Below are positions 1 to 64,000 of a stretch of DNA of 64,000 bases, in pieces. Location of the stretch: positions 1,178,001 to 1,242,000 of the forward strand of contig NZ_CP154631.1 in NCBI RefSeq assembly GCF_039555755.1. The letters run 5' to 3'. The notes under the pieces are model-generated. The model saw only the letters and a program-made list of their open reading frames with translations. It did not search any database and was not told where the DNA came from. The position numbers and the translations under genes are program-made. The stretch comes from Pseudomonas sediminis. GTDB lineage: Bacteria > Pseudomonadota > Gammaproteobacteria > Pseudomonadales > Pseudomonadaceae. Each line of letters opens with the position of its first letter. Position 1 is the stretch's first letter.

Positions 1-301
1 GCTCGCCATACAGCAGCACGTCGATGTCCAGCGGTAAACCCTTGCGGTCCGGCGCGTAGCGGCCATTGTCGGCTTCGATGAATTTCAGCCTGCGGTCCAA
101 CTCCAGCAGCGGCAGTTCCGTCTCGCCGACCACCACCAGATTGAAGAAGTTACCGCTCTTGATGCCCACGGCATGGCTCTCGAATACCGGCGAGCAGCGC
201 ATGTCGCTGAGCAGCCCCGCCAACGCGTCGAGGCCCGCAACCAGGTGAGCCTCGCGCTCGATATTGCTGCCGAGGCCGAGAAAGACGCGTGTCAGAGGCA
301 T
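1..301 (-). CDS. folK: HPPK, 6-hydroxymethyl-dihydropterin pyrophosphokinase (partial)
   Basis: Front part of the enzyme that transfers pyrophosphate from ATP to 6-hydroxymethyl-7,8-dihydropterin in folate synthesis (cytosol). The visible 100 residues open MPLTRVFLGLGSN, the family's starting strand, and reach DIDVLLYGE, which contains the Asp-x-Asp pair that binds Mg-ATP; the rest lies beyond the window edge. The ATG at 299-301 overlaps the end of folB by 10 bases, so the two are probably co-transcribed and translationally coupled. The order folB-folK is usual in Pseudomonas. Confidence 0.9.
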   Translation of the reverse strand, partial: MPLTRVFLGLGSNIEREAHLVAGLDALAGLLSDMRCSPVFESHAVGIKSGNFFNLVVVGETELPLLELDRRLKFIEADNGRYAPDRKGLPLDIDVLLYGE

Positions 302-648
302 CCGCGCTCGATCTCCACGCCTACGCCGCCGCGTGCGGCTGGCACCGCGCCGGGCTTGGTCAGCTTCAGACGCATCCAGGGAATGTTGAACTCCTCCATC
401 AGAGTCTGCACCAGGCGTTCAGCGAAAGTCTCGACCAGGATGAACTGCGACTCGGCCGCGAAGGCCTGGATGCGCGTGGAGACGCTGGCGTAGTCGAGCG
501 CCAGGTTGAGGTCGTCGCCGGCCGCTGCTGGGCGGTTGTCCCAGCCCATCTGCAGGTCCAGACGCAGGCACTGGCGAATGTCGCGCTCCCAATCGTAGGC
601 GCCGATCACCGTGTCGACCTCCAGCCCCTCGATAAATACTCTGTCCAC
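292..648 (-). CDS. folB: dihydroneopterin aldolase
   Basis: Cleaves 7,8-dihydroneopterin to 6-hydroxymethyl-dihydropterin and glycolaldehyde, the step just before FolK. The protein reads VDRVFIEGLEVDTVIGAYDW and later LDYASVSTRI, FILVETFAERL and LTKPGAVPAARGGVGVEIER, which match the FolB fold, including the VETFAE segment and the catalytic Lys in the LTKPGA region. The frame is open further upstream, but the GTG at 646-648 gives the usual 118 residues and has a GGAGAG ribosome site in front; the upstream extension has no family resemblance. Confidence 0.9.
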   Translation of the reverse strand: MDRVFIEGLEVDTVIGAYDWERDIRQCLRLDLQMGWDNRPAAAGDDLNLALDYASVSTRIQAFAAESQFILVETFAERLVQTLMEEFNIPWMRLKLTKPGAVPAARGGVGVEIERGCL

Positions 649-722
649 CGCACTCTCCGCGCCACGACAAGGGCGCTGCACCTCGTTAGAATCGGCCCAC
701 CCCATGCCCTGGAATGGCCACC

Positions 723-1292
723 ATGTTCTGGCTTCTGGCAATCCTTGCCTACCTGCTCGGTTCGTTGTCCTTCGCCATCCTGCTCAGCCGACTTGCAGGC
801 GGGCCAGACCCGCGCGCCAGTGGTTCGGGCAACCCCGGCGCCACCAACATGCTACGCGTCGCCGGCAAGAAGCTCGCCGTGATGACGCTGATCGGCGACC
901 TGCTCAAGGGCCTGCTACCAATCCTGATCGCCAAGCTGCTTGGCCTGAGCCTGCATCAGCAAGCCTGGATCGGCCTGGCTGCCGTGGTCGGCCATCTGTA
1001 CCCGCTGTACTTCCGCTTTCGCGGCGGCAAGGGCGTAGCCACTGCCGCCGGCATGCTGCTTGGCCTCTATCCACCGGCGGCCCTGCTCGCTCTGGCGGCC
1101 TGGGCGCTGGTATTTCTGCTGACCCGCACCAGCTCGCTGGCCTCGCTGATCGCTACGCCGCTGACGCTGCCGCTGCTGGCCTGGCAACAACCGGCTGCCT
1201 TGCTGCCAGCCTGCGTGCTGACCGGGCTGATCGTCTGGCGCCACCGTCACAATCTTCGCGACCTTTTCGCCGGACGCGAGCGGCGTTTTTAA
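723..1292 (+). CDS. plsY: glycerol-3-phosphate acyltransferase PlsY
   Basis: Inner-membrane acyltransferase that moves an acyl group from acyl-phosphate to glycerol-3-phosphate, making lysophosphatidate for phospholipid synthesis. The protein (about 189 residues) is largely hydrophobic with several membrane segments. It shows the three conserved blocks of the family: [16 protein letters not shown], the GDLLKG loop, and the glycine-rich FRGGKGVAT loop. I prefer the ATG at 723 ([13 protein letters not shown]), the usual family start, with GGAA eight bases upstream; an in-frame ATG at 714 would add three residues. It is divergent from folB. Confidence 0.93.
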
Positions 1293-1311
1293 ACAACGTT
1301 CGGAACGTCAA

Positions 1312-1341
1312 TCGCGGCTGAAGCCGCTCCTACAGGGAGCG
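1312..1341. repeat. REP-like intergenic palindrome
   Basis: GCGGCT-GA-AGCCGC followed by TCCTACAGG, lying between the convergent ends of plsY and tsaD. This is the common Pseudomonas REP pattern, also seen in related form at about 55,739 and 63,770. Confidence 0.6.
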
Positions 1342-1347
1342 AGCTCA

Positions 1348-2373
1348 TCAAATCGCCGGCAGCGACTCCATCGGCCAACGCGCCTGCACCTTTATCGCCA
1401 GATCCTCATGCTGACCGGCCAGCAAACGCTGGCAACCGGCATAGGCGATCATCGCGCCGTTGTCGGTGCAGAAACGCGGCCGCGCATAGAACACCTTGCC
1501 CTTCATCTCGCCCAACATGCGCTCCAGATGCTCACGCAGCGCCTTGTTGGCACTCACGCCACCAGCGATCACCAGGCTGTTCAGCCCTGCCTGCTTGAGT
1601 GCGCGCTTGCACTTGATGGTCAGAGTCTCAACCACCGCCTGCTGGAAGGCCAGCGCGATGTCGCGGCGGGCTTGGTCGAGGTCGTCGTCACTGTTACGGC
1701 ATTGCTGCCAGGTATTGAGTGCAAAGGTCTTCAGACCACTGAAACTGAAATCCAGGCCCGGGCGATCGGTCATCGGCCGCGGGAAGACGAAGCGCCCCGG
1801 CGTGCCCTGCTCGGCCAGCTTGGCGATTTCTGGACCGCCCGGGTAATTCAGCCCCATCAGCTTGGCGGTCTTGTCGAAAGCTTCACCGGCCGCGTCGTCC
1901 AGCGACTCGCCGAGCAACTGGTACTGGCCGATGCCATCGACGCGCACCAACTGAGTGTGCCCACCGGACACCAACAAAGCGACGAACGGAAAGGCCGGCG
2001 GCTGCTCTTCCAGCATCGGTGCCAGCAGGTGACCTTCCATATGGTGCACGCCGACGGCCGGCACGCCCCAGGCAAAGGCCAGCGCCTGAGCGCAGGACGC
2101 GCCCACCAGCAGCGCGCCGACCAGGCCAGGGCCTGCCGTGTAGGCCAGCGCGTCGATGTCGCTGGCCTGTTTGCCCGCCTCATCCAGCACCTGGCGGATC
2201 AGCGGCAGCATGCGTTTGACGTGATCGCGCGAAGCCAATTCGGGCACTACGCCGCCGTAGACACGATGCAGGTCGATCTGGCTGAACAGGGCGTCAGCCA
2301 GCAGGCCACGCTCACTGTCATAGAGCGCGACGCCGGTTTCATCGCAGGAGGTTTCCAATCCCAGTACGAGCAT
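1348..2373 (-). CDS. tsaD: tRNA N6-threonylcarbamoyladenosine transferase TsaD
   Basis: Catalytic subunit that places the threonylcarbamoyl group on A37 of ANN-decoding tRNAs, together with TsaB/TsaE and TsaC. The protein starts [19 protein letters not shown] and holds the metal-binding [10 protein letters not shown] motif, VSGGHTQLV, the nucleotide-site GGPEIAKLA and the late [10 protein letters not shown] segment. Length from this ATG is 341 residues, the normal size. An in-frame start 33 bases upstream would add an unconserved [11 protein letters not shown] tail. It is transcribed away from rpsU, as in other pseudomonads. Confidence 0.96.
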
Positions 2374-2577
2374 GGAGCTTGAGCCTTGATTTGCCGCGTG
2401 GAACAAAGGCGCGCATGATAAGCGCCGCCCGGCGGAGCGGCCAGCGCTTTTCGATCAGAGGCCTTTGCATTCCTCGGCTCGAGGGGGTAACATCCGCAAC
2501 CCTTAAAAACCGACGCAGCCTGAGCCATTTGCCGGGAGCGCGTCGAACACCGGTAATTAAACGAAGGTACGACCTGG

Positions 2578-2793
2578 ATGCCAGCCGTCAAAGTTAAAGA
2601 GAACGAACCCTTCGACGTAGCCCTGCGTCGTTTCAAGCGCTCCTGCGAAAAAGCCGGCGTACTGGCTGAAGTCCGTAGCCGCGAATTCTACGAAAAGCCG
2701 ACCGCTGAGCGTAAGCGCAAAGCCGCTGCCGCTGTTAAGCGTCACGCCAAGAAAGTGCAGCGCGAGCAGCGTCGCAGCGTTCGTCTGTACTAA
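2578..2793 (+). CDS. rpsU: 30S ribosomal protein S21
   Basis: Small basic ribosomal protein, 71 residues, that helps mRNA engage 16S rRNA at initiation. It reads [21 protein letters not shown] and ends with an Arg/Lys-rich tail [15 protein letters not shown]; full family length. First gene of the rpsU-dnaG-rpoD operon. A strong hairpin region separates it from dnaG and probably lowers read-through, so that S21 is made in large excess over primase. Confidence 0.97.
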
Positions 2794-2810
2794 TCCGTAC
2801 AGCAACGCCC

Positions 2811-2890
2811 GAATGCCCGGCTCTGGCCGGGCATTGCATTTGAAAGACTCCGCCTCGCGCTTCAGCGAGTAAGCGGAGTTTTTGCTTTTC
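2811..2890 (+). terminator. two hairpins between rpsU and dnaG (attenuating terminator)
   Basis: Two stem-loops follow rpsU. The first pairs ATGCCCGG with CCGGGCAT (about 2814-2835). The second has stem ACTCCGC (2847-2853) with GCGGAGT (2873-2879), an inner CTCGC/GCGAG stem, and the U-rich run TTTTTGCTTTT. This matches the partial terminator known between rpsU and dnaG in E. coli. Confidence 0.75.
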
Positions 2891-2937
2891 TACCAATCGT
2901 TGTCCCGCGCTCGCGCCGGGCAGTATGCTGAGCGCCT

Positions 2938-4914
2938 ATGGCCGGCCTGATCCCGCAATCCTTCATCGATGATTTGCTCAACCGCACCGACATCATCGAT
3001 GTGGTGAGTTCGCGCATCCAGCTGAAGAAGACCGGCAAGAACTACAGCGCCTGCTGCCCTTTCCACAAGGAAAAGACCCCCTCCTTCACCGTCAGCCCCG
3101 ACAAGCAGTTCTACTACTGCTTCGGCTGCGGCGCCGGCGGCAACGCGCTCGGCTTCGTCATGGACTACGATCAACTGGAGTTCCCCCAGGCGATCGAGGA
3201 GCTGGCCAAACGCGCCGGCATGGATGTGCCGCGCGAAGAGAGTGGCCGCGGACACAAACCCAGACAGCCCGTCGACTCACCGCTCTATCCGCTGCTCAAT
3301 GCCGCTGCCGAGCACTATCGCCAGGCACTGAAAAGCCATCCGCAGCGCAAATATGCGGTGGACTACCTCAAGGGCCGCGGCCTGACCGGCGAAATAGCCC
3401 GCGACTTCGGCATCGGCTTCGCCCCGCCCGGCTGGGACAACCTGCTCAAGCAACTGGGCGCCGACGCCCTGCAGCAGAAAGTCATGATCGACGCCGGCCT
3501 GCTGATCGAGAACGCCGAGAACGGCAGGCGCTACGACCGCTTCCGCGACCGCATCATGTTCCCCATCCGCGACAGCCGCGGCCGGGTGATCGCCTTCGGT
3601 GGCCGCGTACTCGGCGACGACAAGCCCAAGTACCTCAACTCGCCGGAAACCCCGGTGTTCCACAAAGGCCAAGAGCTCTACGGCCTGTACGAGGCACGCA
3701 AGCACAACCGCGATCTCGACGAGATCATGGTGGTCGAAGGCTACATGGACGTCATCGCCCTGGCTCAGCAAGGCCTGCGCAATGCCGTGGCGACCCTGGG
3801 CACAGCCACCAGTGAAGAACACCTCAAGCGCCTGTTCCGCATCGTGCCCAGCGTGCTGTTCTGCTTCGACGGCGACGCCGCTGGCCGCAACGCCGCCTGG
3901 CGCGCCCTGGAGTCCACGCTGTCGAGCCTGCAGGACGGCCGCCGCGCGCGCTTTCTGTTCCTCCCAGACGGCGAAGACCCGGATACCCTGGTACGCGCCG
4001 AGGGCACCGACGCCTTCCGCGCGCGCATCAACCAGCACGCGCAACCGCTGGCCGACTACTTCTTCCAGCAACTGAGCGAAGAAGCCGACCCGCGCTCATT
4101 GGAAGGCAAGGCACACCTGGTGACCCTGGCCGCGCCGCTGATCGACAAGATCCCCGGCAACAACCTGCGCGCCCTGATGCGCCAGCGCCTGAGCGAGATC
4201 ACCGGCCTTTCCGGCGAAGCACTGAGCCAAGTCGCCAGCGCCCCGCGCAGCCATGCGCCGAGCACCACCACCCAGGCGCCCAGCAGCGATTACCCGGATT
4301 ACGGCGACATCCCCGACAGCGCCTACTACGACAACCTGCCGGACGTCGGCGGCTACGAGCAGCCCGCCCCGCCTCACCAACAGCACTACGAGCGCAACAA
4401 CGAAGGCGGCAAAGGCAGCTGGAAGAAAGACGGCGGCGGCAAGTGGAGCAAGAAGGGCAAAGGCGATTTCGCGCCACGTGCCCCACGCACCGCGGTGAGC
4501 GTCGAATCACCGCACCTGATCGCCCTGCGCACGCTGCTGCACCATCCGCAGCTTGCGCAAAAGGTCGAAGATGTCAGCCATTTCGCCGACGAAGACGACA
4601 CCTACGCTCAGCTTCTCGTGGCCTTGGTCGGTGCCCTGCAGAAAACGCCCAACCTGCGTTCACTGCAACTGATCGCCCGCTGGCACGGCACCGAGCAAGG
4701 CCGTCTGCTGCGGGCACTGGCAGAGAAGGAATGGCTGATCCAGGGCGACAACCTTGAACAGCAGTTTTTCGACACCATTACTACACTTGCAAACAGTCAA
4801 TCGCAGAGGCGGCGTGAAAAGGCGCTCCGCAGCATCATTCATAAAAGCCCCAGCGAGCTCACAGACGAGGAAAAGACATTGCTCAGAGAGCACTACAGCC
4901 TGGCCTCCTCCTAG
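2938..4914 (+). CDS. dnaG: DNA primase
   Basis: Makes RNA primers for the replication fork. Domains in order: N-terminal CHC2 zinc finger (CPFHKEKTPSF then YYCFGCGAGG, residues about 37-65), the RNA-polymerase core with a Toprim fold (VVEGYMDVIAL near 265 and the metal-binding DGDAAGRNAAW near 310), then a long Gly/Ser/Tyr/Lys-rich linker (about 425-520), and a C-terminal DnaB-binding helical domain. The 658 residues match Pseudomonas primases. The ATG follows the rpsU terminator region by about 45 bases; co-transcribed with rpoD. Confidence 0.97.
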   Translation: MAGLIPQSFIDDLLNRTDIIDVVSSRIQLKKTGKNYSACCPFHKEKTPSFTVSPDKQFYYCFGCGAGGNALGFVMDYDQLEFPQAIEELAKRAGMDVPREESGRGHKPRQPVDSPLYPLLNAAAEHYRQALKSHPQRKYAVDYLKGRGLTGEIARDFGIGFAPPGWDNLLKQLGADALQQKVMIDAGLLIENAENGRRYDRFRDRIMFPIRDSRGRVIAFGGRVLGDDKPKYLNSPETPVFHKGQELYGLYEARKHNRDLDEIMVVEGYMDVIALAQQGLRNAVATLGTATSEEHLKRLFRIVPSVLFCFDGDAAGRNAAWRALESTLSSLQDGRRARFLFLPDGEDPDTLVRAEGTDAFRARINQHAQPLADYFFQQLSEEADPRSLEGKAHLVTLAAPLIDKIPGNNLRALMRQRLSEITGLSGEALSQVASAPRSHAPSTTTQAPSSDYPDYGDIPDSAYYDNLPDVGGYEQPAPPHQQHYERNNEGGKGSWKKDGGGKWSKKGKGDFAPRAPRTAVSVESPHLIALRTLLHHPQLAQKVEDVSHFADEDDTYAQLLVALVGALQKTPNLRSLQLIARWHGTEQGRLLRALAEKEWLIQGDNLEQQFFDTITTLANSQSQRRREKALRSIIHKSPSELTDEEKTLLREHYSLASS

Positions 4915-4949
4915 AGCAGCAAGTCCCCAACTGGCGCCTAAAGCCAAAA

Positions 4950-4975
4950 CCGAGGTATAATCCTCGGCTTGTTTT
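4950..4975 (+). promoter_or_regulatory. rpoD promoter -10 box inside a hairpin
   Basis: A perfect TATAAT (4956-4961) is framed by CCGAGG (4950-4955) and CCTCGG (4962-4967), followed by CTTGTTTT. The same 25 bases can thus be an internal promoter for rpoD and, in read-through RNA from dnaG, a small terminator-like hairpin. Both readings are inference. Confidence 0.5.
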
Positions 4976-5008
4976 CAGCCCGCCAAGACCTTCAGTGGAT
5001 AGGGTGTT

Positions 5009-6856
5009 ATGTCCGTAAAAGCGCAGCAGCAATCTCGTATCAAAGAGTTGATCACCCTGGGTCGTGAGCAGAAGTATCTGACTTACGCAGAGGTCAACGA
5101 CCACTTGCCTGAGGACATTTCTGATCCTGAGCAGGTGGAAGACATCATCCGCATGATCAATGACATGGGGATCCCGGTACACGAGAGTGCTCCGGATGCA
5201 GACGCCCTGATGCTGGCCGATGCCGATACCGACGAGGCTGCAGCCGAAGAAGCCGCTGCCGCCCTCGCCGCTGTTGAGACCGATATCGGCCGCACCACTG
5301 ACCCAGTGCGCATGTACATGCGTGAAATGGGCACCGTGGAACTGCTGACCCGCGAAGGCGAGATCGAAATCGCCAAACGCATCGAGGAAGGCATCCGCGA
5401 AGTCATGGGCGCCATCGCTCACTTCCCGGGTACCGTCGACGGCATCCTCGCCGAGTACACCCGCGTCACCACCGAGGGCGGCCGTCTGGCTGAAATCCTC
5501 AGTGGCTATATCGACCCGGATGACGGCAGCGTACCCGACGAAGCCGCCGCTCCCGTACCCGTAAAGGATGGCGCCGCCGCTGAAGAAAGCGACGACGACG
5601 AGGAAGATGGCGACAGCGACGACGAGGAAGAAGAAGGCGACGGCGGTCCGGACCCGGAAGAAGCCGCACGCCGCTTTGGCGCCGTGGCTGAGCAGCAGGA
5701 CAAAGTCCAGAAAGCGCTGAAAAAGCACGGCCGTGGCAGCAAGCAGGCCACCGAAGAGCTGGCCACCCTGGCCGAGCTGTTCATGCCGATCAAGCTGGTG
5801 CCCAAGCAGTACGACGCCCTGGTCACCCAGGTGCGCGATGCTCTCGACCGTCTGCGTGCGCAAGAACGCGCCATCATGCAGCTATGCGTACGTGATGCGC
5901 GCATGCCGCGTGCCGACTTCCTGCGCCTGTTCCCGGGCAACGAAATCGACATGGACTGGTCCGCCGGCCTGGCCAAAGGCAAGGCAAAATACGCCGAAGC
6001 CCTGGGCAACCTGCAAGCTGACATCCAGCGTTGCCAACAGAAGCTGGCTGATCTGGAAGCCGAGTGCAGCCTGAGCCTGGCCGAGATCAAGGACATCAAC
6101 CGTCGCATGTCCATCGGTGAAGCGAAAGCTCGCCGCGCCAAGAAGGAAATGGTCGAGGCCAACCTGCGTCTCGTGATCTCCATCGCCAAGAAGTACACCA
6201 ACCGTGGCCTGCAATTCCTCGACCTGATCCAGGAAGGCAACATCGGCCTGATGAAGGCGGTGGACAAGTTCGAATACCGCCGCGGTTACAAGTTCTCGAC
6301 TTATGCCACCTGGTGGATCCGCCAGGCGATCACCCGCTCGATCGCCGACCAGGCGCGCACCATCCGTATTCCGGTGCACATGATCGAGACCATCAACAAG
6401 CTCAACCGCATCTCCCGTCAGATGCTGCAGGAAATGGGTCGCGAGCCCACTCCGGAAGAGCTGGGTGAGCGCATGGAAATGCCTGAGGACAAGATCCGCA
6501 AGGTATTGAAGATCGCCAAAGAGCCGATCTCCATGGAAACCCCGATTGGCGACGACGAAGATTCGCACCTGGGTGACTTCATCGAGGACAGCACCATGCA
6601 GTCCCCGATCGACGTAGCCACGGTCGAAAGCCTCAAGGAAGCCACTCGCGAAGTGCTGGCCGGCCTCACTGCCCGTGAAGCCAAGGTCCTGCGCATGCGC
6701 TTCGGTATCGACATGAACACCGACCACACCCTCGAGGAAGTGGGCAAGCAGTTCGATGTTACCCGTGAGCGTATTCGTCAGATCGAAGCCAAGGCGCTGC
6801 GCAAACTGCGCCACCCGACGCGAAGCGAGCATCTGCGCTCCTTCCTCGACGAGTGA
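5009..6856 (+). CDS. rpoD: RNA polymerase primary sigma factor (sigma-70)
   Basis: Housekeeping sigma factor, 615 residues. Region 1.1 is at the N-terminus; a very acidic stretch (about 190-220, repeated Asp/Glu) lies in the non-conserved region. Region 2 carries [15 protein letters not shown] (about 430), which binds and melts the -10 box. Region 3 follows, and region 4.2 has [20 protein letters not shown] for the -35 box. Last gene of the rpsU-dnaG-rpoD operon, followed by a terminator. It probably also has its own promoter just upstream. Confidence 0.98.
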
Positions 6857-6862
6857 TACCAG

Positions 6863-6893
6863 AACCCCCGGCCCAGGTCGGGGGTTTTGCTTT
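6863..6893 (+). terminator. rpoD terminator
   Basis: AACCCCCG (6863-6870) pairs with CGGGGGTT (6879-6886), and the stem runs into TTTTGCTTT. Classic Rho-independent terminator six bases after the rpoD stop. Confidence 0.85.
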
Positions 6894-7012
6894 CTGAGCA
6901 GTGTGCCCGATCACTCGCCAGCCACAGGCAAGCACGGGCACTGCAATCAAACTGCCATCCCGGCAATAGCCGATCTACACTAGGGCGATACTGATCTCGA
7001 AACGAGGCTGTT

Positions 7013-8308
7013 ATGCCCCGCTTGCCGGCCATTGTGCTGTTGTGCCTGGCGTACTGGATGACCCCGGCCCTAGCCCTGACACTCAACGAGAACGAGCGCA
7101 CCTGGCTGGCAGCCCACCCCAAACTACGCCTGGGTGTCGATGCATCCTGGCCACCTTTCGAGTTTCGTGACGAACAAGGCAACTATCACGGCCTCACCGC
7201 CGCCTATGTGCGGCTGATCGAAGAGCGCCTTAGCGTGGAGCTGCACCCCGTCGAGCCCAGCAACTGGAGCGCGATACTGGAGCAGTCACGCAGGGGCCAG
7301 GTCGACCTGCTTCCCGGTGTGATGTCGACACCCGAACGCCAGGAATACCTGACCTTCACCCGCCCCTACCTGGACTTCCCCATCATCATCCTGGCCCGCA
7401 CTGGCGGACCACAGCCCAAGCAGCTAACAGACCTGTACGGCCTCAAGGTCGCCGTCGTCAGCGACTATGCCCCGCACGAACTGCTGCGCCAGCAACACCC
7501 TGACCTCAACCTGCTGCCCCTGCGCAATGTCGCCGCTGCGCTGCAGGCGCTGGCGACCAACGAAGCTGATGCCATGGTCGGTGACCTCGCCTCCAGCGTC
7601 TGGAGCCTGCGCCAGCTCATGCTCGACGGCCTCTATATCAGTGGCGAGACGCCCTATCGCTATCAGCTGGCCATGGCCGCTCCGCGTGGGCAGACCATGC
7701 TGATCGACATTCTCGACCGCCTCTTCGCCGAACTCAGCGCCGAAGAAATCGCCGACCTGCAGGAACCCTGGGTCGGCAGCGTGCTGGACAAACGCAACGT
7801 CTGGCACGAAACCCTGCTCTACAGCCTGCCCGCCGTTCTTGGCCTGCTGGCGATCATCGCCATCATCCTGCGCATCAACCGCCACCTGAAACGCGAGATG
7901 CGCAACCGCGAAGCGCTGGAGCAGGAGCTACACAACCGCGAGCAGCACTTTCGCGACATGGTCGAAAGCCTCTCGGCCATCACCTGGGAGACCGAGTCCA
8001 GCGGGCTCACCTACACCTACGTCTCGCCCCATGCGGAAAAACTGCTGGGCTATCCCCTGCACGAATGGCTGGAGCCCGGCTTCTGGCAACGCCATCTGCA
8101 CCCGGACGATCACCCGCGCACCCTGCGCAACTGCCTGGAACAATGCGCAAGTGGTAACGACCACGCCTTGGAGTATCGCCTGCTCGCCGAAGGCTGCTTG
8201 CAGATCCAGGGCTACGTGGTCAGCTGCCCGCTTTCTGCCGAGGCCTTCACTCGGAAATTTCTCCCACCAGGTCAAGCGGTTGGCGCTGGCGAGAACGCGC
8301 CGGTATAA
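7013..8308 (+). pseudogene. periplasmic sensor protein with GGDEF-EAL domains deleted
   Basis: Signal peptide (1-23), an SBP_bac_3-type solute-binding domain (about 28-255, e.g. LRLGVDASWPPFEFRDEQG), one membrane helix (about 262-284), a short coiled coil, and a PAS domain (about 305-395). The reading frame then passes straight into GCLQIQGYVVSCPLSAEAF, which is the characteristic extreme C-terminus of an EAL phosphodiesterase domain. The likely parent is the PA0575-type protein downstream of rpoD in P. aeruginosa (SBP-PAS-GGDEF-EAL, over 1,000 residues from memory). An in-frame internal deletion has removed the end of PAS, all of GGDEF and nearly all of EAL. The stop codon lies inside the -10 box of the tRNA promoter. 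Called a pseudogene because the catalytic domains are lost; a truncated sensor could still be made. Confidence 0.7.
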
Positions 8309-8309
8309 T
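8280..8309 (+). promoter_or_regulatory. tRNA-Ile2 promoter
   Basis: TTGGCG (8280-8285) and TATAAT (8304-8309) with 18 bases between them, 15 bases before the tRNA. It overlaps the last codons of the upstream sensor remnant. Confidence 0.6.
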
Positions 8310-8324
8310 CCGCCGGCCTTCTGG

Positions 8325-8401
8325 GGGCCTATAGCTCAGTTGGTTAGAGCAGAGGACTCATAATCCTTTGGTCCACGGTTCGAGTCCGTGTGGGCCCACC
8401 A
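8325..8401 (+). tRNA. tRNA-Ile2 (anticodon CAU, lysidine type)
   Basis: A 77-base cloverleaf with encoded CCA. The acceptor stem GGGCCTA pairs with TGGGCCC (one G-U), and the T arm is CACGG-TTCGAGT-CCGTG. The anticodon loop is CTCATAA with CAT at 8359-8361. The context GACTCATAATC...TTGGTC resembles E. coli ileX rather than elongator or initiator tRNA-Met, so this should be the isoleucine tRNA whose C34 is modified by TilS to read AUA. It is the integration site of the island: everything from position 8356 on is repeated at 36,353. Confidence 0.9.
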
Positions 8402-8429
8402 CCTTCAAAGCCGCGCACTGCGCGGCTTT
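8356..8429. repeat. left attachment repeat (74 bp), includes tRNA terminator
   Basis: Identical to 36353-36426. It begins at the anticodon loop of the tRNA and ends after the AAAGCCGCGC-ACT-GCGCGGCTTT hairpin that terminates the tRNA transcript. Flanking bases differ on both sides (G before the left copy, A before the right; A and T after). Confidence 0.92.
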
Positions 8430-8473
8430 AAGCTTTTTAGGGTTGTGGCATCTGGATCAGCCCATGGTCCAAA

Positions 8474-8490
8474 GGTACAAAATCGGTACA
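8474..8490. other. possible integrase arm sites, left end
   Basis: Two GGTACA motifs at 8474 and 8485, 11 bases apart. Three similar motifs (GGTACA, AGTACA, GGTACA) lie at 36203, 36215 and 36226 inside the right end with the same helical spacing. Such phased repeats near both ends suggest arm-type binding sites for integrase or its directionality factor. Confidence 0.4.
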
Positions 8491-8528
8491 GTACTGGTTA
8501 GCCAGTCTGCCTTTGGAGTCCTTATCTG

Positions 8529-9623
8529 ATGGCAACAATCGTCAAAACCCCTGCCGGCACATGGAAAGCCGTAGTCCGAAAAACGGGCTGGCCGACCAAC
8601 GCCAAAACCTTCCGCACCAAGCGCGACGCCGAAGACTGGGCACGCCGCACCGAAGACGAAATGGTGCGCGGCGTGTACATCCAGCGCAGCGGCTCCGAGC
8701 GCATGACGCTGGAGAAAGCTCTAGAGCGCTACCTGTCCGAGGTGACGCCCAGCAAGAAGCCCACTACGCGCAAAGCCGAAGCCACCAAGGCCAAGCAGTT
8801 GATCCAGCACCTGGGCAAATACTCCATAGCCGCCCTCTCCGCTGAAGTCATCGCCAAGTACCGCGATACAAGGCTCGGCACCCTGAGCAAGCGCGGCCTC
8901 CCCACCAGCAACAATACCGTGCGGCTTGAACTGGCCCTTCTCAGCCACCTTTTCACGGTAGCTATTCAGGAATGGGGCCTGGGCCTTACCTTCAATCCGG
9001 TGCTGAATATCCGCAAGCCCAGCCCTGGAGAGGGCCGCGACCGCCGACTGTCCGCCGACGAAGAAAAGCGTCTGCTCGCTGCGGTGAACAACCACAGCAA
9101 CCCCATGCTGGGCTGGATCGTCCGAATCGCCCTGGAAACGGGCATGAGATCGTCGGAGATAACCGGCCTACGTTGCCATCAGGTAGACCTGAAAAAGCGT
9201 GTGGTGCGGCTCGCAGACACCAAGAACGATAGTGCTCGCACCGTCCCTCTTACCAAGCTGGCAACCGAAACATTCAGGGCCGCCCTGGAAAACCCTGTTC
9301 GCCCCAAAGACTGCAATCTGGTGTTCTTCGGTGAACCGGGAAAGGACGATAAACGTCGCCCCTATGCCTTCACCAAGACCTGGGGGCTGCTGAAGAAGAA
9401 GCTCGGGATGCCCGACCTGCGTTTCCACGATCTACGTCATGAGGCGGTCAGCCGTTTGGTCGAGGGCGGCCTCTCTGATCAGGAGGTCTCGGCCATCAGC
9501 GGCCACAAGTCGATGCAGATGCTCAAGCGCTACACGCACCTGCGTGCTGAAGACCTTGTTGGCAAGCTGGATAAGCTTGAGAGGAAAACGACCAGACGCA
9601 GTAAGCAAGCGGCTGACAACTGA
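8529..9623 (+). CDS. tyrosine recombinase / phage-type integrase
   Basis: Site-specific recombinase (364 residues) that should integrate and excise the island at tRNA-Ile2. The N-terminal arm/SAM-like region (about 1-150) is followed by the catalytic domain. The active-site residues are visible: Arg in ALETGMRSSEITGLR, His-x-x-Arg in HDLRHEAVSRL, His in SGHKSMQML, and the nucleophile Tyr in KRYTHL, so the enzyme appears intact. The start at 8529 (MATIVKTPAGTWKAVVRK) gives the usual arm-domain opening. It sits 127 bases after the tRNA and points away from it. Confidence 0.95.
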   Translation: MATIVKTPAGTWKAVVRKTGWPTNAKTFRTKRDAEDWARRTEDEMVRGVYIQRSGSERMTLEKALERYLSEVTPSKKPTTRKAEATKAKQLIQHLGKYSIAALSAEVIAKYRDTRLGTLSKRGLPTSNNTVRLELALLSHLFTVAIQEWGLGLTFNPVLNIRKPSPGEGRDRRLSADEEKRLLAAVNNHSNPMLGWIVRIALETGMRSSEITGLRCHQVDLKKRVVRLADTKNDSARTVPLTKLATETFRAALENPVRPKDCNLVFFGEPGKDDKRRPYAFTKTWGLLKKKLGMPDLRFHDLRHEAVSRLVEGGLSDQEVSAISGHKSMQMLKRYTHLRAEDLVGKLDKLERKTTRRSKQAADN

Positions 9624-9702
9624 TCTACAACCATGCAGCCGGGGTATTTTTCAGCAAGCTCATTGAGGGCATGAAACTGACCCTACTTCGGTCACCAGCC
9701 CT

Positions 9703-10461
9703 TCAGGCATCTTCGCTGCCTGGCTTGTAGAAAAGATCCCAGCTGCTCTGGTGCGTAACGCGAGGGTCTTGTCCGTATACTGGGGCCGACGTAAGGCCGA
9801 GAGATTTCCTCTCTTCCAAATGCCGCTCCCAGGGCCGGTCAGTGCCTAGCACTCGACCAAGATGCTCAGCACGAGACTCCTCCCGGCGCTCCCACGCACT
9901 GACGAGTTCCTGGTACTCATCGCTGGTTGCCAGTCGATAAGCCACGTCAACTAGAGCGCTTCCAACCCAATGCGCCAAGGGAAGCGTCCTCTCAACTGCT
10001 GCAAGGCGCGCTTCATCGCTCTCCAGATCGACCTCACCCTCTTCATACAGGCGCTTTGCCAGGGCGATGGCCTTGCTGAAATACGCATCCGCACCAGGCT
10101 GCTCCGCATGAAGAAACTCAGGGAAGGTCAGCGCCGTTAATGGTGCCACATGACCATTGGCCGCATCGGTCACACCAGTAACCAGCCAGAACGCGTATTT
10201 CGGCCACAGGTGGGCAATCGACTCGATCATGGCTGAGGTCGGCTTCTGCTTGCGCGAGAACGCACTACGCCACCGGGCGGACGGAATGCCTGTTAGCTGG
10301 GAGAGCTTTTCCCAGAAGCCGCGACCAGCGTACGGCGGCTGACTCCACAGACTGAGCAGCGCTGAGAACGGCCCTTCGTGGCCCTTCAGGCTCTCAAGGT
10401 CAGCCGGAGACATCTGCTCCTTCAGAATCAGAATGACGCGGTCTTCAATCGTGCTTGACAT
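9703..10461 (-). CDS. putative HTH repressor of the island
   Basis: 252 residues, no clear named family. Residues about 45-95 (GFWEKLSQLTGIPSARWRSAF...FWLVTG) look like the helix-turn-helix region typical of Pseudomonas prophage/island regulators, and the rest is helical and charged. The start has GAAGG six bases upstream. It is transcribed divergently from two small HTH genes, and the gap between contains a 29-bp dyad (10486-10514). By position it is the likely element repressor; this is inference from layout plus the HTH-like segment. Confidence 0.55.
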   Translation of the reverse strand: MSSTIEDRVILILKEQMSPADLESLKGHEGPFSALLSLWSQPPYAGRGFWEKLSQLTGIPSARWRSAFSRKQKPTSAMIESIAHLWPKYAFWLVTGVTDAANGHVAPLTALTFPEFLHAEQPGADAYFSKAIALAKRLYEEGEVDLESDEARLAAVERTLPLAHWVGSALVDVAYRLATSDEYQELVSAWERREESRAEHLGRVLGTDRPWERHLEERKSLGLTSAPVYGQDPRVTHQSSWDLFYKPGSEDA

Positions 10462-10485
10462 CGTAAGCCTTCGATCATAAAAAGG

Positions 10486-10514
10486 ACTAAATGTCTAAAA
10501 TATGGACATTTAGT
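10486..10514. promoter_or_regulatory. operator dyad in divergent control region
   Basis: Perfect 10-bp arms ACTAAATGTC (10486-10495) and GACATTTAGT (10505-10514) around nine AT-rich bases, placed between the divergent gene ending at 9703 and the gene starting at 10588. Symmetry and position suggest binding by the repressor or by the small HTH protein. Confidence 0.65.
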
Positions 10515-10587
10515 GTTTTTCAAGGACTCTTACGCCTTTTTCGCGTAATGAGCGCAGTGTATCGCAAGCCATACAAGGAGTCGCAAG

Positions 10588-10806
10588 ATGACAGTCGAAG
10601 AAACCCTGCTGAACCGCTACGGAGGCTCACCACTGCTTTCCCTCGAGCAGCTCGCAGAGGTGCTACATCGCAGCAAAAACGGCCTGAGAATCTCCCTGAG
10701 CGGCGACAACGAGCTGTCCGCGAAGCTACGCCCGTGCAAGGTCAAAATCGGCCGACGGATATATTTCAAAACCTCTGCAGTCGCTCGCGTCATCGAAGAA
10801 GCCTGA
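10588..10806 (+). CDS. small winged-HTH / AlpA-excisionase-like protein
   Basis: 72 residues with a good ribosome site (AAGGAGT). LSLEQLAEVLHRSKNGLRISL fits the helix-turn-helix of excisionase/AlpA-type proteins, and KVKIGRRIYFKTSAVARVIEEA fits the wing and last helix. These proteins usually act as directionality factor or early activator of integrated elements. It is five bases ahead of the replication-type gene and opposite the repressor. The exact role cannot be told from sequence. Confidence 0.55.
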   Translation: MTVEETLLNRYGGSPLLSLEQLAEVLHRSKNGLRISLSGDNELSAKLRPCKVKIGRRIYFKTSAVARVIEEA

Positions 10807-10811
10807 CCGCT

Positions 10812-11603
10812 ATGAGCATCAAAGCCATGAACTGGGCATGGGAGCAGCCGCTCCCGCCCGTGCCAAAGCTAGTCCTCATGGCGCTCGCTGATAACGCAGA
10901 TGATCACGGCTACTGCTGGCCGAAGATGAAGACGATTGCAGCGAAGTGCAGCACTTCGGAGCGTACCGTCCAACGCACTATCAAAACCCTGCTGGCTGCC
11001 GGTCTGCTGAAGAAGGACGCTCGATTTGATGCCAGCGGCCGGCAGGTTTCTAACGGCTACACACTCGCTTTGACCTACCCCGACAAATTGTCACCCCCGG
11101 CTGACGACATCGCCAGGGAGGGTGACACCACTGTCACCCCCAGGGTGACACAGCTATGTCAGGGGGAGGGTGACATAGCTATGTCACCCCTAGAACCACC
11201 ATATGAACCATCAAATGAATCATCAGTAAGCCGCACGGCAAAACTGACGCGGCTGAGTGCTCTGGAGAGTCAACAGATAGCCCTGCTGATCAGCTCCGCT
11301 CCTGCTAATCAACAGGAAGCGATCACCTCCCAACTGTTGAACGCCCTGGCCAAGGGAACCATCCGTACTTCCCCATCACGCTGGTTGAACGCTGTCATTC
11401 GCCGGACAGCGAGCCACATGCATCCACATAGTCCGCCAGGGCTCTCTGAAGCGGACTATGTGAAACGTCTGGTTCAAGGCGGAATATCGACGGAAGACGC
11501 ACAGCGCATTGCCCAGAAGACCTTTAGTCGCCGCCTAGTCACTTCATCCTTGAACAGTAGGCGGTGCCCCACCGCCCACCAAATCGCCAAAGACTGCGGC
11601 TAA
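10812..11603 (+). CDS. replication-initiator-like HTH protein
   Basis: 263 residues. The N-terminal 95 residues (MSIKAMNWAWEQPLPPVPKLVLMALADNADDHGYCWPKMKTIA... SERTVQRTIKTLLAAGLL) are an HTH_36-type winged helix common in phage and plasmid replication proteins and in lambda O-type initiators. Residues about 95-140 form a polar linker whose DNA holds four palindromic sites (11082-11189). The C-terminal half contains a helical region (about 160-205) and a zinc-free basic tail. The frame is open farther upstream, but the ATG at 10812, directly after the small HTH gene, fits the family opening. The DNA-binding front, internal repeats and island context point to replication of the excised element. 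Inference, not proven. Confidence 0.55.
   Translation: MSIKAMNWAWEQPLPPVPKLVLMALADNADDHGYCWPKMKTIAAKCSTSERTVQRTIKTLLAAGLLKKDARFDASGRQVSNGYTLALTYPDKLSPPADDIAREGDTTVTPRVTQLCQGEGDIAMSPLEPPYEPSNESSVSRTAKLTRLSALESQQIALLISSAPANQQEAITSQLLNALAKGTIRTSPSRWLNAVIRRTASHMHPHSPPGLSEADYVKRLVQGGISTEDAQRIAQKTFSRRLVTSSLNSRRCPTAHQIAKDCG
11082..11189 (+). other. cluster of four palindromic TGTCACCC sites inside the replication-type gene
   Basis: Half-site GGGTGACA / TGTCACCC occurs repeatedly: a near-palindrome GACAAATTGTC plus ACCCCC (11082-11098); GGGTGACA-CCAC-TGTCACCC (11120-11139); GGGTGACA with a partial right half (11143-11160); and a perfect 22-bp palindrome (11168-11189, arm GGGTGACATAG). The spacing is irregular, but all lie within the linker-coding part of the gene. 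It resembles an origin with iterons embedded in the initiator gene. Confidence 0.5.
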
Positions 11604-11764
11604 ACGGGCTACGAGGCACCTGACGACCAGATTCTCGGCTCGATTCGCAATGTGCGCTGACTGACGCTCAGTGAATCACCTTAACCCGCACTTAGCTCAA
11701 ACCTTCCAATCTCCCTACGCCATACTTGGTTGCCATCCTGAAACCCTCGGGCTAGAGTGCCCCC

Positions 11765-11998
11765 GTCGTGGTAAGTCCCACGACCGGGCGTGAGAACCCA
11801 GATGTTGTCCAAGGCGCGGTAGCGTCATAGTGCAAGCCAGTGGTTATCCATTGTGCTACTGCATATCTATGGCGGACCGTGTGAGGCAGGCTTTTGCCTG
11901 GCCGGTTCCCTTGGACGCCGGTTTCTCACCCTTGCACGGTCCGCCTCCTATGCTCGTGAGAAGGCTGGTAGGCGGCTCCTTAATCCGTCCAAGGAGCA
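11765..11998 (+). ncRNA. C4-like antisense RNA and its target region (candidate)
   Basis: A hairpin GTCGTGG/CCACGAC (11765-11784) is followed by a multi-stem fold: outer perfect arms GGCGGACCGTG (11871-11881) and CACGGTCCGCC (11935-11945), an inner GTGAG/CTCAC pair, and hairpins CAGGC-TTTT-GCCTG and CCGG...CCGG. The loop CCTTGGACG (11909-11917) is exactly complementary to CGTCCAAGG (11986-11994), which overlaps the ribosome site AAGGAG (11991-11996) of the short ORF at 12007. A second partial complement, GTCCAAGG, is at 11807-11814. This is the design of the P1/P4/P7 phage C4 antisense RNAs. Assignment by structure and complementarity only. Confidence 0.45.
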
Positions 11999-12006
11999 TA
12001 AGGAAA

Positions 12007-12093
12007 ATGCGCTACCCCTTTTTTACCCAAGAGCTCCGCCTTGGGCTTCAGGTCTTGCTGTCCACCTCTGATCTGGAGGTGCGCCATGGCTGA
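12007..12093 (+). CDS. 28-residue leader ORF
   Basis: MRYPFFTQELRLGLQVLLST..., 28 residues, preceded by AAGGAG and AAGGAAA. Its ribosome site is complementary to a loop of the C4-like RNA upstream. Its last codons overlap the ATG of the next gene (12086), so translation of the two may be coupled. No known function; a leader peptide is the simplest reading. Confidence 0.4.
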   Translation: MRYPFFTQELRLGLQVLLSTSDLEVRHG

Positions 12094-12355
12094 GTTCGAA
12101 TCCTGCGTTGTACCTTTTCCGCTGCAGCGAAGCCCGCTGCATGAATCCGAACGCTCTCCCCTACCCTCCGAAGCTGCAGCTGAACTACGCGGCGTAATGC
12201 TCGGCAATCTGCTTGATCAACTAGCTGAACCGGATGGGCTGCAGCCGGAAGATCTGCGCGTGCGGATCGCTGCTTACTCAGCTCTGGACCTGCTAGATGA
12301 GATGGTCGTGCTCTATCGTCGCGCACTATCCGAGGCGCGAGGAGGTACGAGATGA
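12086..12355 (+). CDS. hypothetical island protein, 89 residues
   Basis: Starts MAEFESCVVPFPLQRSPLHESERS and has an acidic, helical second half (LLDQLAEPDGLQPEDLRVRIAAYSALDLLDEMVVLYRRAL). Soluble, no motif recognised. It overlaps the leader ORF at its start and the next gene (ATGA) at its end, which supports a real three-ORF operon under the C4-like RNA. Proteins of this kind are frequent in Pseudomonas phage-like elements, but I cannot assign a function. Confidence 0.5.
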   Translation: MAEFESCVVPFPLQRSPLHESERSPLPSEAAAELRGVMLGNLLDQLAEPDGLQPEDLRVRIAAYSALDLLDEMVVLYRRALSEARGGTR

Positions 12356-12648
12356 GCAAAGGCGTAATGACCTGCCTTCCATCGCAGGACGGCCATCCAG
12401 GCGTGGAGATCATCTGGGCCGCCGACTGTAGAGAGGCATTCAACCAGGGCGCCAGGCTGGCCCAGAGTTGGCTTGACAATGCTCGCAGCGGCTGGCTCTG
12501 GGCAGTGATGATCGCCGAGCGCGACTTACTGCCACGCGCAATAGAACGGAGAGCATTCGAAGTGGGCTTCCTCAGCCGCCTCCACCAGCGCATATGCTCA
12601 CACAGATGCTGTGGTCCATCGGCCAGCCCCCTTTCCCTGGAGCTGTAA
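12352..12648 (+). CDS. hypothetical phage/island protein, 98 residues
   Basis: Starts MSKGVMTCLPSQDGHPGVEIIWAAD and continues with an amphipathic helix region (REAFNQGARLAQSWLDNARSGWLWAVMIAERDLLPRAIE in parts), ending FEVGFLSRLHQRIC and a short tail. It resembles small proteins seen repeatedly in Pseudomonas prophages and islands. The ATGA overlap with the gene before implies coupling. No motif of known function. Confidence 0.5.
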   Translation: MSKGVMTCLPSQDGHPGVEIIWAADCREAFNQGARLAQSWLDNARSGWLWAVMIAERDLLPRAIERRAFEVGFLSRLHQRICSHRCCGPSASPLSLEL

Positions 12649-13262
12649 AGCAGACGTACGTGAGCCGGCCTTGCCGGCTTACGCTAAACATAAATATGCC
12701 AGCAAACTACTGGGACGAACCCCACAGTACAGAGGCCAGATACAGGCCGAGAACGGCCAGAAGAGGACTGATACCCAGCCGTTTATCTCAGCTATCTACC
12801 AGGCGATATAGCGCTTGAGCATGGGATGCAGTTAAACCAGCACGTTGCAGATTTCGGCGACTTTGGGAACTGGCCAGCGCGGTCGCAGCGACCCAGTGGC
12901 AGCGCTGTTTCTTAGCTTCCTCTATTCGGTGAGAAATCAGTGCTCCATGATAGCCATACCCCCGGGCATCCTTTCGGATTGCAGCCGTTCCAAGGTATGC
13001 ACTCTTATAAGTGCTGAGCCAAATCGGATAAGCCCCGCTCTATGACGCTACAAATAATAGGTTCGTGATAACGGAGCAGGACCCGTCACGGCTCCCTTGA
13101 GCATGAGTGTTCGCCGTAAATAAATCGTAAATTTTTGCACTATACCCTGCGTGATCTTCAAACACGGAGTTAGCATGCCGGCCTCTCTGACTGCCTGGTG
13201 AATCACCAAATCATGCTTACACGCGCTCTGCTGCAGTTCCCTGCTACCTGGGCGCGGCCCGA
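12649..13262. other. gene-free stretch before ktrB
   Basis: About 610 bases without a convincing gene. Short open frames have no ribosome site and no recognisable protein. AT content rises toward 13,040-13,150 (AATAATAGG, AAATAAATCGTAAATTTTTG), which probably holds the ktrB promoter. A similar string CGTAAATTTTT occurs upstream of kdpA near 24,262, so the two potassium operons may share a control element. Confidence 0.5.
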
Positions 13263-14591
13263 ATGAAAGCTCTTATGCACCCTGCCCGGGCCGTCGCCTT
13301 GGTGTTTCTTCTGGTGATACTGATCGGCACGGTCTTGTTGATGCTACCCACTGCTAATGCAGAAGGTCAGTCAAGCCACTGGGTGACAGCTCTATTTACC
13401 GCAGTGTCGGCAGTATGTGTAACGGGCCTAGTGGTGGTGGACACCGGCGTCTACTGGTCAAGCCTCGGTCAGGTGGTGATTCTGCTGCTGTTCCAGATTG
13501 GAGGTTTCGGCATGATGACTCTGGCTACTTTGCTGGGCCTTCTGGTCAATCGCTCGTTTCGCTTGCGTACAAAAATGGTCGCCCAACAAGAATCTCGCTC
13601 TCTGGCCATGGGAGATGTGAGCAGCGTTGCTAAGCTGGTGCTGGTGGTGACGCTAGGCGTAGAGCTGTTCGTTACCCTGCTGCTGACCCTGAGGCTACAC
13701 CTAGCATACGACCTGTCGTGGTCTGAAGCCGCCTGGAGTGGCCTTTTTCATGCCGTTTCCGCCTTCAATAACGCGGGTTTCTCCATTCATTCTGACAGCC
13801 TGATGCGCTATGTCTCCGATGTCCTAATCCTATTGCCAGTGATGACCGCCATCGTGATCGGCGGGATCGGCTTTCCCGTACTGCATGACCTGCGGAACAG
13901 ATTCAGGGATCCACGTCACTGGTCTTTGCACACCAAGCTAACGCTGAGCGGAACTCTGATTCTTCTGCTGGGCGGTTTTGCTATGTTGCTACTGTTCGAA
14001 TGGTCCAACCCGGCTACCTTGGGCCCCATGGATCTGGGCAACAAACTACTATCGGCAGCTTTTGCCTCAGTATCGGCGCGCACTGCGGGCTTCAACTCCA
14101 TTGATATCGGAGCTCTGACGCATGAAAGCTGGGCCCTGCACTACTTTCTGATGTTCGTCGGTGGCGGCAGTGCCGGCACAGCAGGTGGTGTCAAAGTAGG
14201 AACCTTGGCTATTCTGGTGTTGCTGGTCATTGCCGAGATCCGTGGACGTAGTGATAGTGAAGCGTTCGGTCGGCGTATTAGCACTTCGGCGCAACGCCAA
14301 GCCATAACCGTACTGGTACTAGGGAGCGCAATGATTGTGCTAGGTACCTTATTTATCCTCCGCGGAACCGATGCCCCAACCGACAAAGTCATCTTCGAAG
14401 TGATATCGGCGTTCGGCACCGTGGGGTTATCCACCGGCATCACCGCTGAGCTTCCTGAGTCCAGTCAGTTGATGTTGATCCTACTGATGTATGTCGGTCG
14501 GGTTGGCATCGTTACCCTTGCGGTTTCCTTAGCGTTAGGCGAACACCGCATGCCCTACCGTTACCCAGAGGAACATCCCATTGTCGGCTAA
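13263..14591 (+). CDS. ktrB: Ktr/Trk-type potassium uptake channel subunit
   Basis: Inner-membrane K+ (often Na+-dependent) uptake protein, 442 residues. The four P-loop repeats of the Trk/Ktr/HKT superfamily are visible: SAVCVTGLVVVDTG, SAFNNAGFSIHS, SARTAGFNSIDIG and SAFGTVGLSTGIT, each with the central filter glycine. It overlaps ktrA by 11 bases, so the pair is coupled. Located in the island next to the Kdp system, giving the cell both constitutive-type and high-affinity uptake. Codon use is less GC-biased than the core genes, fitting transfer. Confidence 0.93.
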   Translation: MKALMHPARAVALVFLLVILIGTVLLMLPTANAEGQSSHWVTALFTAVSAVCVTGLVVVDTGVYWSSLGQVVILLLFQIGGFGMMTLATLLGLLVNRSFRLRTKMVAQQESRSLAMGDVSSVAKLVLVVTLGVELFVTLLLTLRLHLAYDLSWSEAAWSGLFHAVSAFNNAGFSIHSDSLMRYVSDVLILLPVMTAIVIGGIGFPVLHDLRNRFRDPRHWSLHTKLTLSGTLILLLGGFAMLLLFEWSNPATLGPMDLGNKLLSAAFASVSARTAGFNSIDIGALTHESWALHYFLMFVGGGSAGTAGGVKVGTLAILVLLVIAEIRGRSDSEAFGRRISTSAQRQAITVLVLGSAMIVLGTLFILRGTDAPTDKVIFEVISAFGTVGLSTGITAELPESSQLMLILLMYVGRVGIVTLAVSLALGEHRMPYRYPEEHPIVG

Positions 14592-15285
14592 GTTTCTGTT
14601 TACCGAGAGGTTCGCCTTTTCCAAGGGGGACAGTGTTGTAGTGGTTGGCCTCGGCCGTTTTGGCAGCTCGGTAGCCCAGTCCCTGATGCATCTAGGCCAT
14701 GACGTGATGGGTATCGATCAAGACGCCGAACCAGTACATCGCTGGGCTGATCTGCTAACCCATGCGGTGCAGGCCGACTCCACCAACCTGATGGTTCTCC
14801 GCCAGTTGGGTGTTGCAGACTTTTCCCATGCCATTGTCGGTATCGGCACAGACCTAGCCGCAAGCTTGATGACTATAATGACCCTAACTGAACTGGGCAT
14901 ACAAGACATCTGGGTTAAGGCTCTAACTGAGGAGCATGGCCAGATTGCGCAGCGTATTGGCGCTCATCATGTGGTCTATCCTGAGGCCGACATGGGCGAG
15001 CGGGTGGCCCACTTGATCAGTGGCCGAATGGTCGACTTTATTGAGTTTGAGGACGGCTTCGCCATTGCCAAAATCCACGCCCCTCACGTAACTCATAACC
15101 AAACTCTGGCCGAATCCAGTATTCGGGAAGCGCACGGCGTCACGGTGGTCGGAGTGAAACGGGCCAATCAGGATTTTCAGCATGCCACCCCCAGCACACG
15201 AATAATACCGGGAGATCTGCTGATCGTTTCCGGTGCTACTCATCTTATTCAGAAATTTGCCGGGCGGTCCAATGGCCGCCTATGA
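14581..15285 (+). CDS. ktrA: Ktr potassium uptake regulatory subunit (RCK)
   Basis: Cytosolic ring-forming regulator that binds ATP/ADP or NAD(H) and gates KtrB. Residues about 15-140 are the Rossmann RCK_N domain with the nucleotide loop VVGLGRFGSSVAQSL and the acidic strand end MGIDQD. Residues about 145-230 are RCK_C (FEDGFAIAKIHAP, GDLLIVSG). 234 residues from a TTG start at 14581 that overlaps ktrB by 11 bases. Followed by a terminator, so ktrBA is a closed two-gene operon. Confidence 0.92.
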   Translation: MSAKFLFTERFAFSKGDSVVVVGLGRFGSSVAQSLMHLGHDVMGIDQDAEPVHRWADLLTHAVQADSTNLMVLRQLGVADFSHAIVGIGTDLAASLMTIMTLTELGIQDIWVKALTEEHGQIAQRIGAHHVVYPEADMGERVAHLISGRMVDFIEFEDGFAIAKIHAPHVTHNQTLAESSIREAHGVTVVGVKRANQDFQHATPSTRIIPGDLLIVSGATHLIQKFAGRSNGRL

Positions 15286-15336
15286 CTTATTCCAATACCT
15301 TCACGGCTTCATCTTATCTAGTACGCAGTAACTTGC

Positions 15337-15367
15337 GGCCGACAGCTTCAGTACCTCTCGGCCTTTT
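15337..15367 (+). terminator. ktrBA terminator
   Basis: GGCCGA (15337-15342) pairs with TCGGCC (15358-15363), followed by TTTT, 51 bases after ktrA. Confidence 0.7.
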
Positions 15368-15389
15368 CTAAACATCGGTGCTGCAAAGC

Positions 15390-15497
15390 TCAATAGCAGG
15401 CCGCACCATCTATAAAATCGGAACCGCCACCCTTTAACTTGGTGCCACAGCCAAGGACCTGGACTTTTGAGGCTAACAGCAACTCAACAAATTGCAT
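15390..15497 (-). CDS. candidate 35-residue small protein
   Basis: ATG at 15495-15497 preceded by a strong site (GAGGAG, six bases spacing). It reads MQFVELLLASKVQVLGCGTK... GGGSDFIDGAACY. Hydrophobic start, Gly-rich middle, two cysteines. No family recognised. The good ribosome site and clean ATG-to-stop frame in an otherwise empty 755-base gap are the only support. It could be a small membrane or secreted peptide, or chance. Confidence 0.35.
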   Translation of the reverse strand: MQFVELLLASKVQVLGCGTKLKGGGSDFIDGAACY

Positions 15498-15499
15498 GG

Positions 15500-16040
15500 A
15501 TACTCCTCGTTAAAATGCACAAAGCCAACGACCAAGATACACACGCACTATGCAAGTGCTGAATAATATGCCTACAGCCATGAAATTGCCAAGCATCAGT
15601 GGATACCGCTACTCCGCGGCGCGTGCGCTGAGACAACAATAAGCGCCTGTCGAGTTCTATTGGCTATACTTCGACAGTATGGACTGAGAAAAACTACTAG
15701 CATCAAGCATTAAGCCCATGGGGGTTTGACTTAAAAATGACGCCGATGAAACCCGAGCTAGAAAGACAGCATGTGGTGCATCGATATGTGCCAGCGCCAA
15801 GTATTTTTGATTAGGCCTGACTTTGCGAGAACGATAGCAGAAGAAGTAGATAAACAGTCGGCACGATCAAGAAATTAATCAATACCCAATCCACAGCAAT
15901 CGGCCCAGTTAACGCTACCATTTCAAGTCAAGTTGCGCCTAGCCAGTTCTAGGACCACGAAGCCAAGATTGAAGTCTCGACGGCATGCTTATGATAAGTG
16001 CTTGGAAGGGGATAAACATCTACCCCACTTTCAATGCTCA
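15500..16040. other. gene-free stretch downstream of kdpE
   Basis: About 540 bases between the small candidate ORF and the end of kdpE. It is relatively AT-rich. I see no gene, RNA or mobile-element end that I can defend. Confidence 0.5.
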
Positions 16041-16769
16041 TTACCCGTGCACCCGATCCTTCGACAGAAATCGCAAACCGACTCCAGGCTCTGTGATGAT
16101 GTATTGAGGCGCGGACGCATTATCACCCAACTTATGCCTAAGCTTACCGACCAGAATGCGCAGATAATGGGTATGCTCCACATGTGCCGGCCCCCATATT
16201 TCCCTCAGTAACTGGGTTTGGGTGATTAGGCGTCCAGGCTGCCTAACCAAAAGCGCCAGCAAAGAAAATTCCTTGCGCGTTAATTGTATGGACTGCCCAT
16301 GCAAATGAACTTCGCGTTCAACAATGTCTATGCTCAAACATCCATCGTCATAAATTGCCGATACATCGTCAGGGGCTCCGCTACTGCGTAGTATCGCCCT
16401 TATTCTCGCCATAAGCTCTTCAATGCCAAATGGCTTAGTGACGTAGTCATTAGCCCCGGCATCGAGCAAGGCGACTTTCTGCCCCTCATCGGATCGCACC
16501 GTTAGGATAATGACGGGCACTTGCGACCACAGTCTTAGTTCTTTGAGCACGTCCTGTCCATCACGATCCGGCAGGCCCAGGTCCAAGATTACGAGGTCGG
16601 CACCCTGGGTAGCCAGCACAGACAAACCTTGTTCGCCATCGGCGGCCAAGATAGTCTTATATCCCTGCGATCGTAGACTAATGTCGATAAACTTGCGGAT
16701 TTGCGGCTCATCGTCGATGACGAGTATTTGCACCGCCGGCAACGCCCGGCTTCTGTCGTCGTGAAACAC
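16041..16769 (-). CDS. kdpE: KdpE response regulator
   Basis: OmpR/PhoB-family response regulator that turns on kdpFABC when phosphorylated by KdpD. Receiver domain: ILVIDDEPQIRKF (acidic pair), phospho-acceptor Asp in DLVILDLGLPDRDG, Lys in YVTKPFGIEELMARI. The C-terminal winged helix includes LTRKEFSLLALLVRQPGRLITQTQLLREIWG. 242 residues. It starts four bases after the kdpD stop, so the two are co-translated; last gene of the kdp cluster. Confidence 0.94.
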   Translation of the reverse strand: MFHDDRSRALPAVQILVIDDEPQIRKFIDISLRSQGYKTILAADGEQGLSVLATQGADLVILDLGLPDRDGQDVLKELRLWSQVPVIILTVRSDEGQKVALLDAGANDYVTKPFGIEELMARIRAILRSSGAPDDVSAIYDDGCLSIDIVEREVHLHGQSIQLTRKEFSLLALLVRQPGRLITQTQLLREIWGPAHVEHTHYLRILVGKLRHKLGDNASAPQYIITEPGVGLRFLSKDRVHG

Positions 16770-16772
16770 TGA

Positions 16773-19493
16773 TTAGGCCCCCTCTGCGGTTGGCTGCTCG
16801 CCCCAGGGCAGGATCAGGCGCACCGTAGTTCCGACACCACCAAGCCCCGGTAGAGCTTCCACCTTGCCCATATGGGCTCCGATGATCCCTTGCACAATTG
16901 TCAAACCAAGGCCGGTCCCTTGCTGTCCCCGATCCCCGCGCTCCACACTGTAGAACATATCGAAAATCCGTCGGCGCTCATCTTCAGGTATACCAGGGCC
17001 CTTGTCGGAAATATCGATTCGCAACTGATCTCCATCAATTTGTCGAACAACAACCTGGATCGCTTCGTTCGGAGGGGAAAATTTTGCGGCGTTCTCCATC
17101 ACATTGAACAAGGCTTGCTCGATAAGCGCCGGGTGCACATGAATCGGAGGCAAATCCGCGGGAATATCAGCGTCAATTCTGGCATGTGGAACATAGCGTT
17201 GCAGGCGGCGAGATGCCGATCCCACTAACTCGTCGATACCGATCCAGTCACGGGTTAACGTTAAACCCTGATGCCCCAGTCGGGTCATGTCCAACAGATT
17301 CTGGATATAACGATCCAGTCGCTCACCTTCCATACTGATGGTTTCGAGCAGGCTTGCCCGATCATCCTCGCTCATATCCTTACCGTAACTCGCCAGGCTA
17401 TCCGCTGCACCGATCATCGACGACAGCGGCGAACGCAAGTCATGGGAAACAGAGGAAAGCAGGGCTGATCGTAGGCGTTCAGTCTCTCCAGCTACCCGCG
17501 ACGCTTCGAGGTCAGCGACCAGGCGCGTACGCACGGCAGCCTGCCCGATATCGTCCACCATGCTTTCGGCAAGGCGGCGTTGCTCGAAGGTCAGACGCGA
17601 TACCTGGGACGCAAAATGCAGCCCCACCACACCCAGAATGGTCTGATCCGAGGTCAGCGGCAGGAACCACCAATCAGAGTGCGTTAGCGTGTCGGTATAG
17701 CGACCACTGGACTGACCATTCTCCTGTGTCCAGTCTGCAGCGATACGGTCTTTGTCATCCAACTCAGCAGCGGAGGTTGCCGGCCCTGATTCACCGTTGA
17801 CCCGAATCCAGGCCTTCGCGCCCAAGGTTTGCTGCAGAACGGAGGAACCTGCCGTGATAACTTGGCCCAGATCGGCGGCCGTGGAGAGCTGTCTGCCTAG
17901 GTTTTGCATGGCCGTGGCGTGAGTATTCGCTGCACGCAGGGCGATTACCTGCATCCGCAGCTTCGACGCCAGACGGCCGGCAATTAACGCAGCAGCTAGG
18001 AACAGCAATACCGTAATTACGCCGCGCTGCGCGCTAATCAGAAAAGTGTAGCGCGGCTCGATGAAGAAGAAATTGTAGGCCAGGAAGCAGAGCACGGCTG
18101 TTGCGAATGCGGCCGTCATGCGAGTTCGGGAGGCTACGACCAGTACGGCCACGAGGAAGACCAACGACAGATCCTGCAGCCCGAGGAAACGATCTCCTAG
18201 GTGTGCCGCTCCCGTGGCCAGCGCAGTGACTCCGAGAACCGTGGTCGGTTCCCATCGAGCGCGCCCTAGCCCGATCAAGCTGTTTGTATTTCTTATTCCG
18301 AGACGCGCCTGAGGAGTGCTGACGATAGTCAGCTCATAACGGACACCCCGACGCAGGATTTGCTGCGTCAGGGTGCGATTAAACATCCGAGCAATAGGCC
18401 GCTCACGAGTTCGGCCAATAACGATGGAGCTGGCACTTCTCGCAGCGGCCGCATCAAGAATCGCACCGGCCACATCGGCGCTATGCAGAACTTCCGTTGC
18501 CCCGCCTAGGTTACGCGCCAAAGCAAAGGCCCTGTCCAACTCCATCTGACGATCCTGCGCAACACGGGCGGTAGGGTTCGACTTCTGCTCGGTGCAGTCC
18601 GAATCCCCCATGTACTGAACGGTAGGTACACCGCCCGTCTCGACGGTAACCACAGACCATGGAGCGCCGCGGCGTTCGGCAATTCTCGCACCCGCGCGCA
18701 CCAGATACTCCGACTGGCCACACCCGTCGATAGCGATCAGTACATGCCGCTGGATGGCAAGGCCAGGCAGGCCTCGAGCCGCTCGGGTTTCCTGAAGGTC
18801 CGCGTCGACATGATCAGCCACCGTTTGCATTGCTAGCTCGCGCAATGCTGTGAGGTTCGATGGTGAGAAAAAGGCCTGCAGCGCCTGCGCCGCTTGCTCC
18901 GGTAGATAGACCTTGCCCTCGTTGAGGCGCTCAATCAACTCGCGCGCGGGTAGATCCACCAAACGAATGTCGCGCAGTCTATCGAACACCGAATCGGGCA
19001 CCGTTTCACTGACGCGGACGCCAGTGATCTGATGCACCACGTCATTCAAGCTTTCCAGGTGCTGGATATTGATGGTGGTATAAACATCGATACCCGCGTC
19101 GAGTAGCTCCTCCACATCCTGCCAACGTCGCTCGTGGCGACTGCCGGGGACATTGCGATGGGCCAGTTCATCGACGAGAACGACATCTGGCTTGTGGGCC
19201 AGCAGCGCATCCAGATCCATCTCTTCCAAGCGCCGACCCTGATACTCGATCGTCTTCCTGGGGATCATGGGCAGCCCTGTCACCAGCGCCTGGGTCTCGC
19301 TGCGCCCATGTGTTTCGACGATACCAACGACGACATCGATGCCCTGCCGCTGCAACTCACGGGCGCGCACCAGCATGGCGTAGGTCTTGCCTACACCTGG
19401 GGCCGCTCCGAGAAAAACCGTAAGCCGCCCCGCCTCCTGGCGACGCAGCGCGCCCATTAATGCATCGGCCTGCTCATTAACTTCATATGCCAT
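16773..19493 (-). CDS. kdpD: KdpD osmosensor histidine kinase
   Basis: Membrane kinase sensing K+ limitation and salt/turgor stress. Order of parts: N-terminal KdpD domain with Walker A GAAPGVGKTYAML (about 30-42) and Walker B-like VVLVDELAHRN; a universal-stress-type domain (about 250-380); four close membrane helices (about 410-515, DUF4118); a GAF-like segment; HisKA with SSVSHDLRSPLSSM (phospho-His); and HATPase_c with DKGPGIPEDE and GTGLGLTIV. 906 residues, full length. All catalytic motifs are intact. Confidence 0.95.
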   Translation of the reverse strand: MAYEVNEQADALMGALRRQEAGRLTVFLGAAPGVGKTYAMLVRARELQRQGIDVVVGIVETHGRSETQALVTGLPMIPRKTIEYQGRRLEEMDLDALLAHKPDVVLVDELAHRNVPGSRHERRWQDVEELLDAGIDVYTTINIQHLESLNDVVHQITGVRVSETVPDSVFDRLRDIRLVDLPARELIERLNEGKVYLPEQAAQALQAFFSPSNLTALRELAMQTVADHVDADLQETRAARGLPGLAIQRHVLIAIDGCGQSEYLVRAGARIAERRGAPWSVVTVETGGVPTVQYMGDSDCTEQKSNPTARVAQDRQMELDRAFALARNLGGATEVLHSADVAGAILDAAAARSASSIVIGRTRERPIARMFNRTLTQQILRRGVRYELTIVSTPQARLGIRNTNSLIGLGRARWEPTTVLGVTALATGAAHLGDRFLGLQDLSLVFLVAVLVVASRTRMTAAFATAVLCFLAYNFFFIEPRYTFLISAQRGVITVLLFLAAALIAGRLASKLRMQVIALRAANTHATAMQNLGRQLSTAADLGQVITAGSSVLQQTLGAKAWIRVNGESGPATSAAELDDKDRIAADWTQENGQSSGRYTDTLTHSDWWFLPLTSDQTILGVVGLHFASQVSRLTFEQRRLAESMVDDIGQAAVRTRLVADLEASRVAGETERLRSALLSSVSHDLRSPLSSMIGAADSLASYGKDMSEDDRASLLETISMEGERLDRYIQNLLDMTRLGHQGLTLTRDWIGIDELVGSASRRLQRYVPHARIDADIPADLPPIHVHPALIEQALFNVMENAAKFSPPNEAIQVVVRQIDGDQLRIDISDKGPGIPEDERRRIFDMFYSVERGDRGQQGTGLGLTIVQGIIGAHMGKVEALPGLGGVGTTVRLILPWGEQPTAEGA

Positions 19494-19640
19494 CTAAGTC
19501 TCTTCCATCGCCGCTTCGTCATTCATCTTCACACTGCCGAAACGGCAGGGGGGAAAAGTGCCGATAGCCAGCAGATCAGCAGTTGCAATGCACACAGGCC
19601 GGGGAGTATTTCCTCGGCCTGTGACAACTGGCGCCGCTAC

Positions 19641-20294
19641 TTACTTCGCGGTGGCAGGTGCTGGCGCATCGACGGCCGCCAAACTGTCCAGCGCAAGGTT
19701 CAATTCCAAAACATTGACCCTGGACTCTCCGAGCACGCCCAATTGCGGGCCCTCAGTATGTTTGGCAACCAACTCCATCACCTCTTCGGCAGTCAGGTTC
19801 CTGGCACGCGCAACGCGCCCGACCTGGATTTCAGCAGCCTGCGGGCTGATGTGAGGGTCGAAGCCTGCGCCGGATTGAGTCACCAGGTCGCTCGGAACCT
19901 GGACAGGATCCACCCCCTCCCGACTAGCCACCGCGGCGACAGCCTCCTCCACGCGCTGACGCATTTCCGGGTTGGTCCGTGCCTGGTTGCTACCGGCGGT
20001 TGCCATCGGCTGATGGGCCGCCGCCGAAGGGCGCGACGCAAAGTAACGGTCAGCGCTGAACGGCTGCGCCACCAGAGAAGATCCGAGCACCTTGCCGTCA
20101 CGTTCGATCAGGCTGCCATTGGCTGTGCTGGGAAACAGCACCTGCCCAAGCCCGACGCCAGCCAGCGGATAGAGTAGGCCGAGTCCGAGGATAGACAGAA
20201 AGGCCAGGCCGAGAGAGCCCCGCAGCAAGCCCTTGTCGGATACACCGGTGGCTGGGGCGGGCGCTGGAACACGGGATGTGTGAGAACTAGCCAT
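19641..20294 (-). CDS. kdpC: KdpC subunit of K+-transporting ATPase
   Basis: Single-span periplasmic-facing subunit that stabilises the KdpFABC complex. One membrane helix (about 27-50), then the conserved blocks LFPSTANGSLI, ADRYFASRPSA, DLVTQSGAGFDPHISPQAA and VNVLELNLALD. 217 residues, slightly extended at both ends by Pro/Ala-rich tails. It lies 12 bases after kdpB, and a 147-base gap leads to kdpD. Confidence 0.95.
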   Translation of the reverse strand: MASSHTSRVPAPAPATGVSDKGLLRGSLGLAFLSILGLGLLYPLAGVGLGQVLFPSTANGSLIERDGKVLGSSLVAQPFSADRYFASRPSAAAHQPMATAGSNQARTNPEMRQRVEEAVAAVASREGVDPVQVPSDLVTQSGAGFDPHISPQAAEIQVGRVARARNLTAEEVMELVAKHTEGPQLGVLGESRVNVLELNLALDSLAAVDAPAPATAK

Positions 20295-20306
20295 GAATAC
20301 TCGCCT

Positions 20307-22346
20307 TTAGAAATTGAATAGGGCTGTCAGAACGATATCGATCAGCTTGATGCCCAAGAATGGCAGCAGCACGCCACCCACACCGTAGATCAGCATGTTG
20401 TTGCGTAGCAGATCAGTGGCACTGGACGGCTTGAAGCTCACACCGCGGAGCGCCAGCGGGATCAGCAACGGAATGATGATGGCGTTGAAGACCAATGCCG
20501 ACATGACCGCGCTGGTCGGACTAGTGAGGTTCATCACGTTGAGCGCAGACATCGACGGAATGGTCGCGGCGAACAGCGCAGGCAAGATGGCGAAGTACTT
20601 CGAAACATCGTTAGCCAGCGAGAAAGTCGTCAGCGCGCCGCGCGTGATGAGCTGCTGCTTGCCGATCTCTACGACGGACAGCAACTTGGCCGGATCGGAA
20701 TCCAGATCAACCATGTTGCCCGCCTCCTTGGCGGCCTGGGTGCCCGAGTTCATGGCCAGGCCGACGTCAGCCTGTGCCAGTGCCGGTGCGTCATTGGTAC
20801 CGTCGCCAACCATCGCCACCAGTTTGCCCTGCGCCTGTTCTTCTCGAATACGCGCAAGTTTGTCCTCAGGGCGGGCCTCCGCAATGTAATCGTCCACCCC
20901 AGCCTTAGCGGCGATAGTCGCTGCAGTAAGCTTGTTGTCGCCAGTGATCATGATGGTCTTGACGCCCATCGCACGCAGCCGGGCAAAACGTTCTTTGATG
21001 CCGTGTTTGACAACGTCAGACAGTTCGATCACCCCAAGGATCTGACGGCCATCAGACACCACCAAAGGCGTGGCGCCGCTACGTGCAACTTGATCCACCT
21101 GTGCACCAAGCTCGGCAGGGGTACGACCACCCAACTGCTGAACATGCTGGACGATCGCATCCATAGCACCCTTACGGATAATGCGCTCGCCTGGCAGATC
21201 GACCCCGGACATCCGGGTCTGCGCGGAAAACGCAACGAACTGCGCGTGCTCGGGGTCAACGGCTTTTCCCTCAAACTCGCGCGCCAACTTGACGATGGAC
21301 TTGCCTTCTGGCGTGGGATCGGCAAGCGATGCCAGGAGGGCGGCCATGCGCAGCTGCGACTCATCTATGCCAGTCATTGGAATGAAGCGGGTCGCCTGAC
21401 GGTCACCGTGGGTGATGGTGCCGGTCTTGTCGAGCAGCAGTACGTCTACGTCACCGGCTACCTCCACGGCCTTGCCCGACTTGGCCAACACATTGGCCTG
21501 CAACGCACGGTTCATGCCGGCGATGCCAATAGCTGGTAACAAGCCGCCGATTGTCGTGGGGATCAGGCATACCAGCAGCGCGATCAGCAGCACGACGTTA
21601 ACGTCCACCCCAACGAAGCCACCAATGAACGGCAGGGTTACCACCACGATCAGGAAAGTCAGGGTCATTACCAGCAGTAGGATGCCCAGTGCGATCTCGT
21701 TAGGCGTCTTCTGCCGATTGGCCCCTTCCACCAACGCGATCATGCGATCAAGAAAGCTATCGCCCGGCTCTGCAGTGACACGCACGATTATGCGGTCCGA
21801 CAGCACCTTAGTGCCCCCAATGACACTCGAACGATCCGTGCCCGCTTCACGCAATACCGGAGCCGATTCGCCTGTAACAGCGGCTTCGTTGATGGTCGCC
21901 AGACCCTCGGCGATTTCGCCATCTGCCGGCACGAACTGCCCTTCTTCGACGACGACCATGTCTCCAGGACGCAGATCAGAGGCCGGAATCGTCGTTTCTG
22001 AGCCCGATTTGCTCAGGAGCCTGGCCGTTAGATCCTTGCGTGCCCGGCGCAGCGATGCCGCCTGACCCCGGCCGCGCGCTTCGGCGATAGCTTCGGCGAA
22101 GTTGCCGAAAAGCACCGTCACCAGTAGCACGACGGTCACCGACCAACCGAAACCAGGACTGGTCCAGCCCGCCAAAGTGGCGACTGCGGTCAGCAAGGTG
22201 CTCAACCAGACGAGGGCCATCACCGGATTCTTGATGATGTGCTGCGGAGCCAGCTTGATGAAGGCATTGACCAGCGCAGACCTGAGGCCCTTCGCTTGCA
22301 TTCCTGCGGAACGGTCAGCCCGATCCACTGTTTGTATACGAGTCAT
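20307..22346 (-). CDS. kdpB: KdpB, P-type ATPase subunit
   Basis: ATP-hydrolysing subunit of the high-affinity K+ pump. Motifs: TGESAPV in the A domain, the phosphorylation site DKTGTITHG, the ATP-site KGAMDAI, and [18 protein letters not shown] of the P domain. Membrane helices lie at the N-terminus, around 220-265, and at the C-terminus. 679 residues, normal. It is 11 bases after kdpA. Confidence 0.96.
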
Positions 22347-22357
22347 TTCAATTTCTC

Positions 22358-24079
22358 TCAGTGCGCAACCAGCGGCAGTAGCGACAGGTGATCAGCAACC
22401 GGACCGAGAACGAGCACCGGCATGAACTGAAGCAGGGTGAGAATTACGATCACGGCAATCAGCGTGAGCGCGAAAGTGGGGGTTTCGATCTGCAGGCTAC
22501 CTGCGCCTTCAGGCGCGCGGCGCTTGCGAGCCAGCATGGAGGCAATTACCAGCGGGATGACCAGCGCCGGGTAGCGTCCCAAGATCAGTAGCAGTACGCA
22601 GCTCAGATTCCACCAGACCGTCGCATCGCCCAAACCTTCGAAACCGGAGCCGTTATTGGCGAAGGCGGAAGTGAACTCATAGAAGACTTGGCTGATAGCG
22701 TGGAAACCGGGATTGGAGTTCTGCGCCAGATCAGGTACCGCCAGGGTAATTGCTGTAAAGCCAAGCAGTGCCAGCGGCTGAAGCAGCACCAGCACAGCAA
22801 GCAGGCGCACTTCGGGAGCCTCGATCTTGCGCCCGAACAGCTCCGGCGTGCGGCCAGTCATCAAGCCCGCCAGAAAGACCCCAAGCAACAGGTAAACGAG
22901 AAACTGCTGTAGCCCAGAACCAATTCCACCCCAGATTGCGTTGACCAGCATGTTGCTGATGGTCACCAAACCAGTTAATGGCGCGAGCGAGTCATGCATG
23001 GAGTTGACCGACCCATTTGAGGTCTGCGTAGTCAACGAGGCCCACAGCGCAGACGGCTCTGCCCCCAGACGGACTTCCTTGCCTTCCATGAGCGCGATGT
23101 CATCGGATGTGGCAGAGAACCCCTCGGACCAGATGGCAAAACCCGCTGAGGTCAGCGACATCAACAGCATGCTGCCAAAAACCAGGCCAGTGAACCTGCG
23201 CCGCCCGGTGAGCGGACTGATCATGAACACCACTGAGATCGGAATGAGCACGAGTGCCAGCGTTTCCAGCAGGTTGGAAAGCGGCGTCGGGTTTTCCAGC
23301 GGCGCACTGCTGTTCGGGCCGTACCAGCCACCACCGTTGGTACCAAGTTGCTTGACCGCGACCATAGGAGATACGGGGCCGAGCGGGATCTTTTGCTCAG
23401 TCATCTCCACCGACGCGTCGACGGGATTGACCACCGGACCGCCGGCCAGCGTGGCCGGCACACCTTGACTGGTCAGCAGCACCGACCAAACCAGGCACAG
23501 CGGTAGCATGAAGCGAACGGTCGCACGGGTGACATCCACCCAGTAGTTTCCGACATCTGCATCTCCGGCTTTGTGCTGCTCGCTCGGCGCCGACGCAACT
23601 GCGTTACGACCACCGACCAGCCCGCGCAACGTTGCTACAACCAGCGCCAGCCCCATCATGGGAGTGATGACCTGCAGCGTGACAATGCCGGTCATGTGCG
23701 CCAGGTAGGAAAGCTGCGCCTGACCCGAGTAATGCTGCTGATTGGTGTTGGTCAGGAACGAGACCATGGTGTGCAACGCCAGGTCCCAGCTCATACTGGG
23801 CGCGTCATTAGGGTTCAGCGGTAGCCAACCCTGATTCATCAGAATCAGCCAGACGACGACGCCAAGCACTAGGTTGCTCAGCAGGAAGGCACCTGCATAA
23901 CCGCGCCAGCTCATGCCCCGCTCCGGGCTCGTACCCAACAGTCGATAGATTGGTCGCTCGACCAAGCCGAAAACCCGATCGCCAGGCATCGATGCCCCGC
24001 GCATAACCGCCGCCAAGTATCGGCCAAGCGGCCAACCCAGGCCGATCGCAACAGTAAATACAAGCAAAAACTCAGTCAT
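22358..24079 (-). CDS. kdpA: KdpA, K+-binding subunit
   Basis: Channel-like subunit, a relative of the Trk/Ktr superfamily, that selects K+ for the Kdp pump. About ten membrane helices. Filter-type segments include [41 protein letters not shown] and [13 protein letters not shown] prefer the ATG at 24077-24079 ([13 protein letters not shown]), because an ATG nine bases upstream has its GGAG only one base away. I see no kdpF upstream. First gene of kdpABC-DE, all on the minus strand. Confidence 0.93.
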
Positions 24080-24334
24080 GACCGACATGCTCCGCCAGAG
24101 ATCTCAGACAACCGACGGAATGAGCGGCTGCCCTATCTATTGCTCGAATGTTACAACGCATAGTGAACGTCCTCGCTTGAATACTGAATCAAGAGCTCCC
24201 AGTGTTCCGCGATGTGCGTAAAGTTTCTATTGCGCTTGCTGTCGCGCACATAAATTCTGCGTAAATTTTTACGGCCGCACATCAAGCACTCGAGAGAAGT
24301 CCCTAAGAGGCACTAATCATAATCTTAAAGATTT
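24080..24334. promoter_or_regulatory. kdp promoter region
   Basis: About 255 bases between kdpA and a divergent small ORF. AT-rich core around 24,215-24,330. Contains CGTAAATTTTT (24,262 region), also found before ktrB. Presumably holds KdpE sites; I cannot place -35/-10 boxes with confidence. Confidence 0.35.
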
Positions 24335-24553
24335 ATGGCAACTTTACCTCGCACTCCGCCATGGACAGCTAAGGTAGCAAGTGAAGAGAAAATCGCGGAG
24401 TGGAAAATGCATCAAGCACTGAATGACTTGTTTTTTATAATCGTAGTTATTGCGGTTATTTGGGGTCTTGCTAATGGTACTCAACGACTAATCTATTGGT
24501 TAAAAAAACCAGGCAAGCGGAACAATGAAGAAGACGTCAAATGGAGAAGATAA
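24335..24553 (+). CDS. small membrane protein candidate
   Basis: 72 residues, one clear hydrophobic helix (LFFIIVVIAVIWGLANG, about 33-50) followed by a basic tail (LKKPGKRNNEEDVKWRR). The ribosome site is weak (AAAGATTT). AT-rich, divergent from kdpA. No family recognised. Its place beside the Kdp promoter hints at a small membrane partner, but that is only position. Confidence 0.4.
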   Translation: MATLPRTPPWTAKVASEEKIAEWKMHQALNDLFFIIVVIAVIWGLANGTQRLIYWLKKPGKRNNEEDVKWRR

Positions 24554-24804
24554 AAAGTAAGCTTTGAAGGTGACCATATATGTCCGACAGCAAAATGTTC
24601 TACATACGAGCCTAGCCCATATCACGCCAAGTAAAACGCGAGCGCCTTACCTCTTTATCAAAACTGATAGATGCTTCGGAAAGAATATTCCGCGCCTGAC
24701 AATTTCCTTTGCCACTTATTATTCTATCAGCACAAAGATTACCTATTTTATTCGCACCCAATTTGCTCTGCCCTCTCGAAGCCGAAAGGAATTTTCAAAT
24801 TACC

Positions 24805-25410
24805 ATGAAAACACTAAGCTTTCACCCGACCGATCCAAACGAAGGCGCATGTATACCCTCAGCTGACATGGGTAAGTCTGCTACTACGAAAGTTCTACTG
24901 CGCCAACCACGAAGTGAAGACGGAGTTGTGGTGCATCAGCTAGTTAAAAACTGTCCGCCACTGGACGAAAATTCCATCTACTGCAACCTGTTGCAAACTA
25001 GCCACTTCGCGGGCACCAGTATCGTGGCGGAAATCGACAAGCAACTGGTCGGTTTTGCCTCCGGCTATTTGGTGCCGGAGCGCCCCGACACTCTGTTCAT
25101 CTGGCAGGTTGCAGTCACGCAAGAGGGACGGGGGCAGGGATTAGCCTGGCACATGATCCAAGGAATTCTGCGCCGCCCAAACTGTATACACGTGCGCAAC
25201 TTGGAAACCACCATCACTCCTGTCAACACGGCCTCCGAGGCGTTGTTCCGCAGTGTGGCTCGCCGCTTTGGCAGCACTTTTTACGCGACGGTGATGTTCG
25301 AGCGCGAGCGCCACTTTCAAAGCCTCCATGACAGCAAGTGGCTACTGCGCATTGGGCTGGGTAACAACCCGGTACCGCGGCTGAATTCCACATCCAGCCA
25401 ACAGGGTTAA
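24805..25410 (+). CDS. ectA: L-2,4-diaminobutyrate N-acetyltransferase EctA
   Basis: GNAT enzyme that acetylates L-2,4-diaminobutyrate to N-gamma-acetyl-diaminobutyrate, the middle step of ectoine synthesis. The EctA signature is clear: LRQPRSEDGVVVHQLV, CPPLDENSIYCNLLQ, HFAGTSIVAE, PERPDTLFIWQVAV, and the acetyl-CoA loop GRGQGLAWHMIQG. 201 residues from the ATG at 24805 (AAAGGA lies 14 bases upstream); an ATG at 24868 would give 180. The gene looks intact, but the following ectB is only a decayed fragment and ectC is absent, so this is an orphan left from an ectABC operon. It may now supply acetyl-diaminobutyrate or nothing at all. Confidence 0.85.
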   Translation: MKTLSFHPTDPNEGACIPSADMGKSATTKVLLRQPRSEDGVVVHQLVKNCPPLDENSIYCNLLQTSHFAGTSIVAEIDKQLVGFASGYLVPERPDTLFIWQVAVTQEGRGQGLAWHMIQGILRRPNCIHVRNLETTITPVNTASEALFRSVARRFGSTFYATVMFERERHFQSLHDSKWLLRIGLGNNPVPRLNSTSSQQG

Positions 25411-25425
25411 GAAGAGTAGTTCTTC

Positions 25426-25613
25426 ATAATTTTTTTGACGAAATCGAGTCACGTGTACAGAGTTACGCGCGTGCCATTCTTTGTGCTCCGTAAGGAGCAA
25501 GGCGAGTTCCTGTATTATCAGGACGACAACAAGCACCTGGGTTTCCTGGCTGGCGCCGGCACTCTCAACCATGGCTACAACAACCCTCTGTAAAGACCAA
25601 ACTGCTGGACTAT
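25426..25613 (+). pseudogene. ectB: ectB remnant (diaminobutyrate transaminase)
   Basis: Broken front end of diaminobutyrate-2-oxoglutarate transaminase, directly after ectA where ectB belongs. Three frames must be joined: FDEIESRVQSYARA (from 25434), VPFFVLRKEQGEFLYY...FLAGAGTLNHGYNNPL (25471-25590), and VKTKLLDY (from 25590). These match the family opening (ESRVQSYARxFPVVF ... FLAGAGTLNYGHNNP). The start codon is lost, there are at least two frameshifts, and the rest of the gene is gone. Confidence 0.75.
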
Positions 25614-25827
25614 GAAGCCGCCGAGGGCATCAGGTGCCACAGTGGCCTTGCCGGCTAGGCTCAAGATACCGCCATAGTTAAAGTTGTCTCCGTCTGTATT
25701 TAACTACTCTCTTTAACCGTGGGCGTCTAGACCTAGCTCCGGGTTTTGCACCAACTGCAGACGTCGCCGAATAGCGTGACGAGCTCGTTGGAGGCTTCGA
25801 AGAGGACGCTCTGCCTGCTGCTTTACG

Positions 25828-25961
25828 ATAGAACTCCACCTCCGACGCCACTACAGATTTCCAGCCCTGCTCGGTATAGAGCCCGGGCACGCACTTGAGC
25901 ACATTGCACGGCGACAGTTCGACGGGATGCCTAGTCTGTCGAGAGTGTCGTGAATGATCAT
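25828..25961 (-). pseudogene. glutamine-synthetase-family remnant
   Basis: Minus-strand fragments MIIHDTLDRLGIP (25961-25923) and, in another frame, HPVELSPCNVLKCVPGLYTEQGWKSVV...EVEFY (25929-25828). Together they match the region VIHDx...GxPVxxSPRNVLKRVLxLYxxxGWxPVVAPExEFYL of PuuA-like glutamine synthetases. Frameshifted, with neither end. A second gene relic next to ectB, so this stretch (25.4-26.0 kb) is a small gene graveyard. Confidence 0.6.
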
Positions 25962-25984
25962 CGCCGTCGGCTCGAATGCCCAGA

Positions 25985-27091
25985 TCAGCCTTCCCGGCTC
26001 CTACTGCCTGGCTGGCGCAAATAGAGCACGACTGCAGCGCGCAGCTTGTTGCCGCCAAAGGCACGCATGCGGCGGAACTCGGCGTGGCTGACCGGTACGT
26101 TCTGGCAGTCCAATGCCGGGCGCTGGCGGCTGGGGTCATGCAGGTAGACGAAGTCTTGGTCGCAACCGGTGATCAGTACCCAGTGCGGCGCCTTGTTGCG
26201 GGTGAAGCGGTAGCTGCTGATCAGCACCAGCGGCTGGCCACCGTCGGCGAGCAGCCGGTTCAGGTCCAGCTGGGCGCTGGGCAGGTGTTCGACATCACTG
26301 GCCTGCAGCTGCTCGCAGAAGGCCTCGTGCACCAGGCGTATCACCTCGCGCTTGCTCTCGCGGCGCACGCCGTCGAGAAACAGCGGTCCCGACACGCTGG
26401 CCTGCAGCTGCACGCGAAAGCCCCGGTGCCAGGCGGCCATCGCCAGCCCTTGTGGGCTGCAGCCGCCGTGCCCGGAGGTCATGAAGATGGTGGTCGCCTC
26501 GCGCCACAGCTGGATCTCCTCGCGGCGCTGCAGCGGGCTGCCCGGCTGCAGCGCGGCCATGGCCATCATCAGGCTGGCCGGGCCGCAGGTGAACTCGGTG
26601 GTTTGCTGGTAGTAGGGCACCACGCGGGTTTCACCGAGCGGGCGCTGGACGATGCGCTTCTCGTAGCGCAAGGCCTGGGCGTGATCCTCGTAGTAGTCGT
26701 CGACCTCGGCGAAACGCCGGTAGCCAGCGTCTTCGTAGAGATGGATGGCGGCGGCGTTGTCGCCGCGCACTTCCAAGCGCAAGTAGGCGCAGTCGTGTTC
26801 GCGCGCGCGCTGCTCGGCCTCACTCAGCAGGCGCTTGCCCAGGCCATGACCGCGCGCCTCGGGGGCGATGGCGATGGAGTAGAGACGTGCCAGCGAGGTT
26901 CCGCGATGGAACAGCAGCAGCGCATAACCCATCACCCGCTGCTGGTACTGGGCCACGATCAGGCTGGCGTGGGCGCGGGTGATCATCCACTGGAAACTGC
27001 GCGGCGACAGACGATCGTGCTCAAAGCACTGGTTCTCCAACCTGAGCAGGGAGTCCAGGTCGTCGGCGCTGGCTTGGCGGACAGAGAAATG
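25985..27091 (-). CDS. GNAT acetyltransferase fused to C39-like peptidase
   Basis: Two domains. Residues about 1-150: GNAT with SIAIAPEARGHGLGKRLLSEAEQ (acetyl-CoA loop) and AAIHLYEDAGYRR. Residues about 160-365: papain/C39-like peptidase with the Gln-x5-Cys active-site region YYQQTTEFTCGPASLMMAMA, HGGCSPQGLAMAAW, the His region HWVLITGCD and the Asp/Asn segment VYLHDPSRQRP. Such fusions occur with RLAN-type RimK ligases, as here. Expected role: acetylating and cleaving or ligating small peptides made by the ligase; unproven. An upstream in-frame ATG (27121) would add MPHITGHASM. Last gene of a four-gene minus-strand operon. Confidence 0.8.
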   Translation of the reverse strand, partial: HFSVRQASADDLDSLLRLENQCFEHDRLSPRSFQWMITRAHASLIVAQYQQRVMGYALLLFHRGTSLARLYSIAIAPEARGHGLGKRLLSEAEQRAREHDCAYLRLEVRGDNAAAIHLYEDAGYRRFAEVDDYYEDHAQALRYEKRIVQRPLGETRVVPYYQQTTEFTCGPASLMMAMAALQPGSPLQRREEIQLWREATTIFMTSGHGGCSPQGLAMAAWHRGFRVQLQASVSGPLFLDGVRRESKREVIRLVHEAFCEQLQASDVEHLPSAQLDLNRLLADGGQPLVLISSYRFTRNKAPHWVLITGCDQDFVYLHDPSRQRPALDCQNVPVSHAEFRRMRAFGGNKLRAAVVLYLRQPGSRSREG

Positions 27092-27133
27092 CATAGAGGC
27101 GTGGCCGGTGATGTGGGGCATGATGAGTGGGCG

Positions 27134-27286
27134 TCAGTGCCCTGTGGAGGAGTTGCCGTAGCTATCCGTGCTTGGTTGTGCGCACTGTTCGCCAGCCGAC
27201 TTCAAACGCCGGTCAAAGTAGTTAATGACAAAGGCCAAGAATAGAATCACGGGCAGCATGAGCAGACCGATCGCTTGGGGGGCCAT
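27134..27286 (-). CDS. small membrane protein, 50 residues
   Basis: MAPQAIGLLMLPVILFLAFV then INYFDRRLKS and a polar tail ending NSSTGH. One membrane helix (about 7-24), cytosolic or periplasmic basic stretch next. It sits between the CorA-like gene (32-base gap) and the GNAT-peptidase gene, in the same direction with no room for other signals, so it belongs to the operon. No family recognised. Confidence 0.6.
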   Translation of the reverse strand: MAPQAIGLLMLPVILFLAFVINYFDRRLKSAGEQCAQPSTDSYGNSSTGH

Positions 27287-27318
27287 GGTATTTCCTTGGC
27301 GTGGGTGATGGGCTAGGG

Positions 27319-28299
27319 CTAGCGCGCCGCTTGTTCACGGCGGCGCGCCGAAATGTTCAGGGCACCGCCCTGCGGCGAGCCGAACAGGCGGCGCAGGCCC
27401 AGCAGCATCAAGCCGGCCAGTCCGACCAGCGAAGCGATGAACAGGGAATAGGACAACCACCAGGGAATGGCCTGGGTCATCATGCTGAACTCGGACATGC
27501 CGCCGATTCCGGCGATCAGATTCAGCGGCAGGAACACCACGTTGATCAGGGTCAGCTTGCGCAGCATCTCGTTCATGTTGGCGTTGAGCAGGTTGCCGCG
27601 CGCGTCCATCAGGCCCGAGAGCACCGAGGCGTAGATCTCGGCCTGCTTGATGCACTGCTCGTTCTCGATCAGCAGGTCGTCGAGCTGGGCGATGACGGCC
27701 GCGCCGAAGCCGGCCCGCTCGCCATAGTCGCGCAGGCGGCTGAGGACGCTGCCGTTACTCTGGATGGCATTGATGTAGTAGATCAGGCTCTCGCTGAGAC
27801 CGAGCATCTGCAGCAAATGCTGGTTGTGCATGGTCTGGCTGAAGCGCTGCTGCAGTTCGCGGGCCACCAGCTTTATGACCTTGAGATGGCCCTGGTAGTG
27901 ATGGATGTTATCCAGCAGCAGCGCCATCAGCACATCCAGCGGCTGGTGTAGATCGCGCCGCTGGTGCAGGCCACAGAGCAGCGAGTCGGCGCTGGAGATC
28001 AGCAGCAGCTGGCGCTCGCCCAGCAGCATGCCAAACGAGGACACCTCGAAGGTGCAGTTCTCGTTGCCGGAGAAGCTTTCCGGGCGCTTCCAGATCAGGA
28101 ACAGCGAGCGGGGGTGGAACTCGACGCGAGACACCTCGTCCGGGTCCAGCGCCGAGTCCAGGGTGTGAGCGTCCAGGCCGAAGTACTGGCGCAGCCAGGC
28201 GCGCTCCTGGGCATCCGGGGCAATGCACAGCTGCAGCGGCGCGGCATCGTCGTCGCAGGCGAGCAAGGTGCCGTCATGAAGTTGATAGCTCTGGCGCAT
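27319..28299 (-). CDS. CorA-like membrane transporter lacking the GMN signature
   Basis: 326 residues. Soluble N-terminal CorA domain (LDPDEVSRVEFHPRSLFLIWK), a long helix region (about 130-250), then two C-terminal membrane helices (about 254-275 and 285-305). The loop after the first helix reads IGGMSEFS where Mg2+/Co2+ channels have GMN. The Asn that selects the hydrated ion is replaced by Ser, so the substrate may differ (a Zn/Mg export-type or a sensor). It starts nine bases after the RimK-like gene and is clearly in one operon with it. Confidence 0.78.
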   Translation of the reverse strand: MRQSYQLHDGTLLACDDDAAPLQLCIAPDAQERAWLRQYFGLDAHTLDSALDPDEVSRVEFHPRSLFLIWKRPESFSGNENCTFEVSSFGMLLGERQLLLISSADSLLCGLHQRRDLHQPLDVLMALLLDNIHHYQGHLKVIKLVARELQQRFSQTMHNQHLLQMLGLSESLIYYINAIQSNGSVLSRLRDYGERAGFGAAVIAQLDDLLIENEQCIKQAEIYASVLSGLMDARGNLLNANMNEMLRKLTLINVVFLPLNLIAGIGGMSEFSMMTQAIPWWLSYSLFIASLVGLAGLMLLGLRRLFGSPQGGALNISARRREQAAR

Positions 28300-28308
28300 A
28301 TAGCCTCC

Positions 28309-29883
28309 TCAGCGTACGGCACCGCGACGCTTGAGTTCGAGACGGCGGACGAAGTCCTCCAGCACCAGCCGGTACAGCTCATCACCCAGATGTGCGTCCT
28401 CGATGCCAGCGTCGAGGTTGGGGTTGTCGTTGACCTCAATCACCTTGACGCTGCCGCCGACCTGCTTGAGGTCTACGCCGTACAGCCCGTCGCCGATCAG
28501 GTTGGCGGTCTTCACCGCCAGCTCAACCACTTCCCTGGGTGCGTCTTCGATGGCCACAGTGCGGCACTCGCCGATCACCTCGCTTCCCTTGGCCTTGTGA
28601 TTGACGATCTGCCAGTGGCCCTTGGACATGAAGTACTGGCAGGCGAAGATCGGCTGGCGGTTGAGCACGCCGATGCGCCAGTCGTACTCGGTGAAGAGGA
28701 ACTCCTGGGCCAGCAGCAGAACCGAGTGCTCGAACAGCTGGGCGCTGGCCTCGCGTAACTGCTGAGGGTTCTCCACTTTGATCACGCCACGGGAGAAGCA
28801 GCCGTCGGGAATCTTCAGCACCAACGGGAAGCCCAGGCGCTCGCCGACCTTGTCCAGCTCCTGCGGGTTGTCACGGTAGAGAATCTCGGTGGCCGGCATG
28901 CTCAGCGCCTGGCTGCGCAGCAGGTCGGTGAGGTAGACCTTGTTGGTGCAGCGCAGGATCGAGTTCGGGTCGTCCATGACGATTAGCCCCTCGCTCTCGG
29001 CCTTCTTGGCGAAGCGGTAGGTGTGGTCGTCGACGCTGGTGGTCTCCCGAATCAGCAGGGCATCGTATTCGGCCAGCCGCGAGTAGTCTTTCTTCTCGAT
29101 CAGGTCGACATCGATACCGAGGCTCTTACCCACGCGCACGAAGTTCTGCAGAGCCTTGGCGTTGGAAGGCGGCAGCTGCTCGTCCGGGTTGTACAGGATG
29201 GCCAGGTCGTAGCGCATCACCTGAGGTGAGCGCGGCGTGCGCCAGACCTTGCGGCTGAAGCCGTCGAGGGCCTGGGCGAACTGATCTTCCTGCTGCTCGC
29301 GCAGCTTGTGCAGAGCCCCGGGGCGCAGTCCGGCGATCTGCCAGCTGTCGCCCTTGCGGAAATCGACCAGCAGGATGGGGCAAGGGAAGGCTTCGAATAG
29401 CTGGCGCGCGATGTCCTGAAGCGGTGTCAGGTCGGTCTTGCCGAAGTACAGGCTGAGGGTGAAACCCTCCATGTCGGCGCAGGGATGCTGGGCCAGCGCC
29501 TTGTCCAGCGAGCGCTCCAAATCATCCAGAGCCAGGCCGTAGAGCGATTTGCGCGCCAGTTCGCTGACGGTGCGCACCGAGGGGATGACCTTGTGCCCGC
29601 GCGCTTCGGCCAGCAGCGAACAGTAGTAGCCGTGGCCCAGGTACTTGAAGTTACGGCACAGGTTGATCACCTGGGTGCGCTTGCCGCTGTCGCTGCCAGG
29701 CGACTGCTCCAGATACTCGCGGGCGGTGAGCATGTTTTCGCTGGGCAGGTAGGACGACCAGTCCTCCTTGCGCTCGACGATGATCAAGACTTCGCGAGGG
29801 CCTTTCAGCACCTCGACTGCCGGCAGGGGCTCAGGCTCGGGATGGAAGACTGGCATGCAAAGGTTGGCTTGTACCGAAGACAT
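28309..29883 (-). CDS. RimK-family ATP-grasp ligase with N-terminal RLAN domain
   Basis: 524 residues. Residues about 1-215 are the RimK-like ATP-grasp N-terminal (RLAN) domain (VLIIVERKEDWSSYLP, INLCRNFKYLGHGYYCSLLAEARGHKVIPS). Residues about 225-515 are a RimK-type ATP-grasp ligase (SILRCTNKVYLTDLL, FPLVLKIPDGCFSRGVIKV, LLAQEFLFTEYDWRIGVL, VIEVNDNPNLDAGIED with metal-binding Glu/Asn). Such enzymes join an amino acid to a carboxyl group using ATP. The ATG at 29883 is chosen; a TTG 33 bases upstream is in frame. First gene of RimK / CorA-like / small TM / GNAT-C39. Substrate unknown; predicted peptide or N-acetyl-amino-acid product. Confidence 0.85.
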   Translation of the reverse strand: MSSVQANLCMPVFHPEPEPLPAVEVLKGPREVLIIVERKEDWSSYLPSENMLTAREYLEQSPGSDSGKRTQVINLCRNFKYLGHGYYCSLLAEARGHKVIPSVRTVSELARKSLYGLALDDLERSLDKALAQHPCADMEGFTLSLYFGKTDLTPLQDIARQLFEAFPCPILLVDFRKGDSWQIAGLRPGALHKLREQQEDQFAQALDGFSRKVWRTPRSPQVMRYDLAILYNPDEQLPPSNAKALQNFVRVGKSLGIDVDLIEKKDYSRLAEYDALLIRETTSVDDHTYRFAKKAESEGLIVMDDPNSILRCTNKVYLTDLLRSQALSMPATEILYRDNPQELDKVGERLGFPLVLKIPDGCFSRGVIKVENPQQLREASAQLFEHSVLLLAQEFLFTEYDWRIGVLNRQPIFACQYFMSKGHWQIVNHKAKGSEVIGECRTVAIEDAPREVVELAVKTANLIGDGLYGVDLKQVGGSVKVIEVNDNPNLDAGIEDAHLGDELYRLVLEDFVRRLELKRRGAVR

Positions 29884-29916
29884 CTGACTGACCCATTGAG
29901 GAGTTGGTGTCCTCAA

Positions 29917-30605
29917 TAAACCACCTAATTCTGGGAATGTCTCAGCACTCTACGAAAGCTTTACGCGGTTTGCGCGAATTCTTATGGAACCGCTGCGCCA
30001 TCACCGCTTCGGGCCGACACCAGAAGATTCCAACAGTCCGCTATTGGCCGACTCCAGCCCGTTACCGGCGCTGCCGCGTTGGCATATCTGTCGGTACTTG
30101 GTTGGCGATAAGTTGTTCCAGGTCAGCAACAACCCGGAGTTGTTCAACTGACGCTTGTTCAGCCTGGAGTCCGTCGACGCGGTGATCGCTTGGGCACAGC
30201 CCTTGTGGTCAGAATCCTGTCAATAAACCGCCCATTCTTGCGTCGGCATAGCGGTCGATGGCGTGTGCGCTCGAGTAGCGCTGACCTGCCCTCGCCCACC
30301 ACCCAACGGCGTCGAAGTACCCACTCTCTCTACCTACTTACTCAGCTCAGCGGTTCAGAGTGCACGGAAAAGGTGGAGGGCAAGATAAAAGGGGGCGGCA
30401 CTTCGTTGGCCTGAAAAGTAGTCTGCACGGGGGTTGGAGACGGCACCCAAGGCATGTATAGGCGTGCCGTGCACAGCGCAAACTCCCGCCAGTTCTGGCT
30501 TTGGCGCGTGCCTAACACTCCACATTGCGATCAGCTTGGAACAGGCATCGGGTAACCAAACCTACAACCGGAAACCGATGTAGACACAGAGTCATGCCTG
30601 GAAGC
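29917..30605. other. gene-poor stretch upstream of the RimK-like operon
   Basis: About 690 bases. A 55-residue frame at 29984-30151 (MEPLRHHRFGPTPEDSN...) has no good ribosome site and no recognisable family; it may be a gene fragment. Nothing else defensible. Confidence 0.45.
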
Positions 30606-30666
30606 TTGTAGCCCTTGAGCTACAAGACAGCTCGGACTGTGCCATTTTGTAGCCCAAGAGCTACAA
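30606..30666 (+). promoter_or_regulatory. twin operator TTGTAGC-N6-GCTACAA
   Basis: Two 20-bp palindromes, TTGTAGC-CCTTGA-GCTACAA (30606-30625) and TTGTAGC-CCAAGA-GCTACAA (30647-30666), 41 bases centre to centre (about four helical turns). The second abuts the ATG of a short HTH-type remnant at 30667. This is the layout of an autoregulated antitoxin operator. Confidence 0.65.
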
Positions 30667-30747
30667 ATGACCTCTTTCAACGATGTTTCTGAAACGCTGA
30701 AAAAGCGTGCGCGCAACACCCCTGATCAGACGCGCTCATCAACCTAG
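30667..30747 (+). pseudogene. HTH antitoxin-like remnant (HipB-type?)
   Basis: A 26-residue frame, MTSFNDVSETLKKRARN followed by TPDQTRSST and a stop. The opening resembles XRE/HipB-like antitoxins (MxxFxxxSxxLKxRAR), which continue into an HTH that is missing here. The Fic cassette begins within 15-30 bases of the break, so insertion or recombination of that cassette probably cut the gene. No toxin partner remains. Confidence 0.4.
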
Positions 30748-30759
30748 CAAGCCCGGCTT

Positions 30760-30838
30760 GAGAATTAGACAGTGAGCCGAATAGAAGGCATTATCGGCTC
30801 ACTGAATGAGCCGAATAGGCTCGCCAATCGGCTCACAG
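30760..30838 (+). promoter_or_regulatory. operator/promoter of Fic-NERD cassette, copy 1
   Basis: Repeated half-sites TGAGCCGAATA and TATCGGCTCA form two overlapping dyads (about 30773-30836), ten bases before the Fic gene. The same arrangement occurs at 39,528-39,603 before copy 2. The Fic protein has a C-terminal winged helix, so it may bind here itself. Confidence 0.55.
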
Positions 30839-30848
30839 ATGCCCCCTT

Positions 30849-31970
30849 ATGAATGAACCGCTCTGGATCTGGCAGCAGCCCAACTGGCCGCACTTCAGCT
30901 GGCAAGGCGAAACGCTTGCCCCGCTGCTGCGCGCTTGCAGTCAGGCTCAGGGGCGTTTGTTAGGAATGCTCGGTGCGGTGGGCAATGACACCGAAGTGCA
31001 GAGCAGCCTGGATGCCATGCTGCAAAACATCGTCACCTCTTCTGCCATCGAGGGTGAGCAGCTGAATGTCGGTTCGGTGCGTTCATCACTGGCGCGGCGC
31101 TTGGGGCTGAACGAAGAAGGTCGCACCACCTCACGTTCCGAAGGTCTGGCGGAACTGCTGCTCGATGCCACCCGCCTGCATCAACAACCGCTAGACGAAC
31201 AGCGACTCTTCACCTGGCACCGTTGGCTATTCCCCACCGATGAGCAACTGCTGACTCGACCATTACACATCGGTGCACTGCGTGGCGAAGAGCCCATGCA
31301 GGTCGTTTCAGGTAGGATCGACCGCCCCACCGTACATTTCGAAGCCCCTCCTCGCGCAGGATTGGAAGCGCAACTGACGGACTTTCTCGCCTGGTTCGAG
31401 AGCAGCCGCAGCGATGCCAGCCTCGACCCCTTTCTGCGCGCCGGCATCGCCCATTTCTGGTTCGTGACCCTGCACCCCTTCGATGACGGCAACGGTCGCC
31501 TCACTCGTGCCATCACCGACCTGGCATTGGCTCAGGGCGAGCAACAGGCCATCCGTTTTTACGCCATGTCGGCGAGCATCCTCGACGACCGCGCCGGTTA
31601 CTACCGCATTCTCGAAGCCAGTCAGAAAGGTGGGCTGGATATCACCAACTGGCTGCAGTGGTTTCTCGCAACCTTACTCAACAGCCTGGAGCAGGCCCTC
31701 GCTCGCATCGACCGCGTACTGGTCAAGGCGCGCTTCTGGCAGACACACCGCAGCCAAACACTATCTGCGGAGCAGATCAAAGTGCTAAACCGCCTGCTCG
31801 ATGGCGGCGAAAGGGGTTTCGAAAACGGTATCAGCGCAGCCCAGTACCAAGCCGTGGCCAAAGTATCCAAAGCCACCGCAACCCGTCATCTGGGCGACCT
31901 GCTGGAAAAAGGCTGCATCGAGCGGCTGCCCGGTGGAGGGCGCAGCACCCGTTACCAGATAGCACGCTGA
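30849..31970 (+). CDS. Fic-family AMPylator with winged-helix C-terminus, copy 1
   Basis: 373 residues. N-terminal DUF4172-type segment (WIWQQPNWPHFSW), inhibitory helix SSAIEGE matching the (S/T)xxxE(G/N) class II motif near residue 65, and the catalytic Fic core with HPFDDGNGRLTRAI (His, Asp and Arg all present, near 205). A C-terminal winged HTH (ISAAQYQAVAKVSKATATRHLGDLL) follows. Expected to transfer AMP (or a related group) from ATP onto a Thr/Ser/Tyr of a target, held off by its own Glu; probably also regulates its promoter. Nearly identical to the protein at 39616-40737. Confidence 0.9.
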   Translation: MNEPLWIWQQPNWPHFSWQGETLAPLLRACSQAQGRLLGMLGAVGNDTEVQSSLDAMLQNIVTSSAIEGEQLNVGSVRSSLARRLGLNEEGRTTSRSEGLAELLLDATRLHQQPLDEQRLFTWHRWLFPTDEQLLTRPLHIGALRGEEPMQVVSGRIDRPTVHFEAPPRAGLEAQLTDFLAWFESSRSDASLDPFLRAGIAHFWFVTLHPFDDGNGRLTRAITDLALAQGEQQAIRFYAMSASILDDRAGYYRILEASQKGGLDITNWLQWFLATLLNSLEQALARIDRVLVKARFWQTHRSQTLSAEQIKVLNRLLDGGERGFENGISAAQYQAVAKVSKATATRHLGDLLEKGCIERLPGGGRSTRYQIAR

Positions 31971-32138
31971 GCACCTTAGCCGAGCTTGTCAGGCTCTAGT
32001 GCGTCATCGCGTCATAGGACAATGGTCACGATCCCCCTTGAGCCATTGAAAGCAATTAGCCATTATCCGGGTGTGCCAGGCATCTGGATTTCGGCACACC
32101 TGCTCGCCTCTCCATCAAGCAGCCGCTCAAGGAAGAAA

Positions 32139-32909
32139 ATGGATTACAGCCCGATAGTCGCCCAAGTCTGGGGCATGCTGACCTGGTTCATCCCGGCGGC
32201 CCTGCTGATCGGCCTGCTCAAATCGCCCTGGGCCAAGGGGCAGATCGGTGAACTGCTGGTGCGGCTGTTTGCCCATTGGCAACTGGACAAGCAGACCTAC
32301 CGCCGCCTGCACAACGTCACCCTGAATACGCCAGACGGCACCACGCAGATCGACCACGTATTCCTCTCGCCTTACGGCATCTTCGTGCTTGAAACGAAGA
32401 ACATGAGCGGCTGGATCTTCGGCAGCGAGAAGCAGGCGCAGTGGACGCAGAAGCTCTACAAACGCACCTTCAAATTCCAGAACCCGCTACGCCAGAACTA
32501 TAAGCACCTCAAAGCCCTGGAAGCCACCCTTGGTGTCAATCCCGAGCACCTGCACTCAGTCATCATCTTTGTAGGCGGCAGCACCTTTAAAACAGAAGTG
32601 CCAGCCAACGTCACCCAGGGCATTGGCTTTATCCGCTATATCAAGTCATTCCAGCAGCCAGTATTCAGCGCGGCTGAAGTCGACGCCATGCTGCACGCCC
32701 TGCAAACCGGCCGTCGTGCCCCCACCCTCGCCACCCACCGCGAGCATGTGCAAAACCTGAAGCGCCGGAGCGATCCGACAGCCGAGCGGCAATGCCCGAA
32801 ATGCGGAAGTGCGCTGCTGATTCGCACCGTGAAATCAGGCCCGAAATCAGGGCAGCAATTTTGGGGATGCTCGGCATTCCCCAAGTGCCGAACCATGCAA
32901 AGCCTTTAA
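32139..32909 (+). CDS. NERD nuclease-like protein with topoisomerase zinc ribbon, copy 1
   Basis: 256 residues. One N-terminal membrane helix (VAQVWGMLTWFIPAALLIG), then a NERD domain (about 30-160) with KGQIGELLV, TQIDHVFLSPYGIFVLETKN (Asp and Glu-x-Lys of a PD-(D/E)xK nuclease fold). The C-terminal zinc ribbon has CPKCGSALL...FWGCSAFPKC (four Cys), as in topoisomerase I tails. Likely membrane-tethered DNA-binding nuclease. The ATG at 32139 matches copy 2 (40907) exactly in length. Pairs with Fic upstream. Confidence 0.85.
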   Translation: MDYSPIVAQVWGMLTWFIPAALLIGLLKSPWAKGQIGELLVRLFAHWQLDKQTYRRLHNVTLNTPDGTTQIDHVFLSPYGIFVLETKNMSGWIFGSEKQAQWTQKLYKRTFKFQNPLRQNYKHLKALEATLGVNPEHLHSVIIFVGGSTFKTEVPANVTQGIGFIRYIKSFQQPVFSAAEVDAMLHALQTGRRAPTLATHREHVQNLKRRSDPTAERQCPKCGSALLIRTVKSGPKSGQQFWGCSAFPKCRTMQSL

Positions 32910-32940
32910 CAACCATCCATTGATACGCAGGACGCTCATC

Positions 32941-33342
32941 ATGCAATCAAGCAAAAACTGGCTGCTGGCGATTGCCGTCACAGCGCTCAGCGCTGGAACA
33001 CACGCAGCGGACGATGGCTACAGCGAAACCTATACCGCCTGCATGGATGAGTCCGGCGGCGTGACGGTGAATATGCTCGATTGCATGGGCAGCGAGACGG
33101 AACAGCAAGACGCCCGCCTCAACCAAAATTACAAAGCCGCCATGCAAGCGCTAACACCCGCACAGCAAACACAACTGCGCGACGTGCAGCGGCTATGGAT
33201 CAAATTCCGTGATGCTGATTGTGCCCTGCTCGGTAGCTTTACTGGAGGCACCATCGACCGCATAAACAGCGCCTCGTGCTTTTTGGATATGACCAAGCAG
33301 CGCGCCGATAACCTTGCGGGATTGACCGACCCAAGCCTGTGA
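32941..33342 (+). CDS. secreted LprI/DUF1311-type protein
   Basis: 133 residues with a signal peptide (MQSSKNWLLAIAVTALSAGTHA) and the DUF1311 pattern: CMDESGGVTVNMLDCMGSE, DARLNQNYKAAMQAL, LRDVQRLWIKFRDADC, ASCFLDMTKQRADNL. Conserved Cys pairs suggest disulfides in the periplasm. The family includes lysozyme-inhibitor LprI. The ATG at 32941 is used because it begins the signal peptide. Cargo placed right after the first Fic-NERD cassette. Confidence 0.75.
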   Translation: MQSSKNWLLAIAVTALSAGTHAADDGYSETYTACMDESGGVTVNMLDCMGSETEQQDARLNQNYKAAMQALTPAQQTQLRDVQRLWIKFRDADCALLGSFTGGTIDRINSASCFLDMTKQRADNLAGLTDPSL

Positions 33343-33449
33343 CTGGATGACAGCTATCCGAAAATAAATTTGTCTTCTTTTCGCACAGGCAGAGATAAAA
33401 AAATGTGGGCTAACGCTATTAACTCCAAAAACCAATAGAAGAAATAAAT

Positions 33450-34508
33450 ATGGCTGACGATGCTACGGAAATAACCGAATACAACATCGCTGACGACGCA
33501 GAGCTTGAGCGAATTATTTTTCACATCGTCAGTCCCGACCTAGAGACCCCTAGGATTCTCATGGAGGTCGACACACCTGAAGACTACTCTAAATTCTTCA
33601 TTGACCGCCTAAAAGAAACGCTAAAAGGAACAACTTATATATTTCAAGAAGAATCTTGGGTGAAATCCCAGATTAAAAATGCCATGACGAGCCCGCACGC
33701 ATTTGTAGACACCTCAGAGAGACTCGCACAAAAATTCCAAGAGCTATTCAAATCTGACAAAAGACTTATACCTGGAGCGTTAATGCTCCTAAAGATAAAA
33801 AATGGAAAAGACACTTATGGCGCATTAATCAAATATGACGACATGAGCGTCATCTCTTACAAAACCAAAACACTAGATAATGGAAAAGTAAAACCAGTAC
33901 TTGATCAGTTTTTAAATAATTTCGTACAAGACAAGAGGGCCATTCAGAAGTCTGTACTTTTCAACATTAACTCCCCACACTCAAATATAATCTGCACTGA
34001 CAGAAGCGGCACCAAAGGAGACATAACAGACAAGCTCAAGGGATACTTACAAGCCGACAGACTTTTCACACGCACGCTATTAACAGAAAGACTTATATCC
34101 GCGCTAGAAGAAACAGCACGATCCCAATCAGACCTCATCCCACAAGAAATAAAGAGAAAGCTTAAAAGCGCGGTCAGGCATGCCGTCAAAGAAATTGTCG
34201 AATTTGACCCAGAGAATCATGAGCAAATTCTTACTGCCGCTTTCGGTGAGGCTCACAAAGAGGAAAAATTAAGAAAAGCATTCAGCGCCGCATTGAAAAG
34301 TAGAAAAATTCTACACGAGAAATTTGAGATAGCGCATGAAGCGGTCAAACAACCATCAAAAAGAATTAAACAGACACACGAAGGGGTAAAAGTAATCTAC
34401 ACAAGTGATGACATAGGAAAGAATATTTTCTTCGAGGAAAATGGCGCAAAGAAAACAATTCGTATCGTCACTGACCGATACACATTAGACGACGAAGCAG
34501 ATGATTGA
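33450..34508 (+). CDS. NdpA/YejK-like nucleoid-associated protein
   Basis: 352 residues, distinctly AT-rich DNA compared with all neighbours. Pattern of the 37-kDa nucleoid-associated family (NA37): an N-terminal half with FFIDRLKETLKGTTYIFQEES, GALMLLKIKNGKDTYGALIKYDD, then SNIICTDRSG, and DKLKGYLQADRLFTRTLLTERL. Lys/Glu-rich helical C-terminus. It overlaps the next gene by eight bases (33450-34508 / 34501), a coupled pair. In islands such proteins are often partners of anti-phage or competition genes, but I cannot match it to a named system. Confidence 0.65.
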   Translation: MADDATEITEYNIADDAELERIIFHIVSPDLETPRILMEVDTPEDYSKFFIDRLKETLKGTTYIFQEESWVKSQIKNAMTSPHAFVDTSERLAQKFQELFKSDKRLIPGALMLLKIKNGKDTYGALIKYDDMSVISYKTKTLDNGKVKPVLDQFLNNFVQDKRAIQKSVLFNINSPHSNIICTDRSGTKGDITDKLKGYLQADRLFTRTLLTERLISALEETARSQSDLIPQEIKRKLKSAVRHAVKEIVEFDPENHEQILTAAFGEAHKEEKLRKAFSAALKSRKILHEKFEIAHEAVKQPSKRIKQTHEGVKVIYTSDDIGKNIFFEENGAKKTIRIVTDRYTLDDEADD

Positions 34509-35835
34509 AATTTTCACACGACTAACGTTTGAAAGCGAGTCATTAGATACTGCATTCTATCGTCCAGAGAAACCGAATGACTCAACGCTCGCACAGGATT
34601 TAAATATACTAGCAACGCGAGAAAACATTGACTTTTCGATTCAAATTAGTGACGCCTTCGACGAGCAGATAGCCCTTCCAGCACAAGAGGATCTATCGAG
34701 CTTCAACGTTGAGCTAGTATCATTTATAAAAAACAACAAATCCGATACTCAATATTTTTTCACTACTCAAGGCCTACTAAAAAACCTTGAGTCCAGCGAA
34801 ATATCAAAATCTTCGAACATATACATACTCGAAGACTTTACCGAATTCAAAACACTCACCTGCAACTTCAGAAAATGGGATTTATGTAAGCCGAACATAT
34901 CCCACAAGCAGGACAGCGAACATCATGTAGACGCTCGAAAAATCGTAAATGATTTTACAGGCTCTCAGATTAATTCAAACCACCTCTTTTGGGTAACTAC
35001 CGATATTGCGACCGCCCCCAGCGAAATTATTACAGCATGGCTTAAACACTCCACACCCAAGGCCTCAATTTTACTTCTTTCTGAAATATCAACTAACAGC
35101 AACAAGACAATATATACACTAAAAGGAAATAAGAATTTAGAATTTCATGCCAATGAAAAGGCTGTCGAACTACCTCACAGCGCACACATCAATATTCACA
35201 ACGCCTTAAACTGGATATTTGACACAGCCAGAGAGACCGAAATAAGACACACGCTGTTGTGCCAGCGACTATCACACAACAACTCCAAAAAACTAGAAAC
35301 CTGGACTGAATTCATTGCAAGAACAATAACCCCCTCATTATCAGCCGCTAAAGAAGACTACAAAAAACATCTGCTTATCAAAACAGGGGATTTACTTAAA
35401 GCCATTACAGACATTCGAAAAGCAGTTGCCGACGAAACAAACAAAATAATAGAAAGAACGAGCAACCTTACATCCAACCTTCTCCGGGATGCAAGCATAG
35501 CATTCGTAATAGCAGTTCTAAGACAAACTTTAATTACGAAAAACCTTCTCACAAAAGAGAACGCATCACTATTACTGCTGGCTACTGCTGCATGGTTAGT
35601 GACTAGCATTTGCCTCACCAGCTACCAGAACAAACTCGTCATAAATTCACAAATACGCTTTCGCCGCAACTGGAGCAAAGGATTAAGCTCTTTAGTACCT
35701 GAAAGCGAGCTCAAAAAAATATCGAGACGCCCTTTAAAAGACGCAATATCTAATTATAAAAAAATAAAAATTATTGTAAGCGCCATATACGCAACACTAG
35801 TACTAATAATTGCAAGCATCCTTATTTTCACATAG
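34501..35835 (+). CDS. AT-rich membrane protein coupled to NdpA-like gene
   Basis: 444 residues, no family recognised. A soluble N-terminal part (1-290) with no visible catalytic motif, then a helical stretch (about 295-325) and three hydrophobic segments: AFVIAVLRQTL (about 335), SLLLLATAAWLVTSICL (about 355-372), and IIVSAIYATLVLIIASILIF at the very end. Cytosolic sensor plus membrane anchor or pore is a fair guess. Coupled by an eight-base overlap to the NdpA-like gene. A cytosolic DNA-binding-type partner with a membrane effector is a layout seen in abortive defence; inference. Confidence 0.6.
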   Translation: MIEIFTRLTFESESLDTAFYRPEKPNDSTLAQDLNILATRENIDFSIQISDAFDEQIALPAQEDLSSFNVELVSFIKNNKSDTQYFFTTQGLLKNLESSEISKSSNIYILEDFTEFKTLTCNFRKWDLCKPNISHKQDSEHHVDARKIVNDFTGSQINSNHLFWVTTDIATAPSEIITAWLKHSTPKASILLLSEISTNSNKTIYTLKGNKNLEFHANEKAVELPHSAHINIHNALNWIFDTARETEIRHTLLCQRLSHNNSKKLETWTEFIARTITPSLSAAKEDYKKHLLIKTGDLLKAITDIRKAVADETNKIIERTSNLTSNLLRDASIAFVIAVLRQTLITKNLLTKENASLLLLATAAWLVTSICLTSYQNKLVINSQIRFRRNWSKGLSSLVPESELKKISRRPLKDAISNYKKIKIIVSAIYATLVLIIASILIFT

Positions 35836-36352
35836 CGCTACTCTCTAAAAATGTAAAAATGGGGACAGATTTATTAATTGGCTGCTCCCACCGACCCGAG
35901 ACCGAAACGTCCACCACATTCCCCTACGCACTAACACAGACTTGATAGGGGACAGATCACGGTTTCTGGAAACTTAAAAATCAATCGTGTCCTTGACGCC
36001 CTACAATAGCTCCAAGCATTGGTTGTCGGTCATTTCCAGCTCTGCGGCTCCCTGTAGCGACATGCTGCCTCCTTTCAAGCCGGCCCCAATCAAGAACTCA
36101 TCAATCCCAGATTGGGACTGATCGATGGCGGTTGCGTCAACGCCTTATCACAGCATCTGCGTAGCCATCGTCCGATGGAAAAGCAAAACCTGACCGTTTC
36201 GCGGTACAAAAAACAGTACACTGACGGTACAGTGAAAAGTTTTTGCAGCCTTCGCAAAATTACGCTCCAGCCCAGTAATTACGCTGCCTTCAGCTTATTT
36301 TACTTGCGCTGAGTTGCTCACGGTTTTAGTGGTCTCGCGGCGTTTCGAGGCA
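35836..36352. other. right end of the island, gene-free
   Basis: Over 500 bases without a gene. Contents: GGGGACAGATTTATT (35861-35875), an almost exact inverted copy of which lies at 42647-42661; a 20-residue minus-strand frame (36063-36001, MSLQGAAELEMTDNQ...) with a strong AAAGGAGG site, probably a gene relic; and phased GGTACA/AGTACA motifs (36203-36231) near the att repeat. Confidence 0.5.
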
Positions 36353-36426
36353 ACTCATAATCCTTTGGTCCACGGTTCGAGTCCGTGTGGGCCCACCACC
36401 TTCAAAGCCGCGCACTGCGCGGCTTT
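36353..36426. repeat. right attachment repeat (74 bp)
   Basis: Exact copy of 8356-8429: 3' part of tRNA-Ile2 from the anticodon loop, CCA, and the terminator hairpin. Only half a tRNA, so not a gene. Marks the right end of the island. Confidence 0.92.
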
Positions 36427-36541
36427 TGTGTTTCTGCGATGAGAAAGAATCGCTGCGGCGGCCCACCAACTTCACCCACGCCACCCACAGAGCGTCGTAA
36501 GCGTCCGCCCTGCACCCACTGCCTGCCCTAGCCTCGAATAG

Positions 36542-36582
36542 CCACAATGGTGCCCACTATTTTTTAGTGGACACCATTGTGG
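36542..36582 (+). promoter_or_regulatory. hairpin over the tnpA start
   Basis: CCACAATGGTGCCCACTA (36542-36559) pairs with TAGTGGACACCATTGTGG (36565-36582) with a single mismatch. The right arm contains the GTG start of tnpA, so transcripts reading in from outside would have the start codon locked, a common way for insertion sequences to limit transposase. Confidence 0.55.
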
Positions 36583-36956
36583 ATACACCCCCCTCTACTC
36601 CTCGCCGCAGTCGCCGCCCAAACTTTTCGGTGGAGTTCAAGCGTCGTGTCGTCGAGGCCACGCTATTGCCCGGCGCATCCGTCGCGTTGATCGCCCGAGA
36701 GCATGAGGTCAACGCCAACCTCGTCTTCAAATGGCGCCGTCACTATCGGGAGGGGCAGCTGGGGCCAGTTGCCCACCAGGTTACTTTGTTGCCGGTCAAC
36801 CTGAGCAAGGCGCCGACGCCCTCAGCGGAAGAGGCAATGCCACTGCCGTCGAGTCCGGGCGGACTGGTTGTGGAGTGCGGTCGGGTCACCTTGCGTATTG
36901 AGGGCGTGCCCGACCCGCAAACCTTGCAACTGGTCTTGCAGCAGATGTTGCGATGA
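36567..36956 (+). CDS. tnpA: IS66 family TnpA (DNA-binding accessory protein)
   Basis: 129 residues. HTH of the IS3/IS66 orf A type: NFSVEFKRRVVEATLLPGAS then VALIAREHEVNANLVFKWRRHY. The remainder is variable. Needed with TnpB for efficient transposition by TnpC. Starts with GTG inside a hairpin arm; ends in an ATGA overlap with tnpB. Confidence 0.9.
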   Translation: MDTIVDTPPSTPRRSRRPNFSVEFKRRVVEATLLPGASVALIAREHEVNANLVFKWRRHYREGQLGPVAHQVTLLPVNLSKAPTPSAEEAMPLPSSPGGLVVECGRVTLRIEGVPDPQTLQLVLQQMLR

Positions 36957-37297
36957 TTGCTCCGCCCATCGGGACTCGCATCTGGATCGCGGCTGGAGCC
37001 ACCGACATGCGGCGGGGGTTCGATGGCCTGGCGGCCCTGGTGCAAACCCAACTTGAGGCGGATCCGTTCTCCGGCCAGATCTTCGTGTTTCGGGGACGGC
37101 GCGGTGACCGGATCAAATTGCTGTGGTGGGATGGCGATGGTTTGTGCCTGTTCTGCAAGCGGCTTGAGCAGGGGCGCTTCGTCTGGCCGCAAGCCACCAG
37201 CGGCAGCGTCTCCTTGACGACGGCACAACTCGCGATGCTGTTGGAGGGCATCGATTGGCGCCGACCGTTGCGCACCGCACCGGTACGAGCAGTCTGA
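36953..37297 (+). CDS. tnpB: IS66 family TnpB (Orf2)
   Basis: 114 residues, pattern IGTRIWIAAGATDMRRGFDGLAALV, FRGRRGDRIKLLWWDGDGLCLF and RLEQGRFVWP, the full IS66 Orf2 signature. Coupled to tnpA by the ATGA overlap. Accessory transposition protein of unclear mechanism. Confidence 0.95.
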   Translation: MIAPPIGTRIWIAAGATDMRRGFDGLAALVQTQLEADPFSGQIFVFRGRRGDRIKLLWWDGDGLCLFCKRLEQGRFVWPQATSGSVSLTTAQLAMLLEGIDWRRPLRTAPVRAV

Positions 37298-37332
37298 TGT
37301 TCAACGCTTGAGAACACCAGTAAAATCGCGCC

Positions 37333-38841
37333 ATGACTTGCGCGACCGACTTCCTTCCTGACGACATCCAGGCCTTGAAAGCCTTGGTTACCGCCCAGCA
37401 CGGGGAAATCGAGCACCTGAAACTGATGATCGCCAAGCTGCGGCGCATGCAGTTCGGTCGGCGTTCCGAGCAACTCGATGGCATGCTCGACCAACTGCAA
37501 CTGACGCTCGAAGAGTTGCAGGTCAGCCAGGCCGCATTGGCCACGCCACCACCAGCCCAATCGCGCCCACGTACACCCGTACGCCGCAAGCCATTGCCCG
37601 AGCATTTGCCCCGTGAAATCCACGTCCATCGACCCGATGCGCAGTGCCCAGGCTGTGGCGGCGAACTTCGTCATCTGGGCGATGACGTGGCCGAAGTTCT
37701 GGAGTACGTGCCGGCGCGCTTCAAGGTGATTCGCCACGTGCGGCCCAAGTTGGCCTGCCGCTGCTGTGACGGGATCGTGCAGGTGCCGGCCCCGAGCCGA
37801 CCGATTTCCCGGGGTCTTGCCGGGCCGGGATTGTTGGCCCATGTGCTGGTGTCCAAATACGTGGATCATCTGCCGCTGTATCGGCAGTCCGAAATCTATG
37901 CGCGTGAGGGCGTGTCCCTGGAGCGCTCGACCATGGCCGACTGGATCGGCGAAGCGAGCCGGCTCTTGCAGCCATTGGTCAGCCGGTTGCGACAGCACAT
38001 CATGGCCGCCAACAAAGTCCACGCCGACGACACGCCGATCGCCGTGCTCGCCCCCGGCCAGGGTAAAACCAAGACCGGACGCTTGTGGACGTATGTGCGC
38101 GCCGAGCGCCCCGCAGGTAGTAGCACGCCGCCGGCAGTCTGGTTTGCCTACTCGCCGGATCGCAAAGGCGAGCACTCCCGAGCCCATCTCCGGGGCTTCG
38201 CCGGGACGTTGCAAGCCGATGGCTATGCCGGTTTCGCGCAACTCTATGCCTCGGGCACGATTCACGAGGCGGCATGCTGGGCACATGCTCGACGCAAGTT
38301 TTTCGACCTGCACAAGGCACTGGCCTCGCCGATCGCGGCTGAGGCCCTGCAACGGATTGGCGCGCTATACGCCATCGAGGCGGAAATTCGCGGACAGCCG
38401 CCCGATCAACGACGCGCAGTGCGGCAGCGGCGAGCCAGCCCTCTGCTGGCGCACATGCACACCTGGCTTAATCACACGCTGATGCAATTGCCGCCCAAAT
38501 CGGCATTGAGCGGTGCGATCCACTATGCCCTCGCACGTTGGCAGGCGCTGACGCGCTACTGCGCGGATGGTCGCATTGAAATCGACAACAATGCCGCCGA
38601 ACGGGCCCTGCGTGCAGTCGCCCTGGGTCGCAAGAATTTTCTGTTCGTCGGTTCCGACGCTGGCGGAGAAAGAGCGGCGGCGATCTACAGCCTGGTCGGT
38701 TCAGCCAAGCTCAACGCATTGAACCCACAGGCTTATTTGACGCACGTGCTGGAGCGCATCGCCGACTACCCAATCAATCAGCTCGACGACTTGCTGCCCT
38801 GGAATATTGCTCTGCCTACCCTAGAACATGAGGCCGCTTGA
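37333..38841 (+). CDS. tnpC: IS66 family transposase TnpC
   Basis: 502 residues. Leucine-zipper-like N-terminus (LKALVTAQHGEIEHLKLMIAKL), zinc finger CPGCGGEL...KLACRCCDG, DDE transposase core with VHADDTPIAVLAPG (first Asp), LQADGYAGFAQLY (second Asp) and IEIDNNAAERALRAVALGRKNF (Glu), and the C-terminal extension. All catalytic residues are present. Confidence 0.96.
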   Translation: MTCATDFLPDDIQALKALVTAQHGEIEHLKLMIAKLRRMQFGRRSEQLDGMLDQLQLTLEELQVSQAALATPPPAQSRPRTPVRRKPLPEHLPREIHVHRPDAQCPGCGGELRHLGDDVAEVLEYVPARFKVIRHVRPKLACRCCDGIVQVPAPSRPISRGLAGPGLLAHVLVSKYVDHLPLYRQSEIYAREGVSLERSTMADWIGEASRLLQPLVSRLRQHIMAANKVHADDTPIAVLAPGQGKTKTGRLWTYVRAERPAGSSTPPAVWFAYSPDRKGEHSRAHLRGFAGTLQADGYAGFAQLYASGTIHEAACWAHARRKFFDLHKALASPIAAEALQRIGALYAIEAEIRGQPPDQRRAVRQRRASPLLAHMHTWLNHTLMQLPPKSALSGAIHYALARWQALTRYCADGRIEIDNNAAERALRAVALGRKNFLFVGSDAGGERAAAIYSLVGSAKLNALNPQAYLTHVLERIADYPINQLDDLLPWNIALPTLEHEAA

Positions 38842-38844
38842 CCC

Positions 38845-39423
38845 ATGCCCAACGTCACCCGTTTGCCCAAGCCGGCGAACGACCGTCTCCTGCAACTGCA
38901 CATCGAACTGACGTGGATAAAACCCGCCATCTGGCGCCGGGTCGCCGTGCCCGAGCGCATCACCCTGAGCAAACTGCACCAGGTTATTCAGGCGGTGATG
39001 GGCTGGAGTGACACCCATCTTCATGAGTTTGAAATCGCTGGCGAAAGCTACGGTATTCCCGATCCCGACTGGGGCCCTCCGGTCGTTTCGGAACAGCGCA
39101 AGACGCTGACAAAGGTGCTGTATGGGTCGAAGGCGTTTCGTTACGTCTATGACTTTGGCGACAACTGGGAGCACCGGATCAAGATCGAGCGGCTGTTGCC
39201 GGCCATTGCGTGCCCGCATGTGCTGTATTGCATCGACGGCGCCAATGCCAGCCCGCCGGAGGATGTCGGCGGTGCACCGGGTTACGCGGATTTTCTGGAC
39301 GCGCTTGCCGACCCCGAACATCCCGAATACTTGGACATGCTCGACTGGTACGGCGATACCTTCGATCCCACGGCATTTGACCGCGACGACATCAATCAGC
39401 GTCTGAAGCGGATTAAAGTCTGA
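38845..39423 (+). CDS. pRiA4b ORF-3-type passenger protein of the IS
   Basis: 192 residues. RLLQLHIELTWIKPAIWRRVAVP, LSKLHQVIQAVMGWSDTHLHEFEI, YVYDFGDNWEHRIKIE and the C-terminal GYADFLDALADPEHPEY belong to the plasmid pRiA4b ORF-3 family. Begins three bases after tnpC and lies within the IS ends, so it moves with the element. Function of the family is unknown. Ends 30 bases before the right inverted repeat. Confidence 0.88.
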   Translation: MPNVTRLPKPANDRLLQLHIELTWIKPAIWRRVAVPERITLSKLHQVIQAVMGWSDTHLHEFEIAGESYGIPDPDWGPPVVSEQRKTLTKVLYGSKAFRYVYDFGDNWEHRIKIERLLPAIACPHVLYCIDGANASPPEDVGGAPGYADFLDALADPEHPEYLDMLDWYGDTFDPTAFDRDDINQRLKRIKV

Positions 39424-39527
39424 GGGTCAAGACGGTAGAGAGCGGACGCTTACAGAGCGTCTACGCGCTCCAAGGGCTATAACAATCTCCGGGGATGCCA
39501 AAACTATGGCCGCACTAGATGGGAGTG

Positions 39528-39603
39528 ATTAGACAGTGAGCCGAATAGCCGGCATTATCGGCTCACTGAATGAGCCGAATAGGCTCGCTAATCGGCTCAT
39601 AGA
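39528..39603 (+). promoter_or_regulatory. operator/promoter of Fic-NERD cassette, copy 2
   Basis: GATTAGACAGTGAGCCGAATA followed by TTATCGGCTCA, then a second TGAGCCGAATA and ATCGGCTCA; same order and spacing as before copy 1 at 30,760. Homology between the two cassettes starts here. Confidence 0.55.
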
Positions 39604-39615
39604 TGAACACGCCTT

Positions 39616-40737
39616 ATGAATGACCCCCTCTGGATCTGGCAACAGCCCGACTGGCCGCACTTCAGCTGGCAAGCCGAAGCGCTCGCCCCGCTGTTGCGAG
39701 CCTGCAGCCAGGCTCAGGGGCGTTTGTTGGGCATGCTCGGCGCGGTGGGCAGTGACACCGAAGTGCAGAGCAGCCTGGATGCCATGCTGCAGAACATCGT
39801 CACCTCCTCAGCCATCGAGGGTGAGCAACTGAATGTCGGCTCGGTGCGTTCATCACTGGCGCGGCGCTTGGGGCTGAACGAAGAAGGCCGCACCACCTCG
39901 CGCTCCGAAGGCCTGGCCGAACTGCTGCTCGATGCCACCCACGCACATCAAGAACCGCTAGATGAACAACGACTTTTCAACTGGCACAGCTGGCTATTCC
40001 CCAACGATGATCAACTGCTGACTCGACCATTACACATCGGCGCGCTGCGCGGCGAAGAACCCATGCAGGTGGTTTCAGGTCGCATCGACCGCCCGACTGT
40101 ACATTTCGAAGCCCCTCCCCGCGCAGAGCTGGAAGCGCAACTGGCGGACTTTCTCACCTGGTTCGAGAGCAGCCGCAGCGATGCCAGCCTCGACCCCTTT
40201 CTGCGTGCCGGCATCGCCCATTTCTGGTTCGTCACCCTGCACCCATTCGATGACGGCAACGGCCGCCTCACTCGCGCCATCACCGACCTGGCATTGGCCC
40301 AGGGCGAACAACAGGCCATCCGCTTTTACGCCATGTCCGCTAGTATTCTCGACGACCGCGCCGGTTACTACCGCATTCTCGAAGCCAGTCAGAAAGGTGG
40401 GCTGGATATCACCAACTGGCTGCAGTGGTTTCTCGGAACATTGCTCAAGAGCCTGGAGCTGGCCCTTGCCAGTATCGACCGCGTGCTGGTGAAGGCTCGC
40501 TTCTGGCAGGCACACCGTAGCCAAACCCTATTAGCGGAGCAGATCAAAGTGCTTAACCGCCTGCTCGATGGCGGCGAGCGCAGTTTCGAGAACGGTATCA
40601 GCGCAGCCCAGTACCAAGCCGTGGCCAAGGTTTCCAAAGCAACCGCGACCCGCCATCTGAGCGACCTGCTGGAAAAAGGCTGCATCGAGCGGCTACCCGG
40701 TGGCGGGCGCAGCACCCGTTACCAGATAGCACGCTGA
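39616..40737 (+). CDS. Fic-family AMPylator with winged-helix C-terminus, copy 2
   Basis: 373 residues, aligned without gaps to the protein at 30849-31970 and different at only a limited number of positions (for example DPLWIWQQPDWPHFSWQAEALAPLL versus EPLWIWQQPNWPHFSWQGETLAPLL). Catalytic HPFDDGNGRLTRAI and inhibitory SSAIEGE are both kept, as is the C-terminal winged HTH. Both copies therefore look functional and could cross-regulate. It is outside the island's right repeat, just after the IS66 element. Confidence 0.9.
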   Translation: MNDPLWIWQQPDWPHFSWQAEALAPLLRACSQAQGRLLGMLGAVGSDTEVQSSLDAMLQNIVTSSAIEGEQLNVGSVRSSLARRLGLNEEGRTTSRSEGLAELLLDATHAHQEPLDEQRLFNWHSWLFPNDDQLLTRPLHIGALRGEEPMQVVSGRIDRPTVHFEAPPRAELEAQLADFLTWFESSRSDASLDPFLRAGIAHFWFVTLHPFDDGNGRLTRAITDLALAQGEQQAIRFYAMSASILDDRAGYYRILEASQKGGLDITNWLQWFLGTLLKSLELALASIDRVLVKARFWQAHRSQTLLAEQIKVLNRLLDGGERSFENGISAAQYQAVAKVSKATATRHLSDLLEKGCIERLPGGGRSTRYQIAR

Positions 40738-40906
40738 GCGCCTAAACCGGGCTCATCAGCCTCTGGTGCGTCATCGCGCCAGAGGACAATGGTCGCGATC
40801 CCCTTGAGCGATCGAAAGCAATTAGCCATTATCCGAGAGCGCCAAACATCTGGATTTAGGCACATCTGCTCGCCCAGCCATCAAGCAGCTCGGTTCAAGG
40901 AAGAAA

Positions 40907-41677
40907 ATGGATTACAGCCCGATAGTCGCCCAAGTCTGGGGCATGCTGACCTGGTTTATCCCGGCGGCCCTGCTGATCGGCCTGCTCAAATCGCCCTGGG
41001 CCAAGGGGCAGATCGGTGAACTGCTGGTGCGCCTGTTCGCCCATTGGCAGCTGGACAAACAGACCTACCGCCGCTTGCACAACGTCACCCTGAACACACC
41101 AGACGGCACTACGCAGATCGACCACGTATTCCTCTCGCCCTACGGTATTTTCGTGCTGGAAACTAAGAACATGAGCGGCTGGATCTTCGGCAGCGAGAAA
41201 CAGGCGCAGTGGACACAGACATTCCGCAAGCGCAGCTTCAAATTCCAGAACCCGCTTCGGCAGAACTACAAACACCTAAAAGCCCTGGAAGTCACCCTTG
41301 GCGTCAGCCCCGAGCACCTGCACTCGGTGATCACCTTCGTCGGCGGGAGCACCTTCAAAACCGAAGTGCCGGCCAACGTGACCCAGGGCATCGGCTTTAT
41401 CCGCTATATCCAATCATTCCAGCAGCAAGTATTCAGCGAGTCTGAAGTCGACGCCATGCTGCACGCCCTGCAAACCGGCCGCCGCGCACGGACCCTCGCC
41501 ACACACCGCGAGCATATACAAAACCTCAAGCGCCGTAGCGATCCGACGGCCGAGCGGCAATGCCCGAAATGCGGCAGCGCCCTGGTTATTCGCACCTGTA
41601 AACACGGGGCCAATGTCGGCAAGCAATTCTGGGGCTGCTCGACCTTCCCCAAATGCAAAACTATGCAGAGCCTTTAG
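40907..41677 (+). CDS. NERD nuclease-like protein with zinc ribbon, copy 2
   Basis: 256 residues, near-identical to 32139-32909, including the N-terminal membrane helix, IDHVFLSPYGIFVLETKN and the four-Cys ribbon CPKCGSALV...FWGCSTFPKC. Homology between the two cassettes ends at the stop codon of this gene; behind it comes an Mrr endonuclease instead of the LprI/NdpA genes. Confidence 0.85.
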   Translation: MDYSPIVAQVWGMLTWFIPAALLIGLLKSPWAKGQIGELLVRLFAHWQLDKQTYRRLHNVTLNTPDGTTQIDHVFLSPYGIFVLETKNMSGWIFGSEKQAQWTQTFRKRSFKFQNPLRQNYKHLKALEVTLGVSPEHLHSVITFVGGSTFKTEVPANVTQGIGFIRYIQSFQQQVFSESEVDAMLHALQTGRRARTLATHREHIQNLKRRSDPTAERQCPKCGSALVIRTCKHGANVGKQFWGCSTFPKCKTMQSL

Positions 41678-41715
41678 CACGCAGCCCTTACCTCAATTTT
41701 GCGTATGGAGTCGCA

Positions 41716-42636
41716 ATGTCCGTCCCAACCTACGACCAGTTCATTGAGCCGATTCTGCGCTACCTGGCGGCCACGCCCGAAGGCGCGACAGCACGTGACG
41801 CCCATGAGGCCGCTGCTGATGCGCTGAACTTGTCGGAAGCTCAGCGCCAAGAGCTAATTGCTAGCGGCCAGGCCACGTACAAGAACCGTGCAGGCTGGGC
41901 CCACGACCGCCTCAAGCGCGCCGGCCTGTCCAGCAGCGCCAAGCGTGGGTATTGGAAGCTGACCGACGCAGGTATTACCTATGCAGCCCAGAACCCCGCC
42001 CCTCTGACTGTGGATCAGGTCGAACAGCTCGCCATCGGTTTTATGAATGTAAAACTGAAAACTCCGACTGACGCTGTCCCACTCGACGGACAAGAACAGT
42101 CTGCTCCTGCGGCCAACTCCGCCACTGTTAGCCCTGATGACCGCCTGGAGCAGGCTCTACGTGAGCTACGCGAGGCAACGGCTGCAGATCTGCTGGATAA
42201 CCTTCTACAAGTCAGCCCGAATCGATTTGAAGTCATCGTGCTGGATGTACTGCATAGCCTTGGCTACGGAGCTAGTCGCAACGATCTACAGCGCGTTGGC
42301 GGCAGCGGTGATGGCGGTATCGATGGGGTGATCTCACTAGACAAGCTCGGCCTGGAAAAAGTCTACGTCCAAGCCAAACGCTGGCAGGGCACGGTTGGCC
42401 GGCCAGAACTGCAAGCCTTCTATGGTGCACTCGCCGGACAGAAGGCTAAGCGTGGAGTGTTTATAACCACTTCTGGCTTCACCGCCCAGGCAGCAGACTT
42501 TGCCCGTTCCGTGGAAGGCATAGTGCTAGTTGATGGGAGTCGACTGGTCAACCTGATGATGGATTATGAAGTTGGCGTGACCTCACGCCTGCTTAAATTG
42601 CCGAAACTAGATAGCGACTACTTCGATGAGGAATGA
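41716..42636 (+). CDS. mrr: Mrr-type restriction endonuclease (type IV-like)
   Basis: 306 residues. N-terminal winged-helix Mrr_N domain (about 1-100: YDQFIEPILRYLAATPEGATARD, RAGWAHDRLKRAGL), then the Mrr catalytic domain: LLQVSPNRFEVIVLDVLHSLGYGAS, GGSGDGGIDGVI (catalytic Asp), VYVQAKRWQGTVGRPELQAFYGAL (Gln-x-Lys) and GVFITTSGFTAQA. Cuts methylated foreign DNA. The ATG at 41716 gives the standard length. Directly behind Fic-NERD copy 2, possibly one defence operon. Confidence 0.92.
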   Translation: MSVPTYDQFIEPILRYLAATPEGATARDAHEAAADALNLSEAQRQELIASGQATYKNRAGWAHDRLKRAGLSSSAKRGYWKLTDAGITYAAQNPAPLTVDQVEQLAIGFMNVKLKTPTDAVPLDGQEQSAPAANSATVSPDDRLEQALRELREATAADLLDNLLQVSPNRFEVIVLDVLHSLGYGASRNDLQRVGGSGDGGIDGVISLDKLGLEKVYVQAKRWQGTVGRPELQAFYGALAGQKAKRGVFITTSGFTAQAADFARSVEGIVLVDGSRLVNLMMDYEVGVTSRLLKLPKLDSDYFDEE

Positions 42637-42696
42637 CTGGGAAGAAAATAAATCCGTCCCCTTTTCCTTTCTCCTGATGTCAAAACAACGCCGTAG

Positions 42697-43482
42697 GACG
42701 AAATCATCCCGCGCACCGAGGAAACCATCCTGCGCCTGGCGGCGGACTATATCGCCGAGCTGGCCGGGCGTAATGCCAGCCTGGTGGAGCTGGGCAGCGA
42801 CGCCAGCCGCAAGATCCGCCTGCTGCTCGAAGCCCTGCGCCCGGCGCGTTACCTGGGCATCGATATTTCCCGTGAGTTTTTGCAGGTCTGCACGCGTCGA
42901 CTCGCGGCGGACTATCGCTGGCTCGATGTGCACGCCCTGTGCGCCGACTTCAGCCAGCCGCTGAAATTGCCCGCTGAGGCGCTGGGGCAACGGCCCATGG
43001 CGTTCTTTCCCGGTTCCGGCATCGGCAATTTCGATCCGGATGAAGCCCGCGCCTTTTTGCGCAACCTGCATCGGGCGCTGCCGGCCGGCAGTGGCCTGCT
43101 GATCGGTGTGGATCTGGTGAAAGACCGCCAGGTGCTGGAGCGCGCCTACAACGATGCGGCCGGGGTAACCGCACTGTTCAACCTCAACCTGCTCAAGCGC
43201 ATTCGCAATGAGCTGGACAGCGATATCGACCCGCGCCGCTTCCAGCATCGGGAGGTCGAGTCGCGCATCGAGATGCATCTGGTCAGCCGCCAGGCGCAGC
43301 GGGTGCGCATCGAGGATCGCGTGTTCGACTTCGCCGCTGGCGAAACCCTGCACACGGAGAATTCCTACAAGTACACGCCCAGCGGCTTTCGTGAGTTGGC
43401 GGGCGCATGCGGCTTCGCCTCGGTCGCCACGTGGTGCGACCCGGTGCAGCTGTTCAGCGTGCATTTTTTGCGGCGAGAATGA
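42697..43482 (+). pseudogene. egtD: 5'-truncated L-histidine N-alpha-methyltransferase EgtD
   Basis: 261 codons that match EgtD from about residue 60 on: IPRTEETILRLAADYI, LVELGSDASRKIRLLLEAL, YLGIDISREFL, FFPGSGIGNFDPDEARAFL, LIGVDLVKDRQVLERAYND, and ENSYKYTPSGFRELA. The first ~60 residues and the start codon are missing; a TAG stands in frame at 42694-42696, right where the accessory DNA ends. EgtD makes hercynine from histidine for ergothioneine; its usual partner egtB is not in the window. Truncation most likely came with a deletion or insertion at the accessory border. Confidence 0.8.
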
Positions 43483-43617
43483 AGGACGGCGAGAAACCCA
43501 CCGTAGCGGGTGGGTTAGCGGCGCCGAATGCCGAGTTTTCCAGACGCAGATGAAGGTGGTGCGCCGCGTAACCCACCAGACGATGGACCGCGTTGCGCCT
43601 GCGCGATCATCTGCCCT

Positions 43618-43660
43618 CTCCCCCGCCCCCTCTCCCGCAAGCGGGAGAGGGGAGAAAGCG
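43618..43660. repeat. CCCTCTCCC hairpin repeat
   Basis: CTCTCCCGCAAGCGGGAGAG hairpin within a C-rich run. Related copies lie at about 46,970-47,010 (CTCTCCCATAAATGGGAGAG) and 53,603-53,645. An intergenic repeat family of this genome. Confidence 0.55.
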
Positions 43661-43697
43661 CGTTCGACTAGGCAGGCGAATAAGCTCGGAAAGGGCC

Positions 43698-43856
43698 TCA
43701 GCGTTTGACGATGATGTACACCGCATGCACGATGCCGGGGATGTAGCCGAGCAGGGTGAGCAGGATGTTCAGCCAGAATGCGCCGCCGAAACCGACCTGG
43801 AGAAATACGCCCAGCGGCGGCAGCAGGATGGCGATGAGGATGCGGATAAGGTCCAT
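43698..43856 (-). CDS. YqaE/Pmp3 small membrane protein
   Basis: 52 residues, two membrane helices: MDLIRILIAILLPPLGVFLQ and FWLNILLTLLGYIPGIVHAVYII, the Pmp3/UPF0057 signature. Good ribosome site AAGGAG. Yeast Pmp3 affects membrane potential and salt tolerance; bacterial role is unclear. Confidence 0.92.
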   Translation of the reverse strand: MDLIRILIAILLPPLGVFLQVGFGGAFWLNILLTLLGYIPGIVHAVYIIVKR

Positions 43857-43971
43857 GCGGTACTCCTTTGCTTTCCATAAGGGGTACTGAAGCAGACCCA
43901 CGCTGCGCCTTGCAGTTCAGGTCGAATCATTTGCACCTGATCTGGTTCGGCTTCTGGCCGTTATCGAGCAC

Positions 43972-45072
43972 TCACAGTCGCACGTCGAATTTGTCCAGTA
44001 GCAGCTCGGTCGGTATGTCGGTACTGACCAGTTGATTGCGTCCGCGCTGCTTGCCGCTGTATAGGCGGCGGTCAGCGGCGCGGTAAAGCTCGGCGGCGCT
44101 GCGACCGTCTCTGGGCCAGGTGGCCAGACCGAAGGTGGCGGACAGCGTGATCTGCTCGCCGTCGTATTCCAGCGGCTGTTCAGCAATCTGCTTGCGCAAC
44201 TTATCTACCAGCGGGTCGGCGCCGGTGTTGTCGGTGTGACTGAGCAGCAGGCCGAACTCCTCCCCACCCAGGCGACCGAGAAAGTCGGTCACGCGCAGAC
44301 GCTGCTGGAGGATCTGGCAGATGTGTTGCAGCGCCATATCACCCGCCTCGTGTCCCCATTGATCGTTGACCCGCTTGAAGTGGTCGACATCGAGCAGCAC
44401 CAGAACCAGATGCCCGCTACTGCGTTCAGCCTCCTGAATGCTGCGTTGCAGCGCGTGATGAAAGCTGCCGCGGCTGGCCACGCCGGTCAGTGAGTCGGTC
44501 TGCGCCAGGCGCTCCAGCTCCTCGTAGGCCTGCATGCGCAAGCCGTCGTAGATGTGCACGAACACCAGGATCAGCACGCCGCACAGGGCGGCGTTGCCCA
44601 GGTCGATCAGGCCGCGGGTGTCCAGGGCCAGGTGATTGTCGGCGAAGTACAGCAAAAGCCCGGCGAACATGAACGGCGCGGTGAGCGTGAAGGCACGCTG
44701 CTTGCCCAGCAGCAGATAAGCCAGCAGCGGGATCATGTACAGCCAGACGAACGCCGCCGCCGAGGCATCCGGCATGACGATGATGTAGAGGATGAAGCAG
44801 AAGGTCGGGATCAGGTACAGGTAGATCCACAGGTACAGATGGCGGGCGCGTTCGATGCGCCAGGCGCCGAACAGCAGTAAGGCGGTGCACAGCACTTCGA
44901 GGATGGCGAAGGGATAGTTGCCGGCCAGGACCTGCAGCACGGCAAAGCCGCCCAGGGTCAGGCCGGTGGCGAGCAGGATGGTGCGCATCAGCGCACGCTT
45001 GCCTGATTCGCGCAGCCCTTCGCAGTGCCCTGCGCCTACGTCCTTGTGATCGTTATAGTTGCCGTCGCCCAT
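43972..45072 (-). CDS. membrane diguanylate cyclase
   Basis: 366 residues. About six membrane helices in residues 30-185, then a GGDEF domain with DSLTGVASRGSFHHAL, DVDHFKRVNDQWGHEAGD and the catalytic GRLGGEEFGLLL. Makes cyclic di-GMP from two GTP. No RxxD inhibitory site is visible five residues upstream of GGEEF (reads DFLGRLGGEEF), so feedback control is probably weak. The start at 45072 is kept; an ATG at residue 29 (ATG before RTILLATGL) is an alternative. Confidence 0.9.
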   Translation of the reverse strand: MGDGNYNDHKDVGAGHCEGLRESGKRALMRTILLATGLTLGGFAVLQVLAGNYPFAILEVLCTALLLFGAWRIERARHLYLWIYLYLIPTFCFILYIIVMPDASAAAFVWLYMIPLLAYLLLGKQRAFTLTAPFMFAGLLLYFADNHLALDTRGLIDLGNAALCGVLILVFVHIYDGLRMQAYEELERLAQTDSLTGVASRGSFHHALQRSIQEAERSSGHLVLVLLDVDHFKRVNDQWGHEAGDMALQHICQILQQRLRVTDFLGRLGGEEFGLLLSHTDNTGADPLVDKLRKQIAEQPLEYDGEQITLSATFGLATWPRDGRSAAELYRAADRRLYSGKQRGRNQLVSTDIPTELLLDKFDVRL

Positions 45073-45155
45073 TTTATTGCCCAGCGCCGCCGCCCTCAGC
45101 GGTACGCAGCCCTCCGCCGCGCACCATCAGGCAACTATAGACCGCCTTGCCTGTT

Positions 45156-46451
45156 TTACACAGCGTAACCCAGCACACGCGGCAGCCACAGGGCGATTTC
45201 CGGGAAGATCGCCACCAACAGCAGGGCACTGGACATCACCACGACGAACAACGCGGCCCAGCCGACGGTTTGTTCCAGGCGTATCTTGGCGACCTCGGCC
45301 GTGACCATCAGGTTGATCGCCACCGGTGGGGTGAACTGGCCGATGGCGATATTCATCGCCAGCAGGATGCCGAACCACACCGGGTTCCAGCCGAAGTGCT
45401 GCATCACCGGAATCAGGATAGGCATCAGGATCAGGTAGATGGAGATGGCATCGAGCAGCATGCCGGCCAGCAGCACGGCGAGCATCACCAGCGCCAGCAA
45501 CACCCAGCCATTATCCGACAGCGAGATCAGCCATTCGGCCATATGGCGGAAGGTGCCAAGCATGGTGCCGGCCCAGGCGAAGATGCCGGCCAGGGCAATG
45601 ATCAGCATGACCACACCGGAAATCACGCCCGCCTCACCGCACAGGCGCCAGAGGCTGCGCCAGTCCAGCTCGCGGGTGACGAACAGGCCGACCAGCACGC
45701 CATAGGCCACGCCAACCACGGCGGCTTCGGTCGGTGTGAACAGGCCGCTGCGCAGGCCGCCGAGGATCAGTATCGGGGCGAACAAGGCGGGCAGTGCCTG
45801 CTTGAAGCTTTCACCCAGCGGCGGGCGCTCGCCCTGCTCCGGGGACTCCCATCCATAGCGGCGCGACAGCAGCCAGGCCGGCAGCAACAGCACCAGACCG
45901 GCGAGAATACCGGGGAACAGGCCGGCGGCGAACAGCGCGCGCAGATCCACGCCCGGCACCACGATGGAGTAGAGAATCAGCGCAATCGACGGCGGAACCA
46001 GGATTGCCGTCGAAGCCGAAGCGGCGATCAGCGTGGCGGAGAACGGCTTGGGGTAGCCCGCTTTGGTCATGCTCGGCAGCATCACCATGGCCACGGCAGC
46101 GGCATCGGCCGGGCCGGAGCCGCTCATGCCGCCCATGATAAGACAGACCAGCACCGCGACCATGGCCAGGCCGCCGTGGCGCGGCCCGATCAGCGCCTGA
46201 GCGAAGCGCACCAGCCGCAGCGCCACACCGGCTTTCTCGAACACCAAGCCGGTGAGGATAAACAGCGGAATGGCGATCAGCGGGTACTTGGCGACGCCGT
46301 TGTAGGTGTTGGTGCCCAGGGTCGCGAGCATGTCCGGCGACAGGCCGGCGATGATGCCGATGGCGCCGGACAGGCCGAGGGCGAAGGCCACCGGCACACC
46401 GAGCGCGAGCAGTACGACGAAGCTGAAGATCAGCCAGAGATCAGGGCTCAT
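45156..46451 (-). CDS. dctM: TRAP transporter large permease DctM
   Basis: 431 residues, about 12 membrane helices, with TRAP-M landmarks such as PLIAIPLFILTGLVFEKAGV, GGMSGSGPADAAAVAMVMLPSM and STAILVPPSIALILYS. Moves a small organic acid across the inner membrane using Na+. It overlaps dctQ by 11 bases. Last gene of dctPQM. Confidence 0.93.
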   Translation of the reverse strand: MSPDLWLIFSFVVLLALGVPVAFALGLSGAIGIIAGLSPDMLATLGTNTYNGVAKYPLIAIPLFILTGLVFEKAGVALRLVRFAQALIGPRHGGLAMVAVLVCLIMGGMSGSGPADAAAVAMVMLPSMTKAGYPKPFSATLIAASASTAILVPPSIALILYSIVVPGVDLRALFAAGLFPGILAGLVLLLPAWLLSRRYGWESPEQGERPPLGESFKQALPALFAPILILGGLRSGLFTPTEAAVVGVAYGVLVGLFVTRELDWRSLWRLCGEAGVISGVVMLIIALAGIFAWAGTMLGTFRHMAEWLISLSDNGWVLLALVMLAVLLAGMLLDAISIYLILMPILIPVMQHFGWNPVWFGILLAMNIAIGQFTPPVAINLMVTAEVAKIRLEQTVGWAALFVVVMSSALLLVAIFPEIALWLPRVLGYAV

Positions 46452-46917
46452 CGCTGATTCTCCCGCGCAGACGATCCAGGGTGACCTGGGTCAGGCGCAC
46501 GAATACCAGCAGCGCCAGGATCGGTAGCCAGATCACGTACCACCAGTTGGGCAGACCCAAACCGGGCGACTCGGAATCCCACTGGAATTCCTCCCAGGCG
46601 AACTGACCACCGAACCAGCACACCAGCCCCAGAACTAAAACGCCGGCCAGCCACTGCAGCAGGATCAGCGGCGTGCGCAGGCGCGGGAACAGGCGCTCGA
46701 GCAGACCGATACGAATATGTCGGTTGCTGCGCATGGCCACCGAGGCACCGGCGAAGGTGAGGATGACCAGCAGGAACACCGAGATTTCCTCGGTGAAGGC
46801 GAAAGAGGCATCGGTGAAATAACGCACCACGACGTTGGCCAGGCTGATCAGGCTGATGATCACCAGGGCCAGGGTGGCGAGCACGCGCTCCAGCGGCGCG
46901 TCGACTTGCTTGCTCAT
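46441..46917 (-). CDS. dctQ: TRAP transporter small permease DctQ
   Basis: 158 residues, four membrane helices (about 15-35, 48-68, 90-108, 130-150), with RYFTDASFAFTEEISVFLLVILTFAGASVAMRSNRHIRI in the conserved core (shown here as parts of one block). Partners DctM; stop overlaps the dctM start. Confidence 0.9.
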   Translation of the reverse strand: MSKQVDAPLERVLATLALVIISLISLANVVVRYFTDASFAFTEEISVFLLVILTFAGASVAMRSNRHIRIGLLERLFPRLRTPLILLQWLAGVLVLGLVCWFGGQFAWEEFQWDSESPGLGLPNWWYVIWLPILALLVFVRLTQVTLDRLRGRISDEP

Positions 46918-46967
46918 AAAAACCTCGAATGACCGACTTGGCGTTGTTCAGCGCAAGTGCCGCTGGC

Positions 46968-47011
46968 CCTCTCCCCCAGCCCCTCTCCCATAAATGGGAG
47001 AGGGGAGCGGA
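46968..47011. repeat. CCCTCTCCC hairpin repeat in dctP-dctQ gap
   Basis: CTCTCCCATAAATGGGAGAG; same family as at 43,618. It sits between dctP and dctQ, where it may lower expression of the permeases relative to the binding protein. Confidence 0.5.
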
Positions 47012-47079
47012 TCAGTGTCGCGCGACAAACTGGCAGCATCACGCCCGAAACCCTTGGGTTTCCGGTCAGATAAAACGAA

Positions 47080-48081
47080 TCAGGGCTGGGCCACGGCCTT
47101 GCGTGCGGCGTCCATCAACTTATCGCCAATGCGCGGTGCCCATTTCTCATGCACGCTGGTAGTGGCTTCGACGAAGGCGGCACGCTCGGCGTCGCTCAGC
47201 TCGATCACTTCCACACCGCGCTCACGTACATCGACCAGACGCTGCGCCTGGGCGCCGCGCGACAGTTCGATCTCCCACTTGCCGGCGTCGATAGCGGCCT
47301 GGCTGAGCAGTTCGCGATCTTCCTCGGGCAGGGATTTCCATACGCGCTGGTTGACGGCGAACACCAGCGGATCAGCCATGTAGTCCCACAGGGTCAGGTA
47401 CTTCTGGCCGACTTGGTCGACACGCGCCACGTCGAAGACCGACAGCGGGTTTTCCTGGCCGTCCACCGCGCCGGTGGTCAGTGCCGGCTTGGCGTCGGCC
47501 CAGCTCATTTGCGTGGGGTTGGCGCCGAGGGCGGTGAAGGTGTCCTGGAACAGCGGCGAACCGACCACGCGGATCTTCAGGCCCGCCAGATCGGCAGGGC
47601 TGCGCACTGGTTTGGCCGAGTTGGACAGCTGACGGAAGCCGTTCTCGCCCCAGGCCAGCGGCACGATGCCGCGCTGCTCGATGGCGGCGAAGGCCAGCTT
47701 GCCGGCTTCACCCTGGGTGATGGCGTCGAGATCGGCGTCGTTCTTCATCAAAAACGGTAGGGAGAACAGGTTGAGTTCCGGCACCTGCGGCGACCAGTTG
47801 ATGGTCGAGCCCACGGCCATGTCGATCAGGCCCGAGCGCATGGCGGAGAATTCCTTGGTCTGGTCGCCGGCGACCAGTTGCGCGTTGGGGTAGACGCGCA
47901 GGGTGATGCGCCCTTCGGAGCGTTCGTTGACCAGATCGGCCCACTTCTGCGCGGCCTGGCCCCAGGGGAAGGCGTCGGAAAGTACGGTGGAGACGGAGTA
48001 TTCACGCGCCTGCGCGGTGGCGCACAGGGCGGTCAGCGCAGCGCCGGCGGCGAGCGCGGAGAAGAGTCGCTTGAGTTTCAT
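47080..48081 (-). CDS. dctP: TRAP transporter substrate-binding protein DctP
   Basis: 333 residues with a signal peptide (cleavage after TAQA, about 25). DctP fold: TVLSDAFPWGQAAQKWADLVNERSEGRITLRVYPNAQL (split motif), the conserved LAGLKIRVVGSPLFQDTFTALGANP with the ligand-carboxylate-binding Arg, and GAVDGQENPLSVF. Periplasmic receptor for a C4-dicarboxylate or similar organic acid; the exact substrate cannot be read. First gene of dctPQM. Confidence 0.93.
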   Translation of the reverse strand: MKLKRLFSALAAGAALTALCATAQAREYSVSTVLSDAFPWGQAAQKWADLVNERSEGRITLRVYPNAQLVAGDQTKEFSAMRSGLIDMAVGSTINWSPQVPELNLFSLPFLMKNDADLDAITQGEAGKLAFAAIEQRGIVPLAWGENGFRQLSNSAKPVRSPADLAGLKIRVVGSPLFQDTFTALGANPTQMSWADAKPALTTGAVDGQENPLSVFDVARVDQVGQKYLTLWDYMADPLVFAVNQRVWKSLPEEDRELLSQAAIDAGKWEIELSRGAQAQRLVDVRERGVEVIELSDAERAAFVEATTSVHEKWAPRIGDKLMDAARKAVAQP

Positions 48082-48378
48082 CGGGGCGTCCTTGTGTGGA
48101 TCTTGGCGTTATCGTTGTGGCACCGGCAAAGCGGTGCGGATCCAGCGGCGAGCGGATGGCTCGCCTGGCGCGCCTGGTCAGCGCGCAAAAGGGACACGGC
48201 AGGTGTCAGGGCTGCCGGACAGGCCTTGTGGGCGATCGGCAGGTGCCGGCGGGTTACGCGCAGCCGCTCAACTATTCCAGAAGCGCGCGGCGAATGCCAT
48301 TGTCTGATGACTGTTGACATTGCCCGGCCTGACCGGCGCTGCCCATAATCACCGGCATCTCACTCCGGACACTTGCCC

Positions 48379-49314
48379 ATGGCCATCTCCCGCGATGACC
48401 TCGACCAGCATGACCTGATCATCGGCGTGTCGCCCGAACGCTTTCGCGCGGTGGCCATGCCGCTGTTGTTCGATCACCTCGATGCGCAGTGCGAGGGCAC
48501 CATCGAGGTCAATCGCTAGGCGCGGATCGTCTGGATCAACGACAAGTACGCGCAGAAGGTCGGCATCGCCGATGCGCGCACGGCGCTGGGCAAGGAAATC
48601 GAGGAAGTGCTGGCGGCCAGCCGCCTGCGTGTGATGGTGGAAAGCGGCCAGCCGAGCTTGCTCGACCTGATGGTCTTCGGCAGCGAGCACTTCGTGGTCA
48701 CCCGTATTCCGCTGCGCGATGAGGATGGCACCCTGGTCGGCGCGCTGGGCTTCGTGCTGTTTCGACCGTGCCCGTCACCTCAAGCCGCTGACCAAGTACA
48801 ACAACCTGCAGACGCAACTGCTCAGCGCCATGCCCGCCGAGTTGGAACGACGCCTGCTGCAGGATCAGCTGCAACTGGCCATCGGCTATTTTTCCGGCAA
48901 CCAGACGGCGCTGGATTATCAGCCACTGTTCGAGGAGCGCCAGCGCCTGTACTGCAGCAGCCAACATCCGCTGTTCGCGCGTGAAACGCTGAGCGCCGAC
49001 GACCTGCAGGACTGCGACCGGGTTGTGCATCCCTATCGCTTCATCGCCGCCGACGAGCCCTGGCAGGGCGGTAGCAGCAGCGCCCGTTGCGAGCAGGTCG
49101 AGGGCAGCCTGGCGTTCATCCTCTCCGGCGCGCACCTGGGCTACCTGCCCGAGCACATCGCCCAGCCCTGGGTGAACCGCGGCGGCCTGCGCGCGCTGCC
49201 CGGCACCTGGGATTTCACCGTGCAGTTTCGACTGGCCAGTCATCGCGGCCATCCGCCCAGCGAGGCGCAGAAGGCCTTCAGCGAAGATCTGCTGGCTGCA
49301 TTCAGCACCTGCTG
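48379..49314 (+). pseudogene. chimeric pseudogene: sigma-54 activator N-terminus joined to LysR C-terminus
   Basis: From ATG 48379 the frame reads MAISRDDLDQHDLIIGVSPERF and is the PAS front of a sigma-54-dependent activator. It has an in-frame TAG at 48517-48519, continues ARIVWINDKYAQKVGI ... HFVVTRIPLRDEDGTLVGALGFVLF, then shifts frame at about 48762 (DRARHLKPLTKYNNLQ). After about 48,820 the sequence becomes the effector-binding domain of a LysR regulator (AMPAELERRLLQDQLQLAIGYF ... LGYLPEHIAQPWVNRGGLRAL). The AAA+ and HTH parts of the first gene and the HTH of the second are gone, so a deletion fused them. It faces the TRAP operon, so the lost activator may have been its regulator. Confidence 0.75.
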
Positions 49315-49370
49315 AAACATCCGGGGTCTATAGTGGTTGTTCCTTCCTCACCACACCTTCTGGAGTACAC

Positions 49371-49925
49371 ATGAGCAAGACTTACAACGTCGCCGTACTG
49401 GTCGGCAGCCTGCGCAAAGCCTCCATCAACCGCAAACTGGCCCTGGCGCTGGCCGACCTGGCGCCCGCCTCGCTGAACCTGGAAATCCTCGAGATCGGTG
49501 ACCTGCCGCTGTACAACGAAGACGCCGACGGCGACAGCGCTCCGGCCTCCTACGCGCCGTTTCGCAGCAAGCTCAAGGCGGCCGACGCGGTGCTGTTCAT
49601 CACCCCCGAATACAACCGTTCGATCCCCGGCGCGATGAAGAACGCCATCGATGTCGGCTCGCGCCCTTATGGCCAGAGCGGCTTCAGCGGCAAGCCGGGC
49701 GCCGTACTCAGCGCCTCGCCGGGTGCCATCGGCGGCTTCGGCGCCAACCACCACCTGCGCCAGTGCCTGGTGTTCCTCGACGTGCACGTGCTGCAGCAAC
49801 CGGAAGCCTACCTCGGCGGCGCTGGCAACTTCTTCGACGAGAACGGCGTGCTCAGCGACGGCATCAAACCCTTCCTGCAGAAGTTCATCGATGCCTATGC
49901 GGCGTGGGTGGCCAAGCAGGCCTGA
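49371..49925 (+). CDS. NADPH-dependent FMN reductase (ChrR/azoreductase type)
   Basis: 184 residues, flavodoxin-like. FMN phosphate loop VLVGSLRKASINRKLA, then LPLYNEDADGD, the FMN ring loop TPEYNRSIPGAMKNAIDVGSRP and SASPGAIGGFGANHHLRQCL. Two-electron reduction of quinones, chromate or azo compounds is typical; substrate unknown. Monocistronic with a terminator behind. Confidence 0.92.
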   Translation: MSKTYNVAVLVGSLRKASINRKLALALADLAPASLNLEILEIGDLPLYNEDADGDSAPASYAPFRSKLKAADAVLFITPEYNRSIPGAMKNAIDVGSRPYGQSGFSGKPGAVLSASPGAIGGFGANHHLRQCLVFLDVHVLQQPEAYLGGAGNFFDENGVLSDGIKPFLQKFIDAYAAWVAKQA

Positions 49926-49929
49926 TGCC

Positions 49930-49956
49930 TTGCGCCGCCCTTTCCGGGCGGCGTTT
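49930..49956 (+). terminator. terminator after FMN reductase gene
   Basis: CGCCGCCC-TTTC-GGGCGGCG followed by TTT. Confidence 0.7.
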
Positions 49957-50003
49957 CACACTGCCGATATGCCTTGATACGTGGCCTGAATGACACTGGC
50001 GAC

Positions 50004-50019
50004 TAGACCGACCGGTCTA
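50004..50019. promoter_or_regulatory. TetR-type operator
   Basis: TAGACCGACCGGTCTA, a 16-bp palindrome with one central asymmetry, 13 bases before the TetR gene; the pattern is typical for autoregulated TetR-family repressors. Confidence 0.75.
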
Positions 50020-50032
50020 CATAATCCAGGCC

Positions 50033-50614
50033 ATGACCAAGACCACTCGCGACAACCTGATCGACACCATGATCGATGCCCTGCAGCGCAAAGGCCTGCA
50101 TGGCGTCGGTCTGAACGAACTGTTGGCCGCCGCTGAGGCGCCCAAGGGCAGCCTTTACCACCACTTCCCCGGTGGAAAGACCGAGCTCGCCGTGGCGGCC
50201 ATCGAACGCGTCGGTCAGCGCGCCGAGCAGGCGTTCACCGCACTCTTCGCACATCAGCCCGACCCGCTCGATGCACTGAGCACCTGGCTGCAGAGTGCGC
50301 TTGGCCAGTTGCAGGACAGCGCATTCGAACGCGGTTGTCCGCTGGCTGCAGTCGCCCTGGAAAGCGGGCCGGAAGATCACCAGATTCGCGCAGCCCTGGC
50401 CAACGCCTTCGTGGTCATTCGACTGGCGCTGCAGCAGCAGTTGCAACGCCATGGTTATCCACAGCCGCAAGGCCTGGCTGCCCTGTTCGTCGCGCTCTAC
50501 GAAGGTGGCCTGCTGCAGGCGCGCGTCGCCGGCAGCAGCGAGCCGCTGAAACAGGCCGTGACCACCCTGCTCCACTTCATCCGCCAGCATCGCACGGAGC
50601 CCCTGTCGCCATGA
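50033..50614 (+). CDS. TetR/AcrR family repressor
   Basis: 193 residues. HTH region DTMIDALQRKGLHGVGLNELLAAAEAPKGSLYHHFPGGK (residues about 12-50), with the usual GSLYHHFPGGK recognition-helix end. The C-terminal part resembles TetR_C of the YxaF/LmrA group (CPLAAVALESG). It likely represses itself and the coupled hydrolase through the operator at 50004-50019. Ends ATGA on the next gene. Confidence 0.93.
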   Translation: MTKTTRDNLIDTMIDALQRKGLHGVGLNELLAAAEAPKGSLYHHFPGGKTELAVAAIERVGQRAEQAFTALFAHQPDPLDALSTWLQSALGQLQDSAFERGCPLAAVALESGPEDHQIRAALANAFVVIRLALQQQLQRHGYPQPQGLAALFVALYEGGLLQARVAGSSEPLKQAVTTLLHFIRQHRTEPLSP

Positions 50615-51489
50615 CCACGCCCATTCGCCGCGAAACCCAGCCCCTGCTGGCCCTCGATGATTATCCGTTGGCCGCCACGCGCTATCACGCCGAACAGCCG
50701 CGGGCGCAGTTGCTGATTGCCGGCGCGACCGGCGTGCCGCAAGGCTTCTACCGGCGCTTCGCCGAGCATGCCGCCAGCCGCGGCTTCAATACCCTGACCC
50801 TGGACTACCGTGGCATCGGCCAATCCAGACCGGACAGCCTGCGTGGCTTCCAGATGGAGTATCTGGACTGGGCGCACCTCGATCTGGCCGCGGCAGTGGA
50901 TCAGCACCGGCACGCCGAGCGTCCGCTGTTCATGATCGGTCATTCCTTCGGCGGCCACGCCTTCGGCCTGCTGCCCAACCATGATCAGGTCGCCGGCTTC
51001 TACACCTTCGGCACGGGCGCCGGCTGGCATGGCTGGATGCCGAAAAGCGAACAATTGCGCGTGCTGGCCATGTGGCGCGTGATAGGCCCGCTGATCACGC
51101 GCTCCAAGGGCTACCTGGCGTGGAGCAAACTGGGCATGGGCGAGGATCTGCCGCTGGGCGTCTACCGTCAGTGGAAGCGCTGGTGCCGCTTCCCCCGCTA
51201 CTTCTTCGACGACCCGCAGATGCCGGGGCTGGCCGAGCGTTTCGCGCAGGTGAGCACGCCCATCGTGGCGCTCAACACGCTGGACGATCTGTGGGCACCG
51301 CCCGCCTCACGCGATGCCTTCATGGCCGCCTACGTCAACGCGCCCTATCAGGCACGCACGGTCGATTCGCAGGCCGAGGGCCTGGGCGCCATCGGTCATA
51401 TGGGTTATTTCCGCCCTGCGGCGCAGCGGCTGTGGGACGAGACGCTGGACTGGTTCGAGCGGCTGCACGCCGAGCGCCGCGCGGCCTGA
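50611..51489 (+). CDS. alpha/beta hydrolase
   Basis: 292 residues. Hydrolase fold with LLIAGATGVPQGFYRRFAEHAA, LTLDYRGIGQSRPDSL, the nucleophile elbow MIGHSFGGHAFG (Ser in G-x-S-x-G) and a late His in GAIGHMGYFRP. Sub-family of unknown substrate, often coupled to a TetR regulator as here (ATGA overlap). Confidence 0.9.
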   Translation: MTTPIRRETQPLLALDDYPLAATRYHAEQPRAQLLIAGATGVPQGFYRRFAEHAASRGFNTLTLDYRGIGQSRPDSLRGFQMEYLDWAHLDLAAAVDQHRHAERPLFMIGHSFGGHAFGLLPNHDQVAGFYTFGTGAGWHGWMPKSEQLRVLAMWRVIGPLITRSKGYLAWSKLGMGEDLPLGVYRQWKRWCRFPRYFFDDPQMPGLAERFAQVSTPIVALNTLDDLWAPPASRDAFMAAYVNAPYQARTVDSQAEGLGAIGHMGYFRPAAQRLWDETLDWFERLHAERRAA

Positions 51490-51496
51490 CCTCTTA

Positions 51497-51562
51497 GGGT
51501 GCGCTGCGCGCACCAGCCAAGGCGGGCACAGGCATCGGTGCGCGCGGCGCACCCTACGGAGA
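51497..51562. repeat. intergenic palindrome GGTGCGC...GCGCACC
   Basis: AGGGTGCGCTGCGCGCACC and its near-inverse GGTGCGCGCGGCGCACCCT flank a short spacer between convergent genes; related GGTGCGCGC sequences occur near 60,540 and 62,675. REP/BIME-like. Confidence 0.5.
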
Positions 51563-51584
51563 GGCTGCGTCGCTGCAGCAGCGA

Positions 51585-53540
51585 TCAGCTGCCGATCACT
51601 CCGCCGTCGAGGCGGGTCACCAGCACGGTGGTCGAGCGCGGGCGGCTGCGGCCATCGCTGGCCGGGTAGCTGAGGCTCGGGTGCTGGATATTGGCCCACA
51701 TCGCCTTGCCGTCCGGGCTCCAGGCCAGGCCGGTGATCTCGCAGCCGCGCGGGCCGACCATGAAGCGGCGCACCTCGCGGGTAGCGGGGTCGGCGCAGAG
51801 CATCATGTTGCAACCCATGCCCTGCATCGGCGCCTCTTCGTCGTCGTAGTCGGTCTGGATCCACAGCCGCCCGGCGGCGTCGAAGGCCAGACCGTCCGGC
51901 GAGGAGAAGATGTCACCGTTGACGGTGCCGGTGAGGTTGGCCGGCATCGGCTCACCGCCAGCAGTCCGCGCGCCCCTGGCCTCGCCGGCCAGGAGGAACA
52001 GCTCCCAGGTGAAGGCGGTGGCGGTCGGGTCGCTACCCTGCTCATTGAAACGCAGGATCTGCCCGTGCAGGTTGTGCGGACGCGGGTTGGCGGCGTCCGT
52101 GGGCTGCTTGTCGCCACGGCCGTCGTTGTTGGTCAGGGCGACATAGACCTCGCGGGTGCCGGGGTGCACCGTCGCCCACTCGGGGCGATCCATCGGCGTG
52201 GCGCCGGCGCGGTCGGCGGCGGCGCGGGCGTTGAGCAGCACCTCGGCCTGACTGGCAAAACCGTGCTCGGCGCTCAGGCCGTTCTGCCCGTGAACCAGGG
52301 CCAGCCACTGGCCGCTGCCGTCGGCATCGAAACGCGCGGCATACAGCGTGCCTTCGTCCAGCAGATCGCGGTTGGCCCGTGGATTGGCGGCGTCGAAGCG
52401 CCCACTCGGGACGAACTTGTAGACGTACTCGCCGCGGGCGTCGTCGCCAGAATAGAAGGCCATGCGCCCGTCCTCGCCGAGCGCCAGCGCCGCGCACTCG
52501 CGGCTGAAGCGGCCGAAGGCGGTGCGCTTGATCGGCTGCGCACTGGGGTCGAAGGGGTCGATCTCCACCACCCAGCCGAAACGGTGCGGCTCGTTGACGT
52601 GCCCGCCGTGGGGCTGGTCGGCATAGGGCGTGGCGTCGAAGCGCGCGTCGGCGGTTTCCCAGGCGTAGTTCTTGCTGGTGCCCTCGGTGGCCAGGCCGTA
52701 GCGCTTGTGCGACACACGGCGCTCATAATCCTGTTGGTCGCGATTGATGAAGTAGTTGTGCCAGTTCTCCTCGCAGGTGAGGAAGGTGCCCCAGGGCGTA
52801 ACGCCGGTGGCGCAGTTGTTCAGGGTGCCGAGCACCGTCAGGCCCTCGGGATCGCTGGCGGTCTTCATCATCTCCAGCCCGGCCAGCGGCCCGGCCAGGC
52901 GCATTGGCGTGAGCATGCTGATGCGTCGGTTGTAGGGCGAATCCATGACTCTGTGCCATTGGCCGTCCGAGCCTTTTCTCACCTCGATCACCGAAACGCC
53001 ATGGGCGGCCTGCTCCTTGCGCACCTCGTCCAGCGGGCGCGGTCGGCTCTGGTCGATCACCCCGGACGGATGCAACGGCGGGTTGACGTACTCGTGGTTC
53101 ATCACCAGCAGGCCACGATCCTCTTCGCCCTCGAAGGCGAAAAAATTCATGCCGTCATGGTTGTCGCCCGCCTGTTTGAGCTGGGCCTGCCAGTCGTCGC
53201 TGGCGTCCGGACGCCAGTCCGTCGCGCCAGGCTCCACCGCATCACCCCAGGAGAAGAACGGCACGGCGCGGTAGCCCGGTGGCACCAGTACCTGGTCGAA
53301 CTGGGGATCGAACTGCAGCGGCACGCTGGTGAAGTTCAGCAACGGGCTGGCCGACGCCTTGCTACAGGCGGCCAGGCCGCCACCAAAGAAACCCAGGGCG
53401 GCCAGGCCCAAGCCGCCCTTGAGCAGGTTGCGCCGGGTGGGGTCGATCAGCGTCGCCAGCGACGGGTTGGCGCTGGGGTTGATCGACTGGTCGTCGTGGG
53501 CTTCGAGGCGTTGGTGAAAGTCCTGCGGATCGTGCTTCAT
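51585..53540 (-). CDS. phoX: PhoX-family alkaline phosphatase (Tat lipoprotein)
   Basis: 651 residues, DUF839/PhoX. Twin-arginine signal TRRNLLKGGLGLAALGF ending in a lipobox LAAC, so exported folded by Tat and lipid-anchored. Conserved: MNHEYVN, CATGVTPWGTFLTCEENWHNYF (heme-free Fe/Ca-site Glu), HGGHVNEPHRFGWVVEIDP, RECAALALGEDGRMAFYSGDD, and late SPDGLAFDAAGRLWIQTD. Releases phosphate from organic esters in the periplasm. Last gene of the minus-strand phosphate cluster. Confidence 0.92.
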   Translation of the reverse strand: MKHDPQDFHQRLEAHDDQSINPSANPSLATLIDPTRRNLLKGGLGLAALGFFGGGLAACSKASASPLLNFTSVPLQFDPQFDQVLVPPGYRAVPFFSWGDAVEPGATDWRPDASDDWQAQLKQAGDNHDGMNFFAFEGEEDRGLLVMNHEYVNPPLHPSGVIDQSRPRPLDEVRKEQAAHGVSVIEVRKGSDGQWHRVMDSPYNRRISMLTPMRLAGPLAGLEMMKTASDPEGLTVLGTLNNCATGVTPWGTFLTCEENWHNYFINRDQQDYERRVSHKRYGLATEGTSKNYAWETADARFDATPYADQPHGGHVNEPHRFGWVVEIDPFDPSAQPIKRTAFGRFSRECAALALGEDGRMAFYSGDDARGEYVYKFVPSGRFDAANPRANRDLLDEGTLYAARFDADGSGQWLALVHGQNGLSAEHGFASQAEVLLNARAAADRAGATPMDRPEWATVHPGTREVYVALTNNDGRGDKQPTDAANPRPHNLHGQILRFNEQGSDPTATAFTWELFLLAGEARGARTAGGEPMPANLTGTVNGDIFSSPDGLAFDAAGRLWIQTDYDDEEAPMQGMGCNMMLCADPATREVRRFMVGPRGCEITGLAWSPDGKAMWANIQHPSLSYPASDGRSRPRSTTVLVTRLDGGVIGS

Positions 53541-53602
53541 CGAGCTTCTCTATGCTGGCTGGTGTTCCCGGATTGCAGCCGGGTCGGGGATACGCGGTTA
53601 AA

Positions 53603-53645
53603 TGCCCCCTCTCCCTAACCCTCTCCCCAGAGGTGCGAGGGGACT
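53603..53645. repeat. CCCTCTCCC repeat
   Basis: CCCCCTCTCCCTAACCCTCTCC followed by AGAGGTGCGAGGGGAC; third copy of the family at 43,618 and 46,968. Between phoX and tonB. Confidence 0.45.
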
Positions 53646-53700
53646 GATGGTGCGCACGGCGGCCGGCTGCGTATGGGCCAGGTTCCGTTGCGCTGCGTGG

Positions 53701-54489
53701 TCATTCGATGCGGTAGGTGAAGGTGTTCCTTACGCTCTCCACCGCCACGGCGCGGCCATCGATCACCCTTGGCTGGTAGCGAAAGCTCTTCGCCGCGCTC
53801 AGCGAGGGGCGGACGAACAGTGGGTGGCAGTCGGATTCGGCCTCGGGGTTTTCCACCCGGCCCTGCTCGTTGACCCGGTAACGCACCGTGCACTGTCCTT
53901 CGAGCCCCTTGTCGAGGGCGCGCTGCGGATAGGCCGGGGCCTGCTTGGCAATCGGCAGGAACTCGCGGCTGGCGGCGGCCGCAGCCTCGGCCTGGCGCGC
54001 GCGTTCGGCTGCCGCAGCCGCCTGCTGACGCTCGACCTGTTCGCGCTGCTCGGCCAGGCGCTGCTGCTCGAGCTGCTCGCGGGCCTCGGCCTCGCGGCGC
54101 TGGCGCTCCTGCTCACGCCGCTGCGCCTCGCGCTGGCGTTGCTGCTCCTGTTCAAGGCGCTGCTGCTCGGCGCGTTTGCGCGCCAGGGCGGCCTGTTCCA
54201 GACGCTGGCGTTCGATGGCCGGATCGGGTTGCGCCGGCTGCGTCGGCTCGGGAATCACGGCAGGCGGCTCCGGCGGTACCGGCGGGTCCAGGGTCAGCAG
54301 TTGCAGCTGCACCGTGCTGACCTGCGGCGCGAGAGGCTCGCCGATCTGCCAATGGGCGAGCAGCAGTGCGCCCAACCCCAGGTGCAGGGCCAGGGTGGCC
54401 GCCAGCGCGCCGCAACGACGGCGCCAGTGCACGGACGGCACGAACGGGCGTCGTATGTCGTGCTCGGCGGGCAGGGTCAGGCTGCTCAT
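53701..54489 (-). CDS. tonB: TonB energy-transducing protein
   Basis: 262 residues. One N-terminal membrane helix (about 28-48, LAATLALHLGLGALLLAHW), a Pro-rich then Arg/Gln/Glu-rich coiled stretch (about 70-175), and the C-terminal TonB domain (YPQRALDKGLEGQCTVRYRV, PSLSAAKSFRYQPRV). Couples the proton gradient to the outer-membrane receptor. Overlaps exbD by four bases. The charged coil is unusually long, suggesting a wide periplasm span. Confidence 0.9.
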   Translation of the reverse strand: MSSLTLPAEHDIRRPFVPSVHWRRRCGALAATLALHLGLGALLLAHWQIGEPLAPQVSTVQLQLLTLDPPVPPEPPAVIPEPTQPAQPDPAIERQRLEQAALARKRAEQQRLEQEQQRQREAQRREQERQRREAEAREQLEQQRLAEQREQVERQQAAAAAERARQAEAAAAASREFLPIAKQAPAYPQRALDKGLEGQCTVRYRVNEQGRVENPEAESDCHPLFVRPSLSAAKSFRYQPRVIDGRAVAVESVRNTFTYRIE

Positions 54490-54935
54490 TGCGGCGCCTC
54501 GGTGATCAGTCCCAGGCTGCTCACCCCGCCCTGCTGCAGGGCGGCGATACCGGCCACCACACTGGCGTAGTCGGCGGCCTGGTCGGCGCGGATGTACACC
54601 TGGGTGTCGCCCTGCTCGGCGACCAGTTGCGCCACTCGCGCACTCATCACCGCCAGGTCCACGGCCTGCTCGCTGGCCGCGCCCAGTTCGGTGTCCAGCT
54701 CGCTGCCGAGGTTCCAGTAGTAGCTGCCGTCGGCCTGCACCGACAGGGTGAGGATGCGCTGCTGGTTATCGCTGGGCAGCGCCTCAGCGGCCACCTTGGG
54801 CAGCTCGATATGCACCCCCTGGGTGAGCATGGGCGCGGTGACCATGAAGATCACCAGCAGCACCAGCATCACGTCGATGTAGGGCACCACGTTCATTTCG
54901 GCCTTGGGGCCGTGCTTGCTCTGTGGCCTGCGCAT
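54486..54935 (-). CDS. exbD: ExbD biopolymer transport protein
   Basis: 149 residues. Single membrane helix with the essential Asp (MNVVPYIDVMLVLLVIFMVTAPM), periplasmic domain ending VVAGIAALQQGGVSSLGLITE. Partner of ExbB and TonB, between which it is placed. Confidence 0.93.
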   Translation of the reverse strand: MRRPQSKHGPKAEMNVVPYIDVMLVLLVIFMVTAPMLTQGVHIELPKVAAEALPSDNQQRILTLSVQADGSYYWNLGSELDTELGAASEQAVDLAVMSARVAQLVAEQGDTQVYIRADQAADYASVVAGIAALQQGGVSSLGLITEAPQ

Positions 54936-54945
54936 GGCGTTCCCC

Positions 54946-55656
<711 letters not shown>

Positions 55657-55738
55657 CTTCGACTCCTTGCTTGCTGCGCCCGCCATGGGTGGCGGGCGCC
55701 ATCTCTATTGCGGTTACCGGCGAAATTGCCCCGCTGCC

Positions 55739-55768
55739 GTGGGAGGGGCTTTAGCCGCGAGATTTTCG
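55739..55768. repeat. REP-like element
   Basis: GTGGGAGGGGCTTTAGCCGCGA, the Pseudomonas REP core with GGCTTTAGCC stem, in the phytase-exbB gap. Confidence 0.6.
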
Positions 55769-55796
55769 CCCCTCGACTACCGCCCCTCATGCGTCG

Positions 55797-57752
55797 CTAT
55801 TCCAGGCCCAGGGCCTCGGCCACTGCGCTCCAGGGCAGGTACTTGTAGTTCTGCCGGCCTTCGGGCATGCGCTTGCGGCCGTCCTGCACCACCAGCATCC
55901 CCTGACTCCAGGGGCCGCCGAGGTTGGCCGAGGTGACTTCCAGGCCGTCGGTCTCCGACACGCCGTCGATGCCGAGCGCGGCGTCCAGGCCGATGCGGAA
56001 GGCACCGCGCACGGCGTACGGCGCCTGGCCGTCGAGCACCACGTAGCTGTCGTTGCCCTGGCTGGAGATCACCAGGTAGTCGCGCTGCTCGCCCTGGTAG
56101 AAGGCCAGGCCCTCGATATCGTCGTGTACCACCTCGCCGGCGGCGATCACCTGCTGCAACTCGGCCGGCGCCTCGGCGCGGGCATCCAGGGTCCACACCG
56201 CAACGTCCTCCTCGCCGACGAACAGGCGCTGGTTGCGGTCGTCGGCGACGCAGCCTTCCGGCTGGCTGGCGACCTTGAACTGGCGCGCCAACGTGGCCTG
56301 CACACGGCCGCTGCTGCCGTCGAGGCGGTACTGCACGAAGGTGCCGTCCTTGTCGTTGGCAATGGCGTGGATGGCGCCATCGGGCTCCTGGAACAGGCAC
56401 AGGCCGTAGATATCGGTCAGCGCGGTCGGCGCCTGGCCTAGGTCGCTGAGCTCGCCGCTGGCGCGGTCGATGGCGAAGAAGTGCAGGCTGTTATGATCGC
56501 GATTGCTGGCCACGGCCAGATCGACGCGCTGCCCGCCAAGCTCGAAGCCGGCGCGCAGATCGACATTGTTCATACGACCGACGCGCAGGTCCTGCAGCTG
56601 CCTGCCCTGCAGGTCGTAAACCAGCAGGCCGCCCTGTTTGTCGGTGCCCAGCACGCGACTGCGGCTCGGCTCCTGCGGATGCAGCCAGATCGCCGGGTCG
56701 TCCGCCGCGTCGCCCAGGCTCGGCACCTCGTCGGTCTGTACCAGCGGCGTCAGCACCGGCAGCAGCCTGACCAGCGCCGGCGCGGCCGGTGCCCAGTCGA
56801 GCTGGACGCGGTGCAGGCCGTTATCGCCGCCGATCAGCAGCTCCAGGCCACCCTCGACCGGCCGCGCGCCGAGGCGCTCCGGCTCGTCCAGCCCTGTCAG
56901 CGGCAGCGGCGTCTCGGCGCGCCAGCCTTTACCTTGGCGGGCGTAACGGTGCAGCACACCTGACTCCGGGTCGAGCGCGAGCACCCCGCCCGGCACCACC
57001 GCCATGCCGGCCATGGCCTCGGCGATATCGCCGAACGGCTGACGCAGACCAACCGGCTGGCGGATCAGGTCATCCTCGGCGCCAGCGGCATAGGCCCACA
57101 GGCCGACGTTCTCCTCGTTGATGTAGAGCAGCTCGGCGTCATCATCCACGCGGCAATGCTCGCTGGCCGGTGGCAGACTGAGGCGCCGCACCAGGCGCGG
57201 CTCGGCCAGCGGCTGCAGGGCCTGAGCCACCAGCCACTGTTCGCCAATGCCCTCTTCACCGACCAGGAACAGGAACTGGTTGTCGGCCGCGTCGCGCGAC
57301 AGGCACAGGCCGTCCACCTTGAAGCTGGCACGCGGCAGATACACCGGCTCGCCCCAGCGCCGGTCGGCGCCGCGCAGGGCCACCAGCATGGGTTGCTGGC
57401 GATCGATGTCGACGCTGGCCAGCAGCAGGCCCTCGGCATCGCTGCGCTGGTCCAGGGCGCCGAAACGCCCGGGCAGATGGGCCAGCTTGGCGCCCTGCTC
57501 GTCCAGCAGGTAGAGGCCCTGCTTCTCGCTGCTGAGCAGGTAGCGTGCGCCTGGCCAGAAGGCGGCCTGGTCCAGCAGGTACAGGTCTTCCACGGCGATC
57601 CGCTCGGCCGGCTGCCAGGGCTGCACCGTCAGCGCCGTCGGGGTCGCGGCGGCCGCCCGCACGTCTGAGGTCCGCGCGTCGCAGCCGCCGAGGGCGAGCA
57701 GTCCGGCAAGCAGGGCGACGGCCAGGGGCGCGGGAGAAAATACAGCGTTCAT
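55797..57752 (-). CDS. double-domain beta-propeller phytase (lipoprotein)
   Basis: 651 residues. Lipoprotein signal ending LALGGC. Two propeller halves: a diverged first domain (about 45-330) and a canonical BPP phytase second domain (about 335-650) with DEVPSLGDAADDPAIWLHP, SRVLGTDKQGGLLVYDLQGR, MNNVDLRAGF, YGLCLFQEPDG, and VADDRNQRLFVGEEDVAVW, the Ca/phosphate-binding landmarks. Cleaves phosphate from inositol hexakisphosphate at the cell surface or periplasm. Next to a TonB-dependent receptor and a TonB-ExbBD set, so probably part of a phytate-use system. The ATG at 57752 is used. Confidence 0.88.
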   Translation of the reverse strand: MNAVFSPAPLAVALLAGLLALGGCDARTSDVRAAAATPTALTVQPWQPAERIAVEDLYLLDQAAFWPGARYLLSSEKQGLYLLDEQGAKLAHLPGRFGALDQRSDAEGLLLASVDIDRQQPMLVALRGADRRWGEPVYLPRASFKVDGLCLSRDAADNQFLFLVGEEGIGEQWLVAQALQPLAEPRLVRRLSLPPASEHCRVDDDAELLYINEENVGLWAYAAGAEDDLIRQPVGLRQPFGDIAEAMAGMAVVPGGVLALDPESGVLHRYARQGKGWRAETPLPLTGLDEPERLGARPVEGGLELLIGGDNGLHRVQLDWAPAAPALVRLLPVLTPLVQTDEVPSLGDAADDPAIWLHPQEPSRSRVLGTDKQGGLLVYDLQGRQLQDLRVGRMNNVDLRAGFELGGQRVDLAVASNRDHNSLHFFAIDRASGELSDLGQAPTALTDIYGLCLFQEPDGAIHAIANDKDGTFVQYRLDGSSGRVQATLARQFKVASQPEGCVADDRNQRLFVGEEDVAVWTLDARAEAPAELQQVIAAGEVVHDDIEGLAFYQGEQRDYLVISSQGNDSYVVLDGQAPYAVRGAFRIGLDAALGIDGVSETDGLEVTSANLGGPWSQGMLVVQDGRKRMPEGRQNYKYLPWSAVAEALGLE

Positions 57753-57813
57753 CAAAAGGCGATCCTTGTTCGGGTCGCCCTGCGCTGCCCGGCGGGGCGC
57801 GCAGGGCAGTGCA

Positions 57814-60324
57814 TTAGAAGTGGGTGAAGGTCAGGCCGAGCTTGTAGGTCGGGCCGTATTCCTCGTACTGGGCGTTGTAGCGACGGTTGCCGGTGTAGAG
57901 GTAATAGGACTCGTCGGTGAGGTTCTGCGCCTCGAATTTGAGCTGCAGGTTGTCGCTGAGGAAGTACCCGGCGCTGAAGTCGACGAACAGCTGCGAATCG
58001 GCGTAGAGGTCGTGAGCCTTGTCGTCCATCGCTGCCACTTCGGCCAGGTACCTGGATTTGTAGTTGGCCGCCAGGCGCAGGCTGAGCTTGTCGTTCTCCC
58101 AGCCCAGAGTCAGGTTGCCGACCTGGTCGGACTGGTTCGGCAGATCGATGCTGCGCTTGCTGCCCTGACCTTCGATGCGCGCATCGGAGCGGCTGAAGGT
58201 GGCGTTGGCGCCGAGTAGCAGGCCGTTCCAAGGTGCCGGCAGCCAGTCGAATTTCTGCGAGTAGGCCAGCTCGATGCCGTACAGCTTGGCGCTGGCGCCA
58301 TTGGCGAAGGTGTTGGCCTCGCTGAAATCGGCCCAGGCGCCGCTGCCGGCCAGGTCCGTGGCATAAACGAAGTTGTCGATGTCCTTGTAGAAGGCGAAGG
58401 CCGAGACCACCCCCGCGCGGCCTAGGTAGCGCTCGATGCCGAGGTCGAAGTTGCTCGACTCCAGCGGCTTGAGATCGGGGTTGCCGAAGCTGGCCTCATC
58501 ACCATCGATGACGAAGCCGGGTGCCAGCTGGCCGAAGGTCGGACGCACCACCGAGTTGGTCCAGGCGGCGCGGATCTGCGTGTTGGCATCGAGCTGGTAA
58601 CGTGCGTGCAGGCCCGGCAGCCAGTGGTCGTAGCGCTTGCGGCTGCTGATCGACTCATAGGCGTCGTCGCGCAGACCGGTGCCCTTGGCCTCGAACTCGG
58701 TGCCCTCGTAGCGCATCCCGGCGATAAAGCGCCAGTCGTCGATGTCGACGCTGTTCATCAGGTAGGCGGCGTTGATGTCCTCGCGCATCTTGAAATCGTT
58801 GATGCGCGACTCCTCCTCGTCGTAGAAGTCAGCCTTGTTCAGCCCGGCGAGCAGGCGCTCGATGGCCTTGGCGCTGATGCCCGGGCCGAAGCGGCCGAGA
58901 CCGTAGTCGACCTCACCCTTGACGAACTGGCCGAGGTTAAGCTGCTCGTCCGTCAGGCCGAAGTCGCCCAGGTCTTCGTAGACCCACGCCTCCAGGTCGT
59001 TGTCCTTCTTGCGCCGGCTGAGCTTGCCACCGAACTTAGCCTGTGCTGCATAGCCGCTCAGCTCGTAGTCGCGGGCCAGGTCGAGCTTGATGTTCTTTTC
59101 GGTGTCGGTGGTCTTCTGTTTCTCCCACTGCACCTCGTCGAGGGTGAAGTTGGCCGGGTCGTAGAAGGCCGAGCCGATGGTCAGCTTCGGCTTGCGCGTG
59201 CCGCCGAAGCCGACATCGGCAAAGTCGTCGTTGCCCTCGAAGGTGGCGCCGGCGATGCCTTCCGGGGTCTTCTCGCTGGCCTTGCTGTAGCCGACCTGGC
59301 CACTGACCGTCCACAGGCCCAGGCTGCGCTCGCCGCCAAACACGTAGGACTGGATCTGCTGGGTTTCTTCGCGGCTCTTGAGCTCACGCCAGCCTTCGGC
59401 CTCGCCGCTCTCACCGGGCAACTGCGCGTCGGCGAACTCGACGCCGGCGGCGTTGCGCGTTTCCGTGTCCTTGTAGCGGCTGTAGAGCGTGCGCAGGTAG
59501 TAGCTGGAAGCGTCGTCCGGCTTGTAGTCGAAGTTCAGACCGAAGCCGGTGCGCTCGCGGCGGATGTCGTAGGCGCGCTGCTCCAGCTCTTCGAGCCGGG
59601 CACCGTCGCTGAAATCCCAGGCGCCGCCGGTTTCCACGTTGTCCGAAGCGAAATCGCGTTTTTGCCAACTCAGCGCCGCAGCCACACCGAAGTTGTCGAT
59701 ACCGTCCCCGAGGCTGAAGCGCTCGCTGATCGCACCGGAGAATTTCGGACTGGTCTGACTACTGTTGTCGTCGTAACTGGCCTCGCCGCTGAGGGTGTAG
59801 AACAGACCGTCGTGGTCGAAGGCCGAGAGGCTCTCGACCTGCACGGTGCCGCCGAGGGAGTTGGCGTCCATGTCCGGGGTCAGGGTCTTGACCACCGACA
59901 GCGATTGCACCAGCTCGGACGGCAGCACGTCGAGGGCCACGGCACGGCGGTCACTCTCCGGCGACGGCACCAGGGTCCCGTTGATGGTCACGGCGTTGAG
60001 ATCCGGGCCGATACCGCGCACGCTGACAAAGCGGCCTTCGCCCTGGTCACGCTCCACCGACAGGCCGGGAATGCGCTGCAGCGCCTCGGCGGCGTTGTCA
60101 TCCGGCAATTGGCCGATGCCATCGGCGTGCACCACGCTGGTGACGCTGTCGGAGCGGCGCTGATCCTGCAGCGCCTTGTCTATGCTCACCGCCTGGCCGA
60201 CCACCTCGATGTGCTCGAGAAGCACCGGCTCCTCGGCCAGGACGACGGTACTGGCGGCGATGGCCAGCGCCAGGGTGCTGATACGAAAGCCCGCATGGCG
60301 GGTGCTGCTGTGACCTAGGCGCAT
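57814..60324 (-). CDS. TonB-dependent outer-membrane receptor
   Basis: 836 residues. Signal peptide (cleavage about 30), TonB box-like EHIEVVGQA, plug with DNAAEALQRIPGLSVERDQGEGRFVSVRGIGPDLN, and a 22-strand barrel ending in GPTYKLGLTFTHF with terminal Phe. Belongs to the TonB receptor group with carbohydrate/organic-phosphate substrates rather than siderophore types. Phytase lies 62 bases downstream in the same direction, and a Pho box lies upstream, so phytate or its breakdown products are the likely ligand. Confidence 0.88.
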   Translation of the reverse strand: MRLGHSSTRHAGFRISTLALAIAASTVVLAEEPVLLEHIEVVGQAVSIDKALQDQRRSDSVTSVVHADGIGQLPDDNAAEALQRIPGLSVERDQGEGRFVSVRGIGPDLNAVTINGTLVPSPESDRRAVALDVLPSELVQSLSVVKTLTPDMDANSLGGTVQVESLSAFDHDGLFYTLSGEASYDDNSSQTSPKFSGAISERFSLGDGIDNFGVAAALSWQKRDFASDNVETGGAWDFSDGARLEELEQRAYDIRRERTGFGLNFDYKPDDASSYYLRTLYSRYKDTETRNAAGVEFADAQLPGESGEAEGWRELKSREETQQIQSYVFGGERSLGLWTVSGQVGYSKASEKTPEGIAGATFEGNDDFADVGFGGTRKPKLTIGSAFYDPANFTLDEVQWEKQKTTDTEKNIKLDLARDYELSGYAAQAKFGGKLSRRKKDNDLEAWVYEDLGDFGLTDEQLNLGQFVKGEVDYGLGRFGPGISAKAIERLLAGLNKADFYDEEESRINDFKMREDINAAYLMNSVDIDDWRFIAGMRYEGTEFEAKGTGLRDDAYESISSRKRYDHWLPGLHARYQLDANTQIRAAWTNSVVRPTFGQLAPGFVIDGDEASFGNPDLKPLESSNFDLGIERYLGRAGVVSAFAFYKDIDNFVYATDLAGSGAWADFSEANTFANGASAKLYGIELAYSQKFDWLPAPWNGLLLGANATFSRSDARIEGQGSKRSIDLPNQSDQVGNLTLGWENDKLSLRLAANYKSRYLAEVAAMDDKAHDLYADSQLFVDFSAGYFLSDNLQLKFEAQNLTDESYYLYTGNRRYNAQYEEYGPTYKLGLTFTHF

Positions 60325-60397
60325 GGCCTGCTCTCCCCAAGAGTGAAATCCACCGGCACGGGGCCGGCTCGCTGGAGGCGCAAGCTAGGTGGGGCGA

Positions 60398-60415
60398 ATG
60401 ACGCTTCTGTGACAG
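60398..60415 (-). promoter_or_regulatory. Pho box upstream of the phytate receptor
   Basis: On the minus strand: CTGTCAC-AGAA-GCGTCAT, two seven-base half-sites with four bases between, close to the PhoB consensus CTGTCAT-N4-CTGTCAT. It is 74 bases before the receptor start. Plus-strand reading is ATGACGCTTCTGTGACAG. Confidence 0.7.
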
Positions 60416-60687
60416 CCCTGCAGCGCATCCGGCGAAAACCGGGTTTTGTCGGCAATATCCGCAGCAGATGAGCCAAAATGACCTGACGCAGCACAGCTCA
60501 GAGCCCGATGGGCGCCTGCAACGAGCCCGGCGCTACAGGTGCGCGCCCCCAGAGTCGGTGCGCGCAGCGCATCCTGAGCAAAATAATCGTGCAACTGCCC
60601 TGAGCCAAATCGACCTCCCCCGCTGCAACCAAAGTGTCATGAGCCTCTGTTCTGCTGGCCGTCATTGAAGCCTGCGGAGCCCGCCCG

Positions 60688-61605
60688 ATGCCGCCCCTGT
60701 TGAAACTGCATGCCTGGAAACTCGCCGGCCTGTTACTGCTGGCCAACCTCGGCCTGCTCGCTCATCTGATCGCCGGCCATATCAAACCCACCAATGAATG
60801 GAACTGGACCGATATCCTCGGCGAAGGAGGCTCGGCGCTGCTGGTGCTGCTGTGGATCGGCCTGCTGCTGAAAAGCCGCCCGGCCGGGCGGGTGACCAAC
60901 CTGCTGTTCTGCGGCCTGGCCTGCCTGTTCTTCTCGCTGTGGATGGATTCGGTGGACGAGTTCGTCCAACTGCCGGCCAGCGTCCACTGGGACAAGTGGC
61001 TGGAGTCCGGACCGATGCCGGTAGGCTTCATCCTCATGACCCTAGGCATCTACCACTGGCACCGCGAGCAGTTGGCGATCAGCGCGCAGATGGAAAAGCG
61101 CGAGCGGCTGTTCCGCGAACACCGCCTGTTCGACAAACTCACCCCACTGGGGGGCGCCGATTACCTGCGTCTGCAGGTGCAGCAGGCGCTGCAGCAGAGC
61201 CACGAACAGGGCCAGCCCCTGGCGTTGGTGACTCTCGATCTGGATGGTTTCGACCGCCTCAATCGCGAGCATGGTCATGCCGAGGGTGACCTGGTCTTGC
61301 AGAACCTGACCCAGCTGTTGCTGCTCAACCTGCGTCGTCAGGATCTGCTCTGCCGTCTGGCCGGCGATCGCTTCGTCGCGCTGCTGCCAGGCACCGGCGC
61401 GCAGCAGGCGCAACAGATCGCCGGCGAGCTGCAGGATGCGGTACGCCACCTGGCCTACCGCAGCAGCCGCAACGGCGAACGCCTGTATCTGTCAGCCGGC
61501 GTGGCCAGCGTGCTGGCCCAGGACGAGGATGGTGACAGCCTGCTCAGGCGCCTCAACCTGGCCCTGGCGCGCGTCAAGCAGACGCCCGCAGCCAAGCGCG
61601 CCTGA
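60688..61605 (+). CDS. membrane protein with degenerate GGDEF domain
   Basis: 305 residues. Four membrane helices in 1-125 with LPASVHWDKWLES in a periplasmic loop, then a GGDEF fold (ALVTLDLDGFDRLNREHGHAEGD) in which the active-site loop reads LAGDRFVALLPG, i.e. AGDRF for GGDEF. The metal-binding Glu is Arg, so cyclase activity is unlikely; a c-di-GMP- or GTP-binding sensor is possible. Ten bases before the AraC gene, probably one operon. Confidence 0.85.
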   Translation: MPPLLKLHAWKLAGLLLLANLGLLAHLIAGHIKPTNEWNWTDILGEGGSALLVLLWIGLLLKSRPAGRVTNLLFCGLACLFFSLWMDSVDEFVQLPASVHWDKWLESGPMPVGFILMTLGIYHWHREQLAISAQMEKRERLFREHRLFDKLTPLGGADYLRLQVQQALQQSHEQGQPLALVTLDLDGFDRLNREHGHAEGDLVLQNLTQLLLLNLRRQDLLCRLAGDRFVALLPGTGAQQAQQIAGELQDAVRHLAYRSSRNGERLYLSAGVASVLAQDEDGDSLLRRLNLALARVKQTPAAKRA

Positions 61606-61615
61606 GGAAGACGCC

Positions 61616-62647
61616 ATGGCCGTCAAGGGCAGTTGGTACGAACGCGACAGCCGCTTCATCGCCGCCCACCATCAACCAGCGCTGTTGCTCGACCTGGCCC
61701 TGGCGCGCGAACTGGACAGCCATCGCCTGCTGCGCGGTAGCGGCCTGTTTCACGAAGACATTCTCAGCGGCCAGGCGCGCATCAGCCCGCAGCAGTTCCT
61801 GCAACTGATCGACAACGCGCGACGCCTGCTGGATGCCGACGACAGCAGCTTTCTGTTCGGCCAGCGCCTGCTGCCGGGCCACTACGGTGCCGCCAGCCAG
61901 GCCCTGCAGCAGGCCGCCGACCTGCAACAGTCGCTGGAACTGCTGGTGCGTCTACGCGCCCTGCTCAGCCCGCTTTTGGCGCCACGCCTGCTACTCGACG
62001 AACAGCGCGTCTACATCGTCTGGCTGGATGCCTGCGGCTGCGGCGAGCAGCGACGATTCCTGCTCGAGGCGAGCATGACCGCGCTGGCCTCGAGCAGCCG
62101 CTGGCTGGCTGGCGAACGCCTGCCCTGGCAGTTCGAGTTCGCCCATGAGCAGCCACGCTATATCGAACAGTACTGGGTACACCTTGGCGAGGACGTGGCG
62201 TTCGCGCGCCAGGTGGACATGATGAGCCTGCCACGCGAATACCTGACCCGTCCCTGGCCCGGCGCCTCGCTCACTGCCGGGCAGGTGGCCGAACAACAGA
62301 GCCTGGCGCAACTGGAGGCGCTGGGATTTTCCGCCAGCCTGCTGGATCGCCTTTACGACCACCTGCACGAGCAGATTCGCGAGACACCGAATCTGGACAA
62401 GGTGGCGCACGCTTTCGCCATGAGCCCCGCCACCCTCAAGCGCAAGCTGGGCAAACACGACAGCCACTTTCAGGAACAGCTCGACCTGGTGCGCAAGCAC
62501 GTGGCGCTGTACCTGTACCGGGTAAAGGGCTACAGCAACGACGAAGTGGCCGCCTACCTGCAGTTCCACGACAGCACCAACTTCCGTCGCTCGTTCAAGC
62601 GTTGGACGGGCCTGTCGCCCAGTGCGCTAAGGCAGTTGCTGGGTTGA
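61616..62647 (+). CDS. AraC-family regulator (OruR-type)
   Basis: 343 residues. N-terminal Arabinose_bd-type domain (LLRGSGLFHEDILSGQARISPQQFLQLI), and a C-terminal double HTH: DKVAHAFAMSPATLKRKLGKHDSHFQEQLDLVRKHVALY and YSNDEVAAYLQFHDSTNFRRSFKRWTGLSPSALR. Effector unknown; it shares an operon with the degenerate GGDEF protein. ATG at 61616, GAGGAAG upstream. Confidence 0.92.
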   Translation: MAVKGSWYERDSRFIAAHHQPALLLDLALARELDSHRLLRGSGLFHEDILSGQARISPQQFLQLIDNARRLLDADDSSFLFGQRLLPGHYGAASQALQQAADLQQSLELLVRLRALLSPLLAPRLLLDEQRVYIVWLDACGCGEQRRFLLEASMTALASSSRWLAGERLPWQFEFAHEQPRYIEQYWVHLGEDVAFARQVDMMSLPREYLTRPWPGASLTAGQVAEQQSLAQLEALGFSASLLDRLYDHLHEQIRETPNLDKVAHAFAMSPATLKRKLGKHDSHFQEQLDLVRKHVALYLYRVKGYSNDEVAAYLQFHDSTNFRRSFKRWTGLSPSALRQLLG

Positions 62648-62739
62648 GATCGCGCCGATCAGCGTAAAAGTCCGGCACGCGCGGCGCGCACTAGGTGGGT
62701 AATGCGAGGGAGGATTGAATGAATGTGGGCGAGCGCCCA

Positions 62740-62866
62740 AAAAAGAAAACCCCGCGATTGCGGGGCCTTGCAGACTGTTGTCCTGACATCCTTGATCTGC
62801 TAACCATCCTGGCGGCTGTCCAGCGTGTCCCTGTTCGTCTAGGCGCTTCCTGCGCTGAATCCATGT
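62740..62866 (-). ncRNA. rsmY: RsmY-like CsrA/RsmA-titrating small RNA
   Basis: Minus-strand RNA of about 125 bases with seven GGA motifs, several in hairpin loops: GCGCAGGAAGCGC (about 62854-62842), CAGGGACACG, CTGGACAG, CCAGGATGG, CAAGGATG, and CAGGACAACAG. It ends in the terminator CCCCGC-AATC-GCGGGG and TTTTCTTTTTT. A perfect GacA box precedes it. GGA-in-loop repetition plus GacA box plus terminator is the Rsm signature; RsmY fits better than RsmZ by the GCGCAGGAAGCGC stem and size. It binds RsmA and releases its mRNA targets. Confidence 0.85.
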
Positions 62867-62921
62867 GCAGCAGAGTACGCCCGTACCTGATCGACCAACA
62901 GTGGCGAAAATCGTGACATCG

Positions 62922-62939
62922 TGTAAGCCATGGCTTACA
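62922..62939 (-). promoter_or_regulatory. GacA box (UAS) of the small RNA
   Basis: TGTAAGCCATGGCTTACA, an exact TGTAAG-N6-CTTACA. Centre about 65 bases before the estimated start of the RNA, the normal distance. A TACTCT -10 candidate is at 62,872-62,877. Confidence 0.88.
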
Positions 62940-63095
62940 CGAATTCTCCCTCTGTCAGCCGCCTGACTTTGCTCGGGCCATTCCAGATTGGGAGAAAGCA
63001 TTTGGCCATGTTTTCTGTGACGTACGTCTTGCTAGACTGCATCTTGTCCTACAAAAACAACAGACTCCGACAACGGCGGTCACTGGGGCTAGAGT

Positions 63096-63755
63096 ATGCG
63101 CGCAGTCACCTTGCTTCTTGGTTGCCTGGCAACCTGCATCAGCAGCTTCTCCCTGGCCAATGGCCAGACCCAACTGGGCGACGTCAAACAGGCCATCGCT
63201 CAGGCGTTCTGGCAGGATCTTTACGGTAATGGCGGCACCACGCTCTATTGCGGCCAGACCTTCGCTCGTGAAAGCGGCACCCTCACTGCCAGCCCGATCT
63301 ACAGCAGCAAGCAGCTCAAGAGCGCGATGCGCTGCGTCACCGACCGCCAATGCACCATCATGAACCCGCGCTATCCGTACATCGTCGCCGACCTGCACAA
63401 CTACTACCCGGCGCTGAGCCGCGTGGAGCTGGCACGACGCAATGCCCAGTTCGCCGAACTGGCCGATGACGTACCGAGCAAGTTCGCCGATATCGGCTGC
63501 GATCTTAAAACCAGCTTCCAACTGGTGGAGCCGCGCGACGAAGCCAAGGGCAATATCGCCCGCGCGATCTTCTACATGCACATCGAATACGGTTTGCCCA
63601 TCGTCGGCCTGGTGCCAATGTACAAGGCCTGGCACCGCATGGACCCGCCGGATGCCGAGGAGAAGGCGCGCAACGACAAGATCGAGGTACTGCAGGGCAC
63701 GCGCAATCGCTTTATCGACGATCCTTCGCTAGTGGATCAGCTGATCAGCGACTGA
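63096..63755 (+). CDS. secreted endonuclease I family protein
   Basis: 219 residues with a signal peptide (MRAVTLLLGCLATCISSFSLANG). The body has GTTLYCGQTFA, MNPRYPYIVADLHNYYPALSRVELARRNAQF and GNIARAIFYMHIEYG, matching EndA/endonuclease I family architecture (Tyr-Cys, Asp-Leu-His-Asn, Ile-Ala-Arg-x-x-x-Tyr-Met). The classic EHVVP motif is not visible (RQCTIMNPRYPYI at that place), so activity is uncertain. Starts 156 bases from the GacA box, divergent from the small RNA. Confidence 0.75.
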   Translation: MRAVTLLLGCLATCISSFSLANGQTQLGDVKQAIAQAFWQDLYGNGGTTLYCGQTFARESGTLTASPIYSSKQLKSAMRCVTDRQCTIMNPRYPYIVADLHNYYPALSRVELARRNAQFAELADDVPSKFADIGCDLKTSFQLVEPRDEAKGNIARAIFYMHIEYGLPIVGLVPMYKAWHRMDPPDAEEKARNDKIEVLQGTRNRFIDDPSLVDQLISD

Positions 63756-63765
63756 CTTCGATCAC

Positions 63766-63792
63766 TGCAGGAGGGGCTTTAGCCGCGACGAA
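63766..63792. repeat. REP-like element
   Basis: GCAGGAGGGGCTTTAGCCGCGAC, same core as at 55,739. Confidence 0.55.
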
Positions 63793-63839
63793 GCCACTGC
63801 AGATCGCCGGCAAGCCGGTTCCTAAGGTTTGTGGACAAC

Positions 63840-64000
63840 CTACGCTCTGCGCTTGTGTAGCGAGCGCAGCTTGTAGCGGTCACCGGGATGGATCAGCCGC
63901 GCGTAGCTGATCAGGTGATCGTCCGACCAGGTACGGCGGATCACGCTCAGACAGGGCATGGCCGGGTCGATCTGCAGCAGCTCGGCCGTGCGCGCATCCG
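63840..64000 (-). CDS. GntR-family regulator with UTRA domain (partial, C-terminus)
   Basis: Only the last 53 residues are inside the window: AELLQIDPAMPCLSVIRRTW, SDDHLISYARLIHPGDRYKL and a basic tail RSLHKRRA. This is the end of a UTRA (HutC-like) ligand domain. The start lies beyond the window, so the target cannot be guessed. Confidence 0.75.
   Translation of the reverse strand, partial: DARTAELLQIDPAMPCLSVIRRTWSDDHLISYARLIHPGDRYKLRSLHKRRA

Follow-up and report, generated by a model that had tools for sequence, protein, structure and literature searches.

What does a relative of a chromosome-organising protein do when it travels with a membrane protein? Nucleoid-associated proteins are regarded as housekeeping organisers of DNA, and in Pseudomonas sediminis we encountered what appears to be one branch of the NA37/YejK family locked to an uncharacterised membrane protein and moving as cargo. 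The window (the whole stretch of DNA analysed, 64,000 nucleotides long) contains the two genes, here called gene 1 and gene 2, among the following features.

33450..34508, plus strand: gene 1, an ORF of 352 aa with an ATG start; NA37/YejK-fold protein, putative dsDNA clamp
34501..35835, plus strand: gene 2, an ORF of 444 aa with an ATG start; predicted membrane protein
34501..34508, plus strand: overlap of gene 1 and gene 2, 8 bases, from sequence
30849-31970: Fic gene, upstream of the pair
32139-32909: NERD gene, upstream of the pair
32920-33342: LprI-like gene, between NERD and gene 1
36567-38841: IS66-type transposition genes, directly behind the pair; ORFs of 129, 114 and 502 aa, assigned by eye
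41653-42636: Mrr-type restriction gene (PADLOC mREase_IV, E 2.4e-129), after the second Fic-NERD copy
30764-32908 and 39528-41676: direct repeat of Fic and NERD, 2153 bp, 90% identity

The locus and its two proteins

Both reading frames are intact, and they overlap by the eight bases that the initial annotation had reported. Its claim that the pair is far more AT-rich than the surroundings also holds: G+C is 0.407 in gene 1 and 0.390 in gene 2 versus 0.605 for the window, and just 0.4% of stretches of 2386 bp are as AT-rich as the pair. The IS66-type region (36567-38841) has a G+C of 0.629. The pair had been described as cargo behind a Fic-NERD cassette, which is right in position, with the LprI-like gene lying in between. 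The two copies of the Fic-NERD repeat flank the pair, the IS66-type element and a further gene, and enclose the LprI-like gene as well; Fic-NERD gives the impression of a backbone that accumulates or exchanges cargo. In the window’s genus, the NERD gene marks a variable site. In 19 other genomes, 20 NERD loci were compared (84–96% identity); Mrr is found beside NERD in five, and the pair is absent from all 20, two of which are cut by contig ends. Besides the window, five loci (L002, L021, L034, L035, and L036) have the pair beside or just behind NERD. Because L034–L036 carry a very different pair subfamily, pairs may have entered the NERD site repeatedly or been swapped there as a unit.

By its predicted YejK fold, gene 1 belongs, distantly, to the NA37/YejK (NdpA) proteins, in agreement with the NdpA-like label that it was first given. 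Its structural model matches YejK (9be2) in Foldseek at E 3e-8, and PF04245 matches 15 of 23 gene 1 relatives at E ≤ 0.1, the best at 8.1e-22. The window protein itself has no significant Pfam family, PF04245 included, and reaches YejK in NCBIfam at only E 0.015 and the unnamed phrog_1974 in PHROGs at E 1.4e-5; we assign it to the PF04245 family because its relatives match that family. Five residues (K128, Q166, K167, D184, and T309) are present in all 35 copies of gene 1. The housekeeping NdpA of the same genome (G000:C1:2883859-2884821) differs at each of the five, and no gene 2 lies in the 3963 bases fetched around it. On sequence comparison, gene 1 thus appears as a branch separate from housekeeping NdpA, one that shares the fold of NA37/YejK/NdpA proteins and, for most relatives, their Pfam family, but is tied to gene 2. 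YejK binds double-stranded DNA (PMC10561277), and we infer the same activity for the window copy.

Gene 2 has no comparable affiliation. A search of 23 family members against Pfam, PADLOC, and NCBIfam gave no convincing family match, a single member reaching the TIR-Ago partner model in PADLOC at E 0.0047, and the window copies of both genes have no significant Pfam or PADLOC model. A protein search with gene 2 returned 16 proteins including the window’s own, and a profile search returned the same 16. The predicted layout is a soluble N-terminal domain followed by a long helix and, at the C-terminus, two or three membrane helices, and the three-helix membrane protein with a large soluble front of the initial annotation is right in outline: in the window protein, a Kyte-Doolittle cut of 1.6 leaves two segments (355-373 and 424-442), and at a cut of 1.5 three segments are found in 15 of 18 relatives and two in the other 3. 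Structure prediction of 34501-35835, which had been proposed as a check, succeeded for the soluble front, where the AlphaFold2 model is fair over the first 290 residues except for one poor loop. It is weak after that point, with long helices of low confidence (about 54–65) in the C-terminal membrane region, and Foldseek returned no structure at E ≤ 0.001.

The segment that joins the second and third helices carries a net charge of +8 to +9 in the window pair and its three closest pairs, and of −1 to +7 in the other 22; the positive-inside rule therefore favours a cytosolic N-terminus, for the close group only. K307 and W238 are identical in all 35 copies of gene 2, and K300, E247, G209, and W391 in 34 of them. 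Measured over 26 pairs, many relatives also have a tail after the last predicted membrane helix, often proline-rich, as in L031 (L031:7198-8841), where 27 of 105 tail residues are prolines. This tail is missing from the window protein, which has 2 residues after its last helix.

A conserved and mobile two-gene unit

Gene 1 and gene 2 form one conserved, mobile, and co-diverging unit. Gene 1 was found in 19 of 398 genomes of the host family, and gene 2 adjoins it in all 19 (the window, L002, and L021–L037), although in L036 gene 2 is broken into two frames. Scanning genome contigs with gene 2 gave a single locus, L002 from Pseudomonas argentinensis. L108 and L047 proved to be without gene 2 and are not counted among the pairs. 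Across the phylum, five of 398 genomes match the gene 1 profile and four of these have gene 2; around the match in G1199 (NdpA, E 2.6e-5), no gene 2 lies within 13 kb. In another family (that of G1067, probably Enterobacteriaceae-type), 6 of 392 genomes match gene 1, and gene 2 is adjacent in all six, one of them (G1532) with gene 1 split over two frames. A class-wide search with the gene 2 profile matched one of 369 genomes, that of the window; the module is therefore patchy, or the gene 2 profile search is insensitive.

On plasmids, tblastn found gene 2 in 10 records, 8 of which also have gene 1; no further record has gene 1. Seven plasmid regions were examined in detail, and six have both genes side by side; a Klebsiella plasmid has a shortened gene 2 beside IS26, without gene 1. 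For the remaining two records with both genes, adjacency follows from tblastn coordinates, which brings the total to eight adjacent of eight. Among the plasmid matches are a Sinorhizobium plasmid and an Enterobacter ludwigii plasmid. In Thiobacimonas phage vB_ThpS-P1, the one phage record with the pair, both genes lie close to an end of the genome; two scans of viral contigs found no relative of the pair, and a phage search with the L029 gene 2 gave no match. The neighbourhood search thus bears out the two-gene module that had been proposed from a single locus, with adjacency across the host family, Enterobacteriaceae-type genomes, plasmids, and one phage. The initial annotation had named a lack of co-occurrence outside close relatives as counting against its proposal, and this is not what we find: pairs down to about 17–20% identity still co-occur in Gamma- and Alphaproteobacteria, on plasmids, in prophages, and in one phage.

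The arrangement is equally constant. All 34 fetched pairs have both genes on the same strand, overlapping in 29 and 1–6 bases apart in five, when the longest start is taken. Protein distances of gene 1 and gene 2 correlate at r = 0.966 over 26 pairs; none of 5000 permutations was as high (highest permuted r 0.318), and at gene 1 distances above 0.3 the correlation is still 0.905 (310 comparisons). This co-divergence means that partners are not swapped and is not proof of binding, as shared descent of linked genes alone could give it. The pair sets omit L036, with gene 2 in two frames, and L038, with gene 1 missing; in the alignments, P0015 (a fragment) is left out of A3, and P0033 and P0034 are left out of A4.

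The E. coli copies show two versions of the pair. Of 5426 E. coli genomes, 31 have both genes, and in one of these an insertion sequence interrupts the pair; the collection includes near-identical assemblies, so that 31 carriers are not 31 independent events. With the L117 pair as query, 32 of the 5426 genomes match, two of them (PapM-32-1 and CFSAN018748) over at least 80% of the query, and in these two the pair lies behind a tRNA-Leu and a tyrosine integrase. The same tRNA-Leu islands (L120:8001-13840 and L122:8001-13840) hold a retron-type HNH endonuclease gene and an N-6 DNA methylase beside the pair. The second version covers at least 80% of its query at ≥99% identity in 29 of 5426 genomes, one copy being split by an IS5-like element, and a thirtieth genome keeps 19%. 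At the two loci of this version that were examined, a lambdoid prophage carries the pair, with a Hok-like gene on one side and antiterminator Q on the other, both in the opposite direction to it. The proteins of the prophage pair are WP_001586997 and WP_001586996, and those of the tRNA-Leu-island pair are WP_164476791 and WP_164476790. DNA searches of E. coli with the window, pKAZ5, Pantoea, and L115 pairs gave no match, and the Klebsiella query matched by its first 65–76 bases only, among the matches listed.

At other loci, the pair adjoins an integrase gene (L115, L117, L118, and L119) or has a TraC_F_IV gene nearby (L116). The view that the module was acquired as cargo is supported. Ten neighbouring proteins were compared with PADLOC at E ≤ 1e-5; five match (HEC-06 twice, HamB, type I restriction, and a weak type IIG match) and five do not, and since the ten were picked by eye, the count is no test of enrichment. 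In Methylocystis, DUF262 genes and annotated anti-phage genes come after the pair. Two large neighbours without a PADLOC match at this threshold, L031:11331-14777 (1148 aa) and L024:11724-16796 (1690 aa), are possible further uncharacterised defence genes.

Candidate function, rival readings, and known systems

Because the pair is mobile, occupies islands and prophages, and has defence genes for neighbours, Mrr in the window among them, it probably protects cells, most likely against phages. For its mode of action, we lean towards a clamp acting on phage DNA at the membrane, a tentative reading that we hold at a little short of even. The C-terminal helices of gene 2 would anchor it in the inner membrane and leave its large N-terminal part in the cytosol, and gene 1, as a specialised NA37/YejK-type dsDNA clamp, would dock on it to form a physical complex. 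On infection, the clamp would seize phage DNA at the membrane as it enters or replicates, and replication or expression of this DNA would be blocked, much as by KwaB tethered by KwaA in the Kiwa system. The constant adjacency and co-divergence of the two genes, the YejK fold of gene 1, the DNA binding of YejK, and an E. coli unit with a YejK domain that protected against phage speak for this reading.

In Kiwa, KwaB is held at the inner membrane by KwaA and halts phage DNA replication and late transcription without cutting the DNA (PMC12904381). The shared design, by analogy, would be a DNA-clamp fold with a membrane partner. The differences are considerable: alignment of the gene 1 family with four KwaB sequences gives an hhalign E of 0.7, and of the gene 2 family with four KwaA sequences 0.44; PF16162 (KwaB) is absent from the window gene 1 (E ≤ 1) and from 23 relatives (E ≤ 0.1); the order of the two genes is reversed; and KwaA has about 200 aa, whereas gene 2 carries a large soluble domain. 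In the fold search of gene 1, KwaB ranks next after YejK, with a Z no better than that of unrelated MHC rows. Sequence profiles show no relation, and we therefore propose that the pair works like Kiwa without being Kiwa. It may even be, though here we are more cautious still, a second and independently built class of membrane-tethered DNA-clamp immunity convergent with Kiwa, in which a membrane-protein family that has no known relatives brought a YejK-fold clamp to the inner membrane, and which phages, integrase islands, and plasmids carried across Proteobacteria. That this branch travels as cargo tied to an uncharacterised membrane protein suggests that a fold for binding chromosomes was put to use in immunity.

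The main rival is the abortive infection proposed in the initial annotation, in which phage DNA or an altered nucleoid is sensed by gene 1, which then sets off gene 2, whose helices form a pore, so that depolarisation stalls or kills the cell. Several known abortive systems use membrane effectors, gene 2 has its C-terminal membrane helices behind a large soluble front, and island and prophage settings fit this reading as well as they fit a clamp. We nevertheless consider it rather unlikely, as the 23 gene 2 members are unrelated to any PADLOC effector model (save the one TIR-Ago partner match noted above) and nothing in the analysis favours DNA-end sensing or membrane depolarisation. A far less probable reading makes gene 2 the active partner, a defence or exclusion protein that senses DNA entry at the envelope or blocks it, with gene 1 merely controlling gene 2. 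The prophage position fits superinfection exclusion, and the proline-rich tails of many relatives would be periplasmic if there are three helices; however, the window copy all but ends with its last helix, the two proteins co-diverge tightly, and gene 2 without gene 1 occurs in just 2 of 10 plasmid records, one of them the shortened copy beside IS26.

Marginally better placed, but still improbable, is an accessory regulator of mobile elements, in which gene 1 antagonises host silencers, MvaT for example, or in some other way tunes or stabilises the element, with gene 2 as a membrane cofactor. The precedent is the PAPI-1 element, itself encoding an NA37 protein, NdpA2, which acts with TprA to increase transfer of the element and to alter MvaT binding (PMC8565334). 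Pairs are indeed found on plasmids, prophages, and islands, and NdpA/YejK genes occur in two Pseudomonas phages (PMC10305613). The partner of NdpA2, however, is a ribbon-helix-helix regulator, and NdpA2 is 97% identical to core NdpA (PMC8565334), whereas gene 1 appears to be a separate branch with a fixed membrane partner; moreover, the islands that combine an integrase with the pair adjoin other defence-type genes.

Returning to the protective clamp that we favour, the initial annotation knew of no named system with this pair. That stands for PADLOC-DB 2023, which has no model for it, and the literature covered, with most subscription papers outside its scope, held nothing that we recognised as describing the pair. 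It is less secure against DefensePredictor (Science 2026), where one of 42 validated E. coli units has a YejK nucleoid-associated domain and reduced plating or plaque size (PMC13092281). The likeness is a YejK-type domain in an E. coli unit, and the text covered names no partner gene for it. Because E. coli carries the pair, that unit may be a member of this family, and tests of the pair may already exist under a different name; if so, the pair may supply the 2026 unit with its partner gene, its family, and a mechanism open to testing.
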